The notes under the pieces are model-generated. The model was not told the DNA's origin and searched no databases. It saw nothing but the letters and a program-made list of their open reading frames with translations. From NCBI RefSeq assembly GCF_000340375.1, contig NZ_KB446648.1:319263-383262 (forward strand): a stretch of DNA of 64,000 bases, given 5' to 3'. The stretch's first letter is position 1. The number at the start of each line of letters is the position of its first letter. Positions 1-64,000 of the stretch are shown in pieces. Both the position numbers and the translations under genes were made by a program. Source of the DNA: Eggerthia catenaformis OT 569 = DSM 20559. Its GTDB lineage: Bacteria > Bacillota_I > Bacilli_A > Erysipelotrichales > Coprobacillaceae.

Positions 1-141
1 CCTGAAAAACCAACACCAGATAAACCTGAAACAGGTGATAACAGCAATATTATGCTCTATACACTTATGCTTCTCACATCCGGTGGGGTATTTGGAGCTA
101 TTGAATTTATAAGGATGAGAAGAAGATTGAGAGAAAATTAA
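1..141 (+). CDS. C-terminal end of a sortase-anchored cell-wall surface protein (partial)
   Basis: Only the last 46 codons lie in the window; the gene enters from the left in frame 1 and stops with TAA at 139-141. The translation has a Pro/Lys/Glu-rich stretch (PEKPTPDKPETGD), a sorting motif of the form xPETG-D, then a hydrophobic segment of about 20 residues (YTLMLLTSGGVFGAIEF) and a basic tail (RMRRRLREN). This order is the classic C-terminal cell-wall sorting signal recognised by sortase, which cleaves between Thr and Gly and links the protein to peptidoglycan. The usual Leu of LPXTG is Lys here. The function of the missing N-terminal part cannot be told. Confidence 0.85.
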   Translation, partial: PEKPTPDKPETGDNSNIMLYTLMLLTSGGVFGAIEFIRMRRRLREN

Positions 142-185
142 TACTAATCCTTTAGGTTCAGATGTAGTTTCTATATAAAAATTAA

Positions 186-213
186 GGAAGATTCTTAAGA
201 ATCTTCCTTTTTT
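186..213. terminator. Rho-independent terminator after the surface protein
   Basis: A perfect 22-base palindrome (GGAAGATTCT/AAGAATCTTCC type, 186-207) is followed by a run of six T. It lies 45 bases after the stop of the anchored protein and before the convergent YigZ gene. Confidence 0.75.
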
Positions 214-255
214 AATGCTATATCATGTAAATAAAAACAGAGATAAATATCTCTG

Positions 256-849
256 TTAGTACTTTTCTATATAATCTTCACCAATGATCTTGTAACTGTA
301 TTGATTAGAAGTCAGATCTTTAATCTGATCTAAGAAAGAAGGATTCTTTAAATAAATCTGATAATGAACATGAGTATCATAAGAGATAGAGAGTAAAGGA
401 AGATTGGCAGTATGGATCATATACTCAATTTTTTTAGAAAAATGGTAATCAGTATTAATCTGATAGAGTTTTACCAATTCTTTTTCAACAATCTCCGCTT
501 TTTTTAATGCATCAGCAACACTATTTGTGTAAGCTCTGGTTAGTCCTCCTGCTCCTAACTTAATACCGCCAAAATACCTGGTCACTATTACTAGAATATT
601 TGTCAGTTCCTGTCTTTTTAAAACATTTAGCATAGGTAATCCTGCTGTACCGCTTGGCTCTCCATCATCATCAGCTTTTTCATGAGTACCTATAATATAA
701 GCTTTGCAGTTATGTGAGGCATCATTTTTAGAATACTTATTAATAAGATGTTCTATATCTTCTAAATGATTACAAGGGATAAGATGGGTTATAAATTCGG
801 ATTTTTTAATAGTCCGGCTGTATCTGGTATAATTTTTAACTGATTTCAT
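256..849 (-). CDS. YigZ/IMPACT family protein (UPF0029)
   Basis: The 197-residue protein has the UPF0029 signature: DDDGEPSGTAG followed about 25 residues on by VTRYFGGIKLGAGGL. Family members (E. coli YigZ, eukaryotic IMPACT) have an N-terminal RNase H-like fold and a C-terminal ferredoxin-like domain; a role linked to translation regulation has been proposed, but no enzyme activity is firmly known. The start MKSVKNYTRY at 849 is chosen because an AAAGGA Shine-Dalgarno sits just upstream; a longer reading from 897 adds 16 residues without a site of its own. It is a lone gene, convergent with the anchored-protein gene and divergent from the DegV gene. Confidence 0.85.
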   Translation of the reverse strand: MKSVKNYTRYSRTIKKSEFITHLIPCNHLEDIEHLINKYSKNDASHNCKAYIIGTHEKADDDGEPSGTAGLPMLNVLKRQELTNILVIVTRYFGGIKLGAGGLTRAYTNSVADALKKAEIVEKELVKLYQINTDYHFSKKIEYMIHTANLPLLSISYDTHVHYQIYLKNPSFLDQIKDLTSNQYSYKIIGEDYIEKY

Positions 850-907
850 TATGAGATTCCTTTCATATATTATTTTACATGCTTTAAAAAATCTCACAAT
901 GAAAAAT

Positions 908-936
908 TTGTAAATATGAATAAATTGTCCTATAAT
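908..936 (+). promoter_or_regulatory. Sigma-A promoter of the DegV gene
   Basis: TTGTAA (908-913), a 17-base spacer and a consensus TATAAT (931-936) lie 27 bases before the start codon, with GGGAGG in between. Confidence 0.7.
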
Positions 937-962
937 AAGGCAAAGGGAGGAAAAAGGTTAAT

Positions 963-1823
963 ATGAATAAGATAGCTATATTTACAGATAGTGGATGTCA
1001 GATCGAAATCAGAGATGAACATGAAGGAATATATATAGCTCCACTATCTATAACAATGCGTGGTCATGCATATTTAGATCAGATTGAAACCACAAGTCTT
1101 AATGTATTTGAAGAGATGGAAAAAGAAGACCAGATTGTATTAACGTCACAGCCTCCTTTAGGAGAAATGATCTCTGTATTACAGGATATTAAGAGAGATG
1201 GATATCATGAAGTGATAGGTATTAGTATTGCCTCAGGCTTATCATCTACAATTGCTTCAATGAAAGCTGCTGCTAGAGAAACCGGATTGCCAATCACATT
1301 AATTGATTCTCATGCAACCGCAAGAATACAGAGAGTCTTAGTAGAAACTGCTAAAAAACTAATAGAACAGAATAAAACTGCTCAAGAAATAAAAGAAATT
1401 TTAGATCAAATGGTTCAATCATCAGGTACTATTATTATGGTTCCTAATCTTGAACATTTAAGAAAAGGCGGACGTATTACTCCGGCTGTTGCTATGCTGG
1501 CAGGACTATTAAAGATTATTCCGGTGATGGAATTAAATCATGAACTGGGAGGCAAGATCGATACATTATGTAAGGTACGTACAATGAAAAAAGCTATTAA
1601 AGTACCTATTGATCGAATGATAGAGTTAGGAGTAAACAATCAAGACTATAAATTTGCGATTGAACATGTTCTTGCGAATGAGACAGCTTTAACTATGAAA
1701 GACTATTTAGAATCACAACTGGGAGAATGTGATGTTATTGTAAGAGAATTGCCTGCTGTTGTTGGTGCTCATATGGGTATTGGTGGAGTTGGTGTTCAAT
1801 TTATAAAAGATTATCAGGAATAG
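963..1823 (+). CDS. DegV family fatty-acid-binding protein
   Basis: The 286-residue protein starts MNKIAIFTDSGCQI and carries the DegV pattern: TDS near the N terminus, the SGLSST loop around residue 90, the DS(H)A motif around 116, and the C-terminal HMGIGGVGVQF glycine-rich end. DegV proteins (including FakB) bind one long-chain fatty acid and, with the kinase FakA, deliver acyl phosphate for phospholipid synthesis. No fakA lies nearby, so whether this is a FakB is inference. It is a single-gene unit with its own promoter at 908-936 and terminator at 1822-1845. Start supported by GGGAGGAAAAAGG. Confidence 0.88.
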   Translation: MNKIAIFTDSGCQIEIRDEHEGIYIAPLSITMRGHAYLDQIETTSLNVFEEMEKEDQIVLTSQPPLGEMISVLQDIKRDGYHEVIGISIASGLSSTIASMKAAARETGLPITLIDSHATARIQRVLVETAKKLIEQNKTAQEIKEILDQMVQSSGTIIMVPNLEHLRKGGRITPAVAMLAGLLKIIPVMELNHELGGKIDTLCKVRTMKKAIKVPIDRMIELGVNNQDYKFAIEHVLANETALTMKDYLESQLGECDVIVRELPAVVGAHMGIGGVGVQFIKDYQE

Positions 1824-1845
1824 ATGGATTTTCCATCTATTTTTT
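1822..1845 (+). terminator. Terminator of the DegV gene
   Basis: AGATGGA/TCCATCT stem with a TTTT loop region, overlapping the stop codon and followed by a T-rich run. Confidence 0.65.
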
Positions 1846-1909
1846 GTTATTGTATAGATAGTCCTTTATTTAGGTCTTAGTCATGGTTAAAATACGACAT
1901 TATCTGTTG

Positions 1910-1935
1910 TTTTCTGATATTCTTATATCAGAAAA
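1910..1935 (+). promoter_or_regulatory. Perfect 11-bp hairpin abutting the ribosome binding site
   Basis: TTTTCTGATAT-TCTT-ATATCAGAAAA forms a perfect 11-bp stem with a four-base loop. Its 3' arm runs directly into the Shine-Dalgarno GGAGAG of the next gene (start 1949). As DNA it is a palindromic operator candidate; as RNA it would lie against the ribosome site. Which of these applies is not shown by the sequence. Confidence 0.5.
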
Positions 1936-1948
1936 GGAGAGATGATAT

Positions 1949-2536
1949 ATGTTAAAAAACTATTTAAACTTAATGTTTATTAATTTAGAGGATGCTAAGG
2001 ATTATATCTACAGTATTGATAAAGAAGGTTATAATAAAAAACTTGAGCAGTGCTTTACTATGAAGCAGTTAAAGCTTATGATTCAAAAAAAGCATCAGCA
2101 TTATCTTAATCTGGGCATAAAGCATCTCTATAGTACAGATAATTTTGATGACTTGGAAAATGATTTAATCATGATGAATTATTTCTTTTCACAGGAAAGA
2201 GAATTTGACTATATTAAAATTCATCTGAAAGACGAATTATTAAAAATTGAGGATAAAATCAATTTATATAGAATATTAAGACATCTAGTGAACATTGATA
2301 CAAAAACAATTATTGAGACCCTTTATCATAAAAGCTACATTAATGAAGAACAGGCAGCTTATTTTTCACTTATTGAAAATCAAATAGAAAAAGCTTATTA
2401 TTATCTCTATGCAATGAATGATCAGCCGCATGATAAAGTTTTAGATTTATATTCTTCTTATGATTTAATTGGGACTTATAAATTATTAAGACATTATCAT
2501 CAGAATCATAAAATGTATGAGGTATCTTATAGTTAG
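1949..2536 (+). CDS. Hypothetical protein upstream of a WYL regulator
   Basis: I do not recognise the 195-residue product. It looks largely alpha-helical, is rich in Lys, Tyr and Leu, has no signal peptide, no convincing membrane segment and no Cys pair. It starts after AAAAGGAGAG with a perfect hairpin immediately upstream, and ends 7 bases before the WYL-domain gene, so the two are very likely co-transcribed. The short TPR-like helices (for example YLYAMNDQPHDKVLDLYSSY near residue 150) are only suggestive. A partner or co-regulator of the WYL protein is an inference from the tight linkage. Confidence 0.7.
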   Translation: MLKNYLNLMFINLEDAKDYIYSIDKEGYNKKLEQCFTMKQLKLMIQKKHQHYLNLGIKHLYSTDNFDDLENDLIMMNYFFSQEREFDYIKIHLKDELLKIEDKINLYRILRHLVNIDTKTIIETLYHKSYINEEQAAYFSLIENQIEKAYYYLYAMNDQPHDKVLDLYSSYDLIGTYKLLRHYHQNHKMYEVSYS

Positions 2537-2543
2537 GAGAAAT

Positions 2544-3506
2544 ATGGGAAATAAAATCTATTATTTATTAAAAATACTGATAGAACATCATCATTTAACA
2601 TCTTATCAGATTATTCAGATTTTAGAGTCTGATTATTCACTTACAAGCAATAAAAAAGAAATCATCAAACTCGTTAAGATTATTAATGATTTCTTTTTGT
2701 TGCTTATGCAAAAGAAATATATTCTTTCTAAAAAAAGCTATGGGTATTATGTTATAGAAGGATTTTTTGAAGATGGACAGATACAACTGTTATTGGATTC
2801 AGTTATCTTTAATAAAGATGCATCTTATCAGGATAAGAAATTATTAATAGATAAGATAAGACAGTTATCATCTCTGATTCAGCTTAATAGATTAACTGTG
2901 AATCATGTCGAATCATCACAGAATCATTCTCTGTTATTAAATTTATCTAATATTATTCATGCAATTGATCAGAATAAGAATATTTCTTTTAAATATGTTG
3001 ATTATAAGATAGAAAATCATCATCCTATAGAAGTATCCTCTAAGGATTATTTGGTATCTCCTTATAAGATTATCATTGATAATAATCATTATTATCTGAT
3101 TGGTTACTACCATAAGAGAAAAGATATGCTTTCCACTTATCGTATTGATCGTATGAGAAGAGTAATGAGCGCTTCCAGAAGTCATTATATAGATATTACT
3201 GAACAGTATGATTTAGATGAATATATTAAGTCTTTTAATATGTTTATTAATGGGAAAGAAACAGACTTTGTTTTCATTTTTCATGAATCTCTTATGAGAG
3301 AAACTGTTTCCAGATTTGGTGAGAGTATTAATCTGACTAAGTTAAAAGATCATTATTATAAAGCAATAGTATCTGATTTAAAAATAACTGCGGGATTAAA
3401 GTTTTGGGCTATGATGATGGGCAGTAAATTACAGGTTATTGCTCCTGATAGTTTAAGAGAAGATATTGTTAGAGAATTAAAGGAGAGTATTGCTCACTAT
3501 GAATAA
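2544..3506 (+). CDS. WYL domain-containing transcriptional regulator
   Basis: The 320-residue protein has an N-terminal winged-helix-like region (about 1-80) and a WYL domain (about 140-220) with the typical spacing YLVSPYKIIIDNNHYYLIGYY and, further on, the STYRIDRMRRV motif. WYL proteins bind DNA and sense a ligand, often nucleic acid or nucleotide, through the WYL pocket; many control defence or DNA-damage genes, others ordinary metabolism. The ATG at 2544 is preferred over one 9 codons upstream because TAGGAG precedes it. It follows the unknown gene at 1949 and ends before a bidirectional terminator. The regulated target is unknown; the palindrome at 1910-1935 is a possible operator. Confidence 0.82.
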   Translation: MGNKIYYLLKILIEHHHLTSYQIIQILESDYSLTSNKKEIIKLVKIINDFFLLLMQKKYILSKKSYGYYVIEGFFEDGQIQLLLDSVIFNKDASYQDKKLLIDKIRQLSSLIQLNRLTVNHVESSQNHSLLLNLSNIIHAIDQNKNISFKYVDYKIENHHPIEVSSKDYLVSPYKIIIDNNHYYLIGYYHKRKDMLSTYRIDRMRRVMSASRSHYIDITEQYDLDEYIKSFNMFINGKETDFVFIFHESLMRETVSRFGESINLTKLKDHYYKAIVSDLKITAGLKFWAMMMGSKLQVIAPDSLREDIVRELKESIAHYE

Positions 3507-3576
3507 TTCATAAATGATTATACTTACATCATATGAATGAAATTATAAAAACTGATAAATGTGATTGGGAGAATCA

Positions 3577-3618
3577 CATAAAAAGGATTAAGTCCTGTCT
3601 TACAGGATTTAATCCTTT
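3577..3618. terminator. Bidirectional terminator between the WYL gene and asd
   Basis: A 17-bp stem with one G-U pair (AAAGGATTAAGTCCTGT, 3582-3598, against 3602-3618, loop CTT). On the minus strand it is followed by TTTTT, so it terminates hom-asd; it can also stop plus-strand transcripts. Confidence 0.75.
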
Positions 3619-4714
3619 ATTTCTCTTTTAAGAATCCTTTAGCTTTAAGCAGTTCAGCACATAAGAGTGCACCGCCGGCAGCTCCTCTGATAGTGTTATG
3701 AGAAAGACCTATGAACTTCCAATCATAAATTTTATCTTGTCTGAGTCTTCCTACAGAAATACCAAATCCATTTTCATAATTGACATCTAAAGATACCTGT
3801 GGTCTGTTGTCTTCTTCCAGATATTGAATAAACTGTTTAGGGGCATGAGGAAGATGTAAGTCCTGTGGTGTACCTTTAAAGTTGATTAGTTTCTCTATTA
3901 ATTCTTGTTTTGATGGATTCTTTCTAAACTTAACAAATACGGCAGCTGTGTGTCCATAGAGAACAGGAACTCTGATACATTGAGAAGTAATAGTAATTGT
4001 TTTTTCATCTAAAGGAACAATGACTTTTTTCTGATGGTCAATATGACCCCAAATTCTTAGCGGTTCTTGCTCAGATTTCTCTTCTTCACCGCCAATAAAT
4101 GGAATAATATTATTATTCATTTCAGGCCAGTCTTTAAAGTTTTTGCCTGCTCCGCTAATAGCCTGATAGGTTGTTACAACAACTTCATAGGGTTCAAATT
4201 CTTTCCATGCGGTGAGGACCGGTGTATAAGATTGAATAGAACAATTAGGCTTTACAGCAATAAAACCGTTTTTTGTCTGTAATCTTTCTTTCTGGTATTG
4301 AATGATATCTGTAGCATAATCATTAATTTCAGGAATAATCATTGGTACATCAGGTGTCCAGCGATGAGCACTATTATTTGATATAACAGGTGTTTCAGCC
4401 TTTGCATAAGCTTCTTCAATAGCCATGATTTCATCTTTACTCATATCAACAGCGGAAAAGACAAAGTCTACCTGAGAAGCCATTGTATCTATATCATTCA
4501 CATCTAATAAGACAAGATTTTTAACTGCTTCAGGAATAGACATATCCATTTTCCATCTCCCTTTAACAGCTTCATTATATGTCTTACCGGCATTTTTAGG
4601 ACTGGCAGCAATAGCCTTTATTTCAAAATAGGGATGATTCTCTAAGAGAACAATAAATCTCTGACCGACCATTCCTGTTGCTCCAAGAATACCTACTTTT
4701 AGTTTTCTATTCAT
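3617..4714 (-). CDS. asd: Aspartate-semialdehyde dehydrogenase
   Basis: The enzyme reduces aspartyl phosphate to aspartate semialdehyde with NADPH, the branch point to threonine/methionine and to lysine and diaminopimelate. The 365 residues begin with the dinucleotide-binding loop GILGATGMVGQRF; the catalytic Cys is at about 158 in KPNCSIQSY and the active-site His at about 255 in YGHTAA. Length and motifs fit the archaeal/fungal-type subfamily, not the shorter classic bacterial type. It lies 9 bases downstream of hom, in one operon, with an AGGAGG site before ATG. The terminator at 3577-3618 overlaps its stop. Confidence 0.92.
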   Translation of the reverse strand: MNRKLKVGILGATGMVGQRFIVLLENHPYFEIKAIAASPKNAGKTYNEAVKGRWKMDMSIPEAVKNLVLLDVNDIDTMASQVDFVFSAVDMSKDEIMAIEEAYAKAETPVISNNSAHRWTPDVPMIIPEINDYATDIIQYQKERLQTKNGFIAVKPNCSIQSYTPVLTAWKEFEPYEVVVTTYQAISGAGKNFKDWPEMNNNIIPFIGGEEEKSEQEPLRIWGHIDHQKKVIVPLDEKTITITSQCIRVPVLYGHTAAVFVKFRKNPSKQELIEKLINFKGTPQDLHLPHAPKQFIQYLEEDNRPQVSLDVNYENGFGISVGRLRQDKIYDWKFIGLSHNTIRGAAGGALLCAELLKAKGFLKEK

Positions 4715-4723
4715 AATAGCCTC

Positions 4724-5878
4724 CTAGCTTCTTACTTTGAAATATTGATATTCCGTATCTTTTAATAATTCTTTTAGCTCTTTAAGATCATATTCTTCTG
4801 TAATATAGATATGCTCTTTTTCTATAACTAAATAGGACTCATATCTAATATTAAGCATTTGATTGGTGCGAATATAATACTGAGATCTTGTGATTGGCTT
4901 AATCTTATCAGTAACAGGATAATCATGTGACCATATTTCTTTATTATGAGTTTTTATAATATCACTTACAACAGCACTTGCGGTTACATAGCGTCCTGCA
5001 CCTTTACCATAATAAAGAACATTTTCTAAATAATCAGTTGTGATTTCAACAACATTATAAGCCCCCATAACATTTCCAACAATATCAGTTAAGGGAATAA
5101 GAGTAGGTGAAACATCAATGCCAATACTATCTTCATATAATTCACTTTTAGCAATCAGCTTAATGCGATAGCCAAGCTTTTTAGCATAATCCATATCTTT
5201 TTTAGTAACAGAACGGATACCTCTTGTTGTAATCAGATCAAAGTCAAAATGCTTATGATAAGCATTCATTGCTAATATCTTAATCTTATGGGCTGCATCA
5301 ATGCCATCCAGATCCAATGAAGCATTGGCTTCTACAAAACCTAAATCATTAGCGATTTTTAAAGCTTCATCAAAATCAAGATTATCTGTTTCCATTAAAG
5401 AAAGAATAAAGTTTGTTGTTCCATTAAGAATACCCTCTATTTTACTGATATTATTTGCAATCAGATCTTCTTTTTCACTGACTACAACAGGTATTCCTCC
5501 GCCGACACTGGCTTCATAAAAAATATGAACACCATTCTCATAAGCTGTTTCAAATATTTCTTTTCCTTCATGAGCAAGTAAAGCTTTATTTGCAGTCACA
5601 ACATGCTTTTTATTATTTAAAGCTTCTAGAATAATAGATTTTGCGATTGTTGTTCCGCCTATCAGCTCCACAACAACATTAACTTCAGGATCATTGATAA
5701 CTTGATGATAATCAGCAGTGTAGATAATATCCGGACTAAGACTCACTTTTTCTAAGGCACAGCCATATTTGACTCTGACTTCTTCATTTATTGTTTTTTC
5801 TAATCTTGTCTTTTCTTTTGTTAAGATATCGGCTACTCCAAATCCGACTGTTCCCAGCCCTATTATACCAATAACCAT
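4724..5878 (-). CDS. hom: Homoserine dehydrogenase, short form
   Basis: It reduces aspartate semialdehyde to homoserine. The N-terminal Rossmann motif GIIGLGTVGFGV, the TANKAL lysine (about 98), EASVGGGIPV (about 122-131) and NGTTNFIL (about 152-159) are all present. The protein is 384 residues; the usual Gram-positive enzyme of about 430 residues ends in a full ACT domain that binds threonine. Here only a short C-terminal piece of about 60 residues follows the catalytic part, so classical threonine feedback may be weak or absent (inference). First gene of hom-asd, with AGGAGG before the ATG and tandem TTGACA boxes upstream. Confidence 0.92.
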   Translation of the reverse strand: MVIGIIGLGTVGFGVADILTKEKTRLEKTINEEVRVKYGCALEKVSLSPDIIYTADYHQVINDPEVNVVVELIGGTTIAKSIILEALNNKKHVVTANKALLAHEGKEIFETAYENGVHIFYEASVGGGIPVVVSEKEDLIANNISKIEGILNGTTNFILSLMETDNLDFDEALKIANDLGFVEANASLDLDGIDAAHKIKILAMNAYHKHFDFDLITTRGIRSVTKKDMDYAKKLGYRIKLIAKSELYEDSIGIDVSPTLIPLTDIVGNVMGAYNVVEITTDYLENVLYYGKGAGRYVTASAVVSDIIKTHNKEIWSHDYPVTDKIKPITRSQYYIRTNQMLNIRYESYLVIEKEHIYITEEYDLKELKELLKDTEYQYFKVRS

Positions 5879-5895
5879 ACGAGTCCTCCTATTCT

Positions 5896-5934
5896 ATGAT
5901 ACTTAAACTTATCATGTGTCAATTATTTTGTCAA
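5896..5934 (-). promoter_or_regulatory. Promoter region of hom-asd with tandem TTGACA boxes
   Basis: On the minus strand two perfect TTGACA hexamers occur 12 bases apart (5934-5929 and 5922-5917). A -10-like TATCAT (5901-5896) follows the second at a short 15-base spacing. No T-box or lysine-type leader is visible because the leader is very short. Confidence 0.5.
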
Positions 5935-5946
5935 TTCATTAAGAAA

Positions 5947-6690
5947 TCACTGTAATATATCATTAATACATTCATTAACTGAATGGATAATCATATCAGC
6001 TTTCTTCTTTAATTCCTTAGGAGAATAATTAAAACAATAAGCCATTGAAGCGGCATCAAGCATTGTTATATCATTCCAGCTATCACCAATCGCAATAGTT
6101 TTTTGACTCATATAGTATTTTTCCATAAATTTTAAACCATTGCCCTTAGAACAGTTTACAGGAGCAACATCAACATGCTCATTATTTTGAAAAGCAATCA
6201 TATAATCTTGATAGTAAGTATTAATATAATCGCAGCATAATTTAGCTTCTTTAAGTTCAGAAGATTTAAAATGAAAATTAAAATCAGTGACTTCTTCAAT
6301 CTTCAGATCATTTAAAGAATCAATTTTTGTACCCATATCCGGAGGAAGTTTTTTATTTGTTCCACAGACATATACCTTATTATCAGAAGAAATAGAAATC
6401 CAAGCATTTATTTTCTGATTAATTTCCTTAACAAAATGATAAGGAATTGTTTTTTCAAAAATAATATGCTGATGCTTATCTAGAATCATAGCTCCTGAAC
6501 AGGTAATATAGAAGTCATAGGAAATATCATAGCCAATACTTGGTATTGTAATGCCATTAAGCTGTCGTCCGGTACAGACTCCAAACTTATGTCCGGTATT
6601 CTGAAATCTTTTAATAGCTTCCAGATCTTCTTGATGAAATGAGCCATTAAAATATAGGGTATTGTCAAAATCACTTGCAAGTAAATACAT
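5947..6690 (-). CDS. Cof-type HAD phosphatase
   Basis: The 247-residue protein has the HAD motif I DFDNT at residues 7-11 (nucleophile and acid Asp), motif II in the CTGRQ region, and the C-terminal motif III/IV GDSWNDITML. The C2 cap is of the Cof/YidA type; such enzymes dephosphorylate sugar phosphates, nucleotides or flavin precursors, and the substrate cannot be read from sequence. Start supported by GGAGG. It stands alone, divergent from the V-ATPase operon. Two further Cof-type paralogues are in this window (38430 and 62787). Confidence 0.87.
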   Translation of the reverse strand: MYLLASDFDNTLYFNGSFHQEDLEAIKRFQNTGHKFGVCTGRQLNGITIPSIGYDISYDFYITCSGAMILDKHQHIIFEKTIPYHFVKEINQKINAWISISSDNKVYVCGTNKKLPPDMGTKIDSLNDLKIEEVTDFNFHFKSSELKEAKLCCDYINTYYQDYMIAFQNNEHVDVAPVNCSKGNGLKFMEKYYMSQKTIAIGDSWNDITMLDAASMAYCFNYSPKELKKKADMIIHSVNECINDILQ

Positions 6691-6795
6691 AATAATCCTC
6701 CATTACTTATTTATTATAGGACAAACTCTGTTAATATTATAGTCTAATTGATATAATAATCATATAAATCAAGTATATTAAAGAAAATCAAGGGG

Positions 6796-6850
6796 ATAAG
6801 CGGTTTCAAATGCTTGAATTTTAATAAAATAAGAGTAGTATTGACTCTTA
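6796..6850 (+). promoter_or_regulatory. Putative promoter and leader hairpin of the V-ATPase operon
   Basis: TTGAAT (6814-6819), 16 bases, TAGTAT (6836-6841) is a plausible sigma-A promoter. A 7-bp inverted repeat TAAGAGT-AGTATTG-ACTCTTA (6830-6850) overlaps it and ends just before the AAGGGGTG ribosome site. Upstream, GATAAGCGGTTTCA (about 6795-6808) weakly resembles a catabolite-response element. Confidence 0.4.
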
Positions 6851-6867
6851 GATAAGGGGTGAATGAT

Positions 6868-7176
6868 ATGGATAAACTCATTAACGATATTATCTCTTTA
6901 GATCATCAGTGCAGTCAGGCAGTTGAAGAGGCTAAAAAGCAGAAAGCTGAATCAAAGGCTAATATGAATAAGCGAAAGAAAGAAATCTATAATGAATTTG
7001 TAGCTGAATATCAAAAGAGACTGGATAAAAAGAAAGCGGAGCTAGAAGCATCTATTGCTTCTACAAAAGCAAAAAATGAAGAAACTTATAAAGAACAGCT
7101 AAATAGTCTTTCTATATATTATAATGAGCATAAAAATGAGTGGATTAAGACTATGGTAGAAAGATGTAAGCAGTAA
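6868..7176 (+). CDS. V-type ATPase subunit G/H (peripheral stalk)
   Basis: The 102-residue product is nearly all charged heptad-like helix (KKQKAESKANMNKRKKEIYN and on), as expected for the peripheral stalk G/H subunit that pairs with subunit E. It is assigned mostly by position: first gene of the operon, 1 base before subunit C. The ATG at 6868 lies 6 bases after AAGGGGTG; a GTG three codons earlier overlaps the ribosome site and is less likely. In Enterococcus hirae nomenclature this would be the NtpF-like position. Confidence 0.78.
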   Translation: MDKLINDIISLDHQCSQAVEEAKKQKAESKANMNKRKKEIYNEFVAEYQKRLDKKKAELEASIASTKAKNEETYKEQLNSLSIYYNEHKNEWIKTMVERCKQ

Positions 7177-7177
7177 G

Positions 7178-8203
7178 ATGGGACTTTCAGATAAAGCCAT
7201 ACTCGCAAAAGCAAGAGCTATGTATGGTCATCATTTAGATGGTGCAGATTATAATCAGCTTTTGGAAAGAAGAAGCATCGCTGATGTTGTGGCATATTTA
7301 AGATCTGATACAGATTATGCAAAAGTATTTGAGGGAATCAGAGAAGATATTCATCGTGGACGATTAGAGGCTATTTTAAATGAGGAATCTTTTTTTAGAG
7401 TTAGTCGGATGATTCGTTATGCTCCTAAAAAAGAACAGTCTTTTTATTCTTTAGGTATTACTAAGAATGAAATAGAGATTATTCTTCATCGTATTAGAAG
7501 CTTAATGAATAATCGATTAGATGACTTTCATCTTTCTTTTCCGGGATACTTAAAGAAATATGCTTCGTTTCCGGTAGAAAGATTATTAGAAGTAAGAAGT
7601 CTTGAAGATCTTTATTATTTATTAGAAAAGACACGGTATCAGAGTGTTTTAAAGATGGTCTGTATGCAAAAAAGTTTTAACATGAATACTCTTGAATTAG
7701 AGCTTAAACGGGCTTTTTATGATACTTATATAGAAACTATTAATCATCTCTACAAGGGTAAACAGAGAGCTGAATTACTAACAATGATAGAAACACAGCT
7801 GGAGCTGGAGAATATTACTAAGATCTATCGCTTGAAGAAATATTTTCAGACAAATGATCAGGATATTAAGAGTGTTCTTTTATTAGATCATTCGAGAATG
7901 AGCAAGAAGATGATAAATGATTTAATCAGTAGTAAAGATGCTGATGAATTATTGGTAAAGCTTGCTAAGTCGCCTTATAAGCTTTATGTTGATGATAATG
8001 AATATGTTTATATTGAGTACTATACACAGAAGATTGTTTATAATCTTGCCAGAAGGCATATGAGATTTTCTTCTCAGTCACCGCTTGTTTATATGACTTA
8101 TGTTTTTATTCATGCTATGGAAACAGAAAATTTAAAGCATATTATTGAAGGACTTAGATATGGAGAAAGTCCTGATGAAATAAGAAAATTATTAATCTAT
8201 TAG
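7178..8203 (+). CDS. ntpC: V-type ATPase subunit C (AC39/d-like)
   Basis: The 341-residue soluble helical protein has the pattern of the C/AC39 family: AKARAMYGHHLDGADYNQLL at the N terminus and repeated helical bundles with AELLTMIETQLELENITKIYR in the middle. The subunit forms the funnel-shaped socket that joins the central stalk (D, F) to the rotating K ring. The start is 1 base after the stop of the preceding gene, so translational coupling is likely. Length is typical for bacterial V-ATPases. Confidence 0.88.
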   Translation: MGLSDKAILAKARAMYGHHLDGADYNQLLERRSIADVVAYLRSDTDYAKVFEGIREDIHRGRLEAILNEESFFRVSRMIRYAPKKEQSFYSLGITKNEIEIILHRIRSLMNNRLDDFHLSFPGYLKKYASFPVERLLEVRSLEDLYYLLEKTRYQSVLKMVCMQKSFNMNTLELELKRAFYDTYIETINHLYKGKQRAELLTMIETQLELENITKIYRLKKYFQTNDQDIKSVLLLDHSRMSKKMINDLISSKDADELLVKLAKSPYKLYVDDNEYVYIEYYTQKIVYNLARRHMRFSSQSPLVYMTYVFIHAMETENLKHIIEGLRYGESPDEIRKLLIY

Positions 8204-8216
8204 GAAGGAGAGACAC

Positions 8217-10130
8217 ATGTCAATCGCAAAACTAGAGCTTTTAGAAATAGAGTTTCCTGTTGAAAGTGCAGATACTATTTTATCGAAGCTTATTAAAAGT
8301 GAAATATTTCATCCAGAACCGGCATCAAAGTTTTCTGATAGTGTTAAGGATGTTAAGGTATTAAGCACCAGTAATCCTTATCATGAATTGATTGTTAAAT
8401 TAGAAGATGCCGCAAAGAAGTATCATATCAGTTTTAATAAAGATGCTATTGCTGATAAGGATATGGATGTTAGCAGTGCTGCTGATTTTTATGAACAATT
8501 CAGTACACGAATAGAAACAATTAATGATACTAGAGAAAAACTTTCTGAAATGATTGAAGAGAATAAAGAAACTATTAAGAATATCAGTTATATGAAAGGT
8601 TCTGATATTAATTTTGATCAGCTTTTCACTACTAAATATCTTCAGGTGAGATTCGGCAGGTTGCCGCAGGCTAATTTAAGTAAACTGGAATATTATAAAT
8701 CACAGGAGTTCTTATATAGAGTTTTTTCTGAAGGTAGTGAAGATGCTTATATTTTATATGTAACAAGCCGTATCAAAGCCCCTGAAATTGATAATATTTT
8801 TTCTTCATTATTCTTTGAACGTATTCGTGTTCCTGAGTTTGTTCATGGTACAGTTGAAGATGCTATTGAAGAACTGAATAAAGAAAACCGGACAGGTATT
8901 GATTATATAGGTGTATTAAATCAAAGAAGTAGAGATCATATTAATCAGAATATTGCAGAATTATCAATTATTTATAATACTTGTCAGATTCTGGATGATA
9001 TTACAGAAGCTAAGAAATATGTAGTTGTTTTTGGCAAGAGTGCTGCTGTCTATGGTTTTGCTGAAGTAGCCGATGCTACAAAAATAAAGAATGAGTTTGA
9101 ACAGATGAATATGGTTCATGTAGATTTAACACCGCCGCAAGGTGATTATCGCTTAAAGCCTCCATCTCAATTAAAGAATAACTGGTTTTCAAAACCTTTT
9201 GGTATGTTTGTAGAGATGTATGGTGTTCCTGCTTATACTGATATGGATCCTACAAATTTTGTTGCGATTACCTACTGTCTTTTATTTGGTATTATGTTTG
9301 GCGATGCAGGACAGGGACTGGTTCTGATTATCGTTGGGTTCTTAGCTAGTCATTTTAAACAGATGAAGCTGGGAGAAATTGGTATGAGAATTGGTATATT
9401 CTCAATAATCTTTGGCATATTCTTTGGTTCAGTATTTGGCAGTGAAAAGATTTTAGTGCCATTTTTTACACCAATGGATGCTAAAAATACTATGACATTG
9501 CTAGGGACAGCTATTGGGATTGGAGCAGTTCTGATTATTGTCTCAATTATCTTCAATACTTATACAAATATAAAAAAGAAGAATATTGGTGAATATGCTT
9601 TTTCACAGAATGGCTTATCAGGATTAGTTTTTTATGTCTGTATCCTTTTATTTGTGATGAATGCTTTATTAGGATTGAAGCTTCATTTAGGAGTGCTGTT
9701 TGTCTTAATCGGCTTACTGCTTCCGGTAGTATTAATGTTTTTAAAAGAACCATTAACTCGTAAGATTAAAGGATATCCAATGTTTCCGGAAGGATTTGGA
9801 TCATTCTTTACAGAAGGATTCTTTGAATTATTTGATGTCCTGCTTACATTTATTACTAATACTATGTCATTTTTAAGAGTAGGCGGATTTGTATTATCTC
9901 ATGCCGGTATGATGCTTGTTGTTTATACTTTGGCGGAAATGGTTATTAAGCCATTAGGATTACCCGGATATTTTATAATATTAATGATAGGAAATATCTT
10001 TGTGATGGTATTGGAAGGTCTGATTGTGGGTATTCAGGTTTTAAGATTAGAGTTTTATGAAATGTTCTCTCGTTATTATGAAGGTAACGGAAGACCATTT
10101 GTAAGTATGAAAAAAAGATTAGAGAGATAG
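8217..10130 (+). CDS. ntpI: V-type ATPase subunit I (a-subunit, ion channel stator)
   Basis: The 637-residue protein has a soluble N-terminal half with coiled coil (to about 330) and a C-terminal half with seven to eight membrane helices, including YCLLFGIMFGDAGQG, the conserved TNTMSFLRVGGFVLSHAGM segment and the terminal VLRLEFYEMFSRYYEGNG. The conserved Arg (FLRVG) lies in the half-channel that exchanges ions with the K ring. GGAAGGAG precedes the start. Its position between C and K matches other Firmicute V-ATPase operons. Confidence 0.93.
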   Translation: MSIAKLELLEIEFPVESADTILSKLIKSEIFHPEPASKFSDSVKDVKVLSTSNPYHELIVKLEDAAKKYHISFNKDAIADKDMDVSSAADFYEQFSTRIETINDTREKLSEMIEENKETIKNISYMKGSDINFDQLFTTKYLQVRFGRLPQANLSKLEYYKSQEFLYRVFSEGSEDAYILYVTSRIKAPEIDNIFSSLFFERIRVPEFVHGTVEDAIEELNKENRTGIDYIGVLNQRSRDHINQNIAELSIIYNTCQILDDITEAKKYVVVFGKSAAVYGFAEVADATKIKNEFEQMNMVHVDLTPPQGDYRLKPPSQLKNNWFSKPFGMFVEMYGVPAYTDMDPTNFVAITYCLLFGIMFGDAGQGLVLIIVGFLASHFKQMKLGEIGMRIGIFSIIFGIFFGSVFGSEKILVPFFTPMDAKNTMTLLGTAIGIGAVLIIVSIIFNTYTNIKKKNIGEYAFSQNGLSGLVFYVCILLFVMNALLGLKLHLGVLFVLIGLLLPVVLMFLKEPLTRKIKGYPMFPEGFGSFFTEGFFELFDVLLTFITNTMSFLRVGGFVLSHAGMMLVVYTLAEMVIKPLGLPGYFIILMIGNIFVMVLEGLIVGIQVLRLEFYEMFSRYYEGNGRPFVSMKKRLER

Positions 10131-10140
10131 GAGAAAAATT

Positions 10141-10563
10141 ATGTTAACATTTATTTTACCAGCAGTTGTAGTTATTGTATTTACATTACCTTTAGTAAAG
10201 GTCTTTAAGGGAAAGGTTTCTAAAGATTCTGCTAAGCATCGTTTAGCTTTACATGTTTCAGGATTCTTTGGAGCAGTTGCTTTAGTATTATTTATGTCAT
10301 TATCATCATCACCGGTATTTGCCGCTGAAGCAAGTATTGCCGGTACATTAGCTCAGGGATTAGGATTTATTGCTGCTGCCCTGGCTACCGGTATGAGTGC
10401 TTTAGGTGCAGGTATTGCAGTTGCCAGTGCGGCTCCTGCTGCTATTGGGGCTTTCTCTGAAAATTCAGAGAATTTTGGGAGATCACTGATTTTTGTTGCC
10501 TTAGGTGAAGGTGTTGCTATCTATGGTTTGTTAATCTCTATTCTGATTATTAATGCATTATAG
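10141..10563 (+). CDS. ntpK: V-type ATPase subunit K (c-ring proteolipid)
   Basis: The 140-residue membrane protein ends in a typical c-ring hairpin (about 66-138) with GLGFIAAALATGMSALGAGI and the ion-binding Glu at about 123 in VALGEGVAIYGLL. In front is an additional hairpin (residues 1-20 and 41-60) that does not look like a second copy and ends SSSPVFAAEA, which resembles a signal-peptidase site. At the place where Enterococcus hirae NtpK has the sodium ligand Gln110, the aligned residue seems to be Val (GAGIAVAS). Proton coupling is therefore possible, but this is inference from a hand alignment. Confidence 0.9.
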   Translation: MLTFILPAVVVIVFTLPLVKVFKGKVSKDSAKHRLALHVSGFFGAVALVLFMSLSSSPVFAAEASIAGTLAQGLGFIAAALATGMSALGAGIAVASAAPAAIGAFSENSENFGRSLIFVALGEGVAIYGLLISILIINAL

Positions 10564-10572
10564 GAGACAGAC

Positions 10573-10881
10573 ATGAAGTTTTATCTCATCAGCGATAACA
10601 TTGATACTTTAACCGGTTTAAGATTAGCGGGAATAGAAGGTCAGGTTGTTCATACTAGGGCAGAATTCTTAACTCTTTTAGAAGATAAGATGAAAGATGA
10701 ATCACTGGCAATTATTCTAGTAACTACCAAGCTGATTGAATTAGCGCCTAATGTTATTTCTGAAATTAAATTAAAACAGCCTAAGCCATTAATCACTGAA
10801 ATTCCTGATCGTCATGGAGAATCAAAGATTGGAGAAGCTATTGATAGATATGTTTCTCAGGCTATTGGGGTTAAGTTATAG
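10573..10881 (+). CDS. V-type ATPase subunit F (central stalk)
   Basis: A 102-residue Rossmann-like protein (MKFYLISDNIDTLTGLRLAG, then LAIILVTTKLIEL and PLITEIPDRHG), the hallmark sequence of the F subunit (NtpG in Enterococcus hirae naming). It binds subunit D in the central rotor. GGAG lies before the start and the gene sits between K and E with 9-base gaps on both sides. Confidence 0.9.
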   Translation: MKFYLISDNIDTLTGLRLAGIEGQVVHTRAEFLTLLEDKMKDESLAIILVTTKLIELAPNVISEIKLKQPKPLITEIPDRHGESKIGEAIDRYVSQAIGVKL

Positions 10882-10890
10882 GAGTCATAT

Positions 10891-11481
10891 ATGGATAGTG
10901 AAAAAATATTTATGACTATGAGTGAAGAAATTAAAAATGAATCTCAGCAGACAATTAATGATATTTTAGCAGAAGTAAAAAGTATTGAGGATCAGGCAAT
11001 GGCTTCTATTAAAATGGAAGCTAAGAAGAATGCGGATATGCGCTTGAAACAGGAGCTTGATGATATTCATTCACAGGCTGCTTCTGAGATTTCTGAACTT
11101 AATAGTCAAAGAATGAAGAAATTAATTAGAAAAAGAGATGAATATGTGGAAAGTATTTTTGCTGAAGTATTAAAAGAATTAAAATTATTTACAGAGAGTA
11201 AAGATTATCGAGCATATTTAGAAAATAAAGCGAAACAAGCCGGTAAATCTCAATTTATGAATGCAGTTATTTATGTTAGGGAAGAAGATTTGCAGTATAC
11301 TGATCTTATTAAGAAGGCATATGGTCGTAATGTGCTACTGCAATCAAGTGAGAATATTCATATTGGCGGAATGATTATAGAAGATCAGCAGTCTGATTTA
11401 GTTCTTGATGAAACATTAGAATTTGCTTTAAAAACGCAGAAAGAATGGTTTAACAAGAATTCCGGACTGGTGATTAGATAG
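10891..11481 (+). CDS. ntpE: V-type ATPase subunit E (peripheral stalk)
   Basis: The 196-residue protein has a long charged N-terminal helix (about 1-95) followed by a globular C-terminal domain with IHIGGMIIEDQQSDLVLDETLE, the conserved glycine-rich end of the E family. It pairs with G/H to form the stator stalk and caps the A/B head. Spacing to the neighbouring genes is 9-11 bases. Confidence 0.9.
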   Translation: MDSEKIFMTMSEEIKNESQQTINDILAEVKSIEDQAMASIKMEAKKNADMRLKQELDDIHSQAASEISELNSQRMKKLIRKRDEYVESIFAEVLKELKLFTESKDYRAYLENKAKQAGKSQFMNAVIYVREEDLQYTDLIKKAYGRNVLLQSSENIHIGGMIIEDQQSDLVLDETLEFALKTQKEWFNKNSGLVIR

Positions 11482-11492
11482 GGGGATAAGAT

Positions 11493-13238
11493 ATGAATGA
11501 TGTTGTTTATTCAATCAATGGACCCGTTGTAAAAGTAAGAGATACAGATGCATTTTCAATGATGGAAATGGTCTATGTAGGAAATACACGATTGATGGGT
11601 GAGGTTATTTCAGTCAATGCTCATGAAACAACAATACAGGTTTATGAGTCAACAACAGGATTAAAGCCGGGAGAACCTGTTTATTCAACCGGACATCCTA
11701 TTTCACTCACCTTAGGTCCCGGTATCTTAAGAAATATCTTTGATGGTGTAGAAAGACCCTTAAAGTCTATCGCAAAAGAGAGTGGAGATTTTATTCCTAC
11801 CGGCAGTCATGTAGATTCTTTAGATAAAGAGAAATTGTGGGATGTGACAATTACTGTTAAGCCCGGTGATTATTTAAAGGGTGGAGATATTTATGCAACT
11901 GTTCCGGAAACCGGTTTGATTACTCATAAATGTATGGTTCCTCCTTATATGAAAGGAACTGTTAAAGAAATAAAATCAAACGGTCTTTATAAGATTGATG
12001 ATACAGTAGTAATACTTGAAACAATGGATGGAGATCAGGAACTATCCTTATGTCAGAAATGGCCTATTAAAAATGCCAGACCGGTTAATAAAAGACTTCC
12101 TATTTCAATGCCTTTGGTAACAGGACAACGAGTATTAGATACTTTATTTCCGATTGCTAAGGGGGGAACAGCTGCTATTCCCGGCGGTTTTGGAACAGGC
12201 AAGACAATGACTCAGCATCAGATTGCAAAATGGTGTGATGCCGATATTATTATTTATATTGGATGTGGTGAAAGAGGGAATGAGATGACTCAGGTTCTGG
12301 AAGAATTTTCAGAACTGATTGATCCTAAAAGCAATAAGCCGTTAGTAGATAGAACAGTTCTTATTGCGAATACATCAAATATGCCGGTAGCAGCCAGAGA
12401 AGCTTCTATTTATACCGGTGTAACTTTAGCAGAATATTATCGTGATATGGGATATCATTGTGCTATTATGGCTGATTCTACTTCAAGATGGGCGGAAGCA
12501 TTAAGAGAAATTTCAGGACGATTAGAGGAAATGCCGGCAGAAGAAGGTTTTCCGGCTTATCTTCCATCAAGACTTGCTGCTTTTTATGAGAGAGCAGGAT
12601 ATACTGAGAATCTTAATGATACCAAAGGATCAGTTACTATTATTGGAGCAGTTTCACCTCAAGGATCTGATTTTTCTGAACCGGTTACTCAGAATACAAA
12701 AAGATTTGTTCGTACCTTCTGGGCACTGGATAAAGCTTTAGCCTATGCCAGACATTATTTTGCGATTAACTGGACACAGTCTTATTCAGAATATATTCCT
12801 GATGTTGAAAGATGGTATATAAAGAATGTAGATCCTCAGTTTATGAATGATAGACAGGAATTATCTTCTATTCTGGCTGAAGAATCTAAGCTTATGGAAA
12901 TTGTTCAATTAATGGGATCAGACGTTTTACCAGATGATCAGAAACTAATCATTGAGATTGCCAGAGTGATTAGAGTAGGATATCTTCAGCAGAATGCATT
13001 TCATAAAGATGATACTTATGTACCATTAGATAAGCAGTTTAAGATGATGGAAGTCATTCTTTATCTTTATAAGAAAGCTAATGAAGTTGTAGCAGAAGGC
13101 AAACCGATGCGTACTGTTATTGAAACAGGTATTTTTGATGAAGTAGTAAAAATGAAATATGATGTACCTAATGATCATTTAGAATTATTTAATGATTATT
13201 ATACAAAGATTGATAAGATCTGTGCATCGATAGAATAG
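11493..13238 (+). CDS. ntpA: V-type ATPase catalytic subunit A
   Basis: The 581-residue catalytic subunit hydrolyses ATP in the A3B3 head. The P-loop GGFGTGKT is at about 231-238, the catalytic Glu motif GCGERGNEM about 25 residues later, and the conserved [19 protein letters not shown] follows. The non-homologous insertion typical of A subunits (about 110-200) is present. The protein is full length and all key residues are seen. GGGGG lies before the start. Confidence 0.97.
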
Positions 13239-13248
13239 GAGGAATAAT

Positions 13249-14688
13249 ATGACTTTACAATATGTCGGATTAAATGATATTAATGGTTCATTAGTCGTAT
13301 TAGACCATGTTAAAGATGCATCATACGATGAAATGGTAGAATTAACATTACAGGATGGCTCAGCACGTTCAGGTCGTATTGTAGAAATAGATGGAGAAAG
13401 AGCGGTTATTCAGGTTTTTGAAGGAACCAATACACTATCTTTAAAAAATACGAAAACACGTTTATTAGGACATCCCATGGAATTACCTGTTTCAATGGAA
13501 ATATTAGGAAGAGTTTTTAATGGAGCCGGGAAGCCTATTGATGGTTTAGGAGATATTTATGCGACAGAAAGCAAAGATATTAACGGTTTGCCATTAAATC
13601 CTGTATCACGTGTTTATCCACGTAACTATATCAATACGGGTATTTCTTCTATTGATGCCTTAACAACATTAATTAGAGGGCAGAAACTGCCAATCTTTTC
13701 CGGATCGGGATTGCCTCATAATCAATTGGCTGTTCAGATTGTTAAGCAGGCACAGATTGCTGATAGTGATCAGGGCTTTGCGGTTGTTTTTGCAGCGATG
13801 GGAGTAACTCATGATGTTTCTAATTATTTTAGAAAATCATTTGAAGAAGCAGGTATTATGGATCATGTAGTCATGTTTTTAAATCTAGCAAATGATCCTA
13901 TTATTGAACGTATTCTTACACCAAGATGTGCTCTAACAGCTGCTGAATATTTAGCATTCCAGCATGATATGCATGTCTTAGTTATTTATACGGATGTGAC
14001 AAGCTACTGTGAAGCAGTACGTGAATTTTCATCTTCTAAAGGAGAAATCCCGGCGAGAAAAGGCTATCCCGGATATCTTTATTCAGATTTAGCATCATTA
14101 TATGAAAGAGCCGGAATAGCTAAAGGAGCAAAAGGCTCTGTAACTCAGATTCCTATTCTGACAATGCCAAATAATGATATAACTCATCCGGTTCCTGATT
14201 TAACCGGATATATTACAGAAGGACAGATTACTTTAGATCCGGAATTAAGTCAGTTGGGAATTTTCCCACCGGTTAATGTGTTGCCTTCACTTTCACGATT
14301 AATGAAAGATGGTATTGGTGAAGGCTATACCAGAGGTGATCATCAGGATTTAGCTAATCAGTTATTTGCTGCTTATGCTCATGTTCAGGATGTTAAGGCT
14401 TTAACATCTGTTATTGGGGAAGATGAATTATCAGAAACGGATAAAAAGTTTATGACATTTGGACGTCTTTTTGAACAGCATTTTCTTAATCAGGGTTCTG
14501 ATACTAATAGATCAATTAATGAAACACTTGATTTAGGATGGACATTATTATCTGTCTTACCGAGAAATGCATTAGATCGAGTAGATGATCAGTTATTAGA
14601 TCAGTACTATGATCATCAGAAAGCAGTCAATCTGTTTGGCTTAAAAGAAGATTTTGTGATTAGAGAATTACAGGAAGCAGTGAAATAA
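13249..14688 (+). CDS. ntpB: V-type ATPase regulatory subunit B
   Basis: The 479-residue non-catalytic head subunit. It has the B-type degenerate P-loop ([12 protein letters not shown], not GxxxxGKT) and the [24 protein letters not shown] stretch. It alternates with A in the head and supplies the arginine to the catalytic site. It overlaps the next gene by one base (TAATG), so D is translationally coupled. Confidence 0.97.
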
Positions 14689-15302
14689 TGGCTAAACAGG
14701 TTACACCTACAAAAACAAATCTTATTGCGGCTAAAAAGTCATTAGAATTAGCAGCGATGGGATATGATCTTTTGGATAAAAAAAGAAATGTTTTAATTAA
14801 GGAAATGATGGGATTGATTGATGATGTTAAACTTATTCGTGATCAGATTACAAACTCTTATCAGAAAGCTTATAATGCATTACAGGATGCTAATATATCA
14901 TTAGGTATTATTTCTGATATTGTTCAGGATGTTCCTATTGATAAGGGTATTAAAGTACGTTATCGTTCTGTTATGGGGGTAGAGTTGCCACGTATAGAAT
15001 ATGAAAAAGAATGCTTAGATATAGTTTATGGATTTGAAGAAGCAAATTCTAAAGTAGACTACGCTTATGTTTGCTTTAGTGAGGTAAAAGAATTAACTGT
15101 TAAGTTAGCTGAGGTAGAAAATTCAGTCTATCGATTAGCAAATGCGATTAGACAGACTCAGACTCGAGCAAATGCATTAAAGAATATCTCTATCCCAAAT
15201 TTTCAGAAAACAGTGAAACTGATTTCCGAATCTTTAGAAGAAAAAGAAAGAGAATCATTCTCAACACAAAAAGTAATTAAATCACAAAAGGCACATACTT
15301 AG
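14688..15302 (+). CDS. ntpD: V-type ATPase subunit D (central rotor shaft)
   Basis: The 204-residue protein is a long antiparallel coiled coil, starting TPTKTNLIAAKKSLELAAMGYDLLDKKR (motif LLDKKR typical of D) and ending with the RTQTRANALKNISIPNFQKT helix. It is the rotor shaft inside the A3B3 head. Last gene of the operon; the weak terminator at 15291-15316 overlaps its end. Confidence 0.94.
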   Translation: MAKQVTPTKTNLIAAKKSLELAAMGYDLLDKKRNVLIKEMMGLIDDVKLIRDQITNSYQKAYNALQDANISLGIISDIVQDVPIDKGIKVRYRSVMGVELPRIEYEKECLDIVYGFEEANSKVDYAYVCFSEVKELTVKLAEVENSVYRLANAIRQTQTRANALKNISIPNFQKTVKLISESLEEKERESFSTQKVIKSQKAHT

Positions 15303-15316
15303 TTATGTGCTTTATT
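15291..15316 (+). terminator. Terminator at the end of the V-ATPase operon
   Basis: GCACATA / TATGTGC stem around the ntpD stop codon, followed by TTTATT. The T-run is broken, so it may be leaky. Confidence 0.5.
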
Positions 15317-15336
15317 GCTTATCAAGGAGGAAGTTT

Positions 15337-15909
15337 ATGACTTTAGAAGATATTATGAAGACAATTAAAGAAGATTCAAGAAATGAAGCGTATACTAAAA
15401 AAGGAATTTCTCCTATTCTTCAGATTAATGAAACAGCTGAGATTCTAATTATTGGTCAGGCACCGGGAAAAAAGACAGAAGAAGCAGGGATTCCCTTTAA
15501 TGATCGATCAGGAGAAAATTTGATGAAGTGGATGGGAATTGATAAAAAAACATTTTATTCTGATAAAATAGCTATTATGCCAATGGATTTTTATTATCCG
15601 GGTAAAGCTAAAACAGGAGATTTACCGCCCAGATCATTTATTGCCAAGGAGTATCATTGTCAGTTATTGGCTTTGATGTCTCATATAAAGCTTATTATGC
15701 TAATTGGAAATTATGCTATTAAATATTATTTGAAAGATGACAGAAAAAAGAATCTGACAGAAACTGTCAGATCCTATCAGGAATATCTTCCTGAGTATTT
15801 TCCTCTTATTCATCCCAGTCCTTTAAATTTCCGATGGCATATAAGAAACCCCTGGTTTGAAAGTGAAGTTTTGCCGGAACTGCAAAAAAGAATCAGGGAA
15901 ATAGTATAA
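15337..15909 (+). CDS. Uracil-DNA glycosylase family protein
   Basis: The 190-residue protein has the two family motifs: GQAPGKKTEEAGIPFNDRSG (about 41-60, motif 1) and HPSPLNFRWH (about 165, motif 2). Enzymes of this superfamily cut uracil from DNA, but this subgroup has not the catalytic Asp of the classical Ung in motif 1, so the substrate is uncertain. The ATG at 15337 is chosen because AAGGAGGAAG precedes it; an upstream GTG lacks a site. It is 34 bases after ntpD but a terminator-like hairpin separates them. Confidence 0.82.
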   Translation: MTLEDIMKTIKEDSRNEAYTKKGISPILQINETAEILIIGQAPGKKTEEAGIPFNDRSGENLMKWMGIDKKTFYSDKIAIMPMDFYYPGKAKTGDLPPRSFIAKEYHCQLLALMSHIKLIMLIGNYAIKYYLKDDRKKNLTETVRSYQEYLPEYFPLIHPSPLNFRWHIRNPWFESEVLPELQKRIREIV

Positions 15910-15911
15910 GC

Positions 15912-17108
15912 TTATTTCATTTTTATAGAAATAAGCAGAAAATATAGAATAAAAGCTAATATCATGAAAATAGATATAATAACTGATGGTGTAATATAAT
16001 CAACAGAAGCAAATCTTGCAATACCAATGACTGAAGGAATAAAAGAAGCAAGAACTGCATTAAGATTCATAATGGAGTAATTCATCGCAAAATGAAGATC
16101 ACCGAATAACTTTCTGATAATAGAAGGAATATTAGATGCAGTACCGCCAAAACCAATCATCAGTAATGAATTTCCCAGAATAAATAAGACTATTGAATGA
16201 ATAAATAAGCTAAAGACTATGAATAAACCGGAACTTATTAGAAATAATCCATCTAATATAACAGCTCTTTTCATCCCGATCTTATCAAAAAGAATTCCCC
16301 AAGTAATTCTTCCTGTCGCATTAAAAACAGAATTAGTAGAAATGATAATTGCTGCAAATTTAGCAGTCATTTTAAAATCTTCCTGGATCATGGGAGATGC
16401 ATGATTGATTAAGGCACTGCCGGTACCGCCGGCAAATACAACAGCTAAAAATAAGAAATAGAAATGAGGTGTTTTTATCATTTCTTTTGTCTGATAGTCC
16501 TTAGAAATACCACGATTTTGATTTTTTATAGCAGGTAATGTATCTAAGTCCTGAGGTGTAGGTTTCTGAACCTGATAGCTGCCAAAAAAGATAACGATAA
16601 AAGAAACTATACCAATAATGTGAAAAGCAATTTGAACATTAAAATAACTGATCAAAAGAGTAATAATAGGTCCTAAAAGAGCACTGGATAAGGCATAACC
16701 AACTAAGAGAGTACCATTAATAGTAGCCGTCTTTTCAGGAAACCATAAAGGAATACATGAGAGCAGAGTATTATAGCTCATGCCGCATCCGATTCCGCAG
16801 CCGAAACTGTATGTAATGAGAATTAAAGGATATTGACTGGCAAAGCCGGCTAAGAAAAAGCCGCTTCCTAGAAATATTGCTGATAACTTAACAATCTTTG
16901 AGAAAGATATTTTTTCTGATAACTTTCCGGCTACAATAGCACCTATTGAAAAGAATATTAATTCTCCGGTAAAAGCTAAAGATGTCATAGAACGATTCCA
17001 TCCATAGGCTTTTTCCAGTGGTACAACAAATAAGCTCCAGGCGAAGGGAAGTCCTACAAATAATAAAACAATAAATGCATTAAGTAAGTAAAGTTTTCTT
17101 TTTTTCAT
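15912..17108 (-). CDS. MFS transporter, oxalate/formate antiporter-like (OFA) family
   Basis: A 398-residue protein with about 12 membrane helices. The start PFAWSLFVVPLEKAYGWNR is typical of the OFA branch of the major facilitator family (COG2223/COG2807-like monocarboxylate carriers), and the first cytoplasmic loop has GKLSEKIS, the second repeat WGILFDKIGMKRA. Substrate is likely a small organic acid, but this is not determined by the sequence. It is convergent with the glycosylase gene (3-base gap). GGTGAT precedes the start. Confidence 0.8.
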   Translation of the reverse strand: MKKRKLYLLNAFIVLLFVGLPFAWSLFVVPLEKAYGWNRSMTSLAFTGELIFFSIGAIVAGKLSEKISFSKIVKLSAIFLGSGFFLAGFASQYPLILITYSFGCGIGCGMSYNTLLSCIPLWFPEKTATINGTLLVGYALSSALLGPIITLLISYFNVQIAFHIIGIVSFIVIFFGSYQVQKPTPQDLDTLPAIKNQNRGISKDYQTKEMIKTPHFYFLFLAVVFAGGTGSALINHASPMIQEDFKMTAKFAAIIISTNSVFNATGRITWGILFDKIGMKRAVILDGLFLISSGLFIVFSLFIHSIVLFILGNSLLMIGFGGTASNIPSIIRKLFGDLHFAMNYSIMNLNAVLASFIPSVIGIARFASVDYITPSVIISIFMILAFILYFLLISIKMK

Positions 17109-17212
17109 AATATCACCATCTTTTATTATATCTTATAGATTTATAAAAAACATATAATTTCATATTTGTAAAATAAATATGTTATAATTCTAAAAAACAT
17201 AAGGAGAATAGT

Positions 17213-17776
17213 ATGCTTAGTACAGAAAGATTAATATTAAGACCATTTAAAAAAGAAGATGCTATGAGTTTGTATGAATATGCCGGTGACTTAGATATCG
17301 GTCCTATAGCCGGCTGGCCGCCTCATCAAAGCATAGAGCAAAGTTTGGATATTATTGAAAAGGTTTTAACCGGGAAAGAATGTTATGCGATATGTGATAA
17401 ATCTGATAAAGCTATCGGTTCAATTGAATTAAAATTGAATGGTTATACTGATATGACTGATAAAGAGGATGAATGTGAGTTAGGATATTGGATCGGTAAG
17501 CCTTATTGGAATAAGGGGTATGTGACTGAAGCCGCTAAAGAGCTGATTCGTCATGGATTTGAAGATTTACATATGAATATTATATGGTGCGGTTATTATG
17601 AAGGAAATATAAAATCAAAGAGAGTTCAGGAGAAACTGGGGTTTGTTTTTCATCATACTTGTAATCATGTACCTGTACCGGCAATGAATGAAGTCAGAAT
17701 AGGACATACTCAATTTCTTACTAAAGAGGATTGGCTAAAGGCATATTATGATGACCTTGCTAAGATAATAGAATAA
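17213..17776 (+). CDS. GNAT family N-acetyltransferase (RimJ/RimL-like)
   Basis: The 187-residue protein opens LSTERLILRPFKKEDA, a hallmark of RimJ/RimL-type acetyltransferases, and has the acetyl-CoA site region ELGYWIGKPYWNKGYVTEAAKEL followed by NIKSKRVQEKLGF. Family members acetylate N-terminal amines of ribosomal proteins, small amines or antibiotics; the substrate here is open. AAGGAG precedes ATG. Its last 17 bases overlap the 3' end of the convergent ogt gene. Confidence 0.85.
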   Translation: MLSTERLILRPFKKEDAMSLYEYAGDLDIGPIAGWPPHQSIEQSLDIIEKVLTGKECYAICDKSDKAIGSIELKLNGYTDMTDKEDECELGYWIGKPYWNKGYVTEAAKELIRHGFEDLHMNIIWCGYYEGNIKSKRVQEKLGFVFHHTCNHVPVPAMNEVRIGHTQFLTKEDWLKAYYDDLAKIIE

Positions 17777-18230
17777 TTGAATTTGCAGCTTCTAATTCTA
17801 ATAGCCTCTTCTTTAATTCAAGACCATAGGCATAGCCGGTTAATGAGCCATCAGAGCCAATCACTCGATGACAGGGAATAATGATCATTATCGGATTATT
17901 GTGAACAGCACCACCTACCGCTCTTGCTGATTGAGGATGACCAATCATAGAAGCAATTTCTTGATAAGAAACAGTATGACCGTATGGAATGCTTAATAAA
18001 GCATTCCATACTTTCTTTTGAAAAGCAGTTCCTTCTAATAATAGAGGAATATCAAAGGACTTTCTTTGATGGTAAAAATATTCCTTTAATTCAGAGTAAA
18101 CATGATGACTAAAATCATTAAGAATATTCTTATCATCAATATCATTAACTAGAGATAATGATATCAGTTTATCATGACAGTAACAAATTTTAAAATATTG
18201 ATCTTTAAACCGGTAATAAGCATACATCAT
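17760..18230 (-). CDS. ogt: Methylated-DNA-protein cysteine methyltransferase
   Basis: This 156-residue suicide repair protein takes the methyl group from O6-methylguanine onto its own Cys, at about 120 in the signature IPCHRVIGSDG. The helix-turn-helix part QEIASMIGHPQSARAVGGA and the C-terminal GYAYGLELKKRLLELE are present. The Ada-type N-terminal domain is absent, as in Ogt. GGGGTGG lies before the start. Divergent from the hydrolase gene at 18315. Confidence 0.92.
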   Translation of the reverse strand: MMYAYYRFKDQYFKICYCHDKLISLSLVNDIDDKNILNDFSHHVYSELKEYFYHQRKSFDIPLLLEGTAFQKKVWNALLSIPYGHTVSYQEIASMIGHPQSARAVGGAVHNNPIMIIIPCHRVIGSDGSLTGYAYGLELKKRLLELEAANSIILLS

Positions 18231-18314
18231 TTACATCCACCCCTTTTTCTTTATTATAAGATAGAACTTGTAAGTTGAAAATGAATAAGTTAAACTAATT
18301 GAAAGGTGATAACA

Positions 18315-18992
18315 ATGAAAATCTATTATGAAATACATGGTGAAGGATTTCCTGTTTTCTTATTACATGGCAATCAGGAAAATAGAAAGATATATGATCA
18401 GCTGATTCATGATCTTAAGGGGTATCAGCTGATTGCGGTAGATACAAGATATCATGGTAAATCAGTGAAGGAAGGAGAATTATCTTTGCATCAGTTTGCT
18501 TTAGATATTAAAGAATTAGCTGATGAATTATCATTTGATGAATATGATATTATTGGATTCAGTGATGGAGCTAATATTGGATTAACGCTCTCGTTATTAG
18601 ATCAAAGATTAAAGCATATGGTGCTTATGTCTCCTAATTCTTCTCCTAAAGGATTAAAAGGGTATATAAGATTTATGATACATTTGAATGTCTTACTCTC
18701 TATTCCTTTTACTTTTTATAATAAGAAAGCAAAAAGAATCAGAAGACTTAATCAGTTTATGTTAAAAGAGCCTCATTTTACACAAGATGAACTGGAACAT
18801 ATTATGATCCCTGTTTTACTATTATCAGGAGAAAGAGATATGATAAAAAAGGAAGATATAGATTATCTTTCATCTTCATTAAAATATTGTGTTTCAAAAT
18901 GTTTAAACAGTACTCATTTTTTATTAGAGGATGCTTATAAGGAAGTATTGAAAGAAATTAGAGGATTTTTATATGCGTGCCATCAAAATTAA
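18315..18992 (+). CDS. Alpha/beta hydrolase
   Basis: The 225-residue protein has the fold markers FLLHGNQEN (oxyanion strand), the nucleophile elbow GFSDGANIG (Ser at about 98), the acid in SGERDMI and the catalytic His in STHFLL. It resembles carboxylesterase or proline-iminopeptidase-like hydrolases; the substrate is unknown. The ATG at 18315 follows AAAGGTGAT; the earlier GTG overlaps that site. The 3' end overlaps aroD by 20 bases, so the two are one transcript. Confidence 0.8.
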   Translation: MKIYYEIHGEGFPVFLLHGNQENRKIYDQLIHDLKGYQLIAVDTRYHGKSVKEGELSLHQFALDIKELADELSFDEYDIIGFSDGANIGLTLSLLDQRLKHMVLMSPNSSPKGLKGYIRFMIHLNVLLSIPFTFYNKKAKRIRRLNQFMLKEPHFTQDELEHIMIPVLLLSGERDMIKKEDIDYLSSSLKYCVSKCLNSTHFLLEDAYKEVLKEIRGFLYACHQN

Positions 18993-19719
18993 AAATATTG
19001 TTTTTGGAGAAGGAAATATTAAAATCTGTCTTCCGGTTATCCAAAGCAATAAAGAAGATATATTAAAAACAATAGATTATTATGAAACCTTAAATGGATG
19101 GGATCTTATTGAAATAAGATTAGATTATCTCAAAGCTCTTTCCGATAGTCTTTCTATTTTAAAAGATATACAGGAACATACAAATCATGTCATATTGGCT
19201 ACTGTTCGTACTTGTCATGAAGGAGGAGAAGCCGATATGACAGATCAGGAATATGAGTATTTATTAAGCAATATTATTCAGAATCAGCTATGTGACATCA
19301 TTGATTTAGAGATTAGTCATCATAAGCCTTCTTTAATGAGGCTGATTGAGCTTGCTCATGTTCATCATATTAAGACAATTATCAGTTCTCATAATTTCTA
19401 TAAAACTCCTTCTTATAGTGAATTAGAAGAACTATTAAAAATAATGGAATTATTAGAGGGAGATATTCTTAAGCTGGCAGTGATGCCTCAATGTAAAGAA
19501 GATGTAACACGATTTATGCATTTTTCTTCAGTTATGTCTTCTAAATTAGAAAAGCCTTTAATTACTATGTCTATGGGAAGACTTGGTATGATTTCTAGAA
19601 TTGCCTGTAAGATTACCGGTTCTGTTATGACTTTTGCTTCTGCGGGCAAGTCAAGTGCTCCGGGACAGATAGATCTGGAAACAGTAAAAAAGCTTTTAGA
19701 TATATTCTCTGAAAAATAA
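18973..19719 (+). CDS. aroD: 3-dehydroquinate dehydratase, type I
   Basis: The shikimate-pathway enzyme dehydrates 3-dehydroquinate through a Schiff base. The 248 residues show EIRLDYLK, TVRTCHEGGE, the general base His at about 140 in ISSHNFYKTP, the Schiff-base Lys at about 167 in LKLAVMP and the MGRLGMISR loop, all as in type I enzymes. No other aro gene is nearby; overlap with the hydrolase gene indicates co-transcription. AGAGG precedes the start. Confidence 0.93.
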   Translation: MRAIKIKNIVFGEGNIKICLPVIQSNKEDILKTIDYYETLNGWDLIEIRLDYLKALSDSLSILKDIQEHTNHVILATVRTCHEGGEADMTDQEYEYLLSNIIQNQLCDIIDLEISHHKPSLMRLIELAHVHHIKTIISSHNFYKTPSYSELEELLKIMELLEGDILKLAVMPQCKEDVTRFMHFSSVMSSKLEKPLITMSMGRLGMISRIACKITGSVMTFASAGKSSAPGQIDLETVKKLLDIFSEK

Positions 19720-19740
19720 TTTCATAAAATCATTAATATC

Positions 19741-19754
19741 TGTTAACGCTTTCA
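19741..19754. promoter_or_regulatory. Catabolite-response element (cre)-like site
   Basis: TGTTAACGCTTTCA matches the cre consensus TGWAANCGNTNWCA at all but one of the fixed positions. It lies just downstream of aroD and about 430 bases before the DUF438 gene; the regulated gene is unclear. Confidence 0.5.
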
Positions 19755-19798
19755 CAAATGTATGTTATTTTTCTTATAAAGTATTAATCAAACAAAAA

Positions 19799-19827
19799 AG
19801 CACGATTTCAGTATCGTGTCTTTTTTA
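19799..19827. terminator. Bidirectional terminator downstream of aroD
   Basis: AGCACGAT-TTCAG-TATCGTGTC hairpin flanked by A-run on the left and T-run on the right, so it works on both strands. The rest of 19828-20010 has no gene I can support. Confidence 0.75.
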
Positions 19828-20015
19828 TTTGATAAAGATGTAATAGTTCCAAGCAATGATAGACTCGCAGTATTAACAATATCATCTTTTATCTTAGCAT
19901 TATAATATATCTTAGAGTTGTTTTTAGCAGTTCTTATATAAGAAGAGAATAAATAATATAAAACAGTTCTTTGACAATAATATATATGCATATTTTCATA
20001 ATTTTTTAAAGCTTA

Positions 20016-20024
20016 TGCTATAAT
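20016..20024 (+). promoter_or_regulatory. Extended -10 promoter of the DUF438 gene
   Basis: TGCTATAAT, a consensus -10 with the TGn extension; the -35 region is AT-rich and poor. Transcription would start about 150 bases before the start codon. Confidence 0.55.
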
Positions 20025-20182
20025 AAGGTTGATAAATCGAAAACTTTGAAGTTGGTAGTATTAAAACGGAATGATAACATTTAATACCATCCTAGTTTAT
20101 AAGTGGGATCTAAGGCTTAAGCTTTAAAATACGATAAAAGATTCGTGGAAGAGATAATAGGGAATTTGGAGAGGAGAGCACA
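20025..20182 (+). other. Long, probably structured 5' leader of the DUF438 gene
   Basis: About 150 untranslated bases. GTATTAAA (about 20058-20066) pairs with TTTAATAC (about 20079-20086) with extra G-C pairs outside, and GGCTTAAGCTTT further on is self-complementary. I could not match it to a known riboswitch class. It is different in look from the short leaders of neighbouring genes. Confidence 0.35.
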
Positions 20183-21766
20183 ATGAAAGAGTATATGAGT
20201 AATTTTAATGAAGAAAAATTAAAAGAGGCATTTAAAATAAGAGATGCTTATATAAAGGGAGAGATTTCTTTGGATTTTGCGAATGCTCAGATGAAAGCTC
20301 ATATAGGCAGACTAACACCCGCTGAGCTGGCATATATGGAGCAGCATTTTCAGGAAAAAGTGGAAGATGAATGTATTTCTGAAAAGATTGATGAAATGCT
20401 GGCTATTTATGATGGGGTTATTATTGAAGAACAAAAGTTTTCAGATTTATTGAATGGTCATCCGATTAAGAATTATGTAGATGAAAATATCGCTATTAGA
20501 GATGTGATAAAAGAATTGGATAGTTTGCTGACAAAGAAATACATTAAAAATCAATGGGATGAGGCGTTTGAAAAATTAAATCAGTTCAAAATACATCTCA
20601 GCAGGAAACAAAATCAGCTATACACGCTTCTTGAAAAAAAGGGATTTGATAGACCGACAGAGACGATGTGGTTATATGATAATGAAATTAGAGATAAAAT
20701 AACGAGTATAACTGAAATGTCCAAAGATGATAATGGTAGACAGGATATTAAAGAACATTTTGATAGTTTTAAAGAATTGATACTTGATTTGATGGAAAAG
20801 GAAGAGACTATTTTATATCCTACTTCCCTGGAACTGATTAATGATGATGAGTTTAGAGAAATGATTTCAGGAGATAAGGAAATTGGATATTGTCTAATAA
20901 GTCCAAAAGATGATTATGAAAATAGCTTTACTCAGTTACATAGAGAAGAACAAAAACTGAATAAAAATGGATTCAGCGGGTTTAAAGATGAGTTATCACA
21001 GTTGCTGTCTAAGTATGGAGTTCAAGGTGGCTGGACAGAAGATACACCTATGAATGTAAAGCAGGGGATTCTGAGTCTAAATCAGATTAATTTAATGTTT
21101 CAGCATCTTCCTGTAGATATATCCTATGTAGATGAAAATGAGCTGGTAGCATTTTATAGTGATACAAAACATAGAGTATTTCCAAGAAGTAAAGGTGTAA
21201 TTGGTAGAGATGTAAAGAATTGTCATCCTAAAAATTCAGTAAAAACTGTAGAAGAAATTATTGAAAAATTCCGAAGCGGCGAGCAGGATAAGGTAGAATT
21301 CTGGATCAATAAGCCGGAAGTATTCATATATATTTTGTATCTTGCAGTAAGAGATGAAAACGGTCATTTCAAAGGTGTCATGGAAATGATGCAGGATTGT
21401 ACACATATAAGAAGTCTACAAGGAAGCCAGACTCTTTTAGATTGGGATACTGAGAATAAAAAAGAGAATGCAAATGATTCAGACACAATAGCAAGCGATA
21501 ACCAAGTAGAAAATACTGAAAAAATCACACTACTAAAACCTGATATGAAAATAGCACCGATTTTAGATGCATATCCAACTTTAAAAGATTATATGATTGC
21601 AAAATCTGATAAGTTTAAAATGATGAATTCTCCGATGTTTAAATTCGTTAGAAAAACAGCTACAGTTGATGATGTTTCAAAAAGAACAGGATTTTCTCTT
21701 GATGTTTTACAAAGAGAGTTCACGAAATTTCTTGAAGAATTAAGAGATAATCAAAAAAATGTATAA
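20183..21766 (+). CDS. DUF438 / hemerythrin-like / PAS / DUF1858 sensor protein
   Basis: The 527 residues read as four parts: DUF438 (about 1-75), a hemerythrin-like helical bundle (about 95-220), a PAS domain (about 300-410, with the typical GRDVKNCHPKNSV), a Ser/Asp/Asn linker and a C-terminal DUF1858 helical domain (about 445-510). Such proteins are thought to sense oxygen, nitric oxide or redox state in anaerobes. In the bundle several expected metal ligands are changed: RKQNQLY where RKENxLF is usual and MWLYDNEIR where MWxxHDEIR is usual. Iron binding there is doubtful. GAGAGGAG precedes the ATG. The cupin gene follows 19 bases on. Confidence 0.82.
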   Translation: MKEYMSNFNEEKLKEAFKIRDAYIKGEISLDFANAQMKAHIGRLTPAELAYMEQHFQEKVEDECISEKIDEMLAIYDGVIIEEQKFSDLLNGHPIKNYVDENIAIRDVIKELDSLLTKKYIKNQWDEAFEKLNQFKIHLSRKQNQLYTLLEKKGFDRPTETMWLYDNEIRDKITSITEMSKDDNGRQDIKEHFDSFKELILDLMEKEETILYPTSLELINDDEFREMISGDKEIGYCLISPKDDYENSFTQLHREEQKLNKNGFSGFKDELSQLLSKYGVQGGWTEDTPMNVKQGILSLNQINLMFQHLPVDISYVDENELVAFYSDTKHRVFPRSKGVIGRDVKNCHPKNSVKTVEEIIEKFRSGEQDKVEFWINKPEVFIYILYLAVRDENGHFKGVMEMMQDCTHIRSLQGSQTLLDWDTENKKENANDSDTIASDNQVENTEKITLLKPDMKIAPILDAYPTLKDYMIAKSDKFKMMNSPMFKFVRKTATVDDVSKRTGFSLDVLQREFTKFLEELRDNQKNV

Positions 21767-21785
21767 ACGAAATGGAGGAAGTGTT

Positions 21786-22070
21786 ATGACAAAAGTAGCA
21801 GAAGATTTAGGAGTCGTATTACAGGGAAGCAACTATACGGTAGTTAAAAAAGCAGGGAAAAAAGGTGATACGGTAGAAAAGCATAATCATCCTGATGTCA
21901 ATGTTTTGTTCACTGTTGTAAAAGGACATATGGAGGTCACAATTGCAGAAAAAGAGGTATTTCATGTAGTTCCGGGACAGATACTATCTTTTGATGGCAG
22001 TAGTACTATAAGTACAAAGTTTATTGAAGACAGTGAATTTTTCGTAACACTGATTCTAAAGAAATTATAA
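21786..22070 (+). CDS. Small cupin-domain protein
   Basis: The 94-residue product is one beta-barrel cupin: KHNHPDVNVLFTVVKGHMEV (motif 1) and VVPGQILSFDG (motif 2). Metal ligands seen are the two His of HNH; Glu of the usual HxHxxxxxxE motif is not in its usual place. Short cupins of this type commonly sit beside DUF438 proteins. The ATG at 21786 has GGAGG upstream; a start 9 codons earlier overlaps the previous gene and has no site. Terminator follows at 22125. Confidence 0.82.
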   Translation: MTKVAEDLGVVLQGSNYTVVKKAGKKGDTVEKHNHPDVNVLFTVVKGHMEVTIAEKEVFHVVPGQILSFDGSSTISTKFIEDSEFFVTLILKKL

Positions 22071-22124
22071 ATTTTGCTTGATATTTAAGAAGAAAACAAA
22101 AGTTATGAGTGTATTGCGATAGAA

Positions 22125-22154
22125 GCAGCAGATCAAAATAGATCTGCTGTTTTA
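22125..22154 (+). terminator. Terminator of the DUF438-cupin operon
   Basis: GCAGCAGATC / GATCTGCTG stem with an AAAATA loop, followed by TTTT. Confidence 0.8.
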
Positions 22155-22209
22155 ACTTAGTAATCTTTTGAATAAAAATAAAGCGGAATAATATTTTTTC
22201 ATTTACTGA

Positions 22210-23703
<1,494 letters not shown>

Positions 23704-23706
23704 GAT

Positions 23707-24210
23707 ATGGACAAACAAAATTATAAAAATGAGAAATATCAAGTCTTTTCAATGTTTGATAAGAAATGGGCATTAGCCACTGCCGGTACCATTGATAACT
23801 TTAATACATGTACGATCGGTTGGGGAAGCCTGGGAGATATTTGGCGAGGAATCAATAGAGGAAGACCTGTTGTAACTATTTATGTAAATCCGTTAAGATA
23901 TACCAGTGAATATCTACTAAATAATGATTATTTTACAGTCAGCTTTTTTCCGAAAGAATATAAAAAGGATTTAGTTTATTTAGGCAGGCACAGCGGCAGG
24001 GATGAGGACAAGGTCTCTCATACATCATTAACACCTTTATCCTTAGCACAGGGGGTTACATTTAAAGAAGCAAAGCTGACATTTGTATGTAGAAAAATAT
24101 ATTGGGATCAGTTTTCTTTAGAGCATCTTGATCCGGAGATTGTATCAGATATTTATTTGGATAAACCTCCCCATTATGAATTTATTGGTGAGGTTATTGA
24201 GGTTATATAA
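23707..24210 (+). CDS. Flavin reductase family (FMN-binding split barrel) protein
   Basis: The 167-residue protein has the split-barrel pattern of flavin reductase-like FMN-binding proteins: FDKKWALATAGTIDNFNTCTIGWGSLG near the N terminus, TIYVNPLRYTSEYL and YFTVSFF in the core, and GRHSGRDEDK in the second half. It may be an oxidoreductase using NAD(P)H and FMN; the partner is not known. Only 3 bases separate it from bglA, without a clear own ribosome site, so coupling is likely. The functional link to sugar use is unclear. Confidence 0.83.
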   Translation: MDKQNYKNEKYQVFSMFDKKWALATAGTIDNFNTCTIGWGSLGDIWRGINRGRPVVTIYVNPLRYTSEYLLNNDYFTVSFFPKEYKKDLVYLGRHSGRDEDKVSHTSLTPLSLAQGVTFKEAKLTFVCRKIYWDQFSLEHLDPEIVSDIYLDKPPHYEFIGEVIEVI

Positions 24211-24234
24211 TAAAAAGAAGTAGTATTATGAGGT

Positions 24235-24255
24235 GAGACCTCCAAAAGTTAGACT
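24235..24255 (+). mobile_element. Possible terminal inverted repeat of an IS3-family (IS150-like) element, remnant
   Basis: GAGACCTCCAAAAGTTAGAC resembles the left end of IS150-group elements (pattern TG...CCxCCAAAAGTTAGAC). No transposase reading frame follows and no right end is seen in the window, so only a fragment would remain. Identification is by recall of the end pattern only. Confidence 0.3.
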
Positions 24256-24261
24256 TTTTTT

Positions 24262-24287
24262 GAGACGGTTTCGACTGTCTCTTTTTT
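24262..24287 (+). terminator. Terminator downstream of the flavin reductase gene
   Basis: GAGACGGT-TTCG-ACTGTCTC stem (one mismatch, stable UUCG-type loop) followed by TTTTTT. Confidence 0.75.
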
Positions 24288-24393
24288 AGGCAGTTAGAAG
24301 GTTAAGTCGGACTTATCTTTTATTGATAGTTCTATGACAGACGATGCTTATTTTTGTATGTACTACTCAAAAACGATAGAAAGAAATCTATGA

Positions 24394-24615
24394 TGCTCAA
24401 ATAGGCTCCGCACAACCACATATTTATCCTCAACGGATAGTTTTAATGTCGATATGTACCTAAATTTCAATGACATTAGCAAGTATACATTTGTAATAAC
24501 TCCTATTTTTGAAATGATTCCGTATTGCGGAAAATTCATGATTCGGACGACTGCTTTCGGGCTTATCTCTATCTATACCATGGCAGTCATGCAGAGGGAG
24601 GAAAGATCTTTATAA
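24394..24615 (+). pseudogene. Unidentified gene fragment with foreign base composition
   Basis: A 73-codon open frame without a start (just after TGA at 24391) ends with TAA at 24613. It uses codons such as CGC, CCG, CGG and ACG that are rare in the neighbouring genes. I cannot assign it to a family; the translation includes FVITPIFEMIPYCGKFMIR. The frame contains Met codons but no ribosome site. It is best read as a remnant of an acquired gene; the stretch 24288-24393 holds no gene either. Confidence 0.3.
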
Positions 24616-24672
24616 AAAGAATTGACACAATGTCAACCAAAGACGACATGAATGTGAGATTGGAGATAGGAA

Positions 24673-24825
24673 ATGTTTAAAGGAACACCGGAATTGATAA
24701 CACAGCGAAGAGAAGAAATTATAAATGCCTGTGAGCAACTATATCAGACAATGAGTTTCCGAGAAATTACACTGAAAGAGATAGGGAACGTTACCATCCG
24801 GATGATCAGAGGTATACTCATTTAA
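24673..24825 (+). pseudogene. Truncated TetR-family regulator (N-terminal fragment)
   Basis: The first 40 codons, MFKGTPELITQRREEIIN then ACEQLYQTMSFREITLKEIG, match the start of TetR-type regulators (helix 1 and the beginning of the helix-turn-helix). The homology stops at about base 24797 inside the recognition helix region, and the frame closes after 10 more unrelated codons. GGAG-type site upstream (GGAGATAGGAA). Loss of the rest shows a deletion or recombination. In another frame, 24792-24845 encodes a short tail (YHPDDQRYTHLRDIADI) that looks like the end of a different gene. Confidence 0.6.
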
Positions 24826-24868
24826 GAGATATTGCTGATATTTAGTACAATATAAAGAGGAATTTAAA

Positions 24869-25357
24869 ATGATTAATGAGAAGAAAGACTTAGAAGATAT
24901 TATTGGCTTGAGTTTAGACAAGTTATATGAAAAAGATATATATTTAATAAAAGCAGGAGAGAATATTAAAAAACCTATAAATGCTGATGTTCTCCATAAT
25001 TCAGAACGATCTATAGTGCACATGTTTGCTTATTATTTTGAAGAACTATATAAAGAGAAATACAAGGATCATAATTTGAATATAGATGTAGAATATAATA
25101 GAAATTTGTATGATATAAAGAGACTTGGCGAGGATTGCATAATTCCTGATTTTATTTTTCACGAAAGAGGAAAAAACAAAAATAATATATTAGTCATAGA
25201 ATTTAAAACATGGTGGAATAGTGAGCAAGCTGAAGATAAAGAAAAAATAAAGAAATTGTGTGAAGAAAAAGAATATCAATATCAATATGGTGCTTCTATT
25301 ATCTTTGGAAAAAGCAGGGAAGAAGTAGACATAAAATGGTATCCATTTGATGAGTAG
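24869..25357 (+). CDS. PD-(D/E)XK nuclease-like protein
   Basis: The 162-residue protein carries the order expected for the restriction-endonuclease-like fold: Glu at about 46 in NSERSIVHMFAYYF, DVEYNR at 73-78, Pro-Asp at 93-94 (IIPDFIFHERG) and Glu-x-Lys at 111-113 (LVIEFK). I know a widespread, uncharacterised family with DxEYNR, PDIIVHxRG and LLVIEIK in this order. The catalytic residues are intact, so DNA cleavage is possible, but no target or partner is known. GAGG precedes the ATG. It lies in a scarred accessory region just after a broken TetR gene, so a defence role is only a guess. Confidence 0.68.
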   Translation: MINEKKDLEDIIGLSLDKLYEKDIYLIKAGENIKKPINADVLHNSERSIVHMFAYYFEELYKEKYKDHNLNIDVEYNRNLYDIKRLGEDCIIPDFIFHERGKNKNNILVIEFKTWWNSEQAEDKEKIKKLCEEKEYQYQYGASIIFGKSREEVDIKWYPFDE

Positions 25358-25433
25358 ATACATAATAAAAAGGATATTAATTAATATACAAAAAGAGATC
25401 GGAATAGTATAATGTATCCAAAAGGAGCTTACT

Positions 25434-25673
25434 ATGCCAAAACAGATACAAACAATGACTTTTGATAATAAAACATATGAAATTATTGGTATTTTTGAAT
25501 ATGAAGAAAAAGAATATATTGCTTTACTAACAAATGATAAGAAAGAAGATGTTTATCTTTTTGAATATTATCAAGAAAATAATCATTATGAATTGTTTGA
25601 TATTCCTGATGATATATTTGATGATGTTGCTGAAGAATTTGAATTTATAGTTGAGAATCAGTTATTTGACTAG
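25434..25673 (+). CDS. DUF1292-like small protein
   Basis: The 79-residue acidic protein (TFDNKTYEIIGIFEYEEKEYIALLTND, then VYLFEYYQENNHYELFDIP) has the beta-rich layout of the DUF1292 family: short strands with Phe-x-x-x-x-(K/E)-Y-I-A-L and a C-terminal acidic helix. The family is common in Firmicutes and of unknown function. AAAGGAG precedes the start. It is separated from the nuclease-like gene by 76 bases and probably transcribed on its own. Confidence 0.62.
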   Translation: MPKQIQTMTFDNKTYEIIGIFEYEEKEYIALLTNDKKEDVYLFEYYQENNHYELFDIPDDIFDDVAEEFEFIVENQLFD

Positions 25674-25772
25674 TAGTGTTTGGATAAAAAAGATAATAAA
25701 GACTGGAATATAATTGGACTGAGAGTTATTTGTTTGATGGAAGCATTACTATATTTTAGAAAGAATAATAGG

Positions 25773-25951
25773 ATGAAATCAAAACTGAAAATAGTATCAG
25801 TTCTTGTCTTATCTTTAGGTAGTTTACAGTTATAAATACTCAAACTTCTAAGTCTAAAAAAACGGATACAAGTGATCGTAATGTATTCCTGTTATGGATA
25901 TCACTAATGGGTATTTTGTTATTAGGAACGATAGTTCTGAGATATCATTAG
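25773..25951 (+). pseudogene. Broken small surface-protein gene (signal peptide plus anchor-like end)
   Basis: ATG at 25773 begins a signal-peptide-like sequence (MKSKLKIVSVLVLSLGS) that stops at TAA 25833. In the +2 frame the sequence continues to TAG at 25949 with QTSKSKKTDTSDRN followed by a hydrophobic span (VFLLWISLMGILLLGTIVL) and RYH. The two halves together look like a short secreted protein with a membrane or sorting-signal end, disrupted by a frameshift. TAG at 25949 runs directly into the terminator. The rest of 25674-25772 shows no gene. Confidence 0.5.
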
Positions 25952-25975
25952 TTCACCTTTAAGGTGAACTTTTTT
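25950..25975 (+). terminator. Terminator after the broken surface-protein gene
   Basis: AGTTCACCT-TTA-AGGTGAACT perfect stem followed by TTTTT. Confidence 0.8.
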
Positions 25976-25986
25976 ATGAGATAAAA

Positions 25987-26031
25987 TTGAGACGAACTTG
26001 AGACGACATCAAAGAATAAAATACCTATAAT
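25987..26031 (+). promoter_or_regulatory. Promoter region of comFA with a phased direct repeat
   Basis: A perfect 9-base direct repeat TTGAGACGA occurs at 25987-25995 and 25998-26006, 11 bases apart, that is one helical turn. A consensus TATAAT lies at 26026-26031. The -35 position (26003-26008) has only a poor match, so the repeat may be a binding site for an activator. Confidence 0.45.
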
Positions 26032-26047
26032 AAATATAGGTGATAGA

Positions 26048-27196
26048 ATGGAATGTCCGAGATGCAAGAATACAGATAAGAAGTATTTTTATCGGCTTAA
26101 TAATCGTTATTATTGTCGTAAATGTATTCCATTTCAAAGAGTTTTTATAGATGATTTATTAGAAAAAAGAATAGAAAAGACAGAATCAAAACCAGTTAGT
26201 TATCATTTAAGTTTTTATTTATCCCAAAGACAGCAGGTAATCTCAGATAAGCTTGCAGATAATTTTAGACAGCATAAAAACAGTCTGGTATTAGCAGTCT
26301 GCGGCAGTGGGAAAACAGAAATGTGCTTTGAAGTCATATGTCAAGCTTTAAATAATAAGCAGAGAGTCTGTTTTACAATTCCTCGTGCTGCTCTTGCGAA
26401 AGAGCTTTATCAGAGATTTAAAGAATGTTTTGAAGGTATAGATATAGGACTGATTTATGGCGGATTCAAGCAGAATGAAAATTCGGCTTTTGTGATATGT
26501 ACAACACATCAGCTTTATCGTTTTCTATCAATTCCCTTTGATCTTATTCTGCTTGATGAAGCTGATGCTTTCCCGTTTTATAGAAATGAAGTATTGAATG
26601 AGATATTTAATCAGTGTGGCAGACAGTCAATTAAAATGAGTGCCACACTGACACAGGAAGACATTGGTACAAATGAGGTTCTGATGATGAATAAAAGATA
26701 TCATAATCATCAGCTTCCCGTGCCAAAGATCATAAGGATACCTGATAGTCTTGATATATTAGTCATTTATTATCTTGTTAGAAAGTGTAAGAGGAAACAT
26801 CAGCCCTTATTATTGTATGTGCCCCTTAAAAAAGATGTTCCTATTTATACTGGAAAGCTAAAGAAAATCTTTAAAGCAGAAGGTGTTTCATCTCTATCAC
26901 CTCATATTAATGACTCATTAAATCGTTTGAAGCAGGGAGATATAGATTGTCTCATAACAACAACAGTACTGGAAAGAGGAATCACAATTGATAATGTTCA
27001 GGTAGCTGTATTACATGCTGCACATAGCCTGTATGATGAAAGAACATTAATGCAGATTGCCGGAAGAGTAGGCAGGAATCCACGGCATCCGGATGGTTTT
27101 GTTTATTTTATTGATCATTCTATAACAAAGGAGATGAAACAGTGTATTTCAACAATCAGATATCTCAATACTGTCTCATATGCCATAAACCGGTAA
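26048..27196 (+). CDS. comFA: Competence helicase ComFA
   Basis: The 382-residue protein has an N-terminal zinc ribbon (CPRCKNTDKKYFYRLNNRYYCRKC, four Cys), then a DEAD-type helicase core: Walker A AVCGSGKTE (about 84-92), Walker B LLDEADAF, KMSATL motif III and VLERGITID / QIAGRVGRN in the second RecA domain. ComFA pulls transforming DNA into the cytoplasm. The start has GGTGAT upstream. It overlaps comFC by 55 bases, as is usual for this pair, though with an unusually long overlap. Confidence 0.93.
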   Translation: MECPRCKNTDKKYFYRLNNRYYCRKCIPFQRVFIDDLLEKRIEKTESKPVSYHLSFYLSQRQQVISDKLADNFRQHKNSLVLAVCGSGKTEMCFEVICQALNNKQRVCFTIPRAALAKELYQRFKECFEGIDIGLIYGGFKQNENSAFVICTTHQLYRFLSIPFDLILLDEADAFPFYRNEVLNEIFNQCGRQSIKMSATLTQEDIGTNEVLMMNKRYHNHQLPVPKIIRIPDSLDILVIYYLVRKCKRKHQPLLLYVPLKKDVPIYTGKLKKIFKAEGVSSLSPHINDSLNRLKQGDIDCLITTTVLERGITIDNVQVAVLHAAHSLYDERTLMQIAGRVGRNPRHPDGFVYFIDHSITKEMKQCISTIRYLNTVSYAINR

Positions 27197-27783
27197 GAAA
27201 AATACCATCTCTTTATCATCTGATTCATCAAGTATGCATATGCCCCGGTTGCATTAATAAACTTGAATTTATTCATTATCATGGCAGTTTTGAAGGCATA
27301 CCTATTCATATTATTTATCGTTATAATGACTTTTTTAAGAAATTATTGTTTCAGTATAAAGGACAATATGATTATGCTTTAAAAGATGTCTTTTTACAGT
27401 TGGATTATTCCCGGCTGAAAAGAAAATATAAACATTTCTCTATAGTTATTGCTCCTAGTGATAAAGAAACAAGTAAGATTAGAGGATTTATTCCTAACAA
27501 AGAAATTGTTTCTTTATTTGCTTCTGATATCTTTATGGGACTTTATAAAAATAAGCCACACAAACAAGCCCTATTAGATTTCAAAGAGCGAGGAAGCATC
27601 AAGAATGTTATAGAGATGAAAGGAGGGGAGAATCTTTATCATAAAAAAGTGCTTCTTTTTGATGATGTAATTACTTCAGGAAGCACTTTATCAAAATGCT
27701 TAGAATTAGTAAGAGATAAGCATCCTGAAGAAATTGAAATCTTAATTTTAGCAACAAAAGTGTTTGATAAGATAAATAAGTAA
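27142..27783 (+). CDS. comFC: Competence protein ComFC, phosphoribosyltransferase family
   Basis: The 213-residue product has an N-terminal zinc finger (CLICHKPVRK and CPGC, about 11-40) and a C-terminal phosphoribosyltransferase fold with the PRPP loop VLLFDDVITSGSTLSKC (about 170-186). ComFC is needed for uptake of transforming DNA together with ComFA. The start is GTG at 27142, 8 bases after AAGGAG, inside comFA. The terminator at 27785 follows its stop directly. Confidence 0.9.
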   Translation: MYFNNQISQYCLICHKPVRKIPSLYHLIHQVCICPGCINKLEFIHYHGSFEGIPIHIIYRYNDFFKKLLFQYKGQYDYALKDVFLQLDYSRLKRKYKHFSIVIAPSDKETSKIRGFIPNKEIVSLFASDIFMGLYKNKPHKQALLDFKERGSIKNVIEMKGGENLYHKKVLLFDDVITSGSTLSKCLELVRDKHPEEIEILILATKVFDKINK

Positions 27784-27784
27784 G

Positions 27785-27813
27785 CATAAGAATCTTCCTT
27801 ATGTTTATTTTTT
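27785..27813 (+). terminator. Terminator of comFA-comFC
   Basis: CATAAG-AATCTTC-CTTATG hairpin followed by TTTATTTTTT. Confidence 0.65.
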
Positions 27814-27838
27814 GATAGAAATGTTAGATATATGGTGT

Positions 27839-27866
27839 TTGATTTTAATTGGACTTATGCTATAAT
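27839..27866 (+). promoter_or_regulatory. Sigma-A promoter of secA
   Basis: TTGATT (27839-27844), 16 bases, TATAAT (27861-27866) with a TGC extension, 31 bases before the start. Confidence 0.7.
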
Positions 27867-27897
27867 ACACTTGTTTTATTGCGAGAGGAGAATGTTC

Positions 27898-30540
27898 ATG
27901 CCTAAAAAGAAAGCAGAAATTAAAAAAAGAGTAAAAAAACAAATCGCAAAAGAAGGTTCTGAACATCAGAAACTTAACCTTGATGCTGAAATCGTAGATT
28001 TAGGCGATCATAGGGGTGACGATATTGTTGTTGAAACATTTGATAATGTTATTTCCCAGAAAGAACCGCTTCCTTTTTCTACAAAGCCTCAAAAAGAAAA
28101 AAAAGGATTAGCTAGAGCGGTTAAGGGACTTTTCTCACAAGACAGTTCAATTGTTAGAAAATTAGAAAAACAAGCTCAAGAAGTTTTAGCAATGGAAGAA
28201 GAGGTTGCTAGTTTCAGTGATGAAGAATTGGCTGCACAGACAGATTTCTTTAAAGAAAGATTGGATAAAGGTGAAATTTTAGATGATATATTAGTAGAAG
28301 CATTTGCAGTTGTCAGAGAAGCAGCTTATCGTGTTTTAGGGCTAAAAGCTTTTAAGGTACAGCTGATGGGCGGTATTGCTTTACATCATGGTGATATTGC
28401 AGAAATGAAAACAGGTGAAGGTAAGACTTTGACATCTGTATTCCCTGTATATTTAAATGCCTTAGAAGGTAAAGGTGTTCATGTTGTTACGGTCAATGAC
28501 TATCTGGCAGGACGTGACTGTGAAGAGAATGGTAAAGTATTTAAGTTCTTAGGTTTAACAGTAGGCTTAAATAAGAGAGAGCTAGATGCGAATGATAAGA
28601 GAAAAGCGCATAACTGCGATGTTACTTATACAACAAATGCAGAATTAGGATTTGATTATCTGCGTGATAATATGGTAACAAGTTTTGATGAAAAAGTTTT
28701 AAGACCTTTACATTTTGCTTTAGTCGATGAGGTTGACTCAATTTTGATTGATGAATCTAGAACTCCATTGATTATTAGCGGAGGCAAGAAAAAGACAGCA
28801 GCTATGTATGTTTCAGCTGATGTTTTTGTAAAAGGCTTAAAGAATAAAGAAGATTATGAAGTAGATGTAGAAAGCAAATCTGTAACACTCACAAACGAAG
28901 GTATTGATAAAGCTGAAAAAGCATTTAAAGTAGATAATCTTTTTGATCCAAAGAATACATCTTTAGTTCATTATATTAATCAGGCTTTAAAAGCTAACTA
29001 TACGATGACAAAAGATATTGAATATATGATTGCAACTGATGATGGCAGTCATGATATTAGAAATGCTCAGATTATGATTATTGATCAGTTTACCGGTCGT
29101 GTAATGCCCGGACGTGCTTATAGTGATGGCTTACATCAGGCTATTGAGGCTAAGGAAGGTGTTCCTATTAAGGAAGAAACTGTCACTCTAGCTACTATTA
29201 CTTATCAGAATTTCTTTAGATTGTTTGATAAGCTTGCCGGTATGACCGGTACTGCCAAGACTGAAGAAGAAGAATTCCGTCTTATTTATAATATGAGAAC
29301 GGTTGTTATTCCAACAAATAAACCTATTATTCGTGATGACAAGCCGGATCATATTTATTCAACTAAAAAAGCTAAATACAATGCTATTATTGATGAGGTG
29401 GAAAGAAGACATGCTTATGGGCAGCCTATTCTTTTAGGTACTGTTGCAGTTGAAACTTCTGAATTATTAAGCAGAATGCTGAATGAACATGGGATTAAGC
29501 ATAATGTCTTAAATGCCAAGAATCATGCTAAAGAAGCACAGATTATTGCGAATGCCGGTGTTAAAGGTGCTGTTACGATTGCTACCAATATGGCTGGTCG
29601 AGGTACCGATATTAAGCTTGGTGAAGGTGTTCCTGAAATTGGCGGATTAATGGTTATTGGTTCTGAAAGACATGAATCAAGACGTATTGATAATCAGTTA
29701 AGGGGTCGTTCCGGACGTCAGGGAGATCCCGGATGTTCTATGTTCTTTGTTTCTTTTGAAGATGAATTGATGCAGAGATTTGCAAATGAAAAAGTACAGG
29801 CTTTCACCAGTGCCTTCTTAGAGGATGAAGCGATTGAATCAAAAATGGTTTCCCGTTCTATTGAATCAGCTCAGAAGAGAGTGGAAGGACAGAATTTTGA
29901 TACACGTAAACAGCTTCTTGAATATGATGATGTAATGAGACAGCAGCGTGAAATCATGTATAAAGAACGTGATGATATTATGCTGTCAGATGATTTATCT
30001 GATATTGTTAAAGGGATGTTTAAAACAGCTATTGAATTAGATGTTGCCAGATTTACTAAGAATGATGGCAAAAAGCCTGAAGTTGATATTGATAAGCTGA
30101 CAGAATATGTTGCTAAGAATTATATGTTATTAAGCGAGATTGAAACAATTCATAAAGAAGTGGCTGTTCATAATCCGGAAAAAGTCACGAGCTCATTAGC
30201 TGAAATTGTAGCTTTACAGTATGAAAATAGATTTAATAAGGATCTTCCTCATGAAGTCAGATTAGATTATGAAAGAAGAGTTCTGTTAGGCGTTATTGAT
30301 CATAGCTGGATTAATCATATTGACGCTATGTCAAAATTAAGAAATGGCATTTACTTAAGAGCTTATGCTCAAAGAGATCCATTACAAGAATATACTGAAG
30401 AAGGTTTCTATATGTTTGAAGAGATGACTAAATCTATTTCTCAGGATATCTCTAAGACAATCATTCATATGGGTATTAGACCTGGCAGTGAAGCAGAAAT
30501 GAATATTCCACGTATTAAAGTAGAGTTGGAATTTAAGTGA
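27898..30540 (+). CDS. secA: Preprotein translocase ATPase SecA with N-terminal extension
   Basis: SecA drives secreted proteins through SecYEG. The DEAD motor is complete: MKTGEGKT (170-177), DEVDSILIDE, TGTAKTE, AGRGTDI, and the GRSGRQGDPG end of the second nucleotide domain, followed by the IRA2 and wing regions. The protein is 880 residues. Compared with Bacillus SecA, the Walker motif is displaced by about 69 residues, because the chain begins with an extra basic and then acidic stretch (MPKKKAEIKKRVKKQIAKEG, then LDAEIVDLGDHRG). The C-terminal zinc finger is absent (ends VELEFK). AGGAG with 7-base spacing supports the start at 27898. Its stop overlaps prfB. Confidence 0.96.
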   Translation: MPKKKAEIKKRVKKQIAKEGSEHQKLNLDAEIVDLGDHRGDDIVVETFDNVISQKEPLPFSTKPQKEKKGLARAVKGLFSQDSSIVRKLEKQAQEVLAMEEEVASFSDEELAAQTDFFKERLDKGEILDDILVEAFAVVREAAYRVLGLKAFKVQLMGGIALHHGDIAEMKTGEGKTLTSVFPVYLNALEGKGVHVVTVNDYLAGRDCEENGKVFKFLGLTVGLNKRELDANDKRKAHNCDVTYTTNAELGFDYLRDNMVTSFDEKVLRPLHFALVDEVDSILIDESRTPLIISGGKKKTAAMYVSADVFVKGLKNKEDYEVDVESKSVTLTNEGIDKAEKAFKVDNLFDPKNTSLVHYINQALKANYTMTKDIEYMIATDDGSHDIRNAQIMIIDQFTGRVMPGRAYSDGLHQAIEAKEGVPIKEETVTLATITYQNFFRLFDKLAGMTGTAKTEEEEFRLIYNMRTVVIPTNKPIIRDDKPDHIYSTKKAKYNAIIDEVERRHAYGQPILLGTVAVETSELLSRMLNEHGIKHNVLNAKNHAKEAQIIANAGVKGAVTIATNMAGRGTDIKLGEGVPEIGGLMVIGSERHESRRIDNQLRGRSGRQGDPGCSMFFVSFEDELMQRFANEKVQAFTSAFLEDEAIESKMVSRSIESAQKRVEGQNFDTRKQLLEYDDVMRQQREIMYKERDDIMLSDDLSDIVKGMFKTAIELDVARFTKNDGKKPEVDIDKLTEYVAKNYMLLSEIETIHKEVAVHNPEKVTSSLAEIVALQYENRFNKDLPHEVRLDYERRVLLGVIDHSWINHIDAMSKLRNGIYLRAYAQRDPLQEYTEEGFYMFEEMTKSISQDISKTIIHMGIRPGSEAEMNIPRIKVELEFK

Positions 30541-31655
30541 TGGAATTATATGAAATAAAAAGCGGGCTTGAAAAAGCTCGCTTATTATTAGATGAGTTAT
30601 TCATTTCTGCCAATATAGATGTATTAAATAGAGAAATAGAAGGTTTAACTGTTAAAACAGAAGAGTCGGACTTCTGGAATAATCATAGCCGTGCCGCTAA
30701 GATATATAATCAGCTTACCGACATGAAAAAAATTACAACTGATTATAAAAGTCTAAAGAATAGCTATGATGAATTAGAAGAAGTATATATATATGTAAAG
30801 GAAACAGAAGATAAAGAGTTTCAGCAGACATTAGAAGAAGATTATCTGATCTTTATAAAAGCACTATCAGAATTCGAGAAGACATTATTATTTGATGAAG
30901 AATATGATCATAATAATGCTTTATTAGATATTCATCCCGGAGCCGGAGGAACCGAGTCACAAGACTGGGCCAGTATGCTGATGAGGATGTATATAAGATA
31001 TGGAGAGAAAAAGAACTGGAAAGTTGAAGTTGTAGATTATCTTGATGGAGAAGAAGCAGGTCTTAAATCTGTAACCCTGCGTTTTACCGGATACAATGCT
31101 TATGGTCTATTAAAAAGTGAGAAAGGTGTTCATCGCTTAGTCCGTATTTCTCCTTTTGATTCATCAAAAAGAAGACATACATCATTTGCTTCTGTTGATG
31201 TTATGCCGGAAATTGATGATGATTTGGAAGTTAGAATTGATCCTAACGAATTAAGGATTGATACATTTAGAGCCAGTGGAGCAGGAGGACAGCATATTAA
31301 TAAAACGGATTCTGCTGTTCGTATTACTCATCTTCCTACAAATACAGTTGTCAGCTGTCAGTCACAAAGAAGTCAGATACAGAATAAAGAAGAAGCTATG
31401 CGAATGTTAAAAAGCAGATTATATCTGCAGATGGTTCAGGAGCATGCTCAGACTTTAAGTGATATTCAGGGAGAAAAGAAAGCTATTGAATGGGGCAGCC
31501 AGATACGTTCATATGTCTTACATCCTTATTCTTTAGTTAAAGATAATCGCTCTAATTATGAATCATCTCAGCCTAAAGATATTTTAGATGGTGATCTGGA
31601 TGATATGATTTATGCTTATTTAAAATCTTATGTAAAGGAGAAAAATGATGCCTAA
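30540..31655 (+). CDS. prfB: Peptide chain release factor 2 without frameshift site
   Basis: RF2 recognises UGA and UAA and hydrolyses peptidyl-tRNA. The GGQ motif (SGAGGQHINKTDSAVRITH) and the codon-recognition SPF in RISPFDSSKRRHTSF are both present. The reading frame of 371 codons is continuous from the ATG at 30540, whereas most bacterial prfB genes carry an in-frame UGA near codon 25 bypassed by +1 frameshifting. Here no such stop exists between MELYEIKSGLEKARL and the following DELFISANIDVLN. ATG overlaps the secA TGA (TGATG), so translation is coupled. Confidence 0.96.
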   Translation: MELYEIKSGLEKARLLLDELFISANIDVLNREIEGLTVKTEESDFWNNHSRAAKIYNQLTDMKKITTDYKSLKNSYDELEEVYIYVKETEDKEFQQTLEEDYLIFIKALSEFEKTLLFDEEYDHNNALLDIHPGAGGTESQDWASMLMRMYIRYGEKKNWKVEVVDYLDGEEAGLKSVTLRFTGYNAYGLLKSEKGVHRLVRISPFDSSKRRHTSFASVDVMPEIDDDLEVRIDPNELRIDTFRASGAGGQHINKTDSAVRITHLPTNTVVSCQSQRSQIQNKEEAMRMLKSRLYLQMVQEHAQTLSDIQGEKKAIEWGSQIRSYVLHPYSLVKDNRSNYESSQPKDILDGDLDDMIYAYLKSYVKEKNDA

Positions 31656-32526
31656 TTATATTAAAAATTCAAAAGCATCTAAGCTTCTGATTCATAGTAT
31701 TCTAGTTATTATAGGTAATATCTGTCTGGCTGCCGGTATTTCCTGTTTTGCGGTGCCGGCCCATATTATTTTAGGAGGAGCTTCCGGTCTTACTTTAGTA
31801 ATGCAAAAGTTTATTCCTATTTCTCTTTCGCAGGGAGTCCTTGTGATTAATATTATTGCATTAGTTGTTGCTTTTTTCTTTCTAGGTAAGAGTTTTGTTT
31901 TAGGAACTTTAGTATCTACATTTGCTTTTCCATTCTTTCTGGAATTCTTTGAAAGAAATACAGTTTTATCACATCTCACAAATGATGTTTTATTAGCAGC
32001 TATCTATTCTGCTTTATTATGTGGATTGGGACTGGGTATTATTTTTAGAGTAGGATATTCTACAGGCGGTCTGGATATTCCACCTATTATTATTTCAAAA
32101 TATACAGGTTTTCCTGTAGGAACATTAATCAATGTTTTAGATGTTTTAATTTTACTTGGACAAATACCATTTTCTAATATTGAAAATATACTCTATGGTA
32201 TTATTCAAGTCTTAATATGTGGTTATATCATTAATCAGATTACTATTTTTGGTGAAAATAATATTCAGGTTATTGTTATTAGCGAATATTATCAGGAAAT
32301 TAAAGATATGATCTTTAATAATATAGATCGGGGATGTACTCTTTTAAATATTACAACAGGTTATATGAAAAAGGATGGTAAGGCAGTTATGGTTGTCTTA
32401 TCCAGACGTGAGTATGCATTATTAACTGAAAATATTCAAGAAATAGATCCCAATGCTTTTATTATTGCGAGTGAAGTTCATAGTGTGAAAGGAAGAGGGT
32501 TTACTTTACCAAGTATAGACTTGTGA
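31648..32526 (+). CDS. YitT family membrane protein
   Basis: This protein of about 292 residues has five to six membrane helices (around 15-185) and a C-terminal DUF2179 domain with the signature DRGCTLLNITTGYMKKDGKAVMVVLSRREY. YitT proteins are widespread and of unknown function; a role in transport is only suspected. Two ATG codons (31645 and 31648) follow AAAGGAG; 31648 has the better spacing. It overlaps the end of prfB. The position next to secA-prfB and ftsEX parallels yvjA of Bacillus subtilis. Confidence 0.87.
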   Translation: MPNYIKNSKASKLLIHSILVIIGNICLAAGISCFAVPAHIILGGASGLTLVMQKFIPISLSQGVLVINIIALVVAFFFLGKSFVLGTLVSTFAFPFFLEFFERNTVLSHLTNDVLLAAIYSALLCGLGLGIIFRVGYSTGGLDIPPIIISKYTGFPVGTLINVLDVLILLGQIPFSNIENILYGIIQVLICGYIINQITIFGENNIQVIVISEYYQEIKDMIFNNIDRGCTLLNITTGYMKKDGKAVMVVLSRREYALLTENIQEIDPNAFIIASEVHSVKGRGFTLPSIDL

Positions 32527-32569
32527 TTTTTAAAATGATAAAAAATAAAGACATCAATTATTATTATGT

Positions 32570-32575
32570 TATAAT
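32570..32575 (+). promoter_or_regulatory. -10 box upstream of ftsE
   Basis: TATAAT preceded by AAGACA-like -35 at about 16 bases; 20 bases before the start codon. Confidence 0.4.
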
Positions 32576-32595
32576 AAGGAAAGGAGAGTGGTATA

Positions 32596-33279
32596 ATGAT
32601 AAAATTAGAAAGCGTAACAAAAGTCTATAAGACTGGTGTAAGAGCTGTTAATAATATGAACCTAACAATTGGTCCGAGTGAATTTGTTTATTGTATTGGA
32701 CCTACCGGAGCAGGGAAATCAACATTTATTAAATTACTTTATCGAGAAGAAAAACCGACAACAGGAAAAGTAATTGTTGATGGACAAGATGTGAGTAAAA
32801 TAAAAAACTCTAAAGTTCCTTATTTTAGAAGAAAGATAGGTGTTGTCTTTCAGAATTATAGATTGCTCCCTAAAAAGACAGTCTTTGAGAATATAGCTTT
32901 TGCTTTAGAAGTAACTGATACACCAAAATCAAAAATCAGAGTCAGAGTCAGAAATGTATTGAGCTTGGTAGGATTAGAAGATAAAGCGAATGCATTCCCT
33001 CATGAGCTTTCTGGCGGACAGCAGCAGCGTGTTGCGATTGCCAGAGCAATTGTGAATAGTCCTAAAGTGCTTATTGCTGATGAACCAACAGGGAATTTGG
33101 ATCCGGATACATCAAAAGGGATTATTGAACTGCTGGAAACAATCAATGAAGTTAATAAGACAACAATCATTGTGGTTACACATGATAAAGAAATTGTACA
33201 GAGATATAAGAAAAGAACGATTCTGATTGAAGATGGATGTATTAAAACAGATACAAGCTTAGGAGGATATTTATCATGA
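32596..33279 (+). CDS. ftsE: Cell division ATP-binding protein FtsE
   Basis: A 227-residue ABC ATPase with Walker A GPTGAGKST (about 35-43), signature LSGGQQQRVAIARA, Walker B VLIADEPTGNLDPDT and the FtsE-specific FQNYRLLPKKTVFENIAFAL. With FtsX it controls peptidoglycan hydrolases at the septum. Its last four bases overlap ftsX (ATGA). GGAGAG precedes the start. Confidence 0.95.
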   Translation: MIKLESVTKVYKTGVRAVNNMNLTIGPSEFVYCIGPTGAGKSTFIKLLYREEKPTTGKVIVDGQDVSKIKNSKVPYFRRKIGVVFQNYRLLPKKTVFENIAFALEVTDTPKSKIRVRVRNVLSLVGLEDKANAFPHELSGGQQQRVAIARAIVNSPKVLIADEPTGNLDPDTSKGIIELLETINEVNKTTIIVVTHDKEIVQRYKKRTILIEDGCIKTDTSLGGYLS

Positions 33280-34184
33280 ACTTTCTAAGAGGAATAAGAA
33301 ATTTACCTAGACACGCAAAAACCGCAATGGTCTCAATCTGGAGAAATGGCGTTATGTCTTTCTCGTCTATTGTTGCAGTTACTATTACGTTGCTGCTGAT
33401 TGCTATTGTTGGTTCAATTGCCGTTAATGTCAATGAGATTACTGTCAATATTGAAAAGAGTCTTAATATTTATGTTAAAGTAGAACGTGAGGCTACTGAT
33501 GAACAAAGTAAAGCGATTGGTGAACAATTAAAAAAGATACCAAATATTAAAAAAATAACTTATTCATCAAAACAGAGTGAATTAGAAAAATTAATTCAGT
33601 CACAGCAAAAAGAAAATAAGAAGCTATTTGAGAATTATCGTAAAGATAATCCATTAGGAGATGCTTATGTGGTTGAAGTCACTGATGCTAAGAAACTGGA
33701 AAAAGCAGCTTCTCAGATAGAAAAGATAGAACATGTTAAAGAAGTGACATATGGTGGAGGATCAACAAGTAAATTAGTTAAAATATTAGAAGGTATACGG
33801 AATGGAGGAGCAGTCTTTGTAGTAGCTTTAATTGCATTAGTATTATTTATGATTGCAAATACTATTAAAATGGCTATTACTGCCAGATCAACAGAAATTG
33901 CGATTATGAGAATGGTAGGGGCATCAAACTGGTATATACGTATTCCATTTATGTTAGAAGGTGCGTTCATTGGTCTGCTTGGATCTATTCTTCCTATTAT
34001 AGTTCTTTATTATGGATATACATTTACTTATTCAAAATTAACAGCTGTGGTAGGATCAGGATTATTAGCTTTTAGAGAACCTTTCCCATTAATATGGCAG
34101 TTAAGTGGTATGCTTTTATTACTTGGCGGTTTAGTAGGACTGATAGGTTCGTTCTTCTCAGTAAGAAAGTTCCTGAATTTTTAA
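33276..34184 (+). CDS. ftsX: Cell division protein FtsX
   Basis: The 302-residue permease has one helix near residues 25-50, a large extracellular domain (about 55-170, KVEREATDEQSKAIGEQL on) and three C-terminal helices (about 185-300) with TEIAIMRMVGASNWYIRIPFM, the conserved FtsX/MacB-type turn. The extracellular domain normally engages a peptidoglycan hydrolase adaptor (PcsB or EnvC-like). Start by overlap with ftsE. Confidence 0.95.
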   Translation: MNFLRGIRNLPRHAKTAMVSIWRNGVMSFSSIVAVTITLLLIAIVGSIAVNVNEITVNIEKSLNIYVKVEREATDEQSKAIGEQLKKIPNIKKITYSSKQSELEKLIQSQQKENKKLFENYRKDNPLGDAYVVEVTDAKKLEKAASQIEKIEHVKEVTYGGGSTSKLVKILEGIRNGGAVFVVALIALVLFMIANTIKMAITARSTEIAIMRMVGASNWYIRIPFMLEGAFIGLLGSILPIIVLYYGYTFTYSKLTAVVGSGLLAFREPFPLIWQLSGMLLLLGGLVGLIGSFFSVRKFLNF

Positions 34185-34188
34185 GTCT

Positions 34189-34761
34189 ATGTTTTCAAAA
34201 AAAGAAATCTTTAGCATACCAAATCTGATTAGTTATATCCGATTATTATTGATACCGGTATTTGCTTATGTTTATTTGGTGATAGAAACAGGAAGCACAC
34301 ATTATTTTACTGTATTATTGCTGATTGCCTGTTCGCTGACTGATTATTTAGATGGACGTATTGCTAGAAAATACCAGATGGTTACTCAGTTAGGTAAGCT
34401 GATTGATCCTGTTGCTGATAAGCTTTATCAGCTTATATTAGCTATTATTCTGTCTTTTAATTATCAGTATATGAAAGTTGTATGTATCTTAATTATTGCT
34501 GAAAATAGTATTTTATTCTTTTATGGCGGATATATTTATTTAAAATATCATATGTTTATTAATGGAGCCAAATTACCGGGAAAGATTGCAACAGCTGTAT
34601 TCTTTGTGTTTACAATTATTCTTACTTTATGGGATTTATCTTCATCTGTCATTTCACTTATTATGATTATTGTTATGGCTATGACATTATTGAATGCTCT
34701 GATCTTCTATACTCTAGATTTACATAAGATGCATAAACAGGGGCTTAAAGCATATGAGTAG
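34189..34761 (+). CDS. CDP-alcohol phosphatidyltransferase (PgsA-like)
   Basis: The 190-residue membrane enzyme shows the family motif D-x2-D-G-x2-A-R-x8-G-x3-D-x3-D in DYLDGRIARKYQMVTQLGKLIDPVADK (about 47-73), with six hydrophobic segments. It transfers a phospho-alcohol to CDP-diacylglycerol; phosphatidylglycerophosphate synthase (pgsA) is the best guess, but the sequence alone cannot exclude another alcohol. It follows ftsX after 4 bases and overlaps the next gene by 8. Confidence 0.8.
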   Translation: MFSKKEIFSIPNLISYIRLLLIPVFAYVYLVIETGSTHYFTVLLLIACSLTDYLDGRIARKYQMVTQLGKLIDPVADKLYQLILAIILSFNYQYMKVVCILIIAENSILFFYGGYIYLKYHMFINGAKLPGKIATAVFFVFTIILTLWDLSSSVISLIMIIVMAMTLLNALIFYTLDLHKMHKQGLKAYE

Positions 34762-35149
34762 AGATATGAAAGAATACTGTTATGTTGAAGCCTTAAAAGA
34801 AACGAAGACAAACATTGAAATGATTATTAATCATCTGTATCATCTTGATGATAATAATGATGTAATCAGTGAAAAAATAGTAAAGAAAGATCGTATAAAA
34901 ACAGTGCTTAATTTAGAATTAGGATTAGCCGGCTATTGTGTACTGTTAAGGAAAATGCATGAGAATCAGTTTATTAGTTATAATTCAAAGACGAGAGATG
35001 ATATTAATTCAATTATTCATTCTAATCGCTTTGAATATACCGATAAAGAAGTTATTGTCTATTCACAAAGAGGAAGAGAAGAAATACATTTAGATCAGCT
35101 CTTATCTTTTGGACAGTCTATTATTAATAGTTATGAAGATACTTTTTAA
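34754..35149 (+). CDS. Hypothetical protein at the end of the ftsEX cluster
   Basis: I do not recognise the 131-residue product. It appears soluble and helical in the first two thirds (ALKETKTNIEMIINHLYHL, TVLNLELGLAGYCVLLRKM) with a C-terminal beta/helix end (VIVYSQRGREEIHL). No signal peptide or membrane span. It overlaps the PgsA-like gene by 8 bases, so it belongs to that operon, and a terminator follows at once. Confidence 0.7.
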   Translation: MSRDMKEYCYVEALKETKTNIEMIINHLYHLDDNNDVISEKIVKKDRIKTVLNLELGLAGYCVLLRKMHENQFISYNSKTRDDINSIIHSNRFEYTDKEVIVYSQRGREEIHLDQLLSFGQSIINSYEDTF

Positions 35150-35163
35150 AGAGTATCTTTTTC
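35136..35163 (+). terminator. Terminator of the secA-to-34754 cluster
   Basis: AAGATACT / AGTATCTT stem around the last stop codon followed by TTTTTC. Confidence 0.65.
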
Positions 35164-35182
35164 TTTAGTTTTTTAGATATTA

Positions 35183-35211
35183 TTGAATTATGAAAACAAT
35201 AATGATATTAT
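35183..35211 (+). promoter_or_regulatory. Sigma-A promoter of gpmI
   Basis: TTGAAT (35183-35188), 17 bases, TATTAT (35206-35211), 28 bases before the start. Confidence 0.65.
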
Positions 35212-35238
35212 TTTCATGTATGAGAGGTGGAAAGAATA

Positions 35239-36786
35239 ATGAAGAAAAGACCTATAGTTTTATGTATACTGGATGGGTATGGATTAACATCTAGAGTGGA
35301 AGGAAATGCTGTTAAATTGGCAAATACGCCTAACTTAGATGATTTAATGTCTATTTATCCAACAACAGTTATTAATGCATCAGGAGAGCCGGTAGGACTT
35401 CCTGATGGACAGATGGGCAATTCTGAAGTAGGACATATGAATATTGGGGCCGGACGAGTTGTTTATCAGTCACTGACTTTGATTAATAAAGCAGTTAAAG
35501 AAGGTACTTTTGTTAAGAATGAAAAATTCTTATCAGCAATCAATCATGTGAAAGAAAATAATTCAAAGCTTCATATTTGGGGATTATTATCTAATGGAGG
35601 GGTACACTCATCTAATGAACATATCTATGCTTTATTAAGATTGGCAAAAGAGCAGGGATTAGAAAAAGTTTATGTTCATGCATTCTTAGATGGACGTGAT
35701 GTTGCTCCTGATAGCGGTGTTGATTTTATTAAGGATCTATCAGCACAAATGGATAAAATAGGAGTAGGTGAGATTGCCAGTATATCCGGAAGATATTATG
35801 CAATGGATAGAGATAAAAGATTTGATCGTGTAGCTTTAGCTTATGATGTTATGACACAAAAGAAAGGTGAAACATTCACTGATCCGGTTCAATATATAAG
35901 AGATTCTTATGCCAATAAAGTCTATGATGAATTTGTGATCCCGGGATCAAATCGGAATACTGATGGTACAATTGAAGATAATGATGCCATTATCTTTGCT
36001 AATTTTAGACCGGATAGAGCAATCCAAATGGCAACTATTATGACCAATCCTGATTTCTATAGTGATAAGGGATATGTACCGGAAGTTAGAAGAAATAATA
36101 TTCAATTTGTATGCATGATGAAATATGCTGATTCAGTAAAAGGTGATATCGCATTCAGTGCGATGAAGCTCGATAATACATTTGGTGATTATATTTCTGC
36201 TAAAGGATTAAAGCAACTAAGAATTGCGGAGACAGAAAAATATGCTCATGTCACATTTTTCTTTGATGGCGGGATAGATAAAGAAATTGAAGGAGCAAAG
36301 AGAGATCTTATTAATTCTCCAAAAGTGGCTACTTATGACTTACAGCCTGAAATGTCTGCTTATGAAGTAAAAGATAAGCTTATTGAAGAGTTAGATAAAG
36401 ATGAATTTGATGTTGTTATTGTAAACTTCGCTAACTGTGATATGGTTGGTCATACAGGTATTATTCCGGCTGCTATCAAAGCTGTTTCTGTAGTGGATGA
36501 ATGTGTAGGAGAAGTTTATGAAAAAGTTTCTTCATTGGGCGGAACAATGTTGATTACAGCTGATCATGGTAATGCTGAAAGACTTTTAGATGAAGAAGGT
36601 AATCCATTTACAGCCCACACCACAAATGTTGTTCCTTTAATCCTAACAAACACTCATCTTGCTTTAAAAGATGGTGGCAAATTAGGAGATTTAGCACCTA
36701 CAATGCTAGATTTATTGGGACTACCTATTCCTAATGAAATGGATGGCGAAAGCTTAATCTTAAATAATGAAACTTGTTTAGTATAA
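35239..36786 (+). CDS. gpmI: 2,3-bisphosphoglycerate-independent phosphoglycerate mutase
   Basis: The 515-residue manganese enzyme interconverts 3- and 2-phosphoglycerate. The N-terminal metal motif ILDGYGL, the phosphorylated Ser62 in GQMGNSEVGHM, the HAFLDGRDVAP loop and the C-terminal ITADHGNAE and TAHTTNVVP metal ligands are seen. The start at 35239 has GAGAGGTGG upstream; an earlier GTG overlaps that site. Own promoter and terminator make it a single-gene unit, whereas pgk and tpiA are in a separate operon at 48975. Confidence 0.95.
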   Translation: MKKRPIVLCILDGYGLTSRVEGNAVKLANTPNLDDLMSIYPTTVINASGEPVGLPDGQMGNSEVGHMNIGAGRVVYQSLTLINKAVKEGTFVKNEKFLSAINHVKENNSKLHIWGLLSNGGVHSSNEHIYALLRLAKEQGLEKVYVHAFLDGRDVAPDSGVDFIKDLSAQMDKIGVGEIASISGRYYAMDRDKRFDRVALAYDVMTQKKGETFTDPVQYIRDSYANKVYDEFVIPGSNRNTDGTIEDNDAIIFANFRPDRAIQMATIMTNPDFYSDKGYVPEVRRNNIQFVCMMKYADSVKGDIAFSAMKLDNTFGDYISAKGLKQLRIAETEKYAHVTFFFDGGIDKEIEGAKRDLINSPKVATYDLQPEMSAYEVKDKLIEELDKDEFDVVIVNFANCDMVGHTGIIPAAIKAVSVVDECVGEVYEKVSSLGGTMLITADHGNAERLLDEEGNPFTAHTTNVVPLILTNTHLALKDGGKLGDLAPTMLDLLGLPIPNEMDGESLILNNETCLV

Positions 36787-36791
36787 GAAAT

Positions 36792-36815
36792 CGGAGATAT
36801 TCATCTCCGGTTTTT
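36792..36815 (+). terminator. Terminator of gpmI
   Basis: CGGAGAT-ATTC-ATCTCCG stem followed by GTTTTT. Confidence 0.8.
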
Positions 36816-36875
36816 AAATATTTAATAAGTTATGACTATTTTTTATTTATGAAATTGTGATAGATACAGCTAACT

Positions 36876-36908
36876 TTTTTCAAGATTTTTTCTAAAAATC
36901 TTGAAAAA
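36876..36908. repeat. Perfect 15-bp inverted repeat upstream of a small membrane-protein gene
   Basis: TTTTTCAAGATTTTT, loop TCT, AAAAATCTTGAAAAA. No T-run follows on the plus strand, so it is not a simple terminator for gpmI, which already has one. It lies about 65 bases before the small gene at 36974. Confidence 0.6.
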
Positions 36909-36973
36909 CTATATATATATATTGTACTATTTAATTAGAAGATATAATTAAACTTATAGGAAGGAGTATTATC

Positions 36974-37147
36974 ATGATTATATTTGTACTTTATATTATT
37001 TCATTAATAGCTTTTATTTATTATACTTATCTTCTTTTGTTAGATATTCAAAAACATCAGAATATAAGGAATAGTTATATTCTAGCAGCAGTAAGTTTTG
37101 CGATATGGGTAACTTTAATTGTATTTATTAGAGTCACTGTAAAATAA
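36974..37147 (+). CDS. Small two-helix membrane protein
   Basis: A 57-residue product (MIIFVLYIISLIAFIYYTYL at the start, then a charged loop LDIQKHQNIRN, then AAVSFAIWVTLIVFI). Two hydrophobic spans (about 2-23 and 37-54) separated by a basic turn indicate an integral membrane protein with both ends on the same side. AAGGAG with 7-base spacing and a perfect terminator at 37154 strongly support a real gene. I know no family for it. Confidence 0.75.
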   Translation: MIIFVLYIISLIAFIYYTYLLLLDIQKHQNIRNSYILAAVSFAIWVTLIVFIRVTVK

Positions 37148-37153
37148 TATTTG

Positions 37154-37188
37154 TATCAGTTATAGCGTAGGCTATAACTGATATTTTT
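37154..37188 (+). terminator. Terminator of the small membrane-protein gene
   Basis: TATCAGTTATAGC-GTAG-GCTATAACTGATA perfect 13-bp stem followed by TTTTT. Confidence 0.85.
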
Positions 37189-37240
37189 AAATATACTGTC
37201 TTTTTCTTTAATTTGTAGTATGATAAAGATGGTGATGAAA

Positions 37241-37855
37241 ATGAAAACAAAGATAGTACCGACAATATTAATGATATTTGTATTATGTTTAGGGATACCT
37301 TATGCTTATCAGAGAGAAATTAATATAGAGACACCTTTTATTAATCAGCTAGAAGAAGGGGCACCTAATGGCTGTGAAGGAGCTTCTCTTTTAATGGCTT
37401 TAAGAGGGAAAGGGAAAGCTTATTCTGTTAAATATAGAACATTCTTAGATAAAATGCCTTATACTAAAGATGGGAATCCTCATCATGGATTTACAGGATC
37501 TCCTTATCAGAATAAAGCATTCTCAGTTATTTATCCGGATGCTTTATTACCTTATGCATCGCATTATGGAATAGTAAAGAATACTTCCGGATCAACAGTT
37601 AAAGAACTTCTTTATCATTTATCAAGAGGAAGACCGAGTGTTGTATGGGTAACAAGCGGATTTAAGAAACCTCGGTGGAAAACATATTCTTTCGGTAATG
37701 CTGTCAGCAATGTTCATGTTGTGACTCTTACCGGCTATAAAGCTTCTACAGATACTATTATTGTTATGGATCCTCTAGAAGGAAAGAAACGTGTTGATGC
37801 CGAACAATTTAAAGAATCATATGATGCAATGAAGTTTGCACTGACAATCTATTAG
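37241..37855 (+). CDS. Secreted C39-like cysteine peptidase
   Basis: The protein begins with a signal peptide (MKTKIVPTILMIFVLCLGIP) followed by a C39-like domain: catalytic Cys in EEGAPNGCEGASLLMAL, His in NVHVVTLTGY and Asp in VMDPLEG. C39-like family peptidases in Firmicutes are secreted or membrane-bound and of mostly unknown substrate. Several ATG codons lie in frame (37220, 37229, 37235, 37241); the last is preferred because GGTGA precedes it and the signal peptide then starts normally. Length then is 204 residues. Terminator at 37854. Confidence 0.78.
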   Translation: MKTKIVPTILMIFVLCLGIPYAYQREINIETPFINQLEEGAPNGCEGASLLMALRGKGKAYSVKYRTFLDKMPYTKDGNPHHGFTGSPYQNKAFSVIYPDALLPYASHYGIVKNTSGSTVKELLYHLSRGRPSVVWVTSGFKKPRWKTYSFGNAVSNVHVVTLTGYKASTDTIIVMDPLEGKKRVDAEQFKESYDAMKFALTIY

Positions 37856-37875
37856 AGCACAGTTGTGCTCTTTTT
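37854..37875 (+). terminator. Terminator of the C39-like peptidase gene
   Basis: AGAGCACA-GT-TGTGCTCT stem overlapping the stop, followed by TTTT. Confidence 0.75.
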
Positions 37876-37893
37876 AAGAAAGGAGTACTTATC

Positions 37894-38400
37894 ATGAAAA
37901 AAATAACTATCCTATTAATAACTATGCTTCTGATATTCGGCTGCACTCATAAAGTGAAACGAGAAGAGATTAAAGGACTAAGAGAAACGGATTATCAAAC
38001 ACTTAGTCAATTAATGAAGGAAAATAAAGAATTTATGCTTTATATTGGTAGACCTGACTGTGGCGACTGTCAGCAGTTTGAACCTTTATTACAGGAATAT
38101 TTGAAAAAGCATCAGAATGCAGGATTGTATTATTTAAATATTAAGGCTTACCGTGATAAGGCAATGAGTAAGCAGGCATCAGAAGAAGAGAAAAAATTCT
38201 ATACAGACTTAAGAAAAACTTTTTCTATTAAATGGACACCCAGTATAGAAATTATTAGTAAGGGACATATTAAGAAGACCTATCAGTATTTAAATGAGGA
38301 TTATTATCTTATTAAGGATAGAGATAAGCAGATTCAAAAAAGAAAAGAATTTGAAAAGTCATTTGAAAATTTTATGAATGATTATTTTGAAAATAAATGA
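37894..38400 (+). CDS. Thioredoxin-like lipoprotein
   Basis: The 168-residue product has a lipoprotein signal peptide (ITILLITMLLIFGC, lipobox IFGC with Cys17) and a thioredoxin fold with the redox pair in RPDCGDCQQFEP (about 53-64) and a cis-Pro loop KWTPSIEII. It is like the thioredoxin family proteins linked to bacteriocin or disulfide metabolism outside the membrane, but no bacteriocin gene is nearby. Redox partner is unknown. AAGGAG precedes the start. The next gene begins at the stop codon region, so an operon with the HAD gene and hisC is likely. Confidence 0.82.
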   Translation: MKKITILLITMLLIFGCTHKVKREEIKGLRETDYQTLSQLMKENKEFMLYIGRPDCGDCQQFEPLLQEYLKKHQNAGLYYLNIKAYRDKAMSKQASEEEKKFYTDLRKTFSIKWTPSIEIISKGHIKKTYQYLNEDYYLIKDRDKQIQKRKEFEKSFENFMNDYFENK

Positions 38401-38429
38401 TTAGCGAATGGAGATTAAGATTTAATATA

Positions 38430-39200
38430 ATGAAAATACTTTTTACTGATTTAGATGGAACATTGGTGAATAATCAGGATCCTATTAATATAAGAGATAT
38501 AGAAGCCCTTCATAAATTTCAAAAAGAGGGACATAAAGTTGTATTATGTACAGGTAGAACTTATCATGAAACAGAGGCATTATTAGGATATATTCCTTAT
38601 GATTATCTTATATTAAGTAATGGCGGACAGATAAGAGATAAGAAAGAGATTCTTTTTAATCATTTGATTGATCAAAAAACAGGAATAAAGATACTTGATG
38701 ATCTGATGATGAAAACTTCTGATTTATTTTTTGGTGATGCAAGAGGTATGTTTTGTTATAAGGATCATCATACTTATAAGATTACTGATAAGCCTTATCT
38801 GATAGATAGCTCATTTCAAAATGAATATAGACAATCTGAAGGATTCTCAATTATTTGTATTTATGCAAGAAATCATATTGATGATTTAATGAATTACTGC
38901 AATCAATATCAGAATACAGTTACAATACATCAGAATGATTTATTTATCGATATTGTTCCTAGAGATTGTTCAAAAAAGAGCGGTATTGAAGAATTAATGA
39001 CATTATTAAAGGCAGATCAGACGATCGGCATAGGTAATTCTTATAATGATCTGCCTATGATAAAAGCTGTTGATAAGGGATGTACATTTTATCATGCCTC
39101 TATAGATGCAGAGTATAAATATCATTATGTTTATGAGTTAATAGAAGAATTATTAGAGGGGGAAAAATATGAGCTGGCAGAAGAATTTAAGAAAGACTGA
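38430..39200 (+). CDS. Cof-type HAD phosphatase
   Basis: The 256-residue protein begins MKILFTDLDGTL, motif I with both Asp, then CTGRTYHE and SNGGQ (motif II), and GIGNSYNDLPM (motif IV). Cof-type enzymes act on phosphorylated sugars or cofactors. A start 11 codons earlier at 38397, overlapping the previous stop, is possible but adds residues outside the family; neither has a strong ribosome site. The last 32 bases overlap hisC. Confidence 0.84.
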   Translation: MKILFTDLDGTLVNNQDPINIRDIEALHKFQKEGHKVVLCTGRTYHETEALLGYIPYDYLILSNGGQIRDKKEILFNHLIDQKTGIKILDDLMMKTSDLFFGDARGMFCYKDHHTYKITDKPYLIDSSFQNEYRQSEGFSIICIYARNHIDDLMNYCNQYQNTVTIHQNDLFIDIVPRDCSKKSGIEELMTLLKADQTIGIGNSYNDLPMIKAVDKGCTFYHASIDAEYKYHYVYELIEELLEGEKYELAEEFKKD

Positions 39201-40227
39201 TCCGTATACGGCAGGAGAACAGCCTAAAATACAGAATCTTATTAAGTTAAATACAAATGAGAATCCTTATGGTCCGGGAGAAAAAGTAAAACAGGCTATT
39301 AAAGATTTTGATAGTGAATCATTAAAGCTTTATCCGGATCCGGATGCATCCTGTTTAAAACATGCACTTGCTTTATACCATGGTTTAGAGGATGATCAGG
39401 TCTTTATTGGTAATGGAAGTGATGAAGTTTTAGCACTTACTTTTTTAACTTGCTTTAATGGTGATCAGGATTTATTATTTCCTGATATTACGTATTCTTT
39501 TTATCCGGTTTATTGTAAGCTTTATAATATTAATTATCAGCAGATACCATTAAAAGAAGACTTTACTATTAATAAAGAAGACTATTATAGAAGTAATGGA
39601 GGTATTATTTTTCCGAATCCTAATGCACCTACAGGAGCTATTATGTCTCTTGAAGATATTGAAGATATTTTAGTACATAATAAAGAAAGTATTGTTGTAG
39701 TGGATGAAGCCTATATAGATTTTGGCGGAGAAAGCTGTCTTCCTTTATTATCACAGTATGATAATTTGCTTATTATTAGAACATTTTCAAAATTTAGAAG
39801 TCTGGCAGGTATTCGTTTAGGAGCGGCTTATGGCAATAAAGAAATAATCAGCTATTTATATGATATCAAAAATTCTTTTAATTCCTATCCTGTCGATCGT
39901 TTAGCACAGGCTATTGGCTATGCCAGTGTACGTGACAGTGATTCTATCAAAAAGAATGCTTTAAAAATTATTAATACAAGAGAAAGGGTATCAGGTCAAT
40001 TAAAAGAATTAGGCTTTTCTATGCCTCATAGCTATTCTAATTTTCTATTTATCAGTCACAATACTCTTTCAGCATCATATCTATTTGATGAATTAAGAAA
40101 GGAAGGAATAGTTGTAAGATACTTTAATAGTCCTCGTATTGATAATTATTTAAGAGTTACTATCGGTACTGATGAACAAATGAATAAATTTTTAAATACA
40201 ATTAAAGATATTTTAGCAAGAAAATAG
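39169..40227 (+). CDS. hisC: Histidinol-phosphate aminotransferase
   Basis: This PLP enzyme converts imidazole-acetol phosphate to histidinol phosphate. The 352 residues show KLNTNENPYGPG, YPDPDASCLKHALA, GNGSDEVL, FPNPNAPTG, the internal aldimine Lys in RTFSKFRSLAGIRLG and the C-terminal RVTIGTDEQM. No other histidine gene is present, so it may also serve aromatic amino acid synthesis (orphan HisC enzymes often do). GAGGGGG precedes the start. It overlaps the HAD gene. Confidence 0.9.
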   Translation: MSWQKNLRKTDPYTAGEQPKIQNLIKLNTNENPYGPGEKVKQAIKDFDSESLKLYPDPDASCLKHALALYHGLEDDQVFIGNGSDEVLALTFLTCFNGDQDLLFPDITYSFYPVYCKLYNINYQQIPLKEDFTINKEDYYRSNGGIIFPNPNAPTGAIMSLEDIEDILVHNKESIVVVDEAYIDFGGESCLPLLSQYDNLLIIRTFSKFRSLAGIRLGAAYGNKEIISYLYDIKNSFNSYPVDRLAQAIGYASVRDSDSIKKNALKIINTRERVSGQLKELGFSMPHSYSNFLFISHNTLSASYLFDELRKEGIVVRYFNSPRIDNYLRVTIGTDEQMNKFLNTIKDILARK

Positions 40228-40256
40228 TTCATTTTATTTTATTTGAACTATTTTTA
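40222..40256 (+). terminator. Terminator of the hisC operon
   Basis: AAATAGTTCA / TGAACTATTT stem with a 12-base AT-rich loop followed by TTTATT. Confidence 0.6.
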
Positions 40257-40273
40257 TTTGCATTTTCCTGTGA

Positions 40274-40302
40274 TTGCGATATGATAGCACATATAGTACA
40301 AT
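40274..40302 (+). promoter_or_regulatory. Sigma-A promoter of the rapZ operon
   Basis: TTGCGA (40274-40279), 17 bases, TACAAT (40297-40302), 30 bases before the start. Confidence 0.6.
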
Positions 40303-40332
40303 GTACACGTATAGTGGTTGAGAGGTGAGAGT

Positions 40333-41181
40333 ATGGATGATATAGAATTAGTATTAGTATCAGGAATGAGCGGTGCCGGGAAAACACAGGCTATGGCTGT
40401 ATTTGAAAACTTAGAATATTATTGTATGGATAATTATCCGGTAGCTTTATTAGAGGCATTTACAGACTATTTAAAAGAAGAATCTCCTTTTATTAAAGTA
40501 GCTATGGCAGTTAGATTAGATGATGCAATGAAAGCTATTAGAGTTTTATCAAATGCTGATGGAATCAATCTGAATATTGTATTCCTAGACTGTGAAGACA
40601 GTGAAATTGTTAAAAGATATAAACAAACCAGACGTTCTCATCCTCTTATTATTAATGGGAAAGCTTCTACTCTTACGGAAGCTATTCAGTTGGAAAGAAA
40701 AAAATTTGAATATTTAAAATCAAGTACAAATCTGGTTATAGATACGACACTTCTAAAAAATAAATCCTTACAGGATTTATTAGAATCTAAATTCAATAGA
40801 CTGCCTAAAGAAATATTTAGAGTTACCTTTGTTTCATTTGGCTATAAACATGGAATACCTAAAGATGCTGATCTTGTTTTAGATGTACGTTTTTTACCAA
40901 ATCCTTTTTATAATGAATCACTAAGATCACTGACAGGGAATGATCAGGCTGTTTATGATTATGTTATGGATAAGGAAGAGACCCGTATATTTATTAAAAA
41001 GGCTACGCCTTTTTATGATTATCTATTGAAAGAATATGAAAAAGAGGGTAAGATGCAGGTTACAGTAGCAATTGGCTGTACGGGAGGACAGCATCGCTCT
41101 GTAACTCTGACAAATTATTTTTATCAGCATTATTCATCTTATTATCAATGTTATAAATATCATCGAGATGCTGATCATTAA
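40333..41181 (+). CDS. rapZ: RapZ-family nucleotide-binding protein
   Basis: The 282-residue protein has Walker A VSGMSGAGKTQAM (about 8-20), EYYCMDNYPVALL, and the C-terminal domain with VSFGYKHGIP and GCTGGQHRSV typical of the RapZ/YvcJ family. E. coli RapZ controls GlmS RNA decay; in Bacillus YvcJ hydrolyses nucleotides and its loss affects competence. The ATG at 40333 follows GAGAGGTGAG. It is followed after 11 bases by whiA; the yvcK (mgfK) gene normally between them is absent. Confidence 0.93.
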   Translation: MDDIELVLVSGMSGAGKTQAMAVFENLEYYCMDNYPVALLEAFTDYLKEESPFIKVAMAVRLDDAMKAIRVLSNADGINLNIVFLDCEDSEIVKRYKQTRRSHPLIINGKASTLTEAIQLERKKFEYLKSSTNLVIDTTLLKNKSLQDLLESKFNRLPKEIFRVTFVSFGYKHGIPKDADLVLDVRFLPNPFYNESLRSLTGNDQAVYDYVMDKEETRIFIKKATPFYDYLLKEYEKEGKMQVTVAIGCTGGQHRSVTLTNYFYQHYSSYYQCYKYHRDADH

Positions 41182-41192
41182 GGAGAAAGCTT

Positions 41193-42131
41193 ATGTTATC
41201 ATTTTCTCGTAAAGTTAAAGAGGAAATTGTATTTAATGATTTTGATCGTTCTTGCAGTAAAGCTTTATTATCTGCACTTATTAAAGTGACCGGAACATTG
41301 CATATAGGTAATGGAATGAGTCTGACTATTCGCAGTGAAAATGCTAAGATAGCTTCTAAGACACATAAACTGTTAAAAGAACTTTATAATCCTCAGTTGG
41401 AATTTATGGTTTCAAGAAAAATGAAACTGCATAAAAATAATATCTATATTTTAAAAGTTTCTAAGGCAAAAGAAATATTAGATGATTTACAGTTAATGGA
41501 TGGATTAGGAGTTTCTAAGATTCCTTCAGATACTTTGTTAAAAGATACTATGACCAAAAGAGCTTATCTGGCAGGTATCTTTCTTGCGGGGGGAAGTGTC
41601 AATAATCCCGATACAAGCAATTATCATTTAGAAATGAGTGTTCTAAGTTCTACACATGCTCGTTTTATACAAGAGCTTACAAATGAGTATGATCTGAATG
41701 CTAAAATCATTAAGAGAAGAAATAAATATGTTGTCTATTTGAAATCAGCAGAGAAAATAGGTGATTTTCTAAGAGCTATAGGAGCTGCCCAATCAGTATT
41801 AGATTTTGAAATGACGAGAATAGATCGTTCAATGGCTAATACTGTCAATAGATGGAATAACTGTGATATTGCGAATGAGATGAAAGCTATGAGTGCTGCT
41901 GAAAAGCAGATTGAAGATATTGCTTATGTGGTTGAAAAAGCAGGGCTGGAAATTCTGGATTCAAAGACTCAGGAAGCAGCAAAAATAAGGTTAGAGAATC
42001 CTGAGTTATCACTTAATGAATTAACTGAAATTTATATGTTAAAGACAGGACAGTCTATTAGTAAAAGCGGTCTGCATCATCGTTTTAAGAAAATTAAAGA
42101 AGAAGCGGATAGACTCAGGAAAATGGAGTAA
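41193..42131 (+). CDS. whiA: DNA-binding protein WhiA
   Basis: The 312-residue protein starts SFSRKVKEEIVFN and carries a homing-endonuclease-like domain (AYLAGIFLAGGSVNNPDTSNYHLE, about 128-152) and a C-terminal helix-turn-helix (LNELTEIYMLKTGQSISKSGLHHRFKKIKE). WhiA helps control cell division and chromosome segregation in Gram-positive bacteria. AAGGAG precedes the start. The gene begins the second part of the rapZ operon. Confidence 0.94.
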   Translation: MLSFSRKVKEEIVFNDFDRSCSKALLSALIKVTGTLHIGNGMSLTIRSENAKIASKTHKLLKELYNPQLEFMVSRKMKLHKNNIYILKVSKAKEILDDLQLMDGLGVSKIPSDTLLKDTMTKRAYLAGIFLAGGSVNNPDTSNYHLEMSVLSSTHARFIQELTNEYDLNAKIIKRRNKYVVYLKSAEKIGDFLRAIGAAQSVLDFEMTRIDRSMANTVNRWNNCDIANEMKAMSAAEKQIEDIAYVVEKAGLEILDSKTQEAAKIRLENPELSLNELTEIYMLKTGQSISKSGLHHRFKKIKEEADRLRKME

Positions 42132-42134
42132 ATT

Positions 42135-42347
42135 ATGGATACTTTAACAATAGAACAGAAATTTGGCTTAAAAGTAAAAGAATTGAGAATGCTTGAACAT
42201 ATTTCTCAGGAAGAACTTGCGTTTCGCTGCCAGTTATCAAAAAATTATGTATCTGATGTTGAAAGAGGACGAAGAAATGTTTCTTTGAGATCAATAGAGA
42301 AATTTGCGAATGGATTGAATGTAGAAGTAAAAGAACTTTTTAAATAG
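42135..42347 (+). CDS. Small XRE-family helix-turn-helix regulator
   Basis: The 70-residue product is little more than an HTH_3 domain: LKVKELRMLEHISQEELAFRCQLSKNYVSDVERGRRNVSLRSIEKFANGLNVEVKELF. It has a typical second recognition helix (SKNYVSDVERGRRN). Its start is 3 bases after whiA, so it is co-transcribed. It may bind as a dimer; target unknown. Confidence 0.88.
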   Translation: MDTLTIEQKFGLKVKELRMLEHISQEELAFRCQLSKNYVSDVERGRRNVSLRSIEKFANGLNVEVKELFK

Positions 42348-42359
42348 GAGAGAACCGTT

Positions 42360-42608
42360 ATGGAAGGTATTATATTTTTTATTATTGTATTTCTAATTAT
42401 TTTAATCATATTAAGAGTATTTATTTATTTTCTTCCGGTTATTTTAATTATCTTAGGAGCTTTAGCTGTTTATCGTTTATTTATAAATAAAAATGATTAT
42501 AATCATGATTCTGATGATTATAATAGCACGGATCATAATTATTCACAGGATGATTCAGATATTATTGATGTTGATTATACAGTAAAAGAAGAGGAGGAAG
42601 ATAAATAA
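42360..42608 (+). CDS. Small membrane protein with acidic tail
   Basis: The 82-residue product has two hydrophobic stretches at the start (IIFFIIVFLIILIILRVFIY and FLPVILIILGALAVYRLFI, about 3-45), then a strongly acidic and Asn/Asp/Ser-rich tail (NKNDYNHDSDDYN and on) likely in the cytoplasm or outside. I know no family. It overlaps the next gene by one base (TAATG), so both are translated in a coupled way. GGAG precedes the start. Confidence 0.75.
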   Translation: MEGIIFFIIVFLIILIILRVFIYFLPVILIILGALAVYRLFINKNDYNHDSDDYNSTDHNYSQDDSDIIDVDYTVKEEEEDK

Positions 42609-44032
42609 TGATATGTCCAAAATGTGGCAATCATGTTATTGATGATGCTAGATTCTGTACACATTGCGGTACAGCTTTAAAAAAATGTGTTTCCTGTGGA
42701 AGAGTAAATATCGGCGGATCAAACTTTTGTGTTTATTGCGGTCGGTCTATGAATTTTATTGAGAAGAGGGTAGAACCAAGTCTGAATCCTTACGGATATC
42801 CTGAAGATGCTTATAATAGGCAGCTTTCATCAATGAATCAGGAACATACAGTTATAAATACTCAGACTGTTCATAATCAGCCTAAAGAAACTGTAAATCA
42901 GGAGTCTAGAACATTTGAAAATAATGTTCATTTTGATGATGCTTTTACAAAAATACAGAATCCTTCTCATCAGAATACTTATTCCGGTAATTATGTAGAT
43001 AATGCTTTTAATGATTATCAGAATAATTCTTATGTACCTCCCCGTGAGCGTGTTAAATGGAAAAAAGTAATTATTGCTTGTACTATTTTGATTGCTGCTA
43101 CATTAGGGTCACGTTATTATCTGATGCATTCCGGACCGGTTAAGCTTAATCAGACAGATGGAGTGTCTTCTAAAAAAGGAGATCTTTCAAAATTCAGTGC
43201 ATCAGAATTAAAAGAAATTGAAAAATATTCTAATAATAATAATGACGGACTTATTGATTCGGATGGAAAGAATATTTATATGACGGATAATAATGGTTAT
43301 TTAGTTCGTCTGGATAATCATTTTGCTAATAAGAAAGTATTAGCTGATGAAAGGGTGTCTTATATTTATTTATCCGGAGAAACTCTTTATTATACAAATT
43401 CTTCTAATCAGTTATGTTCAATGAATAAGGATGGATCAAATAAACAGATTTTAGTTGCTGATAAATGTTTTTATATTCATCCTGTCAACGATAAGATTTA
43501 TTATCAGAATGATTCACAGAATGAATCCTTAGCTGTTTATGATATAAATACTAAAAAGAGTGAAATACTTGTAAACAGACATGTTTATGCTATGAATATT
43601 CATGATCAGATGATTTATTACCTAACTTCTGATGCTGTTTATAGCTATCATTTAACAGATAAGAAAGATACATTATTAGTAAAAGAGAGTGCAATTTCAT
43701 TAATATATAAAGATAATAAAATATATTATCTTAATAAGAGCGGGGAATTAATAGTATATGATAAACAGACTCAGCGGACTTTAACGCTTATTCGGTCAGC
43801 TTATTCTTTTGTTATGAATGATCAGTATATTTATTATGTATCAGGTAATGGCTCTCTTTATCAGTATGATATAAATACAAAAGCAACAGTTCTTATTCAT
43901 AAATTAATTTCGATGTCTTCCAGTGACTATAATATATATCTTATTAATAATCAGATTCTGTTTAAAGATAATAAAAGATGGACTATTGTAGATGCTAAAA
44001 GTAAGCAATATACTCAAGTATATAAAGAATAA
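42608..44032 (+). CDS. Zinc-ribbon membrane protein with DUF5050-like C terminus
   Basis: The 474-residue protein opens with two zinc ribbons (CPKCGNHVIDDARFCTHCG and CVSCGRVNIGGSNFCVYCG), then a low-complexity Asn/Gln/His-rich linker (about 70-145), a membrane helix (KVIIACTILIAATLGSRYYL, about 148-168), and a large extracellular part with repeated YYxNxx/IYY strands (about 200-470) like the DUF5050 beta-propeller. The function is not known. It sits just before murF and ddl, so a role tied to the wall is possible but not shown. Confidence 0.72.
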   Translation: MICPKCGNHVIDDARFCTHCGTALKKCVSCGRVNIGGSNFCVYCGRSMNFIEKRVEPSLNPYGYPEDAYNRQLSSMNQEHTVINTQTVHNQPKETVNQESRTFENNVHFDDAFTKIQNPSHQNTYSGNYVDNAFNDYQNNSYVPPRERVKWKKVIIACTILIAATLGSRYYLMHSGPVKLNQTDGVSSKKGDLSKFSASELKEIEKYSNNNNDGLIDSDGKNIYMTDNNGYLVRLDNHFANKKVLADERVSYIYLSGETLYYTNSSNQLCSMNKDGSNKQILVADKCFYIHPVNDKIYYQNDSQNESLAVYDINTKKSEILVNRHVYAMNIHDQMIYYLTSDAVYSYHLTDKKDTLLVKESAISLIYKDNKIYYLNKSGELIVYDKQTQRTLTLIRSAYSFVMNDQYIYYVSGNGSLYQYDINTKATVLIHKLISMSSSDYNIYLINNQILFKDNKRWTIVDAKSKQYTQVYKE

Positions 44033-44041
44033 GAGGTTAAT

Positions 44042-45388
44042 ATGAAAATATCAGAAATCGTTGAAGCTACCGGCGGAACATTGCTTTGTGGAAACTTAAA
44101 TGATGAAGTCAATAGTTTCAGTCATGATACTAGAACAATCAAACAAGGAGATATGTATATACCTATTATTGGTGAAGTATTTGATGGACATCAGTTTATT
44201 AATCAGGCATTTGAAAAAGGTGCTTCATCTATTATTACATCTTTGCCAATGAGTGATGATACGCATAATATTATTCTAGTAAAAGATACTCATCAAGCTT
44301 TAGGAGATATGGCTCGGTGGGTACGCATAAATTCTCATGCAAAAGTTATTGGAATTACCGGAAGTGTTGGAAAAACAAGTACTAAAGATATGATTTATAG
44401 TGTTGTTTCTACTAGATATAAAGCTTTAAAGACTATTGGCAACTATAATAATGATATTGGTCTTCCTCAGACAATATTAAGATATCAGGATGAAGAAGTG
44501 ATGGTTATAGAGATGGGAATGAATCATTTAAAAGAAATTGATTATCTGACTCATATTGCTTTGCCTGATATTGCAGTTATTACAAATGTTGGAACTGCAC
44601 ATATTGGAGAAGTAGGATCAAGAGAAAAGATCTTAGAAGCTAAAATGGAAATTACTCATGGATTAAATGAGAATGGTTTATTGATTGTGAATGGTGATAA
44701 TGATTTATTACAGACAATTAAGGAAGATCATTTTCTTTTAGAAACAATAGGAATTGATAATCCGGCATCATTAAATGCGTATGATATTTGTTTAGAAGAA
44801 ACAAGAAGCACTTTTATGATTGATTATCATAATCAACCATATCAGGTAACAGTAAATGTTCCGGGAAAACATTTTGTTTATAATGCTTTAATTTCTATTC
44901 AAACAGGATTGGCTTTGTCTATTGATATAAAAGACTGTATTAGAGGTGTAGCCTGTTTTGAATTAACTAAGAATAGAGCTGATATGATTGAAACAGCTCA
45001 GCATGTTCGTATTTATGATGGAACTTATAATGCTAATGTAGATTCTATGAAAGCTTCTATTGATGTATTATCCCAACATAAAGATAGAAAGATTGCAGTA
45101 TTAGGAGATATGCTTGAGCTTGGGGATTATGAAGAAAGACTTCATAGAGAAGTAGGAACTTATTTATCTGATCAGAATATTGATATTACGTTAACAGTTG
45201 GAAAGGGAGCTTATTATATTTATGATGAAGTGATTAAGGCAGGGAAAAAAGCCTATCATTTTGCGAATAATAAAAAACTTATTGATTATTTAAAGAATAT
45301 TATTCATCCTAATGATGTCGTATTAATTAAAGGTTCTAATGGAATGTATCTAAAAGAAGTGGTTAAGAGTTTAGAGGAGAATATATAA
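44042..45388 (+). CDS. murF: UDP-N-acetylmuramoyl-tripeptide-D-alanyl-D-alanine ligase
   Basis: MurF joins D-Ala-D-Ala to the UDP-MurNAc tripeptide. The 448 residues have the ATP loop GITGSVGKTSTKDM (about 101-114), the YNNDIGLPQTILR and MGMNHLKEIDYL motifs, and the C-terminal GDMLELGDYEERLHREVG typical of MurF. Its stop overlaps the ddl start (TAATG), so both dipeptide synthesis and use are coupled. GAGG precedes the start. Confidence 0.95.
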   Translation: MKISEIVEATGGTLLCGNLNDEVNSFSHDTRTIKQGDMYIPIIGEVFDGHQFINQAFEKGASSIITSLPMSDDTHNIILVKDTHQALGDMARWVRINSHAKVIGITGSVGKTSTKDMIYSVVSTRYKALKTIGNYNNDIGLPQTILRYQDEEVMVIEMGMNHLKEIDYLTHIALPDIAVITNVGTAHIGEVGSREKILEAKMEITHGLNENGLLIVNGDNDLLQTIKEDHFLLETIGIDNPASLNAYDICLEETRSTFMIDYHNQPYQVTVNVPGKHFVYNALISIQTGLALSIDIKDCIRGVACFELTKNRADMIETAQHVRIYDGTYNANVDSMKASIDVLSQHKDRKIAVLGDMLELGDYEERLHREVGTYLSDQNIDITLTVGKGAYYIYDEVIKAGKKAYHFANNKKLIDYLKNIIHPNDVVLIKGSNGMYLKEVVKSLEENI

Positions 45389-46419
45389 TGAAAGTATTAC
45401 TTATATGTGGCGGACAATCCAGTGAACATATTATTTCAAGAATGTCTGCATCTAATATTAGAAAACATATCAAAGATAGTTATGAAGTAAAAATGGCCGG
45501 AATTACAAAAGAAGGTATATGGTATCAGATTAATGATCAGATTAAAGATTATGCCGAGGATTGCTGGCTTGATGAAAGTCAGTTAATTACTAATGTTTTT
45601 GAATATCTGAAATCATTTGATGTTGTGTTTCCATGTCTGCATGGCTTATATGGTGAAGATGGTACAATTCAGGGACTATTAGAAATGGCTGATAGACCTT
45701 ATACGGGCTGTCGCGTAGCAGATAGTGCTTTAGCTATGGATAAGGTTTTAGCAAAGAAAGTTTTTACTTTAGCTAATATTCCTACCACGCCTTCATTATT
45801 TGCTTATAAAAGATATGATGGAAAAGTTGTAATCATTAGAGATGATCAAACACAGACAGAAGATATTGTGAGTGAGGTTAAAGAAACACTGGGATTACCT
45901 GTCTTTATTAAAGCCAGTCGATCAGGATCTTCTGTAGGGTGTTATAAAGTTACTAAAGAGGAAGATATTCTTCCTCGCTTAAAAGAAGCTTCTTATTATG
46001 ATTCTAAGATTCTTATTGAAAAAGCTATTCAGGCAACTGAGCTGGAAGTAGGAGTATTAGGAAATGATGATCTTTTGGTTTCAAGAGTAGGTCAGATTAT
46101 GCCTCATGGTGAATTTTATACCTTTGAATCTAAATATGAAGATAAGCAGTCATCAACATGTATTCCGGCTGGAATCACTGATGAACAGGCTGAATATATT
46201 AGAGAAAATGCTAAGAAAGCTTTTCATGCGATTGATGGGCATGGACTTGCTCGCTGTGATTTCTTCTTAGATAATGTGACAGGTGATATTTATTTGAATG
46301 AAATCAATACAATGCCCGGTTTTACTGATATTTCTATGTATCCTATGCTTCTAAAAGATGCCGGAGTGGATACATCGGATTTGATTGATAGACTGTTAGA
46401 TCTGGCAAAACAAAGATAA
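45388..46419 (+). CDS. ddl: D-alanine-D-alanine ligase
   Basis: It makes the D-Ala-D-Ala dipeptide for the wall. The 343 residues include the N-terminal GGQSSEHIISRMSA, the PCLHGLYGEDGTIQG loop, the KASRSGSSVGCYKV ATP site and the C-terminal DFFLDNVTGDIYLNEINTMPGFTDISMYP with the metal ligands. The active-site residue positions look normal. The gene is the last of the rapZ-to-ddl cluster; terminator at 46418. Confidence 0.95.
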   Translation: MKVLLICGGQSSEHIISRMSASNIRKHIKDSYEVKMAGITKEGIWYQINDQIKDYAEDCWLDESQLITNVFEYLKSFDVVFPCLHGLYGEDGTIQGLLEMADRPYTGCRVADSALAMDKVLAKKVFTLANIPTTPSLFAYKRYDGKVVIIRDDQTQTEDIVSEVKETLGLPVFIKASRSGSSVGCYKVTKEEDILPRLKEASYYDSKILIEKAIQATELEVGVLGNDDLLVSRVGQIMPHGEFYTFESKYEDKQSSTCIPAGITDEQAEYIRENAKKAFHAIDGHGLARCDFFLDNVTGDIYLNEINTMPGFTDISMYPMLLKDAGVDTSDLIDRLLDLAKQR

Positions 46420-46440
46420 GACGATTTTTCGTCTTTTTTT
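46418..46440 (+). terminator. Terminator of the murF-ddl cluster
   Basis: GACGA-TTTT-TCGTC stem followed by seven T, one base after the ddl stop. Confidence 0.75.
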
Positions 46441-46473
46441 GTCACTTATTAGATAATTCAAATCTCTTATTAA

Positions 46474-46493
46474 TGAAACAAGGAAACTTGTTT
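46474..46493 (+). promoter_or_regulatory. Candidate ECF promoter and GNRA hairpin upstream of the sigma gene
   Basis: TGAAAC (46474-46479) resembles an ECF sigma -35 box. It overlaps a perfect AAACAAG-GAAA-CTTGTTT hairpin with a GNRA loop (46476-46493). No clean CGTC-type -10 box follows at the expected distance, so the promoter call is weak. Confidence 0.35.
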
Positions 46494-46520
46494 TATGGCC
46501 ATTAGAAAGGAGGGCTGCTT

Positions 46521-47006
46521 ATGCTCAAAGAGAGATGGTTCTGTAAGCAGCTCGATCACATTAAAGATACAATGTTTGTTCTTGCTATGTCTATTCTTAA
46601 GAATGAAAGTGATGTTCAAGATGCTATTCAGAATACCCTCATGATAGCTTATGAGCATCTTGATGATTTAAGATTCAAAGATAAATTTAAACCGTGGATT
46701 TTAAGAATACTTAAGAATGAATGCTATAAGATTGTTAAAAAGAGAGAATACAGTCTTGACGAAGAAACAATCACCGAAGAGTCAAAGGGATTAAGTAACG
46801 AAATGAAAATGACAATTTGGGATTATGTAAACTCTCTTGATGAAATCTATCGTAGTGTTATTATTTTATATTATTATGAAGGACTAAGCATTAAGGATAT
46901 TGCATCCACCCTTGGCATATCATCAGATAATGTCAAAAAAAGAATGTCTCGGGCACGAATGTTCTTAAAAAAATATATGGAGAAAGGAGATTGTTATGAG
47001 CGCTGA
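46521..47006 (+). CDS. ECF-type RNA polymerase sigma factor (SigV-like)
   Basis: The 161-residue protein has sigma-2 (about 10-70, MLKNESDVQDAIQNTLMIAYEHLDD-like core with KFKPWILRILKNECY) and sigma-4 (about 105-155, SLDEIYRSVIILYYYEGLSIKDIASTLGI) regions without the large sigma-3 domain, hence an ECF factor. The next gene encodes an RsiV-like anti-sigma factor and overlaps by 11 bases, which is the normal sigma/anti-sigma pair. AAAGGAGGG precedes the ATG at 46521. Confidence 0.87.
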   Translation: MLKERWFCKQLDHIKDTMFVLAMSILKNESDVQDAIQNTLMIAYEHLDDLRFKDKFKPWILRILKNECYKIVKKREYSLDEETITEESKGLSNEMKMTIWDYVNSLDEIYRSVIILYYYEGLSIKDIASTLGISSDNVKKRMSRARMFLKKYMEKGDCYER

Positions 47007-47814
47007 CGATCGAAAAATTACAAGTATGCTTAAAGCGAGTGCTCCTTCTATGAATAAAAATACAGAAGCTTTATTCAAAGAATATTTTCCTCGGAAAAGG
47101 CATCATGCCTATTTAAAGTATGCATTTGTATTTCTTGCTGCTGCATTTATTATTCTGCCCAATGTTTCTCCGCAATTATCTTATGCCTTGCAAGATCTTC
47201 CAATTATTGGGCCATTATTTGAGGTAACCTCAATACATCACAAAGAAAAGAATATAGAACAAAAGAAACCGATTATAAAAGGAAATAAGAAATCAGAAAA
47301 GGCTGTCACATATATGAATAAAAGTGTAGATCAATGGACCGGTCAGGCAATATCTGAATTTAAAAAAGATTATGGAAATAATCATATAGCTCGTTTAAGA
47401 TTAGACTATAAAGTTATTACAAATAGTGAAAAATGGTTTACTTTACAAGTCTCTATTTATGAGACATATGCTGATTCTTTTAATAGACATCGTTATTATC
47501 ATATTGATAAAAGGACAGGAAAAAATATTAAATTATCTTATCTATTTGATAAGTCATATGATTATAAGAAGATATTTAGTGAAAATATCATTAAACAAAT
47601 GGAAGAAGCTATGAAAAAGGACACCAATAAGATTTATTGGTTAGATGATAATATTGCTGAAAATTTTGAGCATATAAAAAAGAATCAGAGCTTTTATTTT
47701 GATAATGAGGGTAATATTGTGATTTGTTTTGATAAAGGTGAGGTTGCTCCTTATTATATGGGTAATCCTCAGTTTACAATTAAAAAATCTATATTTGATA
47801 AATATCTATTGTAA
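46996..47814 (+). CDS. RsiV-like anti-sigma factor (DUF4163/DUF3298)
   Basis: The 272-residue membrane protein has a cytoplasmic N terminus, one membrane helix (about 38-58), LPNVSPQLSYALQDLPIIGP just outside, and an extracellular DUF4163-DUF3298 part (about 110-270) ending with GEVAPYYMGNPQFTI. The layout matches RsiV, which binds sigma-V and is cut by signal peptidase and RasP when its DUF3298 domain binds lysozyme. A possible cleavage site is SYA near residue 64. The role in lysozyme response here is inference from this match. Terminator at 47867. Confidence 0.8.
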   Translation: MSADDRKITSMLKASAPSMNKNTEALFKEYFPRKRHHAYLKYAFVFLAAAFIILPNVSPQLSYALQDLPIIGPLFEVTSIHHKEKNIEQKKPIIKGNKKSEKAVTYMNKSVDQWTGQAISEFKKDYGNNHIARLRLDYKVITNSEKWFTLQVSIYETYADSFNRHRYYHIDKRTGKNIKLSYLFDKSYDYKKIFSENIIKQMEEAMKKDTNKIYWLDDNIAENFEHIKKNQSFYFDNEGNIVICFDKGEVAPYYMGNPQFTIKKSIFDKYLL

Positions 47815-47866
47815 TATATTATTTATCCTATTCCCACACATTTACAAATAGATATAGTCTTTGTGG

Positions 47867-47890
47867 AAGGTGAAGCAATTCACCTTTTTT
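47867..47890 (+). terminator. Terminator of the sigma/anti-sigma operon
   Basis: AAGGTGAA-GCAA-TTCACCTT perfect stem followed by TTTT. Confidence 0.8.
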
Positions 47891-47907
47891 CATTTTATGA
47901 AAAAATA

Positions 47908-47936
47908 TTGTATTTGAAGAAATAGATAAGTAAGAT
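47908..47936 (+). promoter_or_regulatory. Putative promoter of the gene at 47969
   Basis: TTGTAT (47908-47913), 17 bases, TAAGAT (47931-47936). Confidence 0.45.
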
Positions 47937-47968
47937 AAAAGAAAGAAATTCTATATAAGGAGCAGTAT

Positions 47969-48862
47969 ATGAAGAGATTATTAAATTGTTATTCTAGTGA
48001 CATGATGAGAATGAATGGAGAAATGTTAAAACAGGCTATTTTAGCCAGTGAAGGACGGACTGTTTTAACGGAAACAGTTGTTGCAAGAGAACCATTGTTA
48101 AGTGATATTACAAATGGAGAATTAGCTTCTGCTTTTGGCAGTGATATGATCTTGCTGAATATATTTGACTGTGATCATCCTTTTATTGGAGGTATTGAAG
48201 AATGTGATAATCCGGTTGCTAAATTGCAGGAGTATACAGGAAGACCTGTGGGATGTAATTTGGAACCTGTTGATTTACAGGCTCAGATGCTTGAAACACG
48301 CTTAGAGATTCCTACAGGAAGACAAGCTATTGAACATACTTATAAAAAAGCAGAAGAATTAGGTTTTAATTTCATTTGCTTAACAGGGAATCCGGGAACA
48401 GGAGTTTCAAATAGTGCTATTATAAATGCTATTAAAGAAGCAAAGAAATATTTTAAAGGTCTTATTATTGCCGGTAAAATGCATGGTGCAGGTGTTAATG
48501 AACCGATTATTGATTTAAAAGTCATTAAAGCATTTATTGATGCCGGAGCACATGTTATTTTAATGCCTGCAGTTAATACGGTACCCGGGTTATCAGAGGA
48601 AACGCTTACCAAAGCCTGTGAATATATTCATGCTCATAATGCTCTTGCATTAACGGCTATTGGAACATCACAGGAAGGTGCAGATAAAGAAACAATAAGA
48701 GAAATTGCGATTGTTAATAAGAGATGTGGAGCAGATATTCAGCATATTGGAGATGCCGGATGGAATGGTGTAGCGATTCCGGAGAATATTATGGCTTTAT
48801 CTGTTGCTATTAGAGGAAGAAGATGGACTTATCACAGAATGGCTTCTTCTATTAAACGTTAA
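47969..48862 (+). CDS. Conserved TIM-barrel-like protein of unknown function
   Basis: The 297-residue protein (MKRLLNCYSSDMMRMNGEML at the start) is conserved in Firmicutes and has been labelled haloacid dehalogenase-like in some databases, although no HAD motif is visible; I believe it is now the DUF7916 family. It has a barrel-like pattern of beta strands followed by helices (NFICLTGNPGTG, GLIIAGKMHGAG, HVILMPAVNTVPG, ALTAIGTSQEG, DIQHIGDAGWNG), with conserved Gly-rich turns that could bind a phosphate. The substrate is unknown. AAGGAG precedes the start. Single gene with terminator at 48861. Confidence 0.72.
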   Translation: MKRLLNCYSSDMMRMNGEMLKQAILASEGRTVLTETVVAREPLLSDITNGELASAFGSDMILLNIFDCDHPFIGGIEECDNPVAKLQEYTGRPVGCNLEPVDLQAQMLETRLEIPTGRQAIEHTYKKAEELGFNFICLTGNPGTGVSNSAIINAIKEAKKYFKGLIIAGKMHGAGVNEPIIDLKVIKAFIDAGAHVILMPAVNTVPGLSEETLTKACEYIHAHNALALTAIGTSQEGADKETIREIAIVNKRCGADIQHIGDAGWNGVAIPENIMALSVAIRGRRWTYHRMASSIKR

Positions 48863-48881
48863 ACCGGCTTTGCCGGTTTTT
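48861..48881 (+). terminator. Terminator of the gene at 47969
   Basis: AAACCGGC-TTT-GCCGGTTT stem followed by TT. Confidence 0.8.
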
Positions 48882-48923
48882 ATTTAACAAGTATTTATAA
48901 AAATTATGAACAGGGAAAATCAA

Positions 48924-48952
48924 TTGAAAAGGCTATAATCAAGTGTTATAAT
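48924..48952 (+). promoter_or_regulatory. Strong sigma-A promoter of pgk-tpiA
   Basis: TTGAAA (48924-48929), 17 bases, TATAAT (48947-48952), 22 bases before the start. Confidence 0.8.
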
Positions 48953-48974
48953 TTGGATATGGAGGAAAGAAATA

Positions 48975-50162
48975 ATGGATAAAAAAACGATTAGAGACAT
49001 TGATGTTAATGGCAAGACTGTATTGGTACGTGTGGACTTCAATGTACCAATGAAAGATGAAGGAAAAACAATTACTGATGATAACAGAATTGTTGCTGCT
49101 TTACCAACTATTAATTATTTATTAGAACATAATCCTAAAGCAGTTGTATTATTCTCACATTTAGGAAAGATAAAGACCGAGGAAGATAAAGCTAAAAATA
49201 ACATGGCAGTTGTTGCTCCCAGATTAGCTGAATTATTAGGAAAAGATGTTAAGTTTGTCAATACAACTCGTGGAGCTGAATTAGAAGATGCTATTAAGAA
49301 TGCTAGTAATGGACAGGTTATTTTAGTTCAGAATACACGTTATGAACCTGGTGAAACTAAGAATGATCCTGAATTAGGTAAATATTGGGCATCGCTTGGT
49401 GATGTATTTGTAGAAGATGCATTTGGTTCTGTTCATAGAGCACATGCATCAACAGTAGGTATTCCATCTTATTTAAAGCCTGCTGTTGCAGGATTCTTAT
49501 TAGAAAAAGAAATTGCTTATATTGGAAAAGCTGTTTCTAATCCTGATCGACCTTTAGTAGCTATTTTAGGTGGTTCTAAAGTATCTTCTAAGATTGGTGT
49601 TATTGAAAATCTTTTAGGTATTGCTGATAAGATTATTATTGGCGGCGGTATGGCATATACTTTTGCTGCTGCACAGGGACGTACAATCGGAACTTCTTTG
49701 CTTGAAGAGGATAAGATTGATTTAGCAAAGACTTATATTGAAAAAGGCGGAGATAAATTAGTACTTCCTGTTGATACTGTTGTAAATACTCAATTTGCTG
49801 AAGAAGGAGATATCAAAGTTGTTGAAGGCAATATTCCTGATGGATATATGGGATTAGATATTGGTCCTAAATCAGTAGAGAATATTAAAAAAGCATTAGT
49901 AGGTGCTAAGACAGTTATCTGGAATGGACCTATGGGTGTATTTGAAATGCCTACATTTGCTAAGGGTACAATTGAAGTATGTAAAGCATTGGCTGAATTG
50001 GAAGATGCTAATACTATTATTGGTGGAGGAGATTCTGCCGCTGCTGTTAAACAGTTAGGTTATGCTGATAAGGTATCTCATATTTCTACAGGTGGAGGAG
50101 CTTCACTTGAATATATGGAAGGCAAGGTATTGCCTGGTATTGATGCTGTAGATGATAAATAA
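48975..50162 (+). CDS. pgk: Phosphoglycerate kinase
   Basis: The glycolytic enzyme makes ATP from 1,3-bisphosphoglycerate. The 395 residues include [58 protein letters not shown] and the nucleotide-end [13 protein letters not shown]. All catalytic residues (for example Arg in RVDFN and Lys in GGSKV) are present. AGGAGG precedes the start and tpiA follows after 16 bases. Confidence 0.97.
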
Positions 50163-50178
50163 TAAAGGAGATAAGAAG

Positions 50179-50925
50179 ATGACTAGAAAACCAATTGTTG
50201 TAGGAAACTGGAAAATGAATAAGACTATTGCTCAGACAAAAGCATTTGTTGAAGCGGTAGATGTAAAAGTCAATACAAATCATGCTGACTGGGGTATTGC
50301 AGTTCCATATTTAGATTTACAGGCTGCTAAGGCTGCTAAGAATCTGATTGTAGCTGCTGAAGATATGCATTTTAAAGATAGTGGTGCTTATACCGGTGCT
50401 GTATCTGCTGAAATGTTAAAAGAAATTGGCGTTGAATGGACAATCTTAGGTCATTCTGAAAGAAGACAGTATTTTGGTGAAACTGATGAAACAGTAAACT
50501 TAAAAATGCTTCAGGCTTTAAACAACAATATTCATCCTATTGTCTGTGTTGGTGAATCATTAGAACAATATGAAGCTAATGAAACAAAAGATGTAGTAAA
50601 GAAACAAGTTGTAGCTGCTTATAATGATGTCAAGAAAGAAGATGTTGAAAAGACAGTCATTGCTTATGAACCAATCTGGGCAATTGGAACCGGCAAAACC
50701 GCAACTAATGAAATTGCACAGGACGTATGTGGCTATATTAGAACTGTTATAGCTGAATGCTATGATAAAGAAACTGCTGATAAAGTAAGAATTCAGTATG
50801 GCGGATCAGTTAAACCGGAAGGCTTAAAAGCTTTATTGGAACAGCCGGATATTGATGGAGCTTTAGTAGGTGGAGCTTCACTTGTAGAAGATTCTTATCT
50901 TGCTATGGTATCTGCATTAGATTAA
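50179..50925 (+). CDS. tpiA: Triosephosphate isomerase
   Basis: The 248-residue TIM barrel interconverts dihydroxyacetone phosphate and glyceraldehyde 3-phosphate. Seen are VVGNWKMNKT (Asn and Lys), the catalytic His in LGHSERRQYFGE, the catalytic Glu in VIAYEPIWAIGTGKTA and the phosphate loop IQYGGSVKPE. The ATG at 50179 has AAGGAG upstream; an ORF start 9 codons earlier overlaps pgk. Terminator at 50930. Confidence 0.97.
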   Translation: MTRKPIVVGNWKMNKTIAQTKAFVEAVDVKVNTNHADWGIAVPYLDLQAAKAAKNLIVAAEDMHFKDSGAYTGAVSAEMLKEIGVEWTILGHSERRQYFGETDETVNLKMLQALNNNIHPIVCVGESLEQYEANETKDVVKKQVVAAYNDVKKEDVEKTVIAYEPIWAIGTGKTATNEIAQDVCGYIRTVIAECYDKETADKVRIQYGGSVKPEGLKALLEQPDIDGALVGGASLVEDSYLAMVSALD

Positions 50926-50929
50926 TCTT

Positions 50930-50953
50930 AAGGACTCATTTGAGTCCTTTTTA
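50930..50953 (+). terminator. Terminator of pgk-tpiA
   Basis: AAGGACTCA-TT-TGAGTCCTT stem followed by TTT. Confidence 0.8.
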
Positions 50954-51023
50954 TGTGGACAAATATACTATTCCCTCTTTAATTCTTAGATATCTTAACA
51001 TATAATAAAGATGAGGTGACAAA

Positions 51024-51764
51024 ATGGAACAAATTATTATTAAAAGAGATCAATTGCATATGACCGGTGAACTTTATTCACCTAAAGGTATAGAACAATA
51101 TCCTTTAGTTATATTATGTCATGGCTTTGGCGGTAATATGGATTTAAATAGAGATTATGCAATGACATTAGTAAATAATGGATATGGAGCTTTTATCTTT
51201 GATTTTATTGGTGGAGGTATTGATATTAAGAGTGAAGGAAGTATGCTTAATATGTCTGTGCTAACAGAAGCTGAAGATTTAATGAAGGTTATTGAAACAA
51301 TGAAGCAAAGATCTGATATAGATCAGGATTCAATCTATCTGATGGGAGCTTCTCAGGGAGGTTTTGTTGCAAGCTATGTTGCAGGAAGACTTCCGGATCT
51401 TATCAAAGGTCTTATTTTGCTTTATCCTGCTTTTGTGTTACAGCATGATGCCAGAAGAAGAACACCTGATTATAATCAGATAGAAGATACCTATGATGTC
51501 TTTGGAATTACTGTAGGAAGCATTTATATTCAAGATGCTTTATCATTTGATATTTATGATGAAATAGGAAGATATACAAGAGATGTTCTAATTATTCATG
51601 GTACAAAAGATCGTATTGTACCAATCAGTTATAGTGAACGGGCTATTAAAGTTTATGATCATGCTAAACTAAAAACTATTAAAGATGCCGGACATGGCTT
51701 CCATGGTAAAGAAAAAATAGAATGTATGGAATATATTCTTGATTATTTAAGACAGACTATATAG
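51024..51764 (+). CDS. Serine hydrolase, alpha/beta fold (esterase/aminopeptidase-like)
   Basis: The 246-residue enzyme has the fold markers VILCHGFGGNM, the nucleophile elbow LMGASQGGFVAS (Ser at about 110), the acid in IIHGTKDRIVP and the His in GHGFHGKEK. It resembles S33-type esterases and feruloyl esterase-like hydrolases; the substrate is unknown. A TATAAT lies about 20 bases before the start and GAGGTGA precedes the ATG. Single gene ending at a strong terminator. Confidence 0.83.
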   Translation: MEQIIIKRDQLHMTGELYSPKGIEQYPLVILCHGFGGNMDLNRDYAMTLVNNGYGAFIFDFIGGGIDIKSEGSMLNMSVLTEAEDLMKVIETMKQRSDIDQDSIYLMGASQGGFVASYVAGRLPDLIKGLILLYPAFVLQHDARRRTPDYNQIEDTYDVFGITVGSIYIQDALSFDIYDEIGRYTRDVLIIHGTKDRIVPISYSERAIKVYDHAKLKTIKDAGHGFHGKEKIECMEYILDYLRQTI

Positions 51765-51765
51765 T

Positions 51766-51793
51766 AAGAATCCTTATCTAAGGATTCTTTTTA
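51766..51793 (+). terminator. Terminator of the serine hydrolase gene
   Basis: AAGAATCCTT-ATCT-AAGGATTCTT stem followed by TTT; it also touches the 3' end of the minus-strand pseudogene. Confidence 0.8.
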
Positions 51794-52240
51794 ATATCTG
51801 ATTTTTAAGTTACCGACATTAATGGCTGCCTCAATAGAATAATTTCCGGATGTTTTCATATAAGATTTAGTATATTTTTGATCATTGACTTTTAAATCAA
51901 AATAATAGTCATCTAATTTTTGACTGAATGAATATCAATACTTTCGGCATTATTGTTTATATTTAGAAAACTTAAATGAGAAGAATTAATATAGATACTG
52001 CCGGTATTTATATTGATATCTGTTTTTTAAGAATAGATGCTTTACAGTTTACTTTTCCTGATCTTCTAAAATTAAATAATGTATAACCTTTGCTACATTT
52101 ATGATAAGAGTCTGATTATTTATTGTATATTTCAAAATCTTATTTTTAGGACCTTGATAATGTAATTCATTCTTAGTTCCTTTTTGGATCTCTATGCTTA
52201 AGGCATTTGTTTCAAAAGAAATATGATTAATAGTATGTCT
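51791..52240 (-). pseudogene. Decayed DUF4097-family gene
   Basis: Read on the minus strand, pieces of one protein are spread over different frames. From 5' to 3' they include ISFETNALSIEIQKGTKNEL, YQGPKNKILKYTINNQTLII, then INTGSIYINSSHLSFL and NNAESIDIHS, then DDYYFDLKVNDQKYTKSY and TSGNYSIEAAINVGNLKI ending in TAA at 51793-51791. The pattern of short beta strands with a repeated S/N-I-x-I is that of DUF4097 (putative adhesin/stress proteins). At least two frameshifts and one stop interrupt it. No intact start remains. No other gene is seen between 51794 and 52359. Confidence 0.6.
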
Positions 52241-52359
52241 ATAGAAATATAAAACTAGGAATTATTCATATAAAGTACATATAAATTCTTTATATAGTAA
52301 GTAAATAAGTTTTTTTTATATAAAGTTGTGATAGGATAGCTAGAAACGGGGGGATAGTT

Positions 52360-55300
52360 ATGCTTGAGATTAAAAATATTACGAAGACATATAAGACAGA
52401 TAATTACATACAAAAGGCATTAGATAATATCAGTGTCAGTTTTAGAGAAAATGAATTTGCAGCCATTTTAGGACCATCAGGTTCGGGAAAAACAACATTA
52501 TTAAATATTATCGGTGGTCTTGATAGATATGACAGCGGAGATTTGATCATTAATAATATCAGTACAGAGAAGTATAAAGATAAAGACTGGGATGCCTATC
52601 GTAATAGACGTATCGGATTTATTTTTCAATCTTATAATCTTATTCCGCATCAGAGTGTGCTTGCAAATGTAGAATTGGCACTTACATTATCAGGTATTTC
52701 CAAATCAGAAAGAAAAAAGAGAGCGATAGAAGTTTTAGAAAAAGTGGGACTAAAGGATCATATTCATAAAAGACCTAATCAACTTTCCGGCGGACAGATG
52801 CAAAGAGTAGCGATTGCCAGAGCATTGATTAATAATCCGGATATTATTCTTGCTGATGAACCAACAGGAGCATTGGATTCCAATACCAGTATTCAGGTGA
52901 TGGATTTATTAAAAAAAGCAGCCGGTGAAAAACTGGTTATTATGGTAACTCATAATCCTGAATTAGCAAAAAAGTATGCTACACGAATTGTCAATGTAAA
53001 AGATGGTCATATTGTTCATGATAGTAATCCTTTTAAAGAGAGTCATGAAGTACTTGGTAAAGATAAGATGAAATATACTAAGCTGAAGTTTACAACAGCT
53101 TTAGGCTTATCACTTAATAATTTAATGACTAAAAAAGGAAGAACGGCATTAACTTCATTTGCCGGTTCTATTGGTATTATTGGGATAGCTGCTATTCTTG
53201 CTTTAAGTAGTGGAGTTAATCAGTATATCGCAAAACAGGAAACGGATATGCTGGGCAGTTATCCTCTTGAATTAGAGAAGCAAGCAATAGATTTACAATC
53301 AATGATGAGCAGATCAGAAAAGAAAAATAATACCCGGCATACAGATGCCAGGATTTATTCTAATAATATTGTTTCTGATTCAGTTAAGACAACTCAGGAA
53401 ATGATTAAGACAAATGATTTGAAAAAATTTAAAACATATTTAGATCAACATCAATCAGATTTAGATAAGGATGTTATATCTATTGAATATAAATATGCAA
53501 TTAACCCACAGGTTTATCGCTTAGATAGTAAAGAAGGGGTGGTTAAGACAAGTCCGGCTTCTTTACTATCTAACAATAATAGTCAGAGAATGTCTTCAAT
53601 CAGTTCTATGTTCTCAGCAAATAGTATTTCCGCTTCATGGACGCAGTTGGTTTCTAATAAGAAATTAAGAGATCAGCAGTATAAATTATTAAAAGGAAAA
53701 TGGCCTTCCAAGTATAATGAAGCAGCTTTAATTATTAACAAAAATAATGAGATATCAGATTATAGTCTTTATACTTTAGGATTAATGGATTATCATGCAA
53801 TGAATGATATGATAGAAAAAATTAAAAATAATAAGAAAGTTAAAGATGTAGTAAAATCATTTGATTATAGTGAAGCAATAGGAAAGTCTTATAGAGTCTT
53901 TGCACCTAGTGATTTATATGTTAAAAGCGGTCAGGCTTATGTAGATCAAAGTGATAATAAAGATTACTTAAAGAAGCATTTAAAAGATGGAGCAGAAGTA
54001 AAGATTACGGCTATTTTACAATCTAATGATAAATCATCTATTAAAAGCGGTGTAGGGTATGACTATTCATTAACTCGGTATTTATTAGATAGGACAGAGC
54101 AAAGTTCTGTTGTTAGAGCACAACTGTCGAATACAAAAATCAATATTTTAACAGGTAAAAATTTTAATGAAAAAGCAAAGACAAAAACAAATCCTTTTGT
54201 CAATATTAATGGAACAAGCATACAATCCGGAAGATTGATGAGTCTTTCTTATACACCTTATCTATCTTTAAGGCAAGAAGAGGCACCAAAGACATATCAG
54301 ATTGTTTTTAAGAATTATGATGGAACATTATTAAGTCAGAGTACAAACTATAGTGAAAATGCTGAGATTACTAATATTCCTACTGATAATCCGCAAAGAA
54401 CATCTCAGAATAGTATAAGTTATACTTTTGTAGGATGGATTTATCATAAAGATAATAAATACCAGTTTTTAACTACAAATCAGATAAGACAGGAAAAAGT
54501 TACAGAATCAAGAGAGTATATTGCTTTATTTGTTTCATCTTCAACTGCCGCCGATATTCAATCTCAGATTAATAAAGCAGTAGAGAAGCTTCCGTCTGAT
54601 TTTAGTCAGATATCTGATCAGCAGATTAGTGATTATTTAAATAGACTTCCTAAGCAAACCAGAGATGCTTTACAGAAAAGATTAGACAGTTATATTCAGA
54701 GCTATATTAAGCAACAGACATCATCTAAAAACTTTAATTTTGAGAATCTTACCCGACAGCAGCAGGAAGAATTAAAGAAGTATATTAATAAGCAAATGAA
54801 ATCTCAGCTGTCACAACAGCAGATTGATCAGTATATGAATGAATATGCAAAAAAATATATGAATTCAAAAAACCTGAATAGTCAGATGAAAAAATATCTA
54901 GAGAATTATATGAAGACATATCAGAAAGAATATATGAATAAGATAAAATCATCGATGAATCTTGATTTATCGAATGATCAGCTGAAAGTTATGCTGGCTC
55001 AGATGTCATCCTCTACACCAGCTAATTATGATGAAGTGATGGATAAGCTGGGTTATTATACAATAGACAAACCTTCAGGTATTTCTTTTTATTCTATCAG
55101 TTTTGTTGCTAAGGAGAATGTAGAAGCATTTATTAAGAAATATAATAATCAGGCTAGTAAAGACACTGATAAAGTTACTTATACTGATATTATTGGAACG
55201 GTTACTGATTCTATTACTTCTATTATTGATACAATTTCATTAGTTCTCATTGCTTTTGTATCTATTTCTTTGATAGTAAGCAGTATTATGATTTCTATTA

Positions 55301-55635
55301 TTACTTATATATCGGTCTTAGAACGTACTAAAGAAATAGGTATTCTAAGAGCAATGGGAGCATCTAAGAAAGATATCAGCAAGATATTTAATGCTGAAAC
55401 GTTTATTGAAGGATTATTAGCAGGATTGTTTGGGATTATTGCAACCTTGCTCATTTCTGTTCCTATTAGTCAATGGGTGGAAAGGACGCAAAATGTTCCT
55501 AATGTTATGGTGCTGCCTATAAGATACAGTATCATTCTGATTATAATCAGTGTGATTCTAACTTTAATAGCCGGCTTTGTACCAAGCAGAATAGCAGCTA
55601 AAAAAGATCCTGTTACTGCATTACGAACTGAATAG
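52360..55635 (+). CDS. ABC transporter, ATPase fused to MacB-type permease with InlB-like insertion
   Basis: A 1091-residue fusion. The ATPase (about 1-225) has Walker A GPSGSGKTT, LSGGQMQRVAIARA and IILADEPTGALDS. A membrane helix lies at about 265-290, then a huge extracellular part to about 950, and three C-terminal helices (about 957-985, 1012-1035, 1055-1080) with RTKEIGILRAMGASKKDISK typical of FtsX/MacB permeases. Within the extracellular part residues about 643-727 (TYQIVFKNYDGTLLSQSTNY on) resemble an InlB B-repeat-like beta-grasp domain, followed by long amphipathic helices (about 735-870). Substrate unknown; possibly a peptide or envelope stress exporter. GGGGGG precedes the start. 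Confidence 0.82.
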   Translation: MLEIKNITKTYKTDNYIQKALDNISVSFRENEFAAILGPSGSGKTTLLNIIGGLDRYDSGDLIINNISTEKYKDKDWDAYRNRRIGFIFQSYNLIPHQSVLANVELALTLSGISKSERKKRAIEVLEKVGLKDHIHKRPNQLSGGQMQRVAIARALINNPDIILADEPTGALDSNTSIQVMDLLKKAAGEKLVIMVTHNPELAKKYATRIVNVKDGHIVHDSNPFKESHEVLGKDKMKYTKLKFTTALGLSLNNLMTKKGRTALTSFAGSIGIIGIAAILALSSGVNQYIAKQETDMLGSYPLELEKQAIDLQSMMSRSEKKNNTRHTDARIYSNNIVSDSVKTTQEMIKTNDLKKFKTYLDQHQSDLDKDVISIEYKYAINPQVYRLDSKEGVVKTSPASLLSNNNSQRMSSISSMFSANSISASWTQLVSNKKLRDQQYKLLKGKWPSKYNEAALIINKNNEISDYSLYTLGLMDYHAMNDMIEKIKNNKKVKDVVKSFDYSEAIGKSYRVFAPSDLYVKSGQAYVDQSDNKDYLKKHLKDGAEVKITAILQSNDKSSIKSGVGYDYSLTRYLLDRTEQSSVVRAQLSNTKINILTGKNFNEKAKTKTNPFVNINGTSIQSGRLMSLSYTPYLSLRQEEAPKTYQIVFKNYDGTLLSQSTNYSENAEITNIPTDNPQRTSQNSISYTFVGWIYHKDNKYQFLTTNQIRQEKVTESREYIALFVSSSTAADIQSQINKAVEKLPSDFSQISDQQISDYLNRLPKQTRDALQKRLDSYIQSYIKQQTSSKNFNFENLTRQQQEELKKYINKQMKSQLSQQQIDQYMNEYAKKYMNSKNLNSQMKKYLENYMKTYQKEYMNKIKSSMNLDLSNDQLKVMLAQMSSSTPANYDEVMDKLGYYTIDKPSGISFYSISFVAKENVEAFIKKYNNQASKDTDKVTYTDIIGTVTDSITSIIDTISLVLIAFVSISLIVSSIMISIITYISVLERTKEIGILRAMGASKKDISKIFNAETFIEGLLAGLFGIIATLLISVPISQWVERTQNVPNVMVLPIRYSIILIIISVILTLIAGFVPSRIAAKKDPVTALRTE

Positions 55636-55676
55636 TATATATATTAATTGTATATTATTAACAATATTTAAAAATT

Positions 55677-55690
55677 TATAAACGCTTACA
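55677..55690. promoter_or_regulatory. Catabolite-response element (cre)-like site upstream of adhE
   Basis: TATAAACGCTTACA matches the cre consensus except for position 2. It lies about 24 bases before the -35 box of adhE, a position where CcpA could activate rather than repress. Confidence 0.55.
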
Positions 55691-55713
55691 TCAATAGTTT
55701 TTTATATACTTGA

Positions 55714-55742
55714 TTGATTTTTCACAAAAGGTCATGTATATT
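55714..55742 (+). promoter_or_regulatory. Sigma-A promoter of adhE
   Basis: TTGATT (55714-55719), 17 bases, TATATT (55737-55742). A leader with the inverted repeat AAAAAGA/TCTTTTT (about 55753-55772) follows before the ribosome site. Confidence 0.6.
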
Positions 55743-55791
55743 AATCTCAGATAAAAAGAAAAAATCTTTTTTGACTAACGGAGGAAAGAAA

Positions 55792-58530
55792 ATGGCTAAA
55801 GAAAAAAAATTAGTAAAAGAATGGTCTACTGAGGAACAAATCGATGCAACTGTCGATGAACTGGTGAAGAAGGCTTTAGTAGCTCTTGATAAATTTGAAG
55901 GATTTACTCAGGAGCAGGTTGACTATATTGTTGCCAAAATGTCTGTTGCCGGATTAGATCATCATGGCAGTCTGGCAGAACTTGCAGTTAATGAGACCGG
56001 CAGAGGCGTATTTGAAGATAAAGCAGTCAAAAATTTATTTGCCTGTGAATATGTAACAAACAATATGCGTCATACAAAAACTGTAGGTATTATTAATGAA
56101 GATTCATTAACCGGTGTTACTGAAATTGCTGAACCGGTTGGTGTAGTATGTGGTATTGTTCCGGTAACAAATCCAACTTCAACAGCAATCTTTAAATCAT
56201 TGATTGCAATGAAGACAAGAAATCCTATTATTTTTTCATTCCATCCAGGAGCACATGATTGTTCAATTGCTGCTGCAAAAGTTATGAGAGATGCAGCTGT
56301 TGCTGCAGGAGCTCCTGAAGATTGCATACAGTGGCTTCCTATGAGCTTACAGAATACTGAAGGAACCAGTCCTAAAGGAAATAATTTATTAATGTACGCT
56401 ACCAGCTCATTAATGAATAATCCCGGTATTGCTACTATTTTAGCTACCGGCGGAAATGCCATGGTAAAGGCTGCTTATTCATGTGGTAAGCCTGCTTTAG
56501 GTGTAGGTGCCGGTAATGTACCTGCTTATGTAGAAAAGACAGCAAAGCTGGCTATGGCAGCAAATGATGTTTATTTATCAAAGACATTTGATAATGGAAT
56601 GATCTGTGCATCAGAACAGAATGTTATTGTAGATAAAGAAGTCTATAAAGAATTTAAAAAAGAACTAGGTAAATATCATGTTTACTTTGCAAATGCACAG
56701 GAAAAAGCGATGCTTGAAAAATATATGTTTGGTGTAGAAGCATATAAAGAAGGTGTAGAAAATGCTCGTTTAAATGGTGCAGTTGCCGGTAAATCAGCTG
56801 TATGGATTGCTGCACAGGCAGGATTTACTGTTCCTGATGATATTCAGTGTATTGTTGTTGAAACAAAAGAGATTGGCGTAAATGAACCGCTGACAAGAGA
56901 AAAGTTATCTCCAATACTAGCAATGCAGAAAGCTGAGAATACTGAAGATGGTATTAATTTAGCTGCTGCTTCTGTAGAATTTAATGGATTAGGGCATTCA
57001 GCTGCTATTCATACACAGGATCATAGTATTAGTGTTGAATTTGGTAAGAGAGTAAAAGCTATTCGTATAATTGAGAATGCACCTTCTACATTTGGCGGAA
57101 TTGGTTCAGTATATAATGCTTTCCTTCCTTCACTTACACTTGGATGTGGAAGCTATGGACACAATTCAGTATCTAACAATGTAAGTACAGCTGATTTATT
57201 AAATATTAAGAGAATAGGGAGACGTAACAATAATATGCAATGGGTTAAACTTCCACCAAAAATCTATTTTGAACGTAATTCAATCAAATATCTAAGAGAT
57301 ATGAGAAGAATGGAAAAGGCTATGATTATTACTGATAGAGGTATGTATAACCTTGGATACGTTGCTAAGATTGAGGATGTTATTAGAAGACGAAGAAATA
57401 AAGTAGACATTGAGTTATTCTTTGATGTACAGTCAGATCCGACATTAGAAGTTGTAAATGCAGGAGTTGACCTGATGAGAAGATTCCAGCCTGATACTAT
57501 TATTGCTTTAGGCGGCGGTTCAGCTATGGATGCTGCTAAAGTTATGTGGCTGATGTATGAACATCCGGAAGTAAACTTTGATGATATCAAACAGAAATTC
57601 ATGGATATTAGAAAAAGAGCGATTAAGTTCCCTGAATTAGGAAAGAAAGCTAATCTGATTGCGATTCCAACTACATCAGGTACCGGAGCAGAAGTAACAC
57701 CATTCGCAATCATTACTGATACAAGAAATAATGTTAAATATGCATTAACAGATTATTCATTAACACCAACAGTAGCTATTGTGGATCCTGAATTTACTTT
57801 AACTGTACCTGCTACGATTACTGCTGATACCGGTATTGATGTACTGACTCATGCGATGGAAGCATACGTTTCTATCTTAGCTAGTGACTTTACTGATGGC
57901 TGGGCTAAACAAGCTGTTAAGCTGGTTTTTGAAAACTTAGAGAAATCAGTATTAACTGCTGATCCCGATGCCAGAATTAAAATGCATAATGCAGCTGCTA
58001 TAGCCGGTATGGCGTTTGGTAATGCATTCCTCGGTGTAAACCATTCAATGGCTCATAAGATTGGCGGAGAATGGCATATTCCCCATGGTAGAACAAATGG
58101 TATCTTATTATCTCATGTTATTAGATATAATGGGACAGTACCTACTAAATTAAATGTATGGCCAAAGATTGAAAATTATAAAGCTGATAAGAAGTACAGA
58201 GAATTAGCAGAATTAATTGGATTAAAGCCAAAAACTGATGCTGAAGGTGTAGAAATGTTTGCAACAGCAGTAGAACAGCTATGGGTAAAAATCGGCGGTG
58301 CGACTAATGTTAAATCTCAGGGTATTGATAAAGATGCATGGATGGAATCAGTACATAGAATGGCTATGAATGCTTATGAAGACCAGTGTACTCCGGCTAA
58401 CCCTAGAATGCCTATGGTTAAAGATATGGAAGACATTATGACTCGTATTTATGATTATGAGACTCCATATGCAGATCTTTATCCGGAATTTGCAAAAGAA
58501 AGAGATGCCAGAACAGCTAAAAAGAAATAA
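55792..58530 (+). CDS. adhE: Bifunctional acetaldehyde-CoA / alcohol dehydrogenase
   Basis: The 912-residue enzyme reduces acetyl-CoA to acetaldehyde and then ethanol. The N-terminal aldehyde dehydrogenase half has VCGIVPVTNPTST, NDVYLSKTFDNGMICASEQN with the catalytic Cys, and GGIGSVYNAFLPSLTLGCGSYG. The C-terminal iron alcohol dehydrogenase half has ALGGGSAMDAAKVMW, TTSGTGAEVTPFAII and the iron-ligand region GVNHSMAHKIGGEWHIPHGRTN. GGAGG precedes the start at 55792. It is a single-gene unit with a cre-like site in front, as expected for catabolite control in a fermenter. Confidence 0.96.
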   Translation: MAKEKKLVKEWSTEEQIDATVDELVKKALVALDKFEGFTQEQVDYIVAKMSVAGLDHHGSLAELAVNETGRGVFEDKAVKNLFACEYVTNNMRHTKTVGIINEDSLTGVTEIAEPVGVVCGIVPVTNPTSTAIFKSLIAMKTRNPIIFSFHPGAHDCSIAAAKVMRDAAVAAGAPEDCIQWLPMSLQNTEGTSPKGNNLLMYATSSLMNNPGIATILATGGNAMVKAAYSCGKPALGVGAGNVPAYVEKTAKLAMAANDVYLSKTFDNGMICASEQNVIVDKEVYKEFKKELGKYHVYFANAQEKAMLEKYMFGVEAYKEGVENARLNGAVAGKSAVWIAAQAGFTVPDDIQCIVVETKEIGVNEPLTREKLSPILAMQKAENTEDGINLAAASVEFNGLGHSAAIHTQDHSISVEFGKRVKAIRIIENAPSTFGGIGSVYNAFLPSLTLGCGSYGHNSVSNNVSTADLLNIKRIGRRNNNMQWVKLPPKIYFERNSIKYLRDMRRMEKAMIITDRGMYNLGYVAKIEDVIRRRRNKVDIELFFDVQSDPTLEVVNAGVDLMRRFQPDTIIALGGGSAMDAAKVMWLMYEHPEVNFDDIKQKFMDIRKRAIKFPELGKKANLIAIPTTSGTGAEVTPFAIITDTRNNVKYALTDYSLTPTVAIVDPEFTLTVPATITADTGIDVLTHAMEAYVSILASDFTDGWAKQAVKLVFENLEKSVLTADPDARIKMHNAAAIAGMAFGNAFLGVNHSMAHKIGGEWHIPHGRTNGILLSHVIRYNGTVPTKLNVWPKIENYKADKKYRELAELIGLKPKTDAEGVEMFATAVEQLWVKIGGATNVKSQGIDKDAWMESVHRMAMNAYEDQCTPANPRMPMVKDMEDIMTRIYDYETPYADLYPEFAKERDARTAKKK

Positions 58531-58534
58531 TAAC

Positions 58535-58562
58535 TAAAGGATTGGATTTCCAATCCTTTTTG
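58535..58562 (+). terminator. Terminator of adhE
   Basis: AAAGGATTGG-ATTT-CCAATCCTTT stem followed by TTT. Confidence 0.8.
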
Positions 58563-58570
58563 TTTATGTA

Positions 58571-58598
58571 AAAAACCATTTCTTATTGAAATGGTTTT
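58571..58598 (-). terminator. Terminator of the COG0523 gene
   Basis: AAAACCATTTC / GAAATGGTTTT stem; on the minus strand it is followed by a T-run. Confidence 0.7.
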
Positions 58599-59520
58599 AC
58601 TTTCTAATTAGTTTTTTTACAGGAGAAGAATTTAATGAAGCTTTTAGCTTTGTAGAAAGGGCAATCTTGTTTAAATAACTGCCTATAAAGACAGACTGAA
58701 TATTATCCTGTATATTAGACTCAATGATTGCATACTGTTTATCAGCAAGATCAAATCTTAAAATAATATCCTGACATTGAACCAACCCTTTAGCTCTAAT
58801 AATCTTTCCATATTTTCCTCTCAGCATTTCTTCTAAGAAAAAGACAAATTCACCAATATGAGTCATTTTAGGATGATAAAGTGTTAAAGTATCTAAAGAT
58901 ATATTCTCTGAATTGTCTTTAATGATCTTGACATCATGTGATAGCCATAAATCATCCCACCACTGATCATTTAAATTCTTGTAATGTCCTTTATAAATAG
59001 AAATATCCGGATTATAGGTATGAATTTGTTCACTTGCCTGATCAAAAAAAGCTGAATCTTCATGTTCACATTTAGAAAAAACAATATGTGATGCGTTTTT
59101 CATTTGATCTAAATAGATATCCTGATAATCTTTTTCTAATCTTAATAGTGTTTGTGGAGAAATTAAAGCAATACTGCCTACAAACTTAATTTTTTCATAT
59201 TCTACTTTCTTAATATTTTCTATAATATTACTTAGTTTACCAATACCTGTCGGTTCAACAATCAGATAGTCAGGATCTAAAGATCCTGAAATAGCTAGAA
59301 TAGAATTAACAAAGCTATCTTTCATACTGCAGCAAACACATCCTTCAGTCATTTCAAAAATGCTCATTTCTGAGACAGTTCTTAACTGCTGGCTATCCAG
59401 ATTTACTTCTCCATATTCATTTTCTAAGACTACAAATTTCTTTTTGGATCTCCTGATCATTTCTTTGATAAATGTTGTTTTTCCAACTCCCAGAAATCCT
59501 GAAACAACCAATATTTTCAT
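58597..59520 (-). CDS. COG0523 (CobW/YjiA/ZNG-type) GTP-dependent metal chaperone
   Basis: The 307-residue GTPase has Walker A SGFLGVGKTTF (about 7-17), the ENEYGEVNLD motif, the metal-binding CxCC motif in GCVCCSM (about 60-66), the EPTGIGKL motif and a CobW C-terminal domain. Members deliver zinc, cobalt or other metals to target enzymes, driven by GTP. The gene lies directly downstream of a zinc-dependent alcohol dehydrogenase, though a terminator at 59532 separates them, so a metal delivery link to that enzyme is only an inference. GGAGC precedes the start. Confidence 0.87.
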   Translation of the reverse strand: MKILVVSGFLGVGKTTFIKEMIRRSKKKFVVLENEYGEVNLDSQQLRTVSEMSIFEMTEGCVCCSMKDSFVNSILAISGSLDPDYLIVEPTGIGKLSNIIENIKKVEYEKIKFVGSIALISPQTLLRLEKDYQDIYLDQMKNASHIVFSKCEHEDSAFFDQASEQIHTYNPDISIYKGHYKNLNDQWWDDLWLSHDVKIIKDNSENISLDTLTLYHPKMTHIGEFVFFLEEMLRGKYGKIIRAKGLVQCQDIILRFDLADKQYAIIESNIQDNIQSVFIGSYLNKIALSTKLKASLNSSPVKKLIRK

Positions 59521-59531
59521 AATCAGCTCCT

Positions 59532-59560
59532 AAAAAAGCAGATTAGCTTAACTAATCTGC
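59532..59560 (-). terminator. Terminator of the zinc alcohol dehydrogenase gene
   Basis: GCAGATTAG / CTAATCTGC stem; on the minus strand followed by six T. Confidence 0.8.
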
Positions 59561-59567
59561 CTTTATT

Positions 59568-60629
59568 TTAATCAGCAAATTTTACAACCGGTTTAATTAG
59601 CTCAGCTGGTTTATCTCTCATTAAGAAGAGAGCTTCTTCAATATGTTCCCATCCTTCAAAGACATGAGTTGAAAGAGGGGCTAAATCAAGCTTTCCGCTT
59701 GATACTAAAGCACTTAATTTCTCCATTCTTAATCTTCCGCCTGGCATTAATCCGCCATTAATCTGTTTGTGACCCATACCAACACCCCATTCAACTCTTG
59801 GAATATTGATAACATCACCACTGCCTAAATAGTTGACATTGCCAATCTTACCACCCGGTTTTAAAACTTTTACAGCTGTATCAAATGTTTCAACAGTACC
59901 GCCGGCAATAATAATCTTATCTACGCCTCTGCCATTTGTCATAGCCATAACTTGATCTTCAATTGGACCGTTCTTATAGTTTATAAAATCAGTAGCACCA
60001 TATTTTTTAGCAGCTTCCACACAGACCGGTCTTGATCCAACCGCAATAATTCTAGCCGCACCTCTTAAGTTTGCACCGGCAACTGACATTAATCCTACCG
60101 GACCAATACCAATTACCAATACTGTATCACCAAACTGAACATCAGCCAGTTCAACACCATGGAAACCGGTAGGAACCATGTCTGATAGCATACATGCATC
60201 AACAACATTAATATTATTCGGTAATAATGCTAAGTTTCCATCAGCATCATTGACATGGAAAAATTCAGAGAATACACCATCCTTAAAGTTTGAGAATTTC
60301 CATCCGGCAAGCATACCGCCTGAGTGCATAGAATATCCGGCTTGAGCTTCTAATGAGTTCCAGTCAGGAGTAATAGCAGGGACCAAAACTCTATCACCCG
60401 GTTTAAAATCTTTAACACATTCTCCAACCTCTACAACTTCAGCACATCCTTCATGTCCTAAAATCATATTATGACGTTCACCAATAGCACCTTCCCAAAG
60501 AGTATGTACATCTGATGTACATATTGCAATCGCAAGGGGCTTACAGATTGCATCTAATGGACCGCAGGCAGGTCTCTCCTTTTCAATCCATCCAGATTCG
60601 CCAATTTTTAGCATTGCATAGCCTTTCAT
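59568..60629 (-). CDS. NADP-dependent zinc alcohol dehydrogenase (secondary alcohol type)
   Basis: The 353-residue enzyme aligns without gaps by eye with the thermophilic Thermoanaerobacter and Clostridium isopropanol dehydrogenases: catalytic zinc ligands Cys37, His59, Glu60 and Asp150, and the NADP determinants Gly198-Ser199-Arg200 and Tyr218. It should interconvert ketones and secondary alcohols such as acetone and 2-propanol, or act on aldehydes, with NADP(H). Strong AGGAGG ribosome site before the start, a TTGACA promoter upstream and a terminator directly downstream make it a single-gene unit. Confidence 0.93.
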   Translation of the reverse strand: MKGYAMLKIGESGWIEKERPACGPLDAICKPLAIAICTSDVHTLWEGAIGERHNMILGHEGCAEVVEVGECVKDFKPGDRVLVPAITPDWNSLEAQAGYSMHSGGMLAGWKFSNFKDGVFSEFFHVNDADGNLALLPNNINVVDACMLSDMVPTGFHGVELADVQFGDTVLVIGIGPVGLMSVAGANLRGAARIIAVGSRPVCVEAAKKYGATDFINYKNGPIEDQVMAMTNGRGVDKIIIAGGTVETFDTAVKVLKPGGKIGNVNYLGSGDVINIPRVEWGVGMGHKQINGGLMPGGRLRMEKLSALVSSGKLDLAPLSTHVFEGWEHIEEALFLMRDKPAELIKPVVKFAD

Positions 60630-60669
60630 AAAGTACCTCCTTTTATTTAATTGTTTTACTTATAATAAA

Positions 60670-60699
60670 AGTATACATGAGTATTTCGCTGAGTGTCAA
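60670..60699 (-). promoter_or_regulatory. Sigma-A promoter of the zinc alcohol dehydrogenase gene
   Basis: On the minus strand TTGACA (60699-60694), 18 bases, TATACT (60675-60670). Confidence 0.8.
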
Positions 60700-60746
60700 T
60701 CGTTTTACATTGTTTTGCTAAAGTTTTATCAAAATGACTGATGGTC

Positions 60747-60773
60747 ATAAAAAAGACCTCTTAAAGGTCTTTT
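60747..60773 (-). terminator. Terminator of the M19 dipeptidase operon
   Basis: AAAAGACCT-CTTAA-AGGTCTTTT stem; on the minus strand followed by TTTTTT. Confidence 0.8.
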
Positions 60774-60798
60774 AAACTCATTGTGACTGTTAAATGGT

Positions 60799-61752
60799 TT
60801 ATTTAAGAACTTCCTGATAGACTCTTAAAACATTCTTATAAAGTATTTTTTGAATATCTTCATAACTGAGATATTCTTTAAGTCTTTGGTAAAGCAAAGG
60901 CATATAAGAAGCATTTTTAATCTCCAAAGGGCATGAAATGCCATCAAAGTCACTGCCCAGTCCAATGTAATCAATACCGACTAAATCTCTAATATAAAGA
61001 ATATGTCTGATCATATCATCAATTAAGGATTGAGAAGCATTCTCAGCTAAGAAGCCATCAGCAAAGTTAATACCAATCACACCATTATGATCAGCTATCA
61101 CTTTAATCATATCATCAGTTAAGTTACGAGCATGATCACATAAAGAACGAACATTAGAATGGCTGGCTACAAAAGGACCTTTTATAATATCGGCAACATC
61201 ATAAAAACATCCATCACTCATATGTGAAACATCAACAATTATTCCCAGACGATTCATTTCTTTTATATACTCTTTACCAAAATCAGTTAGACCTTCATTA
61301 TTAAAAGTATGATAGCCTGTTTTATTTTTAAAATTAGGATGGGTAATGCCATTTTCGTGATTCCAACTTAAAGCAATCATTCTTACGCCTAAGCGATAAT
61401 AATTACGTAATAAAGCAAGATCATGATTGATGACAGCACCTTCTTCTAATGTCAGCATAGCACTCATAACATTATGCATATTATTTTCTATAATCTGTGC
61501 ATAGGAAGTAATAGGAGCAATAAGATCTTTATTCTTTTCCATTTCCTGATAAAAAATATCAATACATCTTAATACATGAAATTCAGGATCTTTATCAGAG
61601 GCAATATCTGTAAAAATCGCAAAGTTTTGTAAAAGATAATGACTTTCTTTCATTTTCAATAAGTCAATATGAAGATTATTAGATCTTAATTGATAGTCTC
61701 TATGCTTTTCTAAAGCATAAAGGGTATCACAATGCATATCAATGAATCTCAT
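60799..61752 (-). CDS. Membrane dipeptidase-type zinc peptidase (M19)
   Basis: The 317-residue metalloenzyme has DMHCDTL (two His/Asp zinc ligands, about 5-10), LTLEEGAVI (Glu), VDVSHMSDG (His), ASHSNVRSLCDH and GLGSDFDGI, the M19 motif series. It hydrolyses dipeptides, often with D-amino acids at the C terminus, suggesting wall peptide recycling. It overlaps the small gene upstream by four bases (ATGA) and ends the operon. Confidence 0.92.
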   Translation of the reverse strand: MRFIDMHCDTLYALEKHRDYQLRSNNLHIDLLKMKESHYLLQNFAIFTDIASDKDPEFHVLRCIDIFYQEMEKNKDLIAPITSYAQIIENNMHNVMSAMLTLEEGAVINHDLALLRNYYRLGVRMIALSWNHENGITHPNFKNKTGYHTFNNEGLTDFGKEYIKEMNRLGIIVDVSHMSDGCFYDVADIIKGPFVASHSNVRSLCDHARNLTDDMIKVIADHNGVIGINFADGFLAENASQSLIDDMIRHILYIRDLVGIDYIGLGSDFDGISCPLEIKNASYMPLLYQRLKEYLSYEDIQKILYKNVLRVYQEVLK

Positions 61753-62000
61753 GATTTTACCTCAAAATCTAAAGATAATGTCTGATACTGATCAGTTATA
61801 GACTGAGTATCTTTAAGCCATTGAATAGCTTTATTGAGTTCATCAGCATCTTCTTCTACAATGCCATATGTTCCTAATTGAACAATATCATATATAGACT
61901 GCCATAAGTCATCAAAATTATGAGTTTGTTCATCAGCCATTTCACTATCAGGATAAACATCCAGTTCTTGACCTGTCAAAAAAGCTTCTTTTTTAGTCAT
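61749..62000 (-). CDS. Small acidic hypothetical protein in the dipeptidase operon
   Basis: I do not recognise this 83-residue product (MTKKEAFLTGQELDVYPDSE, then NFDDLWQSIYDIVQLGTYGI). It is acidic, without signal peptide or membrane segment. The ATG at 62000 is preferred over one three codons earlier because AGGAG then has an 8-base spacing. It overlaps the M19 gene and the HAD gene, so it belongs to the four-gene operon. Confidence 0.7.
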   Translation of the reverse strand: MTKKEAFLTGQELDVYPDSEMADEQTHNFDDLWQSIYDIVQLGTYGIVEEDADELNKAIQWLKDTQSITDQYQTLSLDFEVKS

Positions 62001-62787
62001 TGTTTTCATCTCCTATAAACCAGTTAAAATATACACAGGCATTATAAATGCCGTCATTAGCTAAAGTATCAGTAATATAATCAGCTTTTTCTTTGGCGGC
62101 AGGATCTCCATCTCCCATACATATAGATAAAGAAGCATATTTAAACATTTCCAAATCATTTTGACTATCACCAAAGGCTATATAATTATTATAACCAAAC
62201 AAATCGGCTAATAAAAGATTACCGGTCGCTTTAGAAAGACCTTCAATACTGACATCAGCATAAGCGGATTTACCGGGATCTACGTGAATACCTTTAATAT
62301 CTCTAAATGCTTCATATTGATCTCCCGGATAAGAATATAAGATCATGGCATAAACATTATCTTTGCCATTATAATCTCTCACTTCAGGAATAACATTATC
62401 AAAATATTTCTGTGTCTGATAAACATACTTATTTGGTTTTCTGGTAATTAATCTTTTTTTCATTTTTAAGACTACAGGCATATCTAGCTGATTAGCAGTA
62501 GCAATTGTTTTCATAACGCTTTGAGGATTCATATGATATTCCTTGATAACGCATTGATCTTGATTTAAGATAAGCTGTCCATTATTTAAAACATATCCAT
62601 CCCATTCTAAAATATCAAATATCTGAGTATTCTTTAATGAGTCATAGCCTCTGCCTGTACTAATAATCATTTTATGTCCCAGTGCTTTTAAATGTTTAAT
62701 AGAATTTAAAGTACTCATAGATATCTTATGAACAGTATTATCTCTTAATGTACCGTCAACATCAAAACATAGCAATTTACTATTCAT
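61993..62787 (-). CDS. Cof-type HAD phosphatase in the dipeptidase operon
   Basis: The 264-residue enzyme has motif I CFDVDGTLRDN (about 7-17), STGRGYDS (motif II) and AFGDSQNDLEMF (motif IV). It is the third Cof-type phosphatase of this window. Substrate unknown. Its start overlaps the end of the rhodanese-like gene by eight bases. Its own stop overlaps the start of the small acidic gene. Confidence 0.87.
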   Translation of the reverse strand: MNSKLLCFDVDGTLRDNTVHKISMSTLNSIKHLKALGHKMIISTGRGYDSLKNTQIFDILEWDGYVLNNGQLILNQDQCVIKEYHMNPQSVMKTIATANQLDMPVVLKMKKRLITRKPNKYVYQTQKYFDNVIPEVRDYNGKDNVYAMILYSYPGDQYEAFRDIKGIHVDPGKSAYADVSIEGLSKATGNLLLADLFGYNNYIAFGDSQNDLEMFKYASLSICMGDGDPAAKEKADYITDTLANDGIYNACVYFNWFIGDENND

Positions 62788-63151
62788 AATTGTTTTTCTT
62801 TCTTTTCAGCTTTCTATTTTTAGGAGCGGCAAGACCTTCAAAGTATCCTTTAAAATGAACCTGACTGCCTAAGTTATAAGCTTTAAATCCTTTATTAATG
62901 AGTTTTTTAGTTCCTTGATAAGCAATCCCTTCTCTAAAGGCATAGACATAATAAACAGCATCTTTTGGTAATAGATGAGATTCATTAGATATTCTTCTTA
63001 AAGGAAAACACTGTGCCTCTTTTAAATGCATAATATCAAAATCTTTTGCTTCATCCACACATAATAGTATAATATCTTCATTATTAAGGAATTCTTTATA
63101 AGCCTGATTAATTTCTTTTTCTTTTATAATACTCTTTTTTCCAAATAACAT
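62780..63151 (-). CDS. Rhodanese-like protein lacking the catalytic cysteine
   Basis: The 123-residue product has the rhodanese fold pattern: VDEAKDFDIMHLKEAQCFPL in the first part and DAVYYVYAFREGIAYQGTKKLINKGFKAYNLG, where the active-site loop normally reads YC(R/x)xGxRS. Here the Cys is replaced (YVYAFREG), so sulfurtransferase activity is unlikely. The ATG at 63151 has GAGGG six bases upstream. First gene of the operon with HAD, the small acidic protein and the M19 peptidase. A binding or regulatory role is possible. Confidence 0.75.
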   Translation of the reverse strand: MLFGKKSIIKEKEINQAYKEFLNNEDIILLCVDEAKDFDIMHLKEAQCFPLRRISNESHLLPKDAVYYVYAFREGIAYQGTKKLINKGFKAYNLGSQVHFKGYFEGLAAPKNRKLKRKKNNYE

Positions 63152-63200
63152 ATTCATCCCTCATTAGTATTAGTTTAGCATTATTCTCTTATTTAATCTA

Positions 63201-63229
63201 TTGCTTTTATAAGATTCTTATGATAATAT
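63201..63229 (+). promoter_or_regulatory. Putative promoter of the tRNA-Trp gene
   Basis: TTGCTT (63201-63206), 17 bases, TAATAT (63224-63229), overlapping a TATAAT at 63227-63232; starts would lie just before the tRNA. Confidence 0.5.
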
Positions 63230-63242
63230 AATAAAGCGATTT

Positions 63243-63316
63243 AGGGGCTTGGTCCAATGGTAGAACATCGGTCTCCAAAACCGTTGATGCGGGTTCGATT
63301 CCTGCAGCCCCTGCCA
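63243..63316 (+). tRNA. trnW: tRNA-Trp (anticodon CCA)
   Basis: The 74-base sequence folds into a cloverleaf with acceptor AGGGGCT/AGCCCCT, anticodon stem-loop CGGTCTCCAAAACCG (anticodon CCA), T-arm GCGGGTTCGATTCCTGC and encoded 3' GCCA. TGA is a stop here, which agrees with no TCA-anticodon tRNA-Trp. Confidence 0.95.
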
Positions 63317-63325
63317 GTAATATTG

Positions 63326-63357
63326 AAACACCTAGGGTGTTTTTTTTTTTTTTTTTT
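63326..63357 (+). terminator. Terminator of the tRNA gene with an 18-T run
   Basis: AAACACC-TA-GGGTGTTT hairpin followed by a run of 18 T (63340-63357). Confidence 0.8.
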
Positions 63358-63363
63358 GAATTA

Positions 63364-63392
63364 TTGACATGAGATATGGCAATACTTATACT
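63364..63392 (+). promoter_or_regulatory. Near-consensus sigma-A promoter after the tRNA
   Basis: TTGACA (63364-63369), exactly 17 bases, TATACT (63387-63392). Confidence 0.8.
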
Positions 63393-63399
63393 TTAATCA

Positions 63400-63413
63400 G
63401 TAAAACGCTTACA
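63400..63413. promoter_or_regulatory. cre-like site at the transcription start
   Basis: GTAAAACGCTTACA; the AAACGCTTACA part equals the adhE cre-like site. It starts 8 bases after the -10 box, a roadblock or repression position. Confidence 0.4.
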
Positions 63414-63471
63414 TAAAATAAAAAGGGAGGGAGAGAATCTATGTTATTGTTTAATTTATCAAGATATAAAA

Positions 63472-63939
63472 ATGGAGATAAAAATTGAAAAATTCCTAAT
63501 AATATTTTTACAATTTCAATATGAGTAATATGCTTTTAAATCAATTGAATAATTATACGAAAAACAAATAAGATCAATCTATTTCAAAAAATTGTATTTA
63601 GAAGCAGAAAAACTCAACTTACGTGCTCCTAATATATGGGGTGAATTAGTTGACGAAAAAGGTGAAAAGAAGTGTGTTCCTGTATATCTTGTTAAATCAG
63701 TAAATAATAGGAAAGGTGACAATGAAGTGACATGTGTATATGCTTTAAAGAAATCTATGTTTTCACATGAAAATGAGTTAAAATCAAGATTTATTTCTGT
63801 AGGTGAAGATGATGATGGTACATATGTTTGGGGTAGAATAACTTTATATTACGAAAAAATTAATAAGACAGGTTATTATCAACGACGTATTCTTCTAACA
63901 AAAGTTAAAGCTGAGTGGAGTTCACAGTTATCAAATTAA
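63472..63939 (+). pseudogene. Broken gene behind a strong promoter, two in-frame stop codons
   Basis: From ATG 63472 one frame runs to TAA at 63937 and is interrupted by TAA at 63526 and 63550. The last 115 codons are open and include NLRAPNIWGELVDEKGEKKC, NEVTCVYALKKSMF and ISVGEDDDGTYVWGRI; I cannot assign them to a family. A separate 15-codon frame with a fine ribosome site (GGGAGGGAG) begins at 63441 and ends at 63488. The 3' part starting at TTG 63592 has no ribosome site, so it is unlikely to be an intact gene. It may be the remains of an element inserted at the tRNA. Confidence 0.45.
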
Positions 63940-64000
63940 ACTATCAAATAGAAGAGTAGCTTATACTTGTCAGTCAATAACAAATCAGAAGCAAACTGCT

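Follow-up and report, generated by a model that had tools for sequence, protein, structure and literature searches.

Eggerthia catenaformis OT 569 (DSM 20559; genome size 1.94 Mb) carries, upstream of a comFA-type helicase gene, a small gene whose product belongs to the PD-Lambda-3_A family and is probably a metal-dependent DNA nuclease. The gene appears to have been acquired horizontally, and its product most likely serves as a single-gene antiphage effector, a reading to which we give a probability of roughly 0.57. The protein is related to one component of the PD-λ-3 system, whose other component is missing here, and is thus probably a stand-alone phage-defense enzyme. We favor this reading over that of a leftover from a larger system and over that of an in-trans partner of a type I R-M system.

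The nuclease gene and its surroundings

The window analyzed here is a 64,000-nucleotide stretch of contig C3. It includes an AT-rich block of 1.8 kb that extends from a flavin-reductase-like gene to the comFA-type gene and contains two intact open reading frames (ORFs), 24869-25357 and 25434-25673 (Table 1). The length of the first ORF is not a product of chance, because none of 1,000 dinucleotide shuffles of positions 24211 to 26047 yielded an ORF of at least 162 amino acids (99th percentile, 124 amino acids). The original prediction described an intact nuclease gene with the motifs E46, D94, and E111-x-K113, and the ORF, the residue numbering, and the conservation of these motifs all agree with that description. 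The gene is preceded by an RBS-like sequence and by a promoter-like pair, although such pairs are as common in shuffled sequences (14 found versus 13.0 expected).

Table 1. Features of the nuclease-containing block and its flanks (window positions)
Feature	Position	Strand	Remarks
Flavin-reductase-like gene	23707-24210		Upstream flank of the block
Terminator-like hairpin	24262..24281	+	Brackets the block on its upstream side
Broken ORF with weak TetR-N-like stretch	24673..24825	+	Continues into the valS scrap; NF050111, E=0.06, far below cutoff
valS scrap	24794..24828	+	35 bases, in frame HPDDQRYTHL; 97% to the genome's own valyl-tRNA synthetase gene
Promoter-like pair TTAAGA-18-TACAAT	24822..24851	+	Upstream of the nuclease gene; 9/12 match
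RBS-like AAAGAGGA	24854..24861	+	7 bases before the nuclease ATG; read from sequence
PD-(D/E)XK-type nuclease gene, intact	24869..25357	+	162 aa; E46, D94, E111, K113 plus invariant H98, D123, Y138
Promoter-like pair TATACA-17-TATAAT	25385..25413	+	Between the nuclease and DUF1292 genes; consensus match only
DUF1292 gene	25434..25673	+	79 aa; PF06949, 29.5 bits versus cutoff of 24; judged to be an unrelated neighbor
Broken remnants	25680..25950	+	Hydrophobic C-terminal tail at the end of one frame
Terminator-like hairpin	25950..25970	+	Brackets the block on its downstream side
comFA-type helicase gene	from 26048		Downstream flank of the block; DEAD-box/ResIII helicase by Pfam

The nuclease gene had also been described as intact while everything around it is broken. 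This is true of the scraps at approximately positions 24290 to 24868 and 25680 to 25950 but not of the flanks beyond them, which consist of intact housekeeping genes: those for a GH1 glycosidase and the flavin-reductase-like protein on one side and comFA, secA, and prfB on the other (comFA and prfB are the names that we assume for the matched domains). The nuclease gene itself has probably been preserved under selection.

Just 5' of it lies an odd chimeric scar, in which a broken TetR-like start is joined to the scrap of the valyl-tRNA synthetase gene (presumably valS, judging from the encoded protein) that follows it and has its source at C4:60679-60713. Near the upstream terminator-like hairpin, the short piece at positions 24224 to 24260 recurs at C1:447432-447465 (92%) and may be the end of an insertion sequence.

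A comFA-type gene is present in 38 of 40 relatives. Nine stretches upstream of it were fetched, two of which end at a contig edge, and the genes found there differ among the seven relatives with enough readable sequence; this interval therefore accepts insertions. The window as a whole was rejected as a defense island. The Pfam families encoded in it are mainly housekeeping among the matches listed (25 of 71), and a PADLOC scan of its 59 other ORFs of at least 100 amino acids (E<=1e-20) returned three matches in all, each of them generic: two ABC-transporter-like proteins matching “mad3” and one WYL regulator. Nor is the nuclease gene an accessory gene inside a type I R-M or BREX operon, as its neighbors in the window are housekeeping genes.

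Family membership and predicted fold

The window protein matches the PADLOC model PD-Lambda-3_A (PDLC03986) with an E value of 6.6e-9 and 33.9 bits, a moderate score that marks it as a divergent member; for its close relatives, the E values against this model are about 1e-17 to 1e-18. The alignment covers the catalytic core, placing residues 43 to 134 of the window protein on positions 38 to 135 of the model. In Pfam and NCBIfam, no model scored above its cutoff for this protein. A PDB sequence search with an alignment of 12 homologs (A1) gave nothing credible, and comparison with a profile of HsdR N termini, built from only two sequences, showed no relationship.

In alignment A1, the residues E46, D94, E111, K113, H98, D123, and Y138 are invariant. 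A larger set of 18 rows, one of which (L020) lacks the first codon, gave the same result: all seven residues are invariant in 17 of the 17 usable rows, including distant plasmid members. The remaining sequence (L024), which was left out of both the residue count and the tree, has the same motif residues when read in the correct frame. Only 4 of the 14 inner branches of the tree are well supported and the place of the window protein is not settled; by tree path, its nearest rows are L014, L003, and L002.

An AlphaFold2 model of the window protein, made from three sequences, was poor (pLDDT 52.6), and the fold search with it, which retrieved mostly antibody chains at a TM score of about 0.2, was disregarded. 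The same three sequences gave a better model for the homolog L002 (pLDDT 73.8, pTM 0.75), which shares 44% identity with the window protein; the alpha-beta-beta-beta-alpha-beta core is present in this model. In VIA-align searches with the L002 model, 3ijm, a structure with the title restriction endonuclease-like, ranked first (Z 9.5, 111 residues aligned with an rmsd of 3.0) and was followed by BpuSI (Z 8.4), TT1808 and EcoRV (Z 7-8), and archaeal Hjc (Z about 6-7); chains of human Rep15 also reached a Z of about 9, and a Z of <8 can mean merely a common arrangement. Foldseek returned no match at E<=0.001, and the top rows above that threshold include ACE1 (Cas4 family), the restriction enzyme BsaXI, SSO0001, and MGME1.

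The structure prediction called for in the original prediction thus gave a restriction-endonuclease-like fold for the homolog, and the assignment of the window protein to the PD-(D/E)XK type is borne out by this fold and by motif conservation. As judged from a predicted model, the match of fold and motif supports a PD-(D/E)XK nuclease fold well, though not conclusively. The family resembles 3ijm, the N-terminal domain of BpuSI, TT1808/DUF820, and EcoRV in the fold of the L002 model (Z 7-9.5) and in motif layout, but differs from these enzymes in having no significant sequence match in Pfam, NCBIfam, or the PDB and in the additional invariant residues H98, D123, and Y138.

The nuclease gene is rare, and its distribution is sparse and patchy. 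Homologs were found in 5 of 148 relatives and in 4 of 395 genomes of the class, the own genome included in each case (i.e., in 4 of 147 and 3 of 394 other genomes, respectively). A profile search of 295 genomes of the phylum gave 4 genomes with a match, again with the own genome included, two of them being weak and limited to short stretches (G189, E 2.5e-4; G361, E 8.8e-4), and a search of 98 relatives with the PADLOC model gave 3, including the own genome. A pattern scan of GTDB contigs added two loci. A plasmid search found nothing with the window protein as the query and 28 records with the homolog L002.

Among phage records there was one match, an 11-kb fecal contig filed as “Bacteriophage sp.,” on which the neighbors of the family gene form a type I R-M operon. 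Scans of IMG/VR, which were pattern based and reach close relatives only, found no relative, and the idea of a phage- or virus-borne gene was rejected.

Comparison with PD-λ-3

PD-λ-3 comes from the functional selection in Escherichia coli of Vassallo et al. 2022 (PMC9519451). A passage in PMC13190303 has it stopping lambda by abortive infection, and a passage in PMC10952713 groups it among the PD(D/E)XK systems. On an E. coli IncHI1B plasmid, one of the relatives of the window protein matches PD-Lambda-3_A over all 159 positions (331 bits) and the next gene encodes PD-Lambda-3_B, a Hypoth_Ymh protein (593 bits); because A matches end to end and B is next door, this locus is PD-λ-3 itself. DNA similar to the E. 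coli A gene is found in 44 of 5,426 E. coli genomes. In plasmid p22Q34-1 (L028:5881-8639), the A and B genes are followed by a gene for an Mrr-type restriction endonuclease, and a BREX locus adjoins them. The Mrr-type gene also follows A and B in the chromosomal copies L033 and, in truncated form, L034.

The window protein is homologous to PD-Lambda-3_A in the catalytic core and has the same E...D...ExK, YNR, and PDxIxHxRG motifs, but it is only 37% identical to the E. coli plasmid protein over 81 residues. It also differs in standing alone. PD-Lambda-3_B (TIGR02391/Hypoth_Ymh) is neither next to the nuclease gene nor found elsewhere in the whole genome at E<=1, and tblastn detected no remnant of it in the window. 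A complete PD-λ-3 system at this locus was thus rejected, with A present and B absent; given the missing B gene and the housekeeping neighbors, the window gene is neither a complete PD-λ-3 nor part of a defense island. With no PD-Lambda-3_B in the genome, its product would work alone, work with another partner, or not work at all. Lack of B is the rule in this family: of the relative loci, only two, both from E. coli (L028 and L034), have PD-Lambda-3_B.

Genomic contexts of the relatives

Gene neighborhoods were analyzed for 17 relative loci (L002, L003, L014 to L022, L024, and L028 to L032); L033 and L034, chromosomal copies in E. coli with 100% and 90% DNA identity to L028, were counted with it, and L032, a Klebsiella plasmid, stands for many near-identical plasmid records. 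Defense neighbors are clear in 6 loci, suggestive in 4, and were not recognized in 7.

The clear cases include two loci (L002 and L014) in which the nuclease gene lies between hsdM and hsdS of a type I R-M system, one adjoining AbiEi/AbiEii (L016), one adjoining QatC/QatD (L030), the E. coli plasmid locus with PD-Lambda-3_B and BREX (L028), and a distant member located between brxC and pglX of a BREX system (L017). In the tree, L017 branches off separately together with L018, and L017 has no match to the PADLOC model, so the BREX case is that of a distant cousin. The segments with the family gene between hsdM and hsdS are L002:6483-10096 and L014:42-2174, and one of the two contigs is the one filed as “Bacteriophage sp.”

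The suggestive neighbors are a helicase-nuclease matching PADLOC MkoA (L019), an HNH protein and a KAP NTPase (L020), a YhcG nuclease and Fic (L022), and a reverse transcriptase (L024), which is possibly a defense reverse transcriptase. In the last case, the family member lies directly 3' of the reverse-transcriptase ORF (RVT_1; L024:1435-3337). No defense neighbors were recognized in L003, L015, L018, L021, L029, L031, and L032; L015 adjoins a Sir2-family gene.

In the 16 loci used for this count, the 113 proteins encoded next to the nuclease matched 207 PADLOC models at E<=1e-20, which, among the matches listed (25 of 207), were mostly type I R-M models, plus BrxC, PglX, and SoFic. For comparison, 10 loci that surround comFA or DUF1292 in relatives were taken as a control; at the same threshold, their 55 proteins gave matches to 3 models, all from generic families. 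The test and control sets are not of equal size and represent different species.

The original prediction had put the gene forward as a candidate for defense. The tie of the family to defense holds, with the PD-Lambda-3_A match and with clear defense neighbors in 6 of 17 loci and suggestive ones in another 4 of 17, but the idea of the window locus as a defense island does not. The family is not one of housekeeping contexts or degenerate catalytic sites: the residues are intact, and defense neighbors, clear or suggestive, accompany 10 of the 17 relatives.

A parallel for the BREX case is brxU of pEFER, which passages of PMC8565348 describe as an accessory type IV nuclease gene between brxC and pglX that provides complementary protection; its product is given there as a DUF262/DUF1524 GmrSD-like enzyme. 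BrxU occupies the same slot as L017 and offers a precedent for a free-standing accessory nuclease in a defense operon, but it belongs to a protein family unrelated to the window nuclease.

The DUF1292 neighbor

ORFs of at least 79 amino acids arose in 216 of 1,000 dinucleotide shuffles of positions 24211 to 26047, so the DUF1292 ORF is backed by its Pfam match and not by its length. Between TATAAT and this ORF there is an RBS-like AAAAGGAG, and the gene may have its own promoter, as read from the sequence. The genome has two DUF1292 genes. The closest homologs of the one in the window (41-47% identity) lie near genes for a Cof-type HAD hydrolase, MarR, and an ABC transporter in 3 of 3 relatives (labels assigned by eye), with no nuclease gene beside them in any of the three. 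Conversely, a tblastn search with the 79-aa protein as the single query found no DUF1292 relative in the nuclease loci (0 of 17, a set that takes in L034 and leaves out L032). A two-gene nuclease-DUF1292 system was therefore rejected, as the pairing is not conserved either way, and of the two roles suggested earlier for the DUF1292 protein, that of an unrelated neighbor stands and that of an accessory does not.

Alternative explanations

The nuclease gene could be the orphan leftover of a multigene system, be it one resembling PD-λ-3 or a type I R-M operon that housed it, and would then have little or no function and be still to decay. Gene scraps flank it on both sides, two of its three nearest rows in the tree (L014 and L002, but not L003) lie between hsdM and hsdS, and PD-Lambda-3_B is missing from the whole genome. 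However, the ORF and the RBS are intact, and none of the seven invariant residues has been lost. The window has neither a PD-Lambda-3_B remnant detectable by tblastn nor a type I R-M subunit model among its 59 other ORFs of at least 100 amino acids, and relatives without B are the rule. We regard a leftover as unlikely, if still the most serious rival.

It is less probable still that the nuclease acts in trans with a defense system encoded elsewhere, a candidate being the type I R-M genes of contig C2, in the way that relatives located between hsdM and hsdS may act in cis. That contig has an hsdM-hsdS pair (C2:175905), two relatives sit exactly between such genes, and a different accessory nuclease gene, brxU, lies between brxC and pglX in pEFER with complementary protection (passages of PMC8565348). 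The hsdM and hsdS genes of this genome, however, overlap and have no insert, and the nuclease gene is on another contig, C3.

Holliday-junction resolvases share the PD-(D/E)XK fold, but a cellular role in nucleic acid processing (repair or recombination) is highly improbable: the alignment of archaeal Hjc structures with the L002 model and the adjoining comFA-type DEAD-box/ResIII helicase gene would fit it, but the nuclease is patchy (4 of 147 and 3 of 394 other genomes) where the comFA-type gene is nearly constant (38 of 40), relatives carry different genes upstream of comFA, and relatives of the nuclease adjoin defense genes.

Proposed mechanism and implications

In the PD-(D/E)XK superfamily, acidic residues bind metal and a lysine assists DNA hydrolysis. 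By analogy, E46, D94, and E111 of the window protein would hold a divalent metal, with K113 assisting hydrolysis. As a stand-alone antiphage effector, the nuclease would be quiet until infection and would then cut DNA; its target may be incoming phage DNA or phage and host DNA together, the latter amounting to abortive infection.

A broader and more tentative idea, which we consider possible but doubtful, is that the protein belongs to a so far unnamed family of small effector nucleases, which different defense systems borrow as plug-in modules and which are either triggered by interchangeable sensors or self-acting. Such nucleases would have a Ymh/HEPN-like partner in PD-λ-3, sit between hsdM and hsdS in operons of type I R-M systems, accompany AbiE and Qat, occur in BREX as distant cousins, and stand alone in the window. 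In open-license PMC papers this kind of system is known, but we found there no mechanism of PD-λ-3, no solo form, and no hsdM-hsdS slot for this nuclease family.

Should the proposed reading be correct, the nuclease component of PD-λ-3 would not be bound to its partner, with relatives occurring alone as well as inside type I R-M operons, and system callers that require the partner gene will miss such solo nuclease genes. It would also provide a small set of single genes that could be tested as free-standing antiphage effectors and would shed light on the mechanism of PD-λ-3, namely on whether A cuts alone or only together with B.
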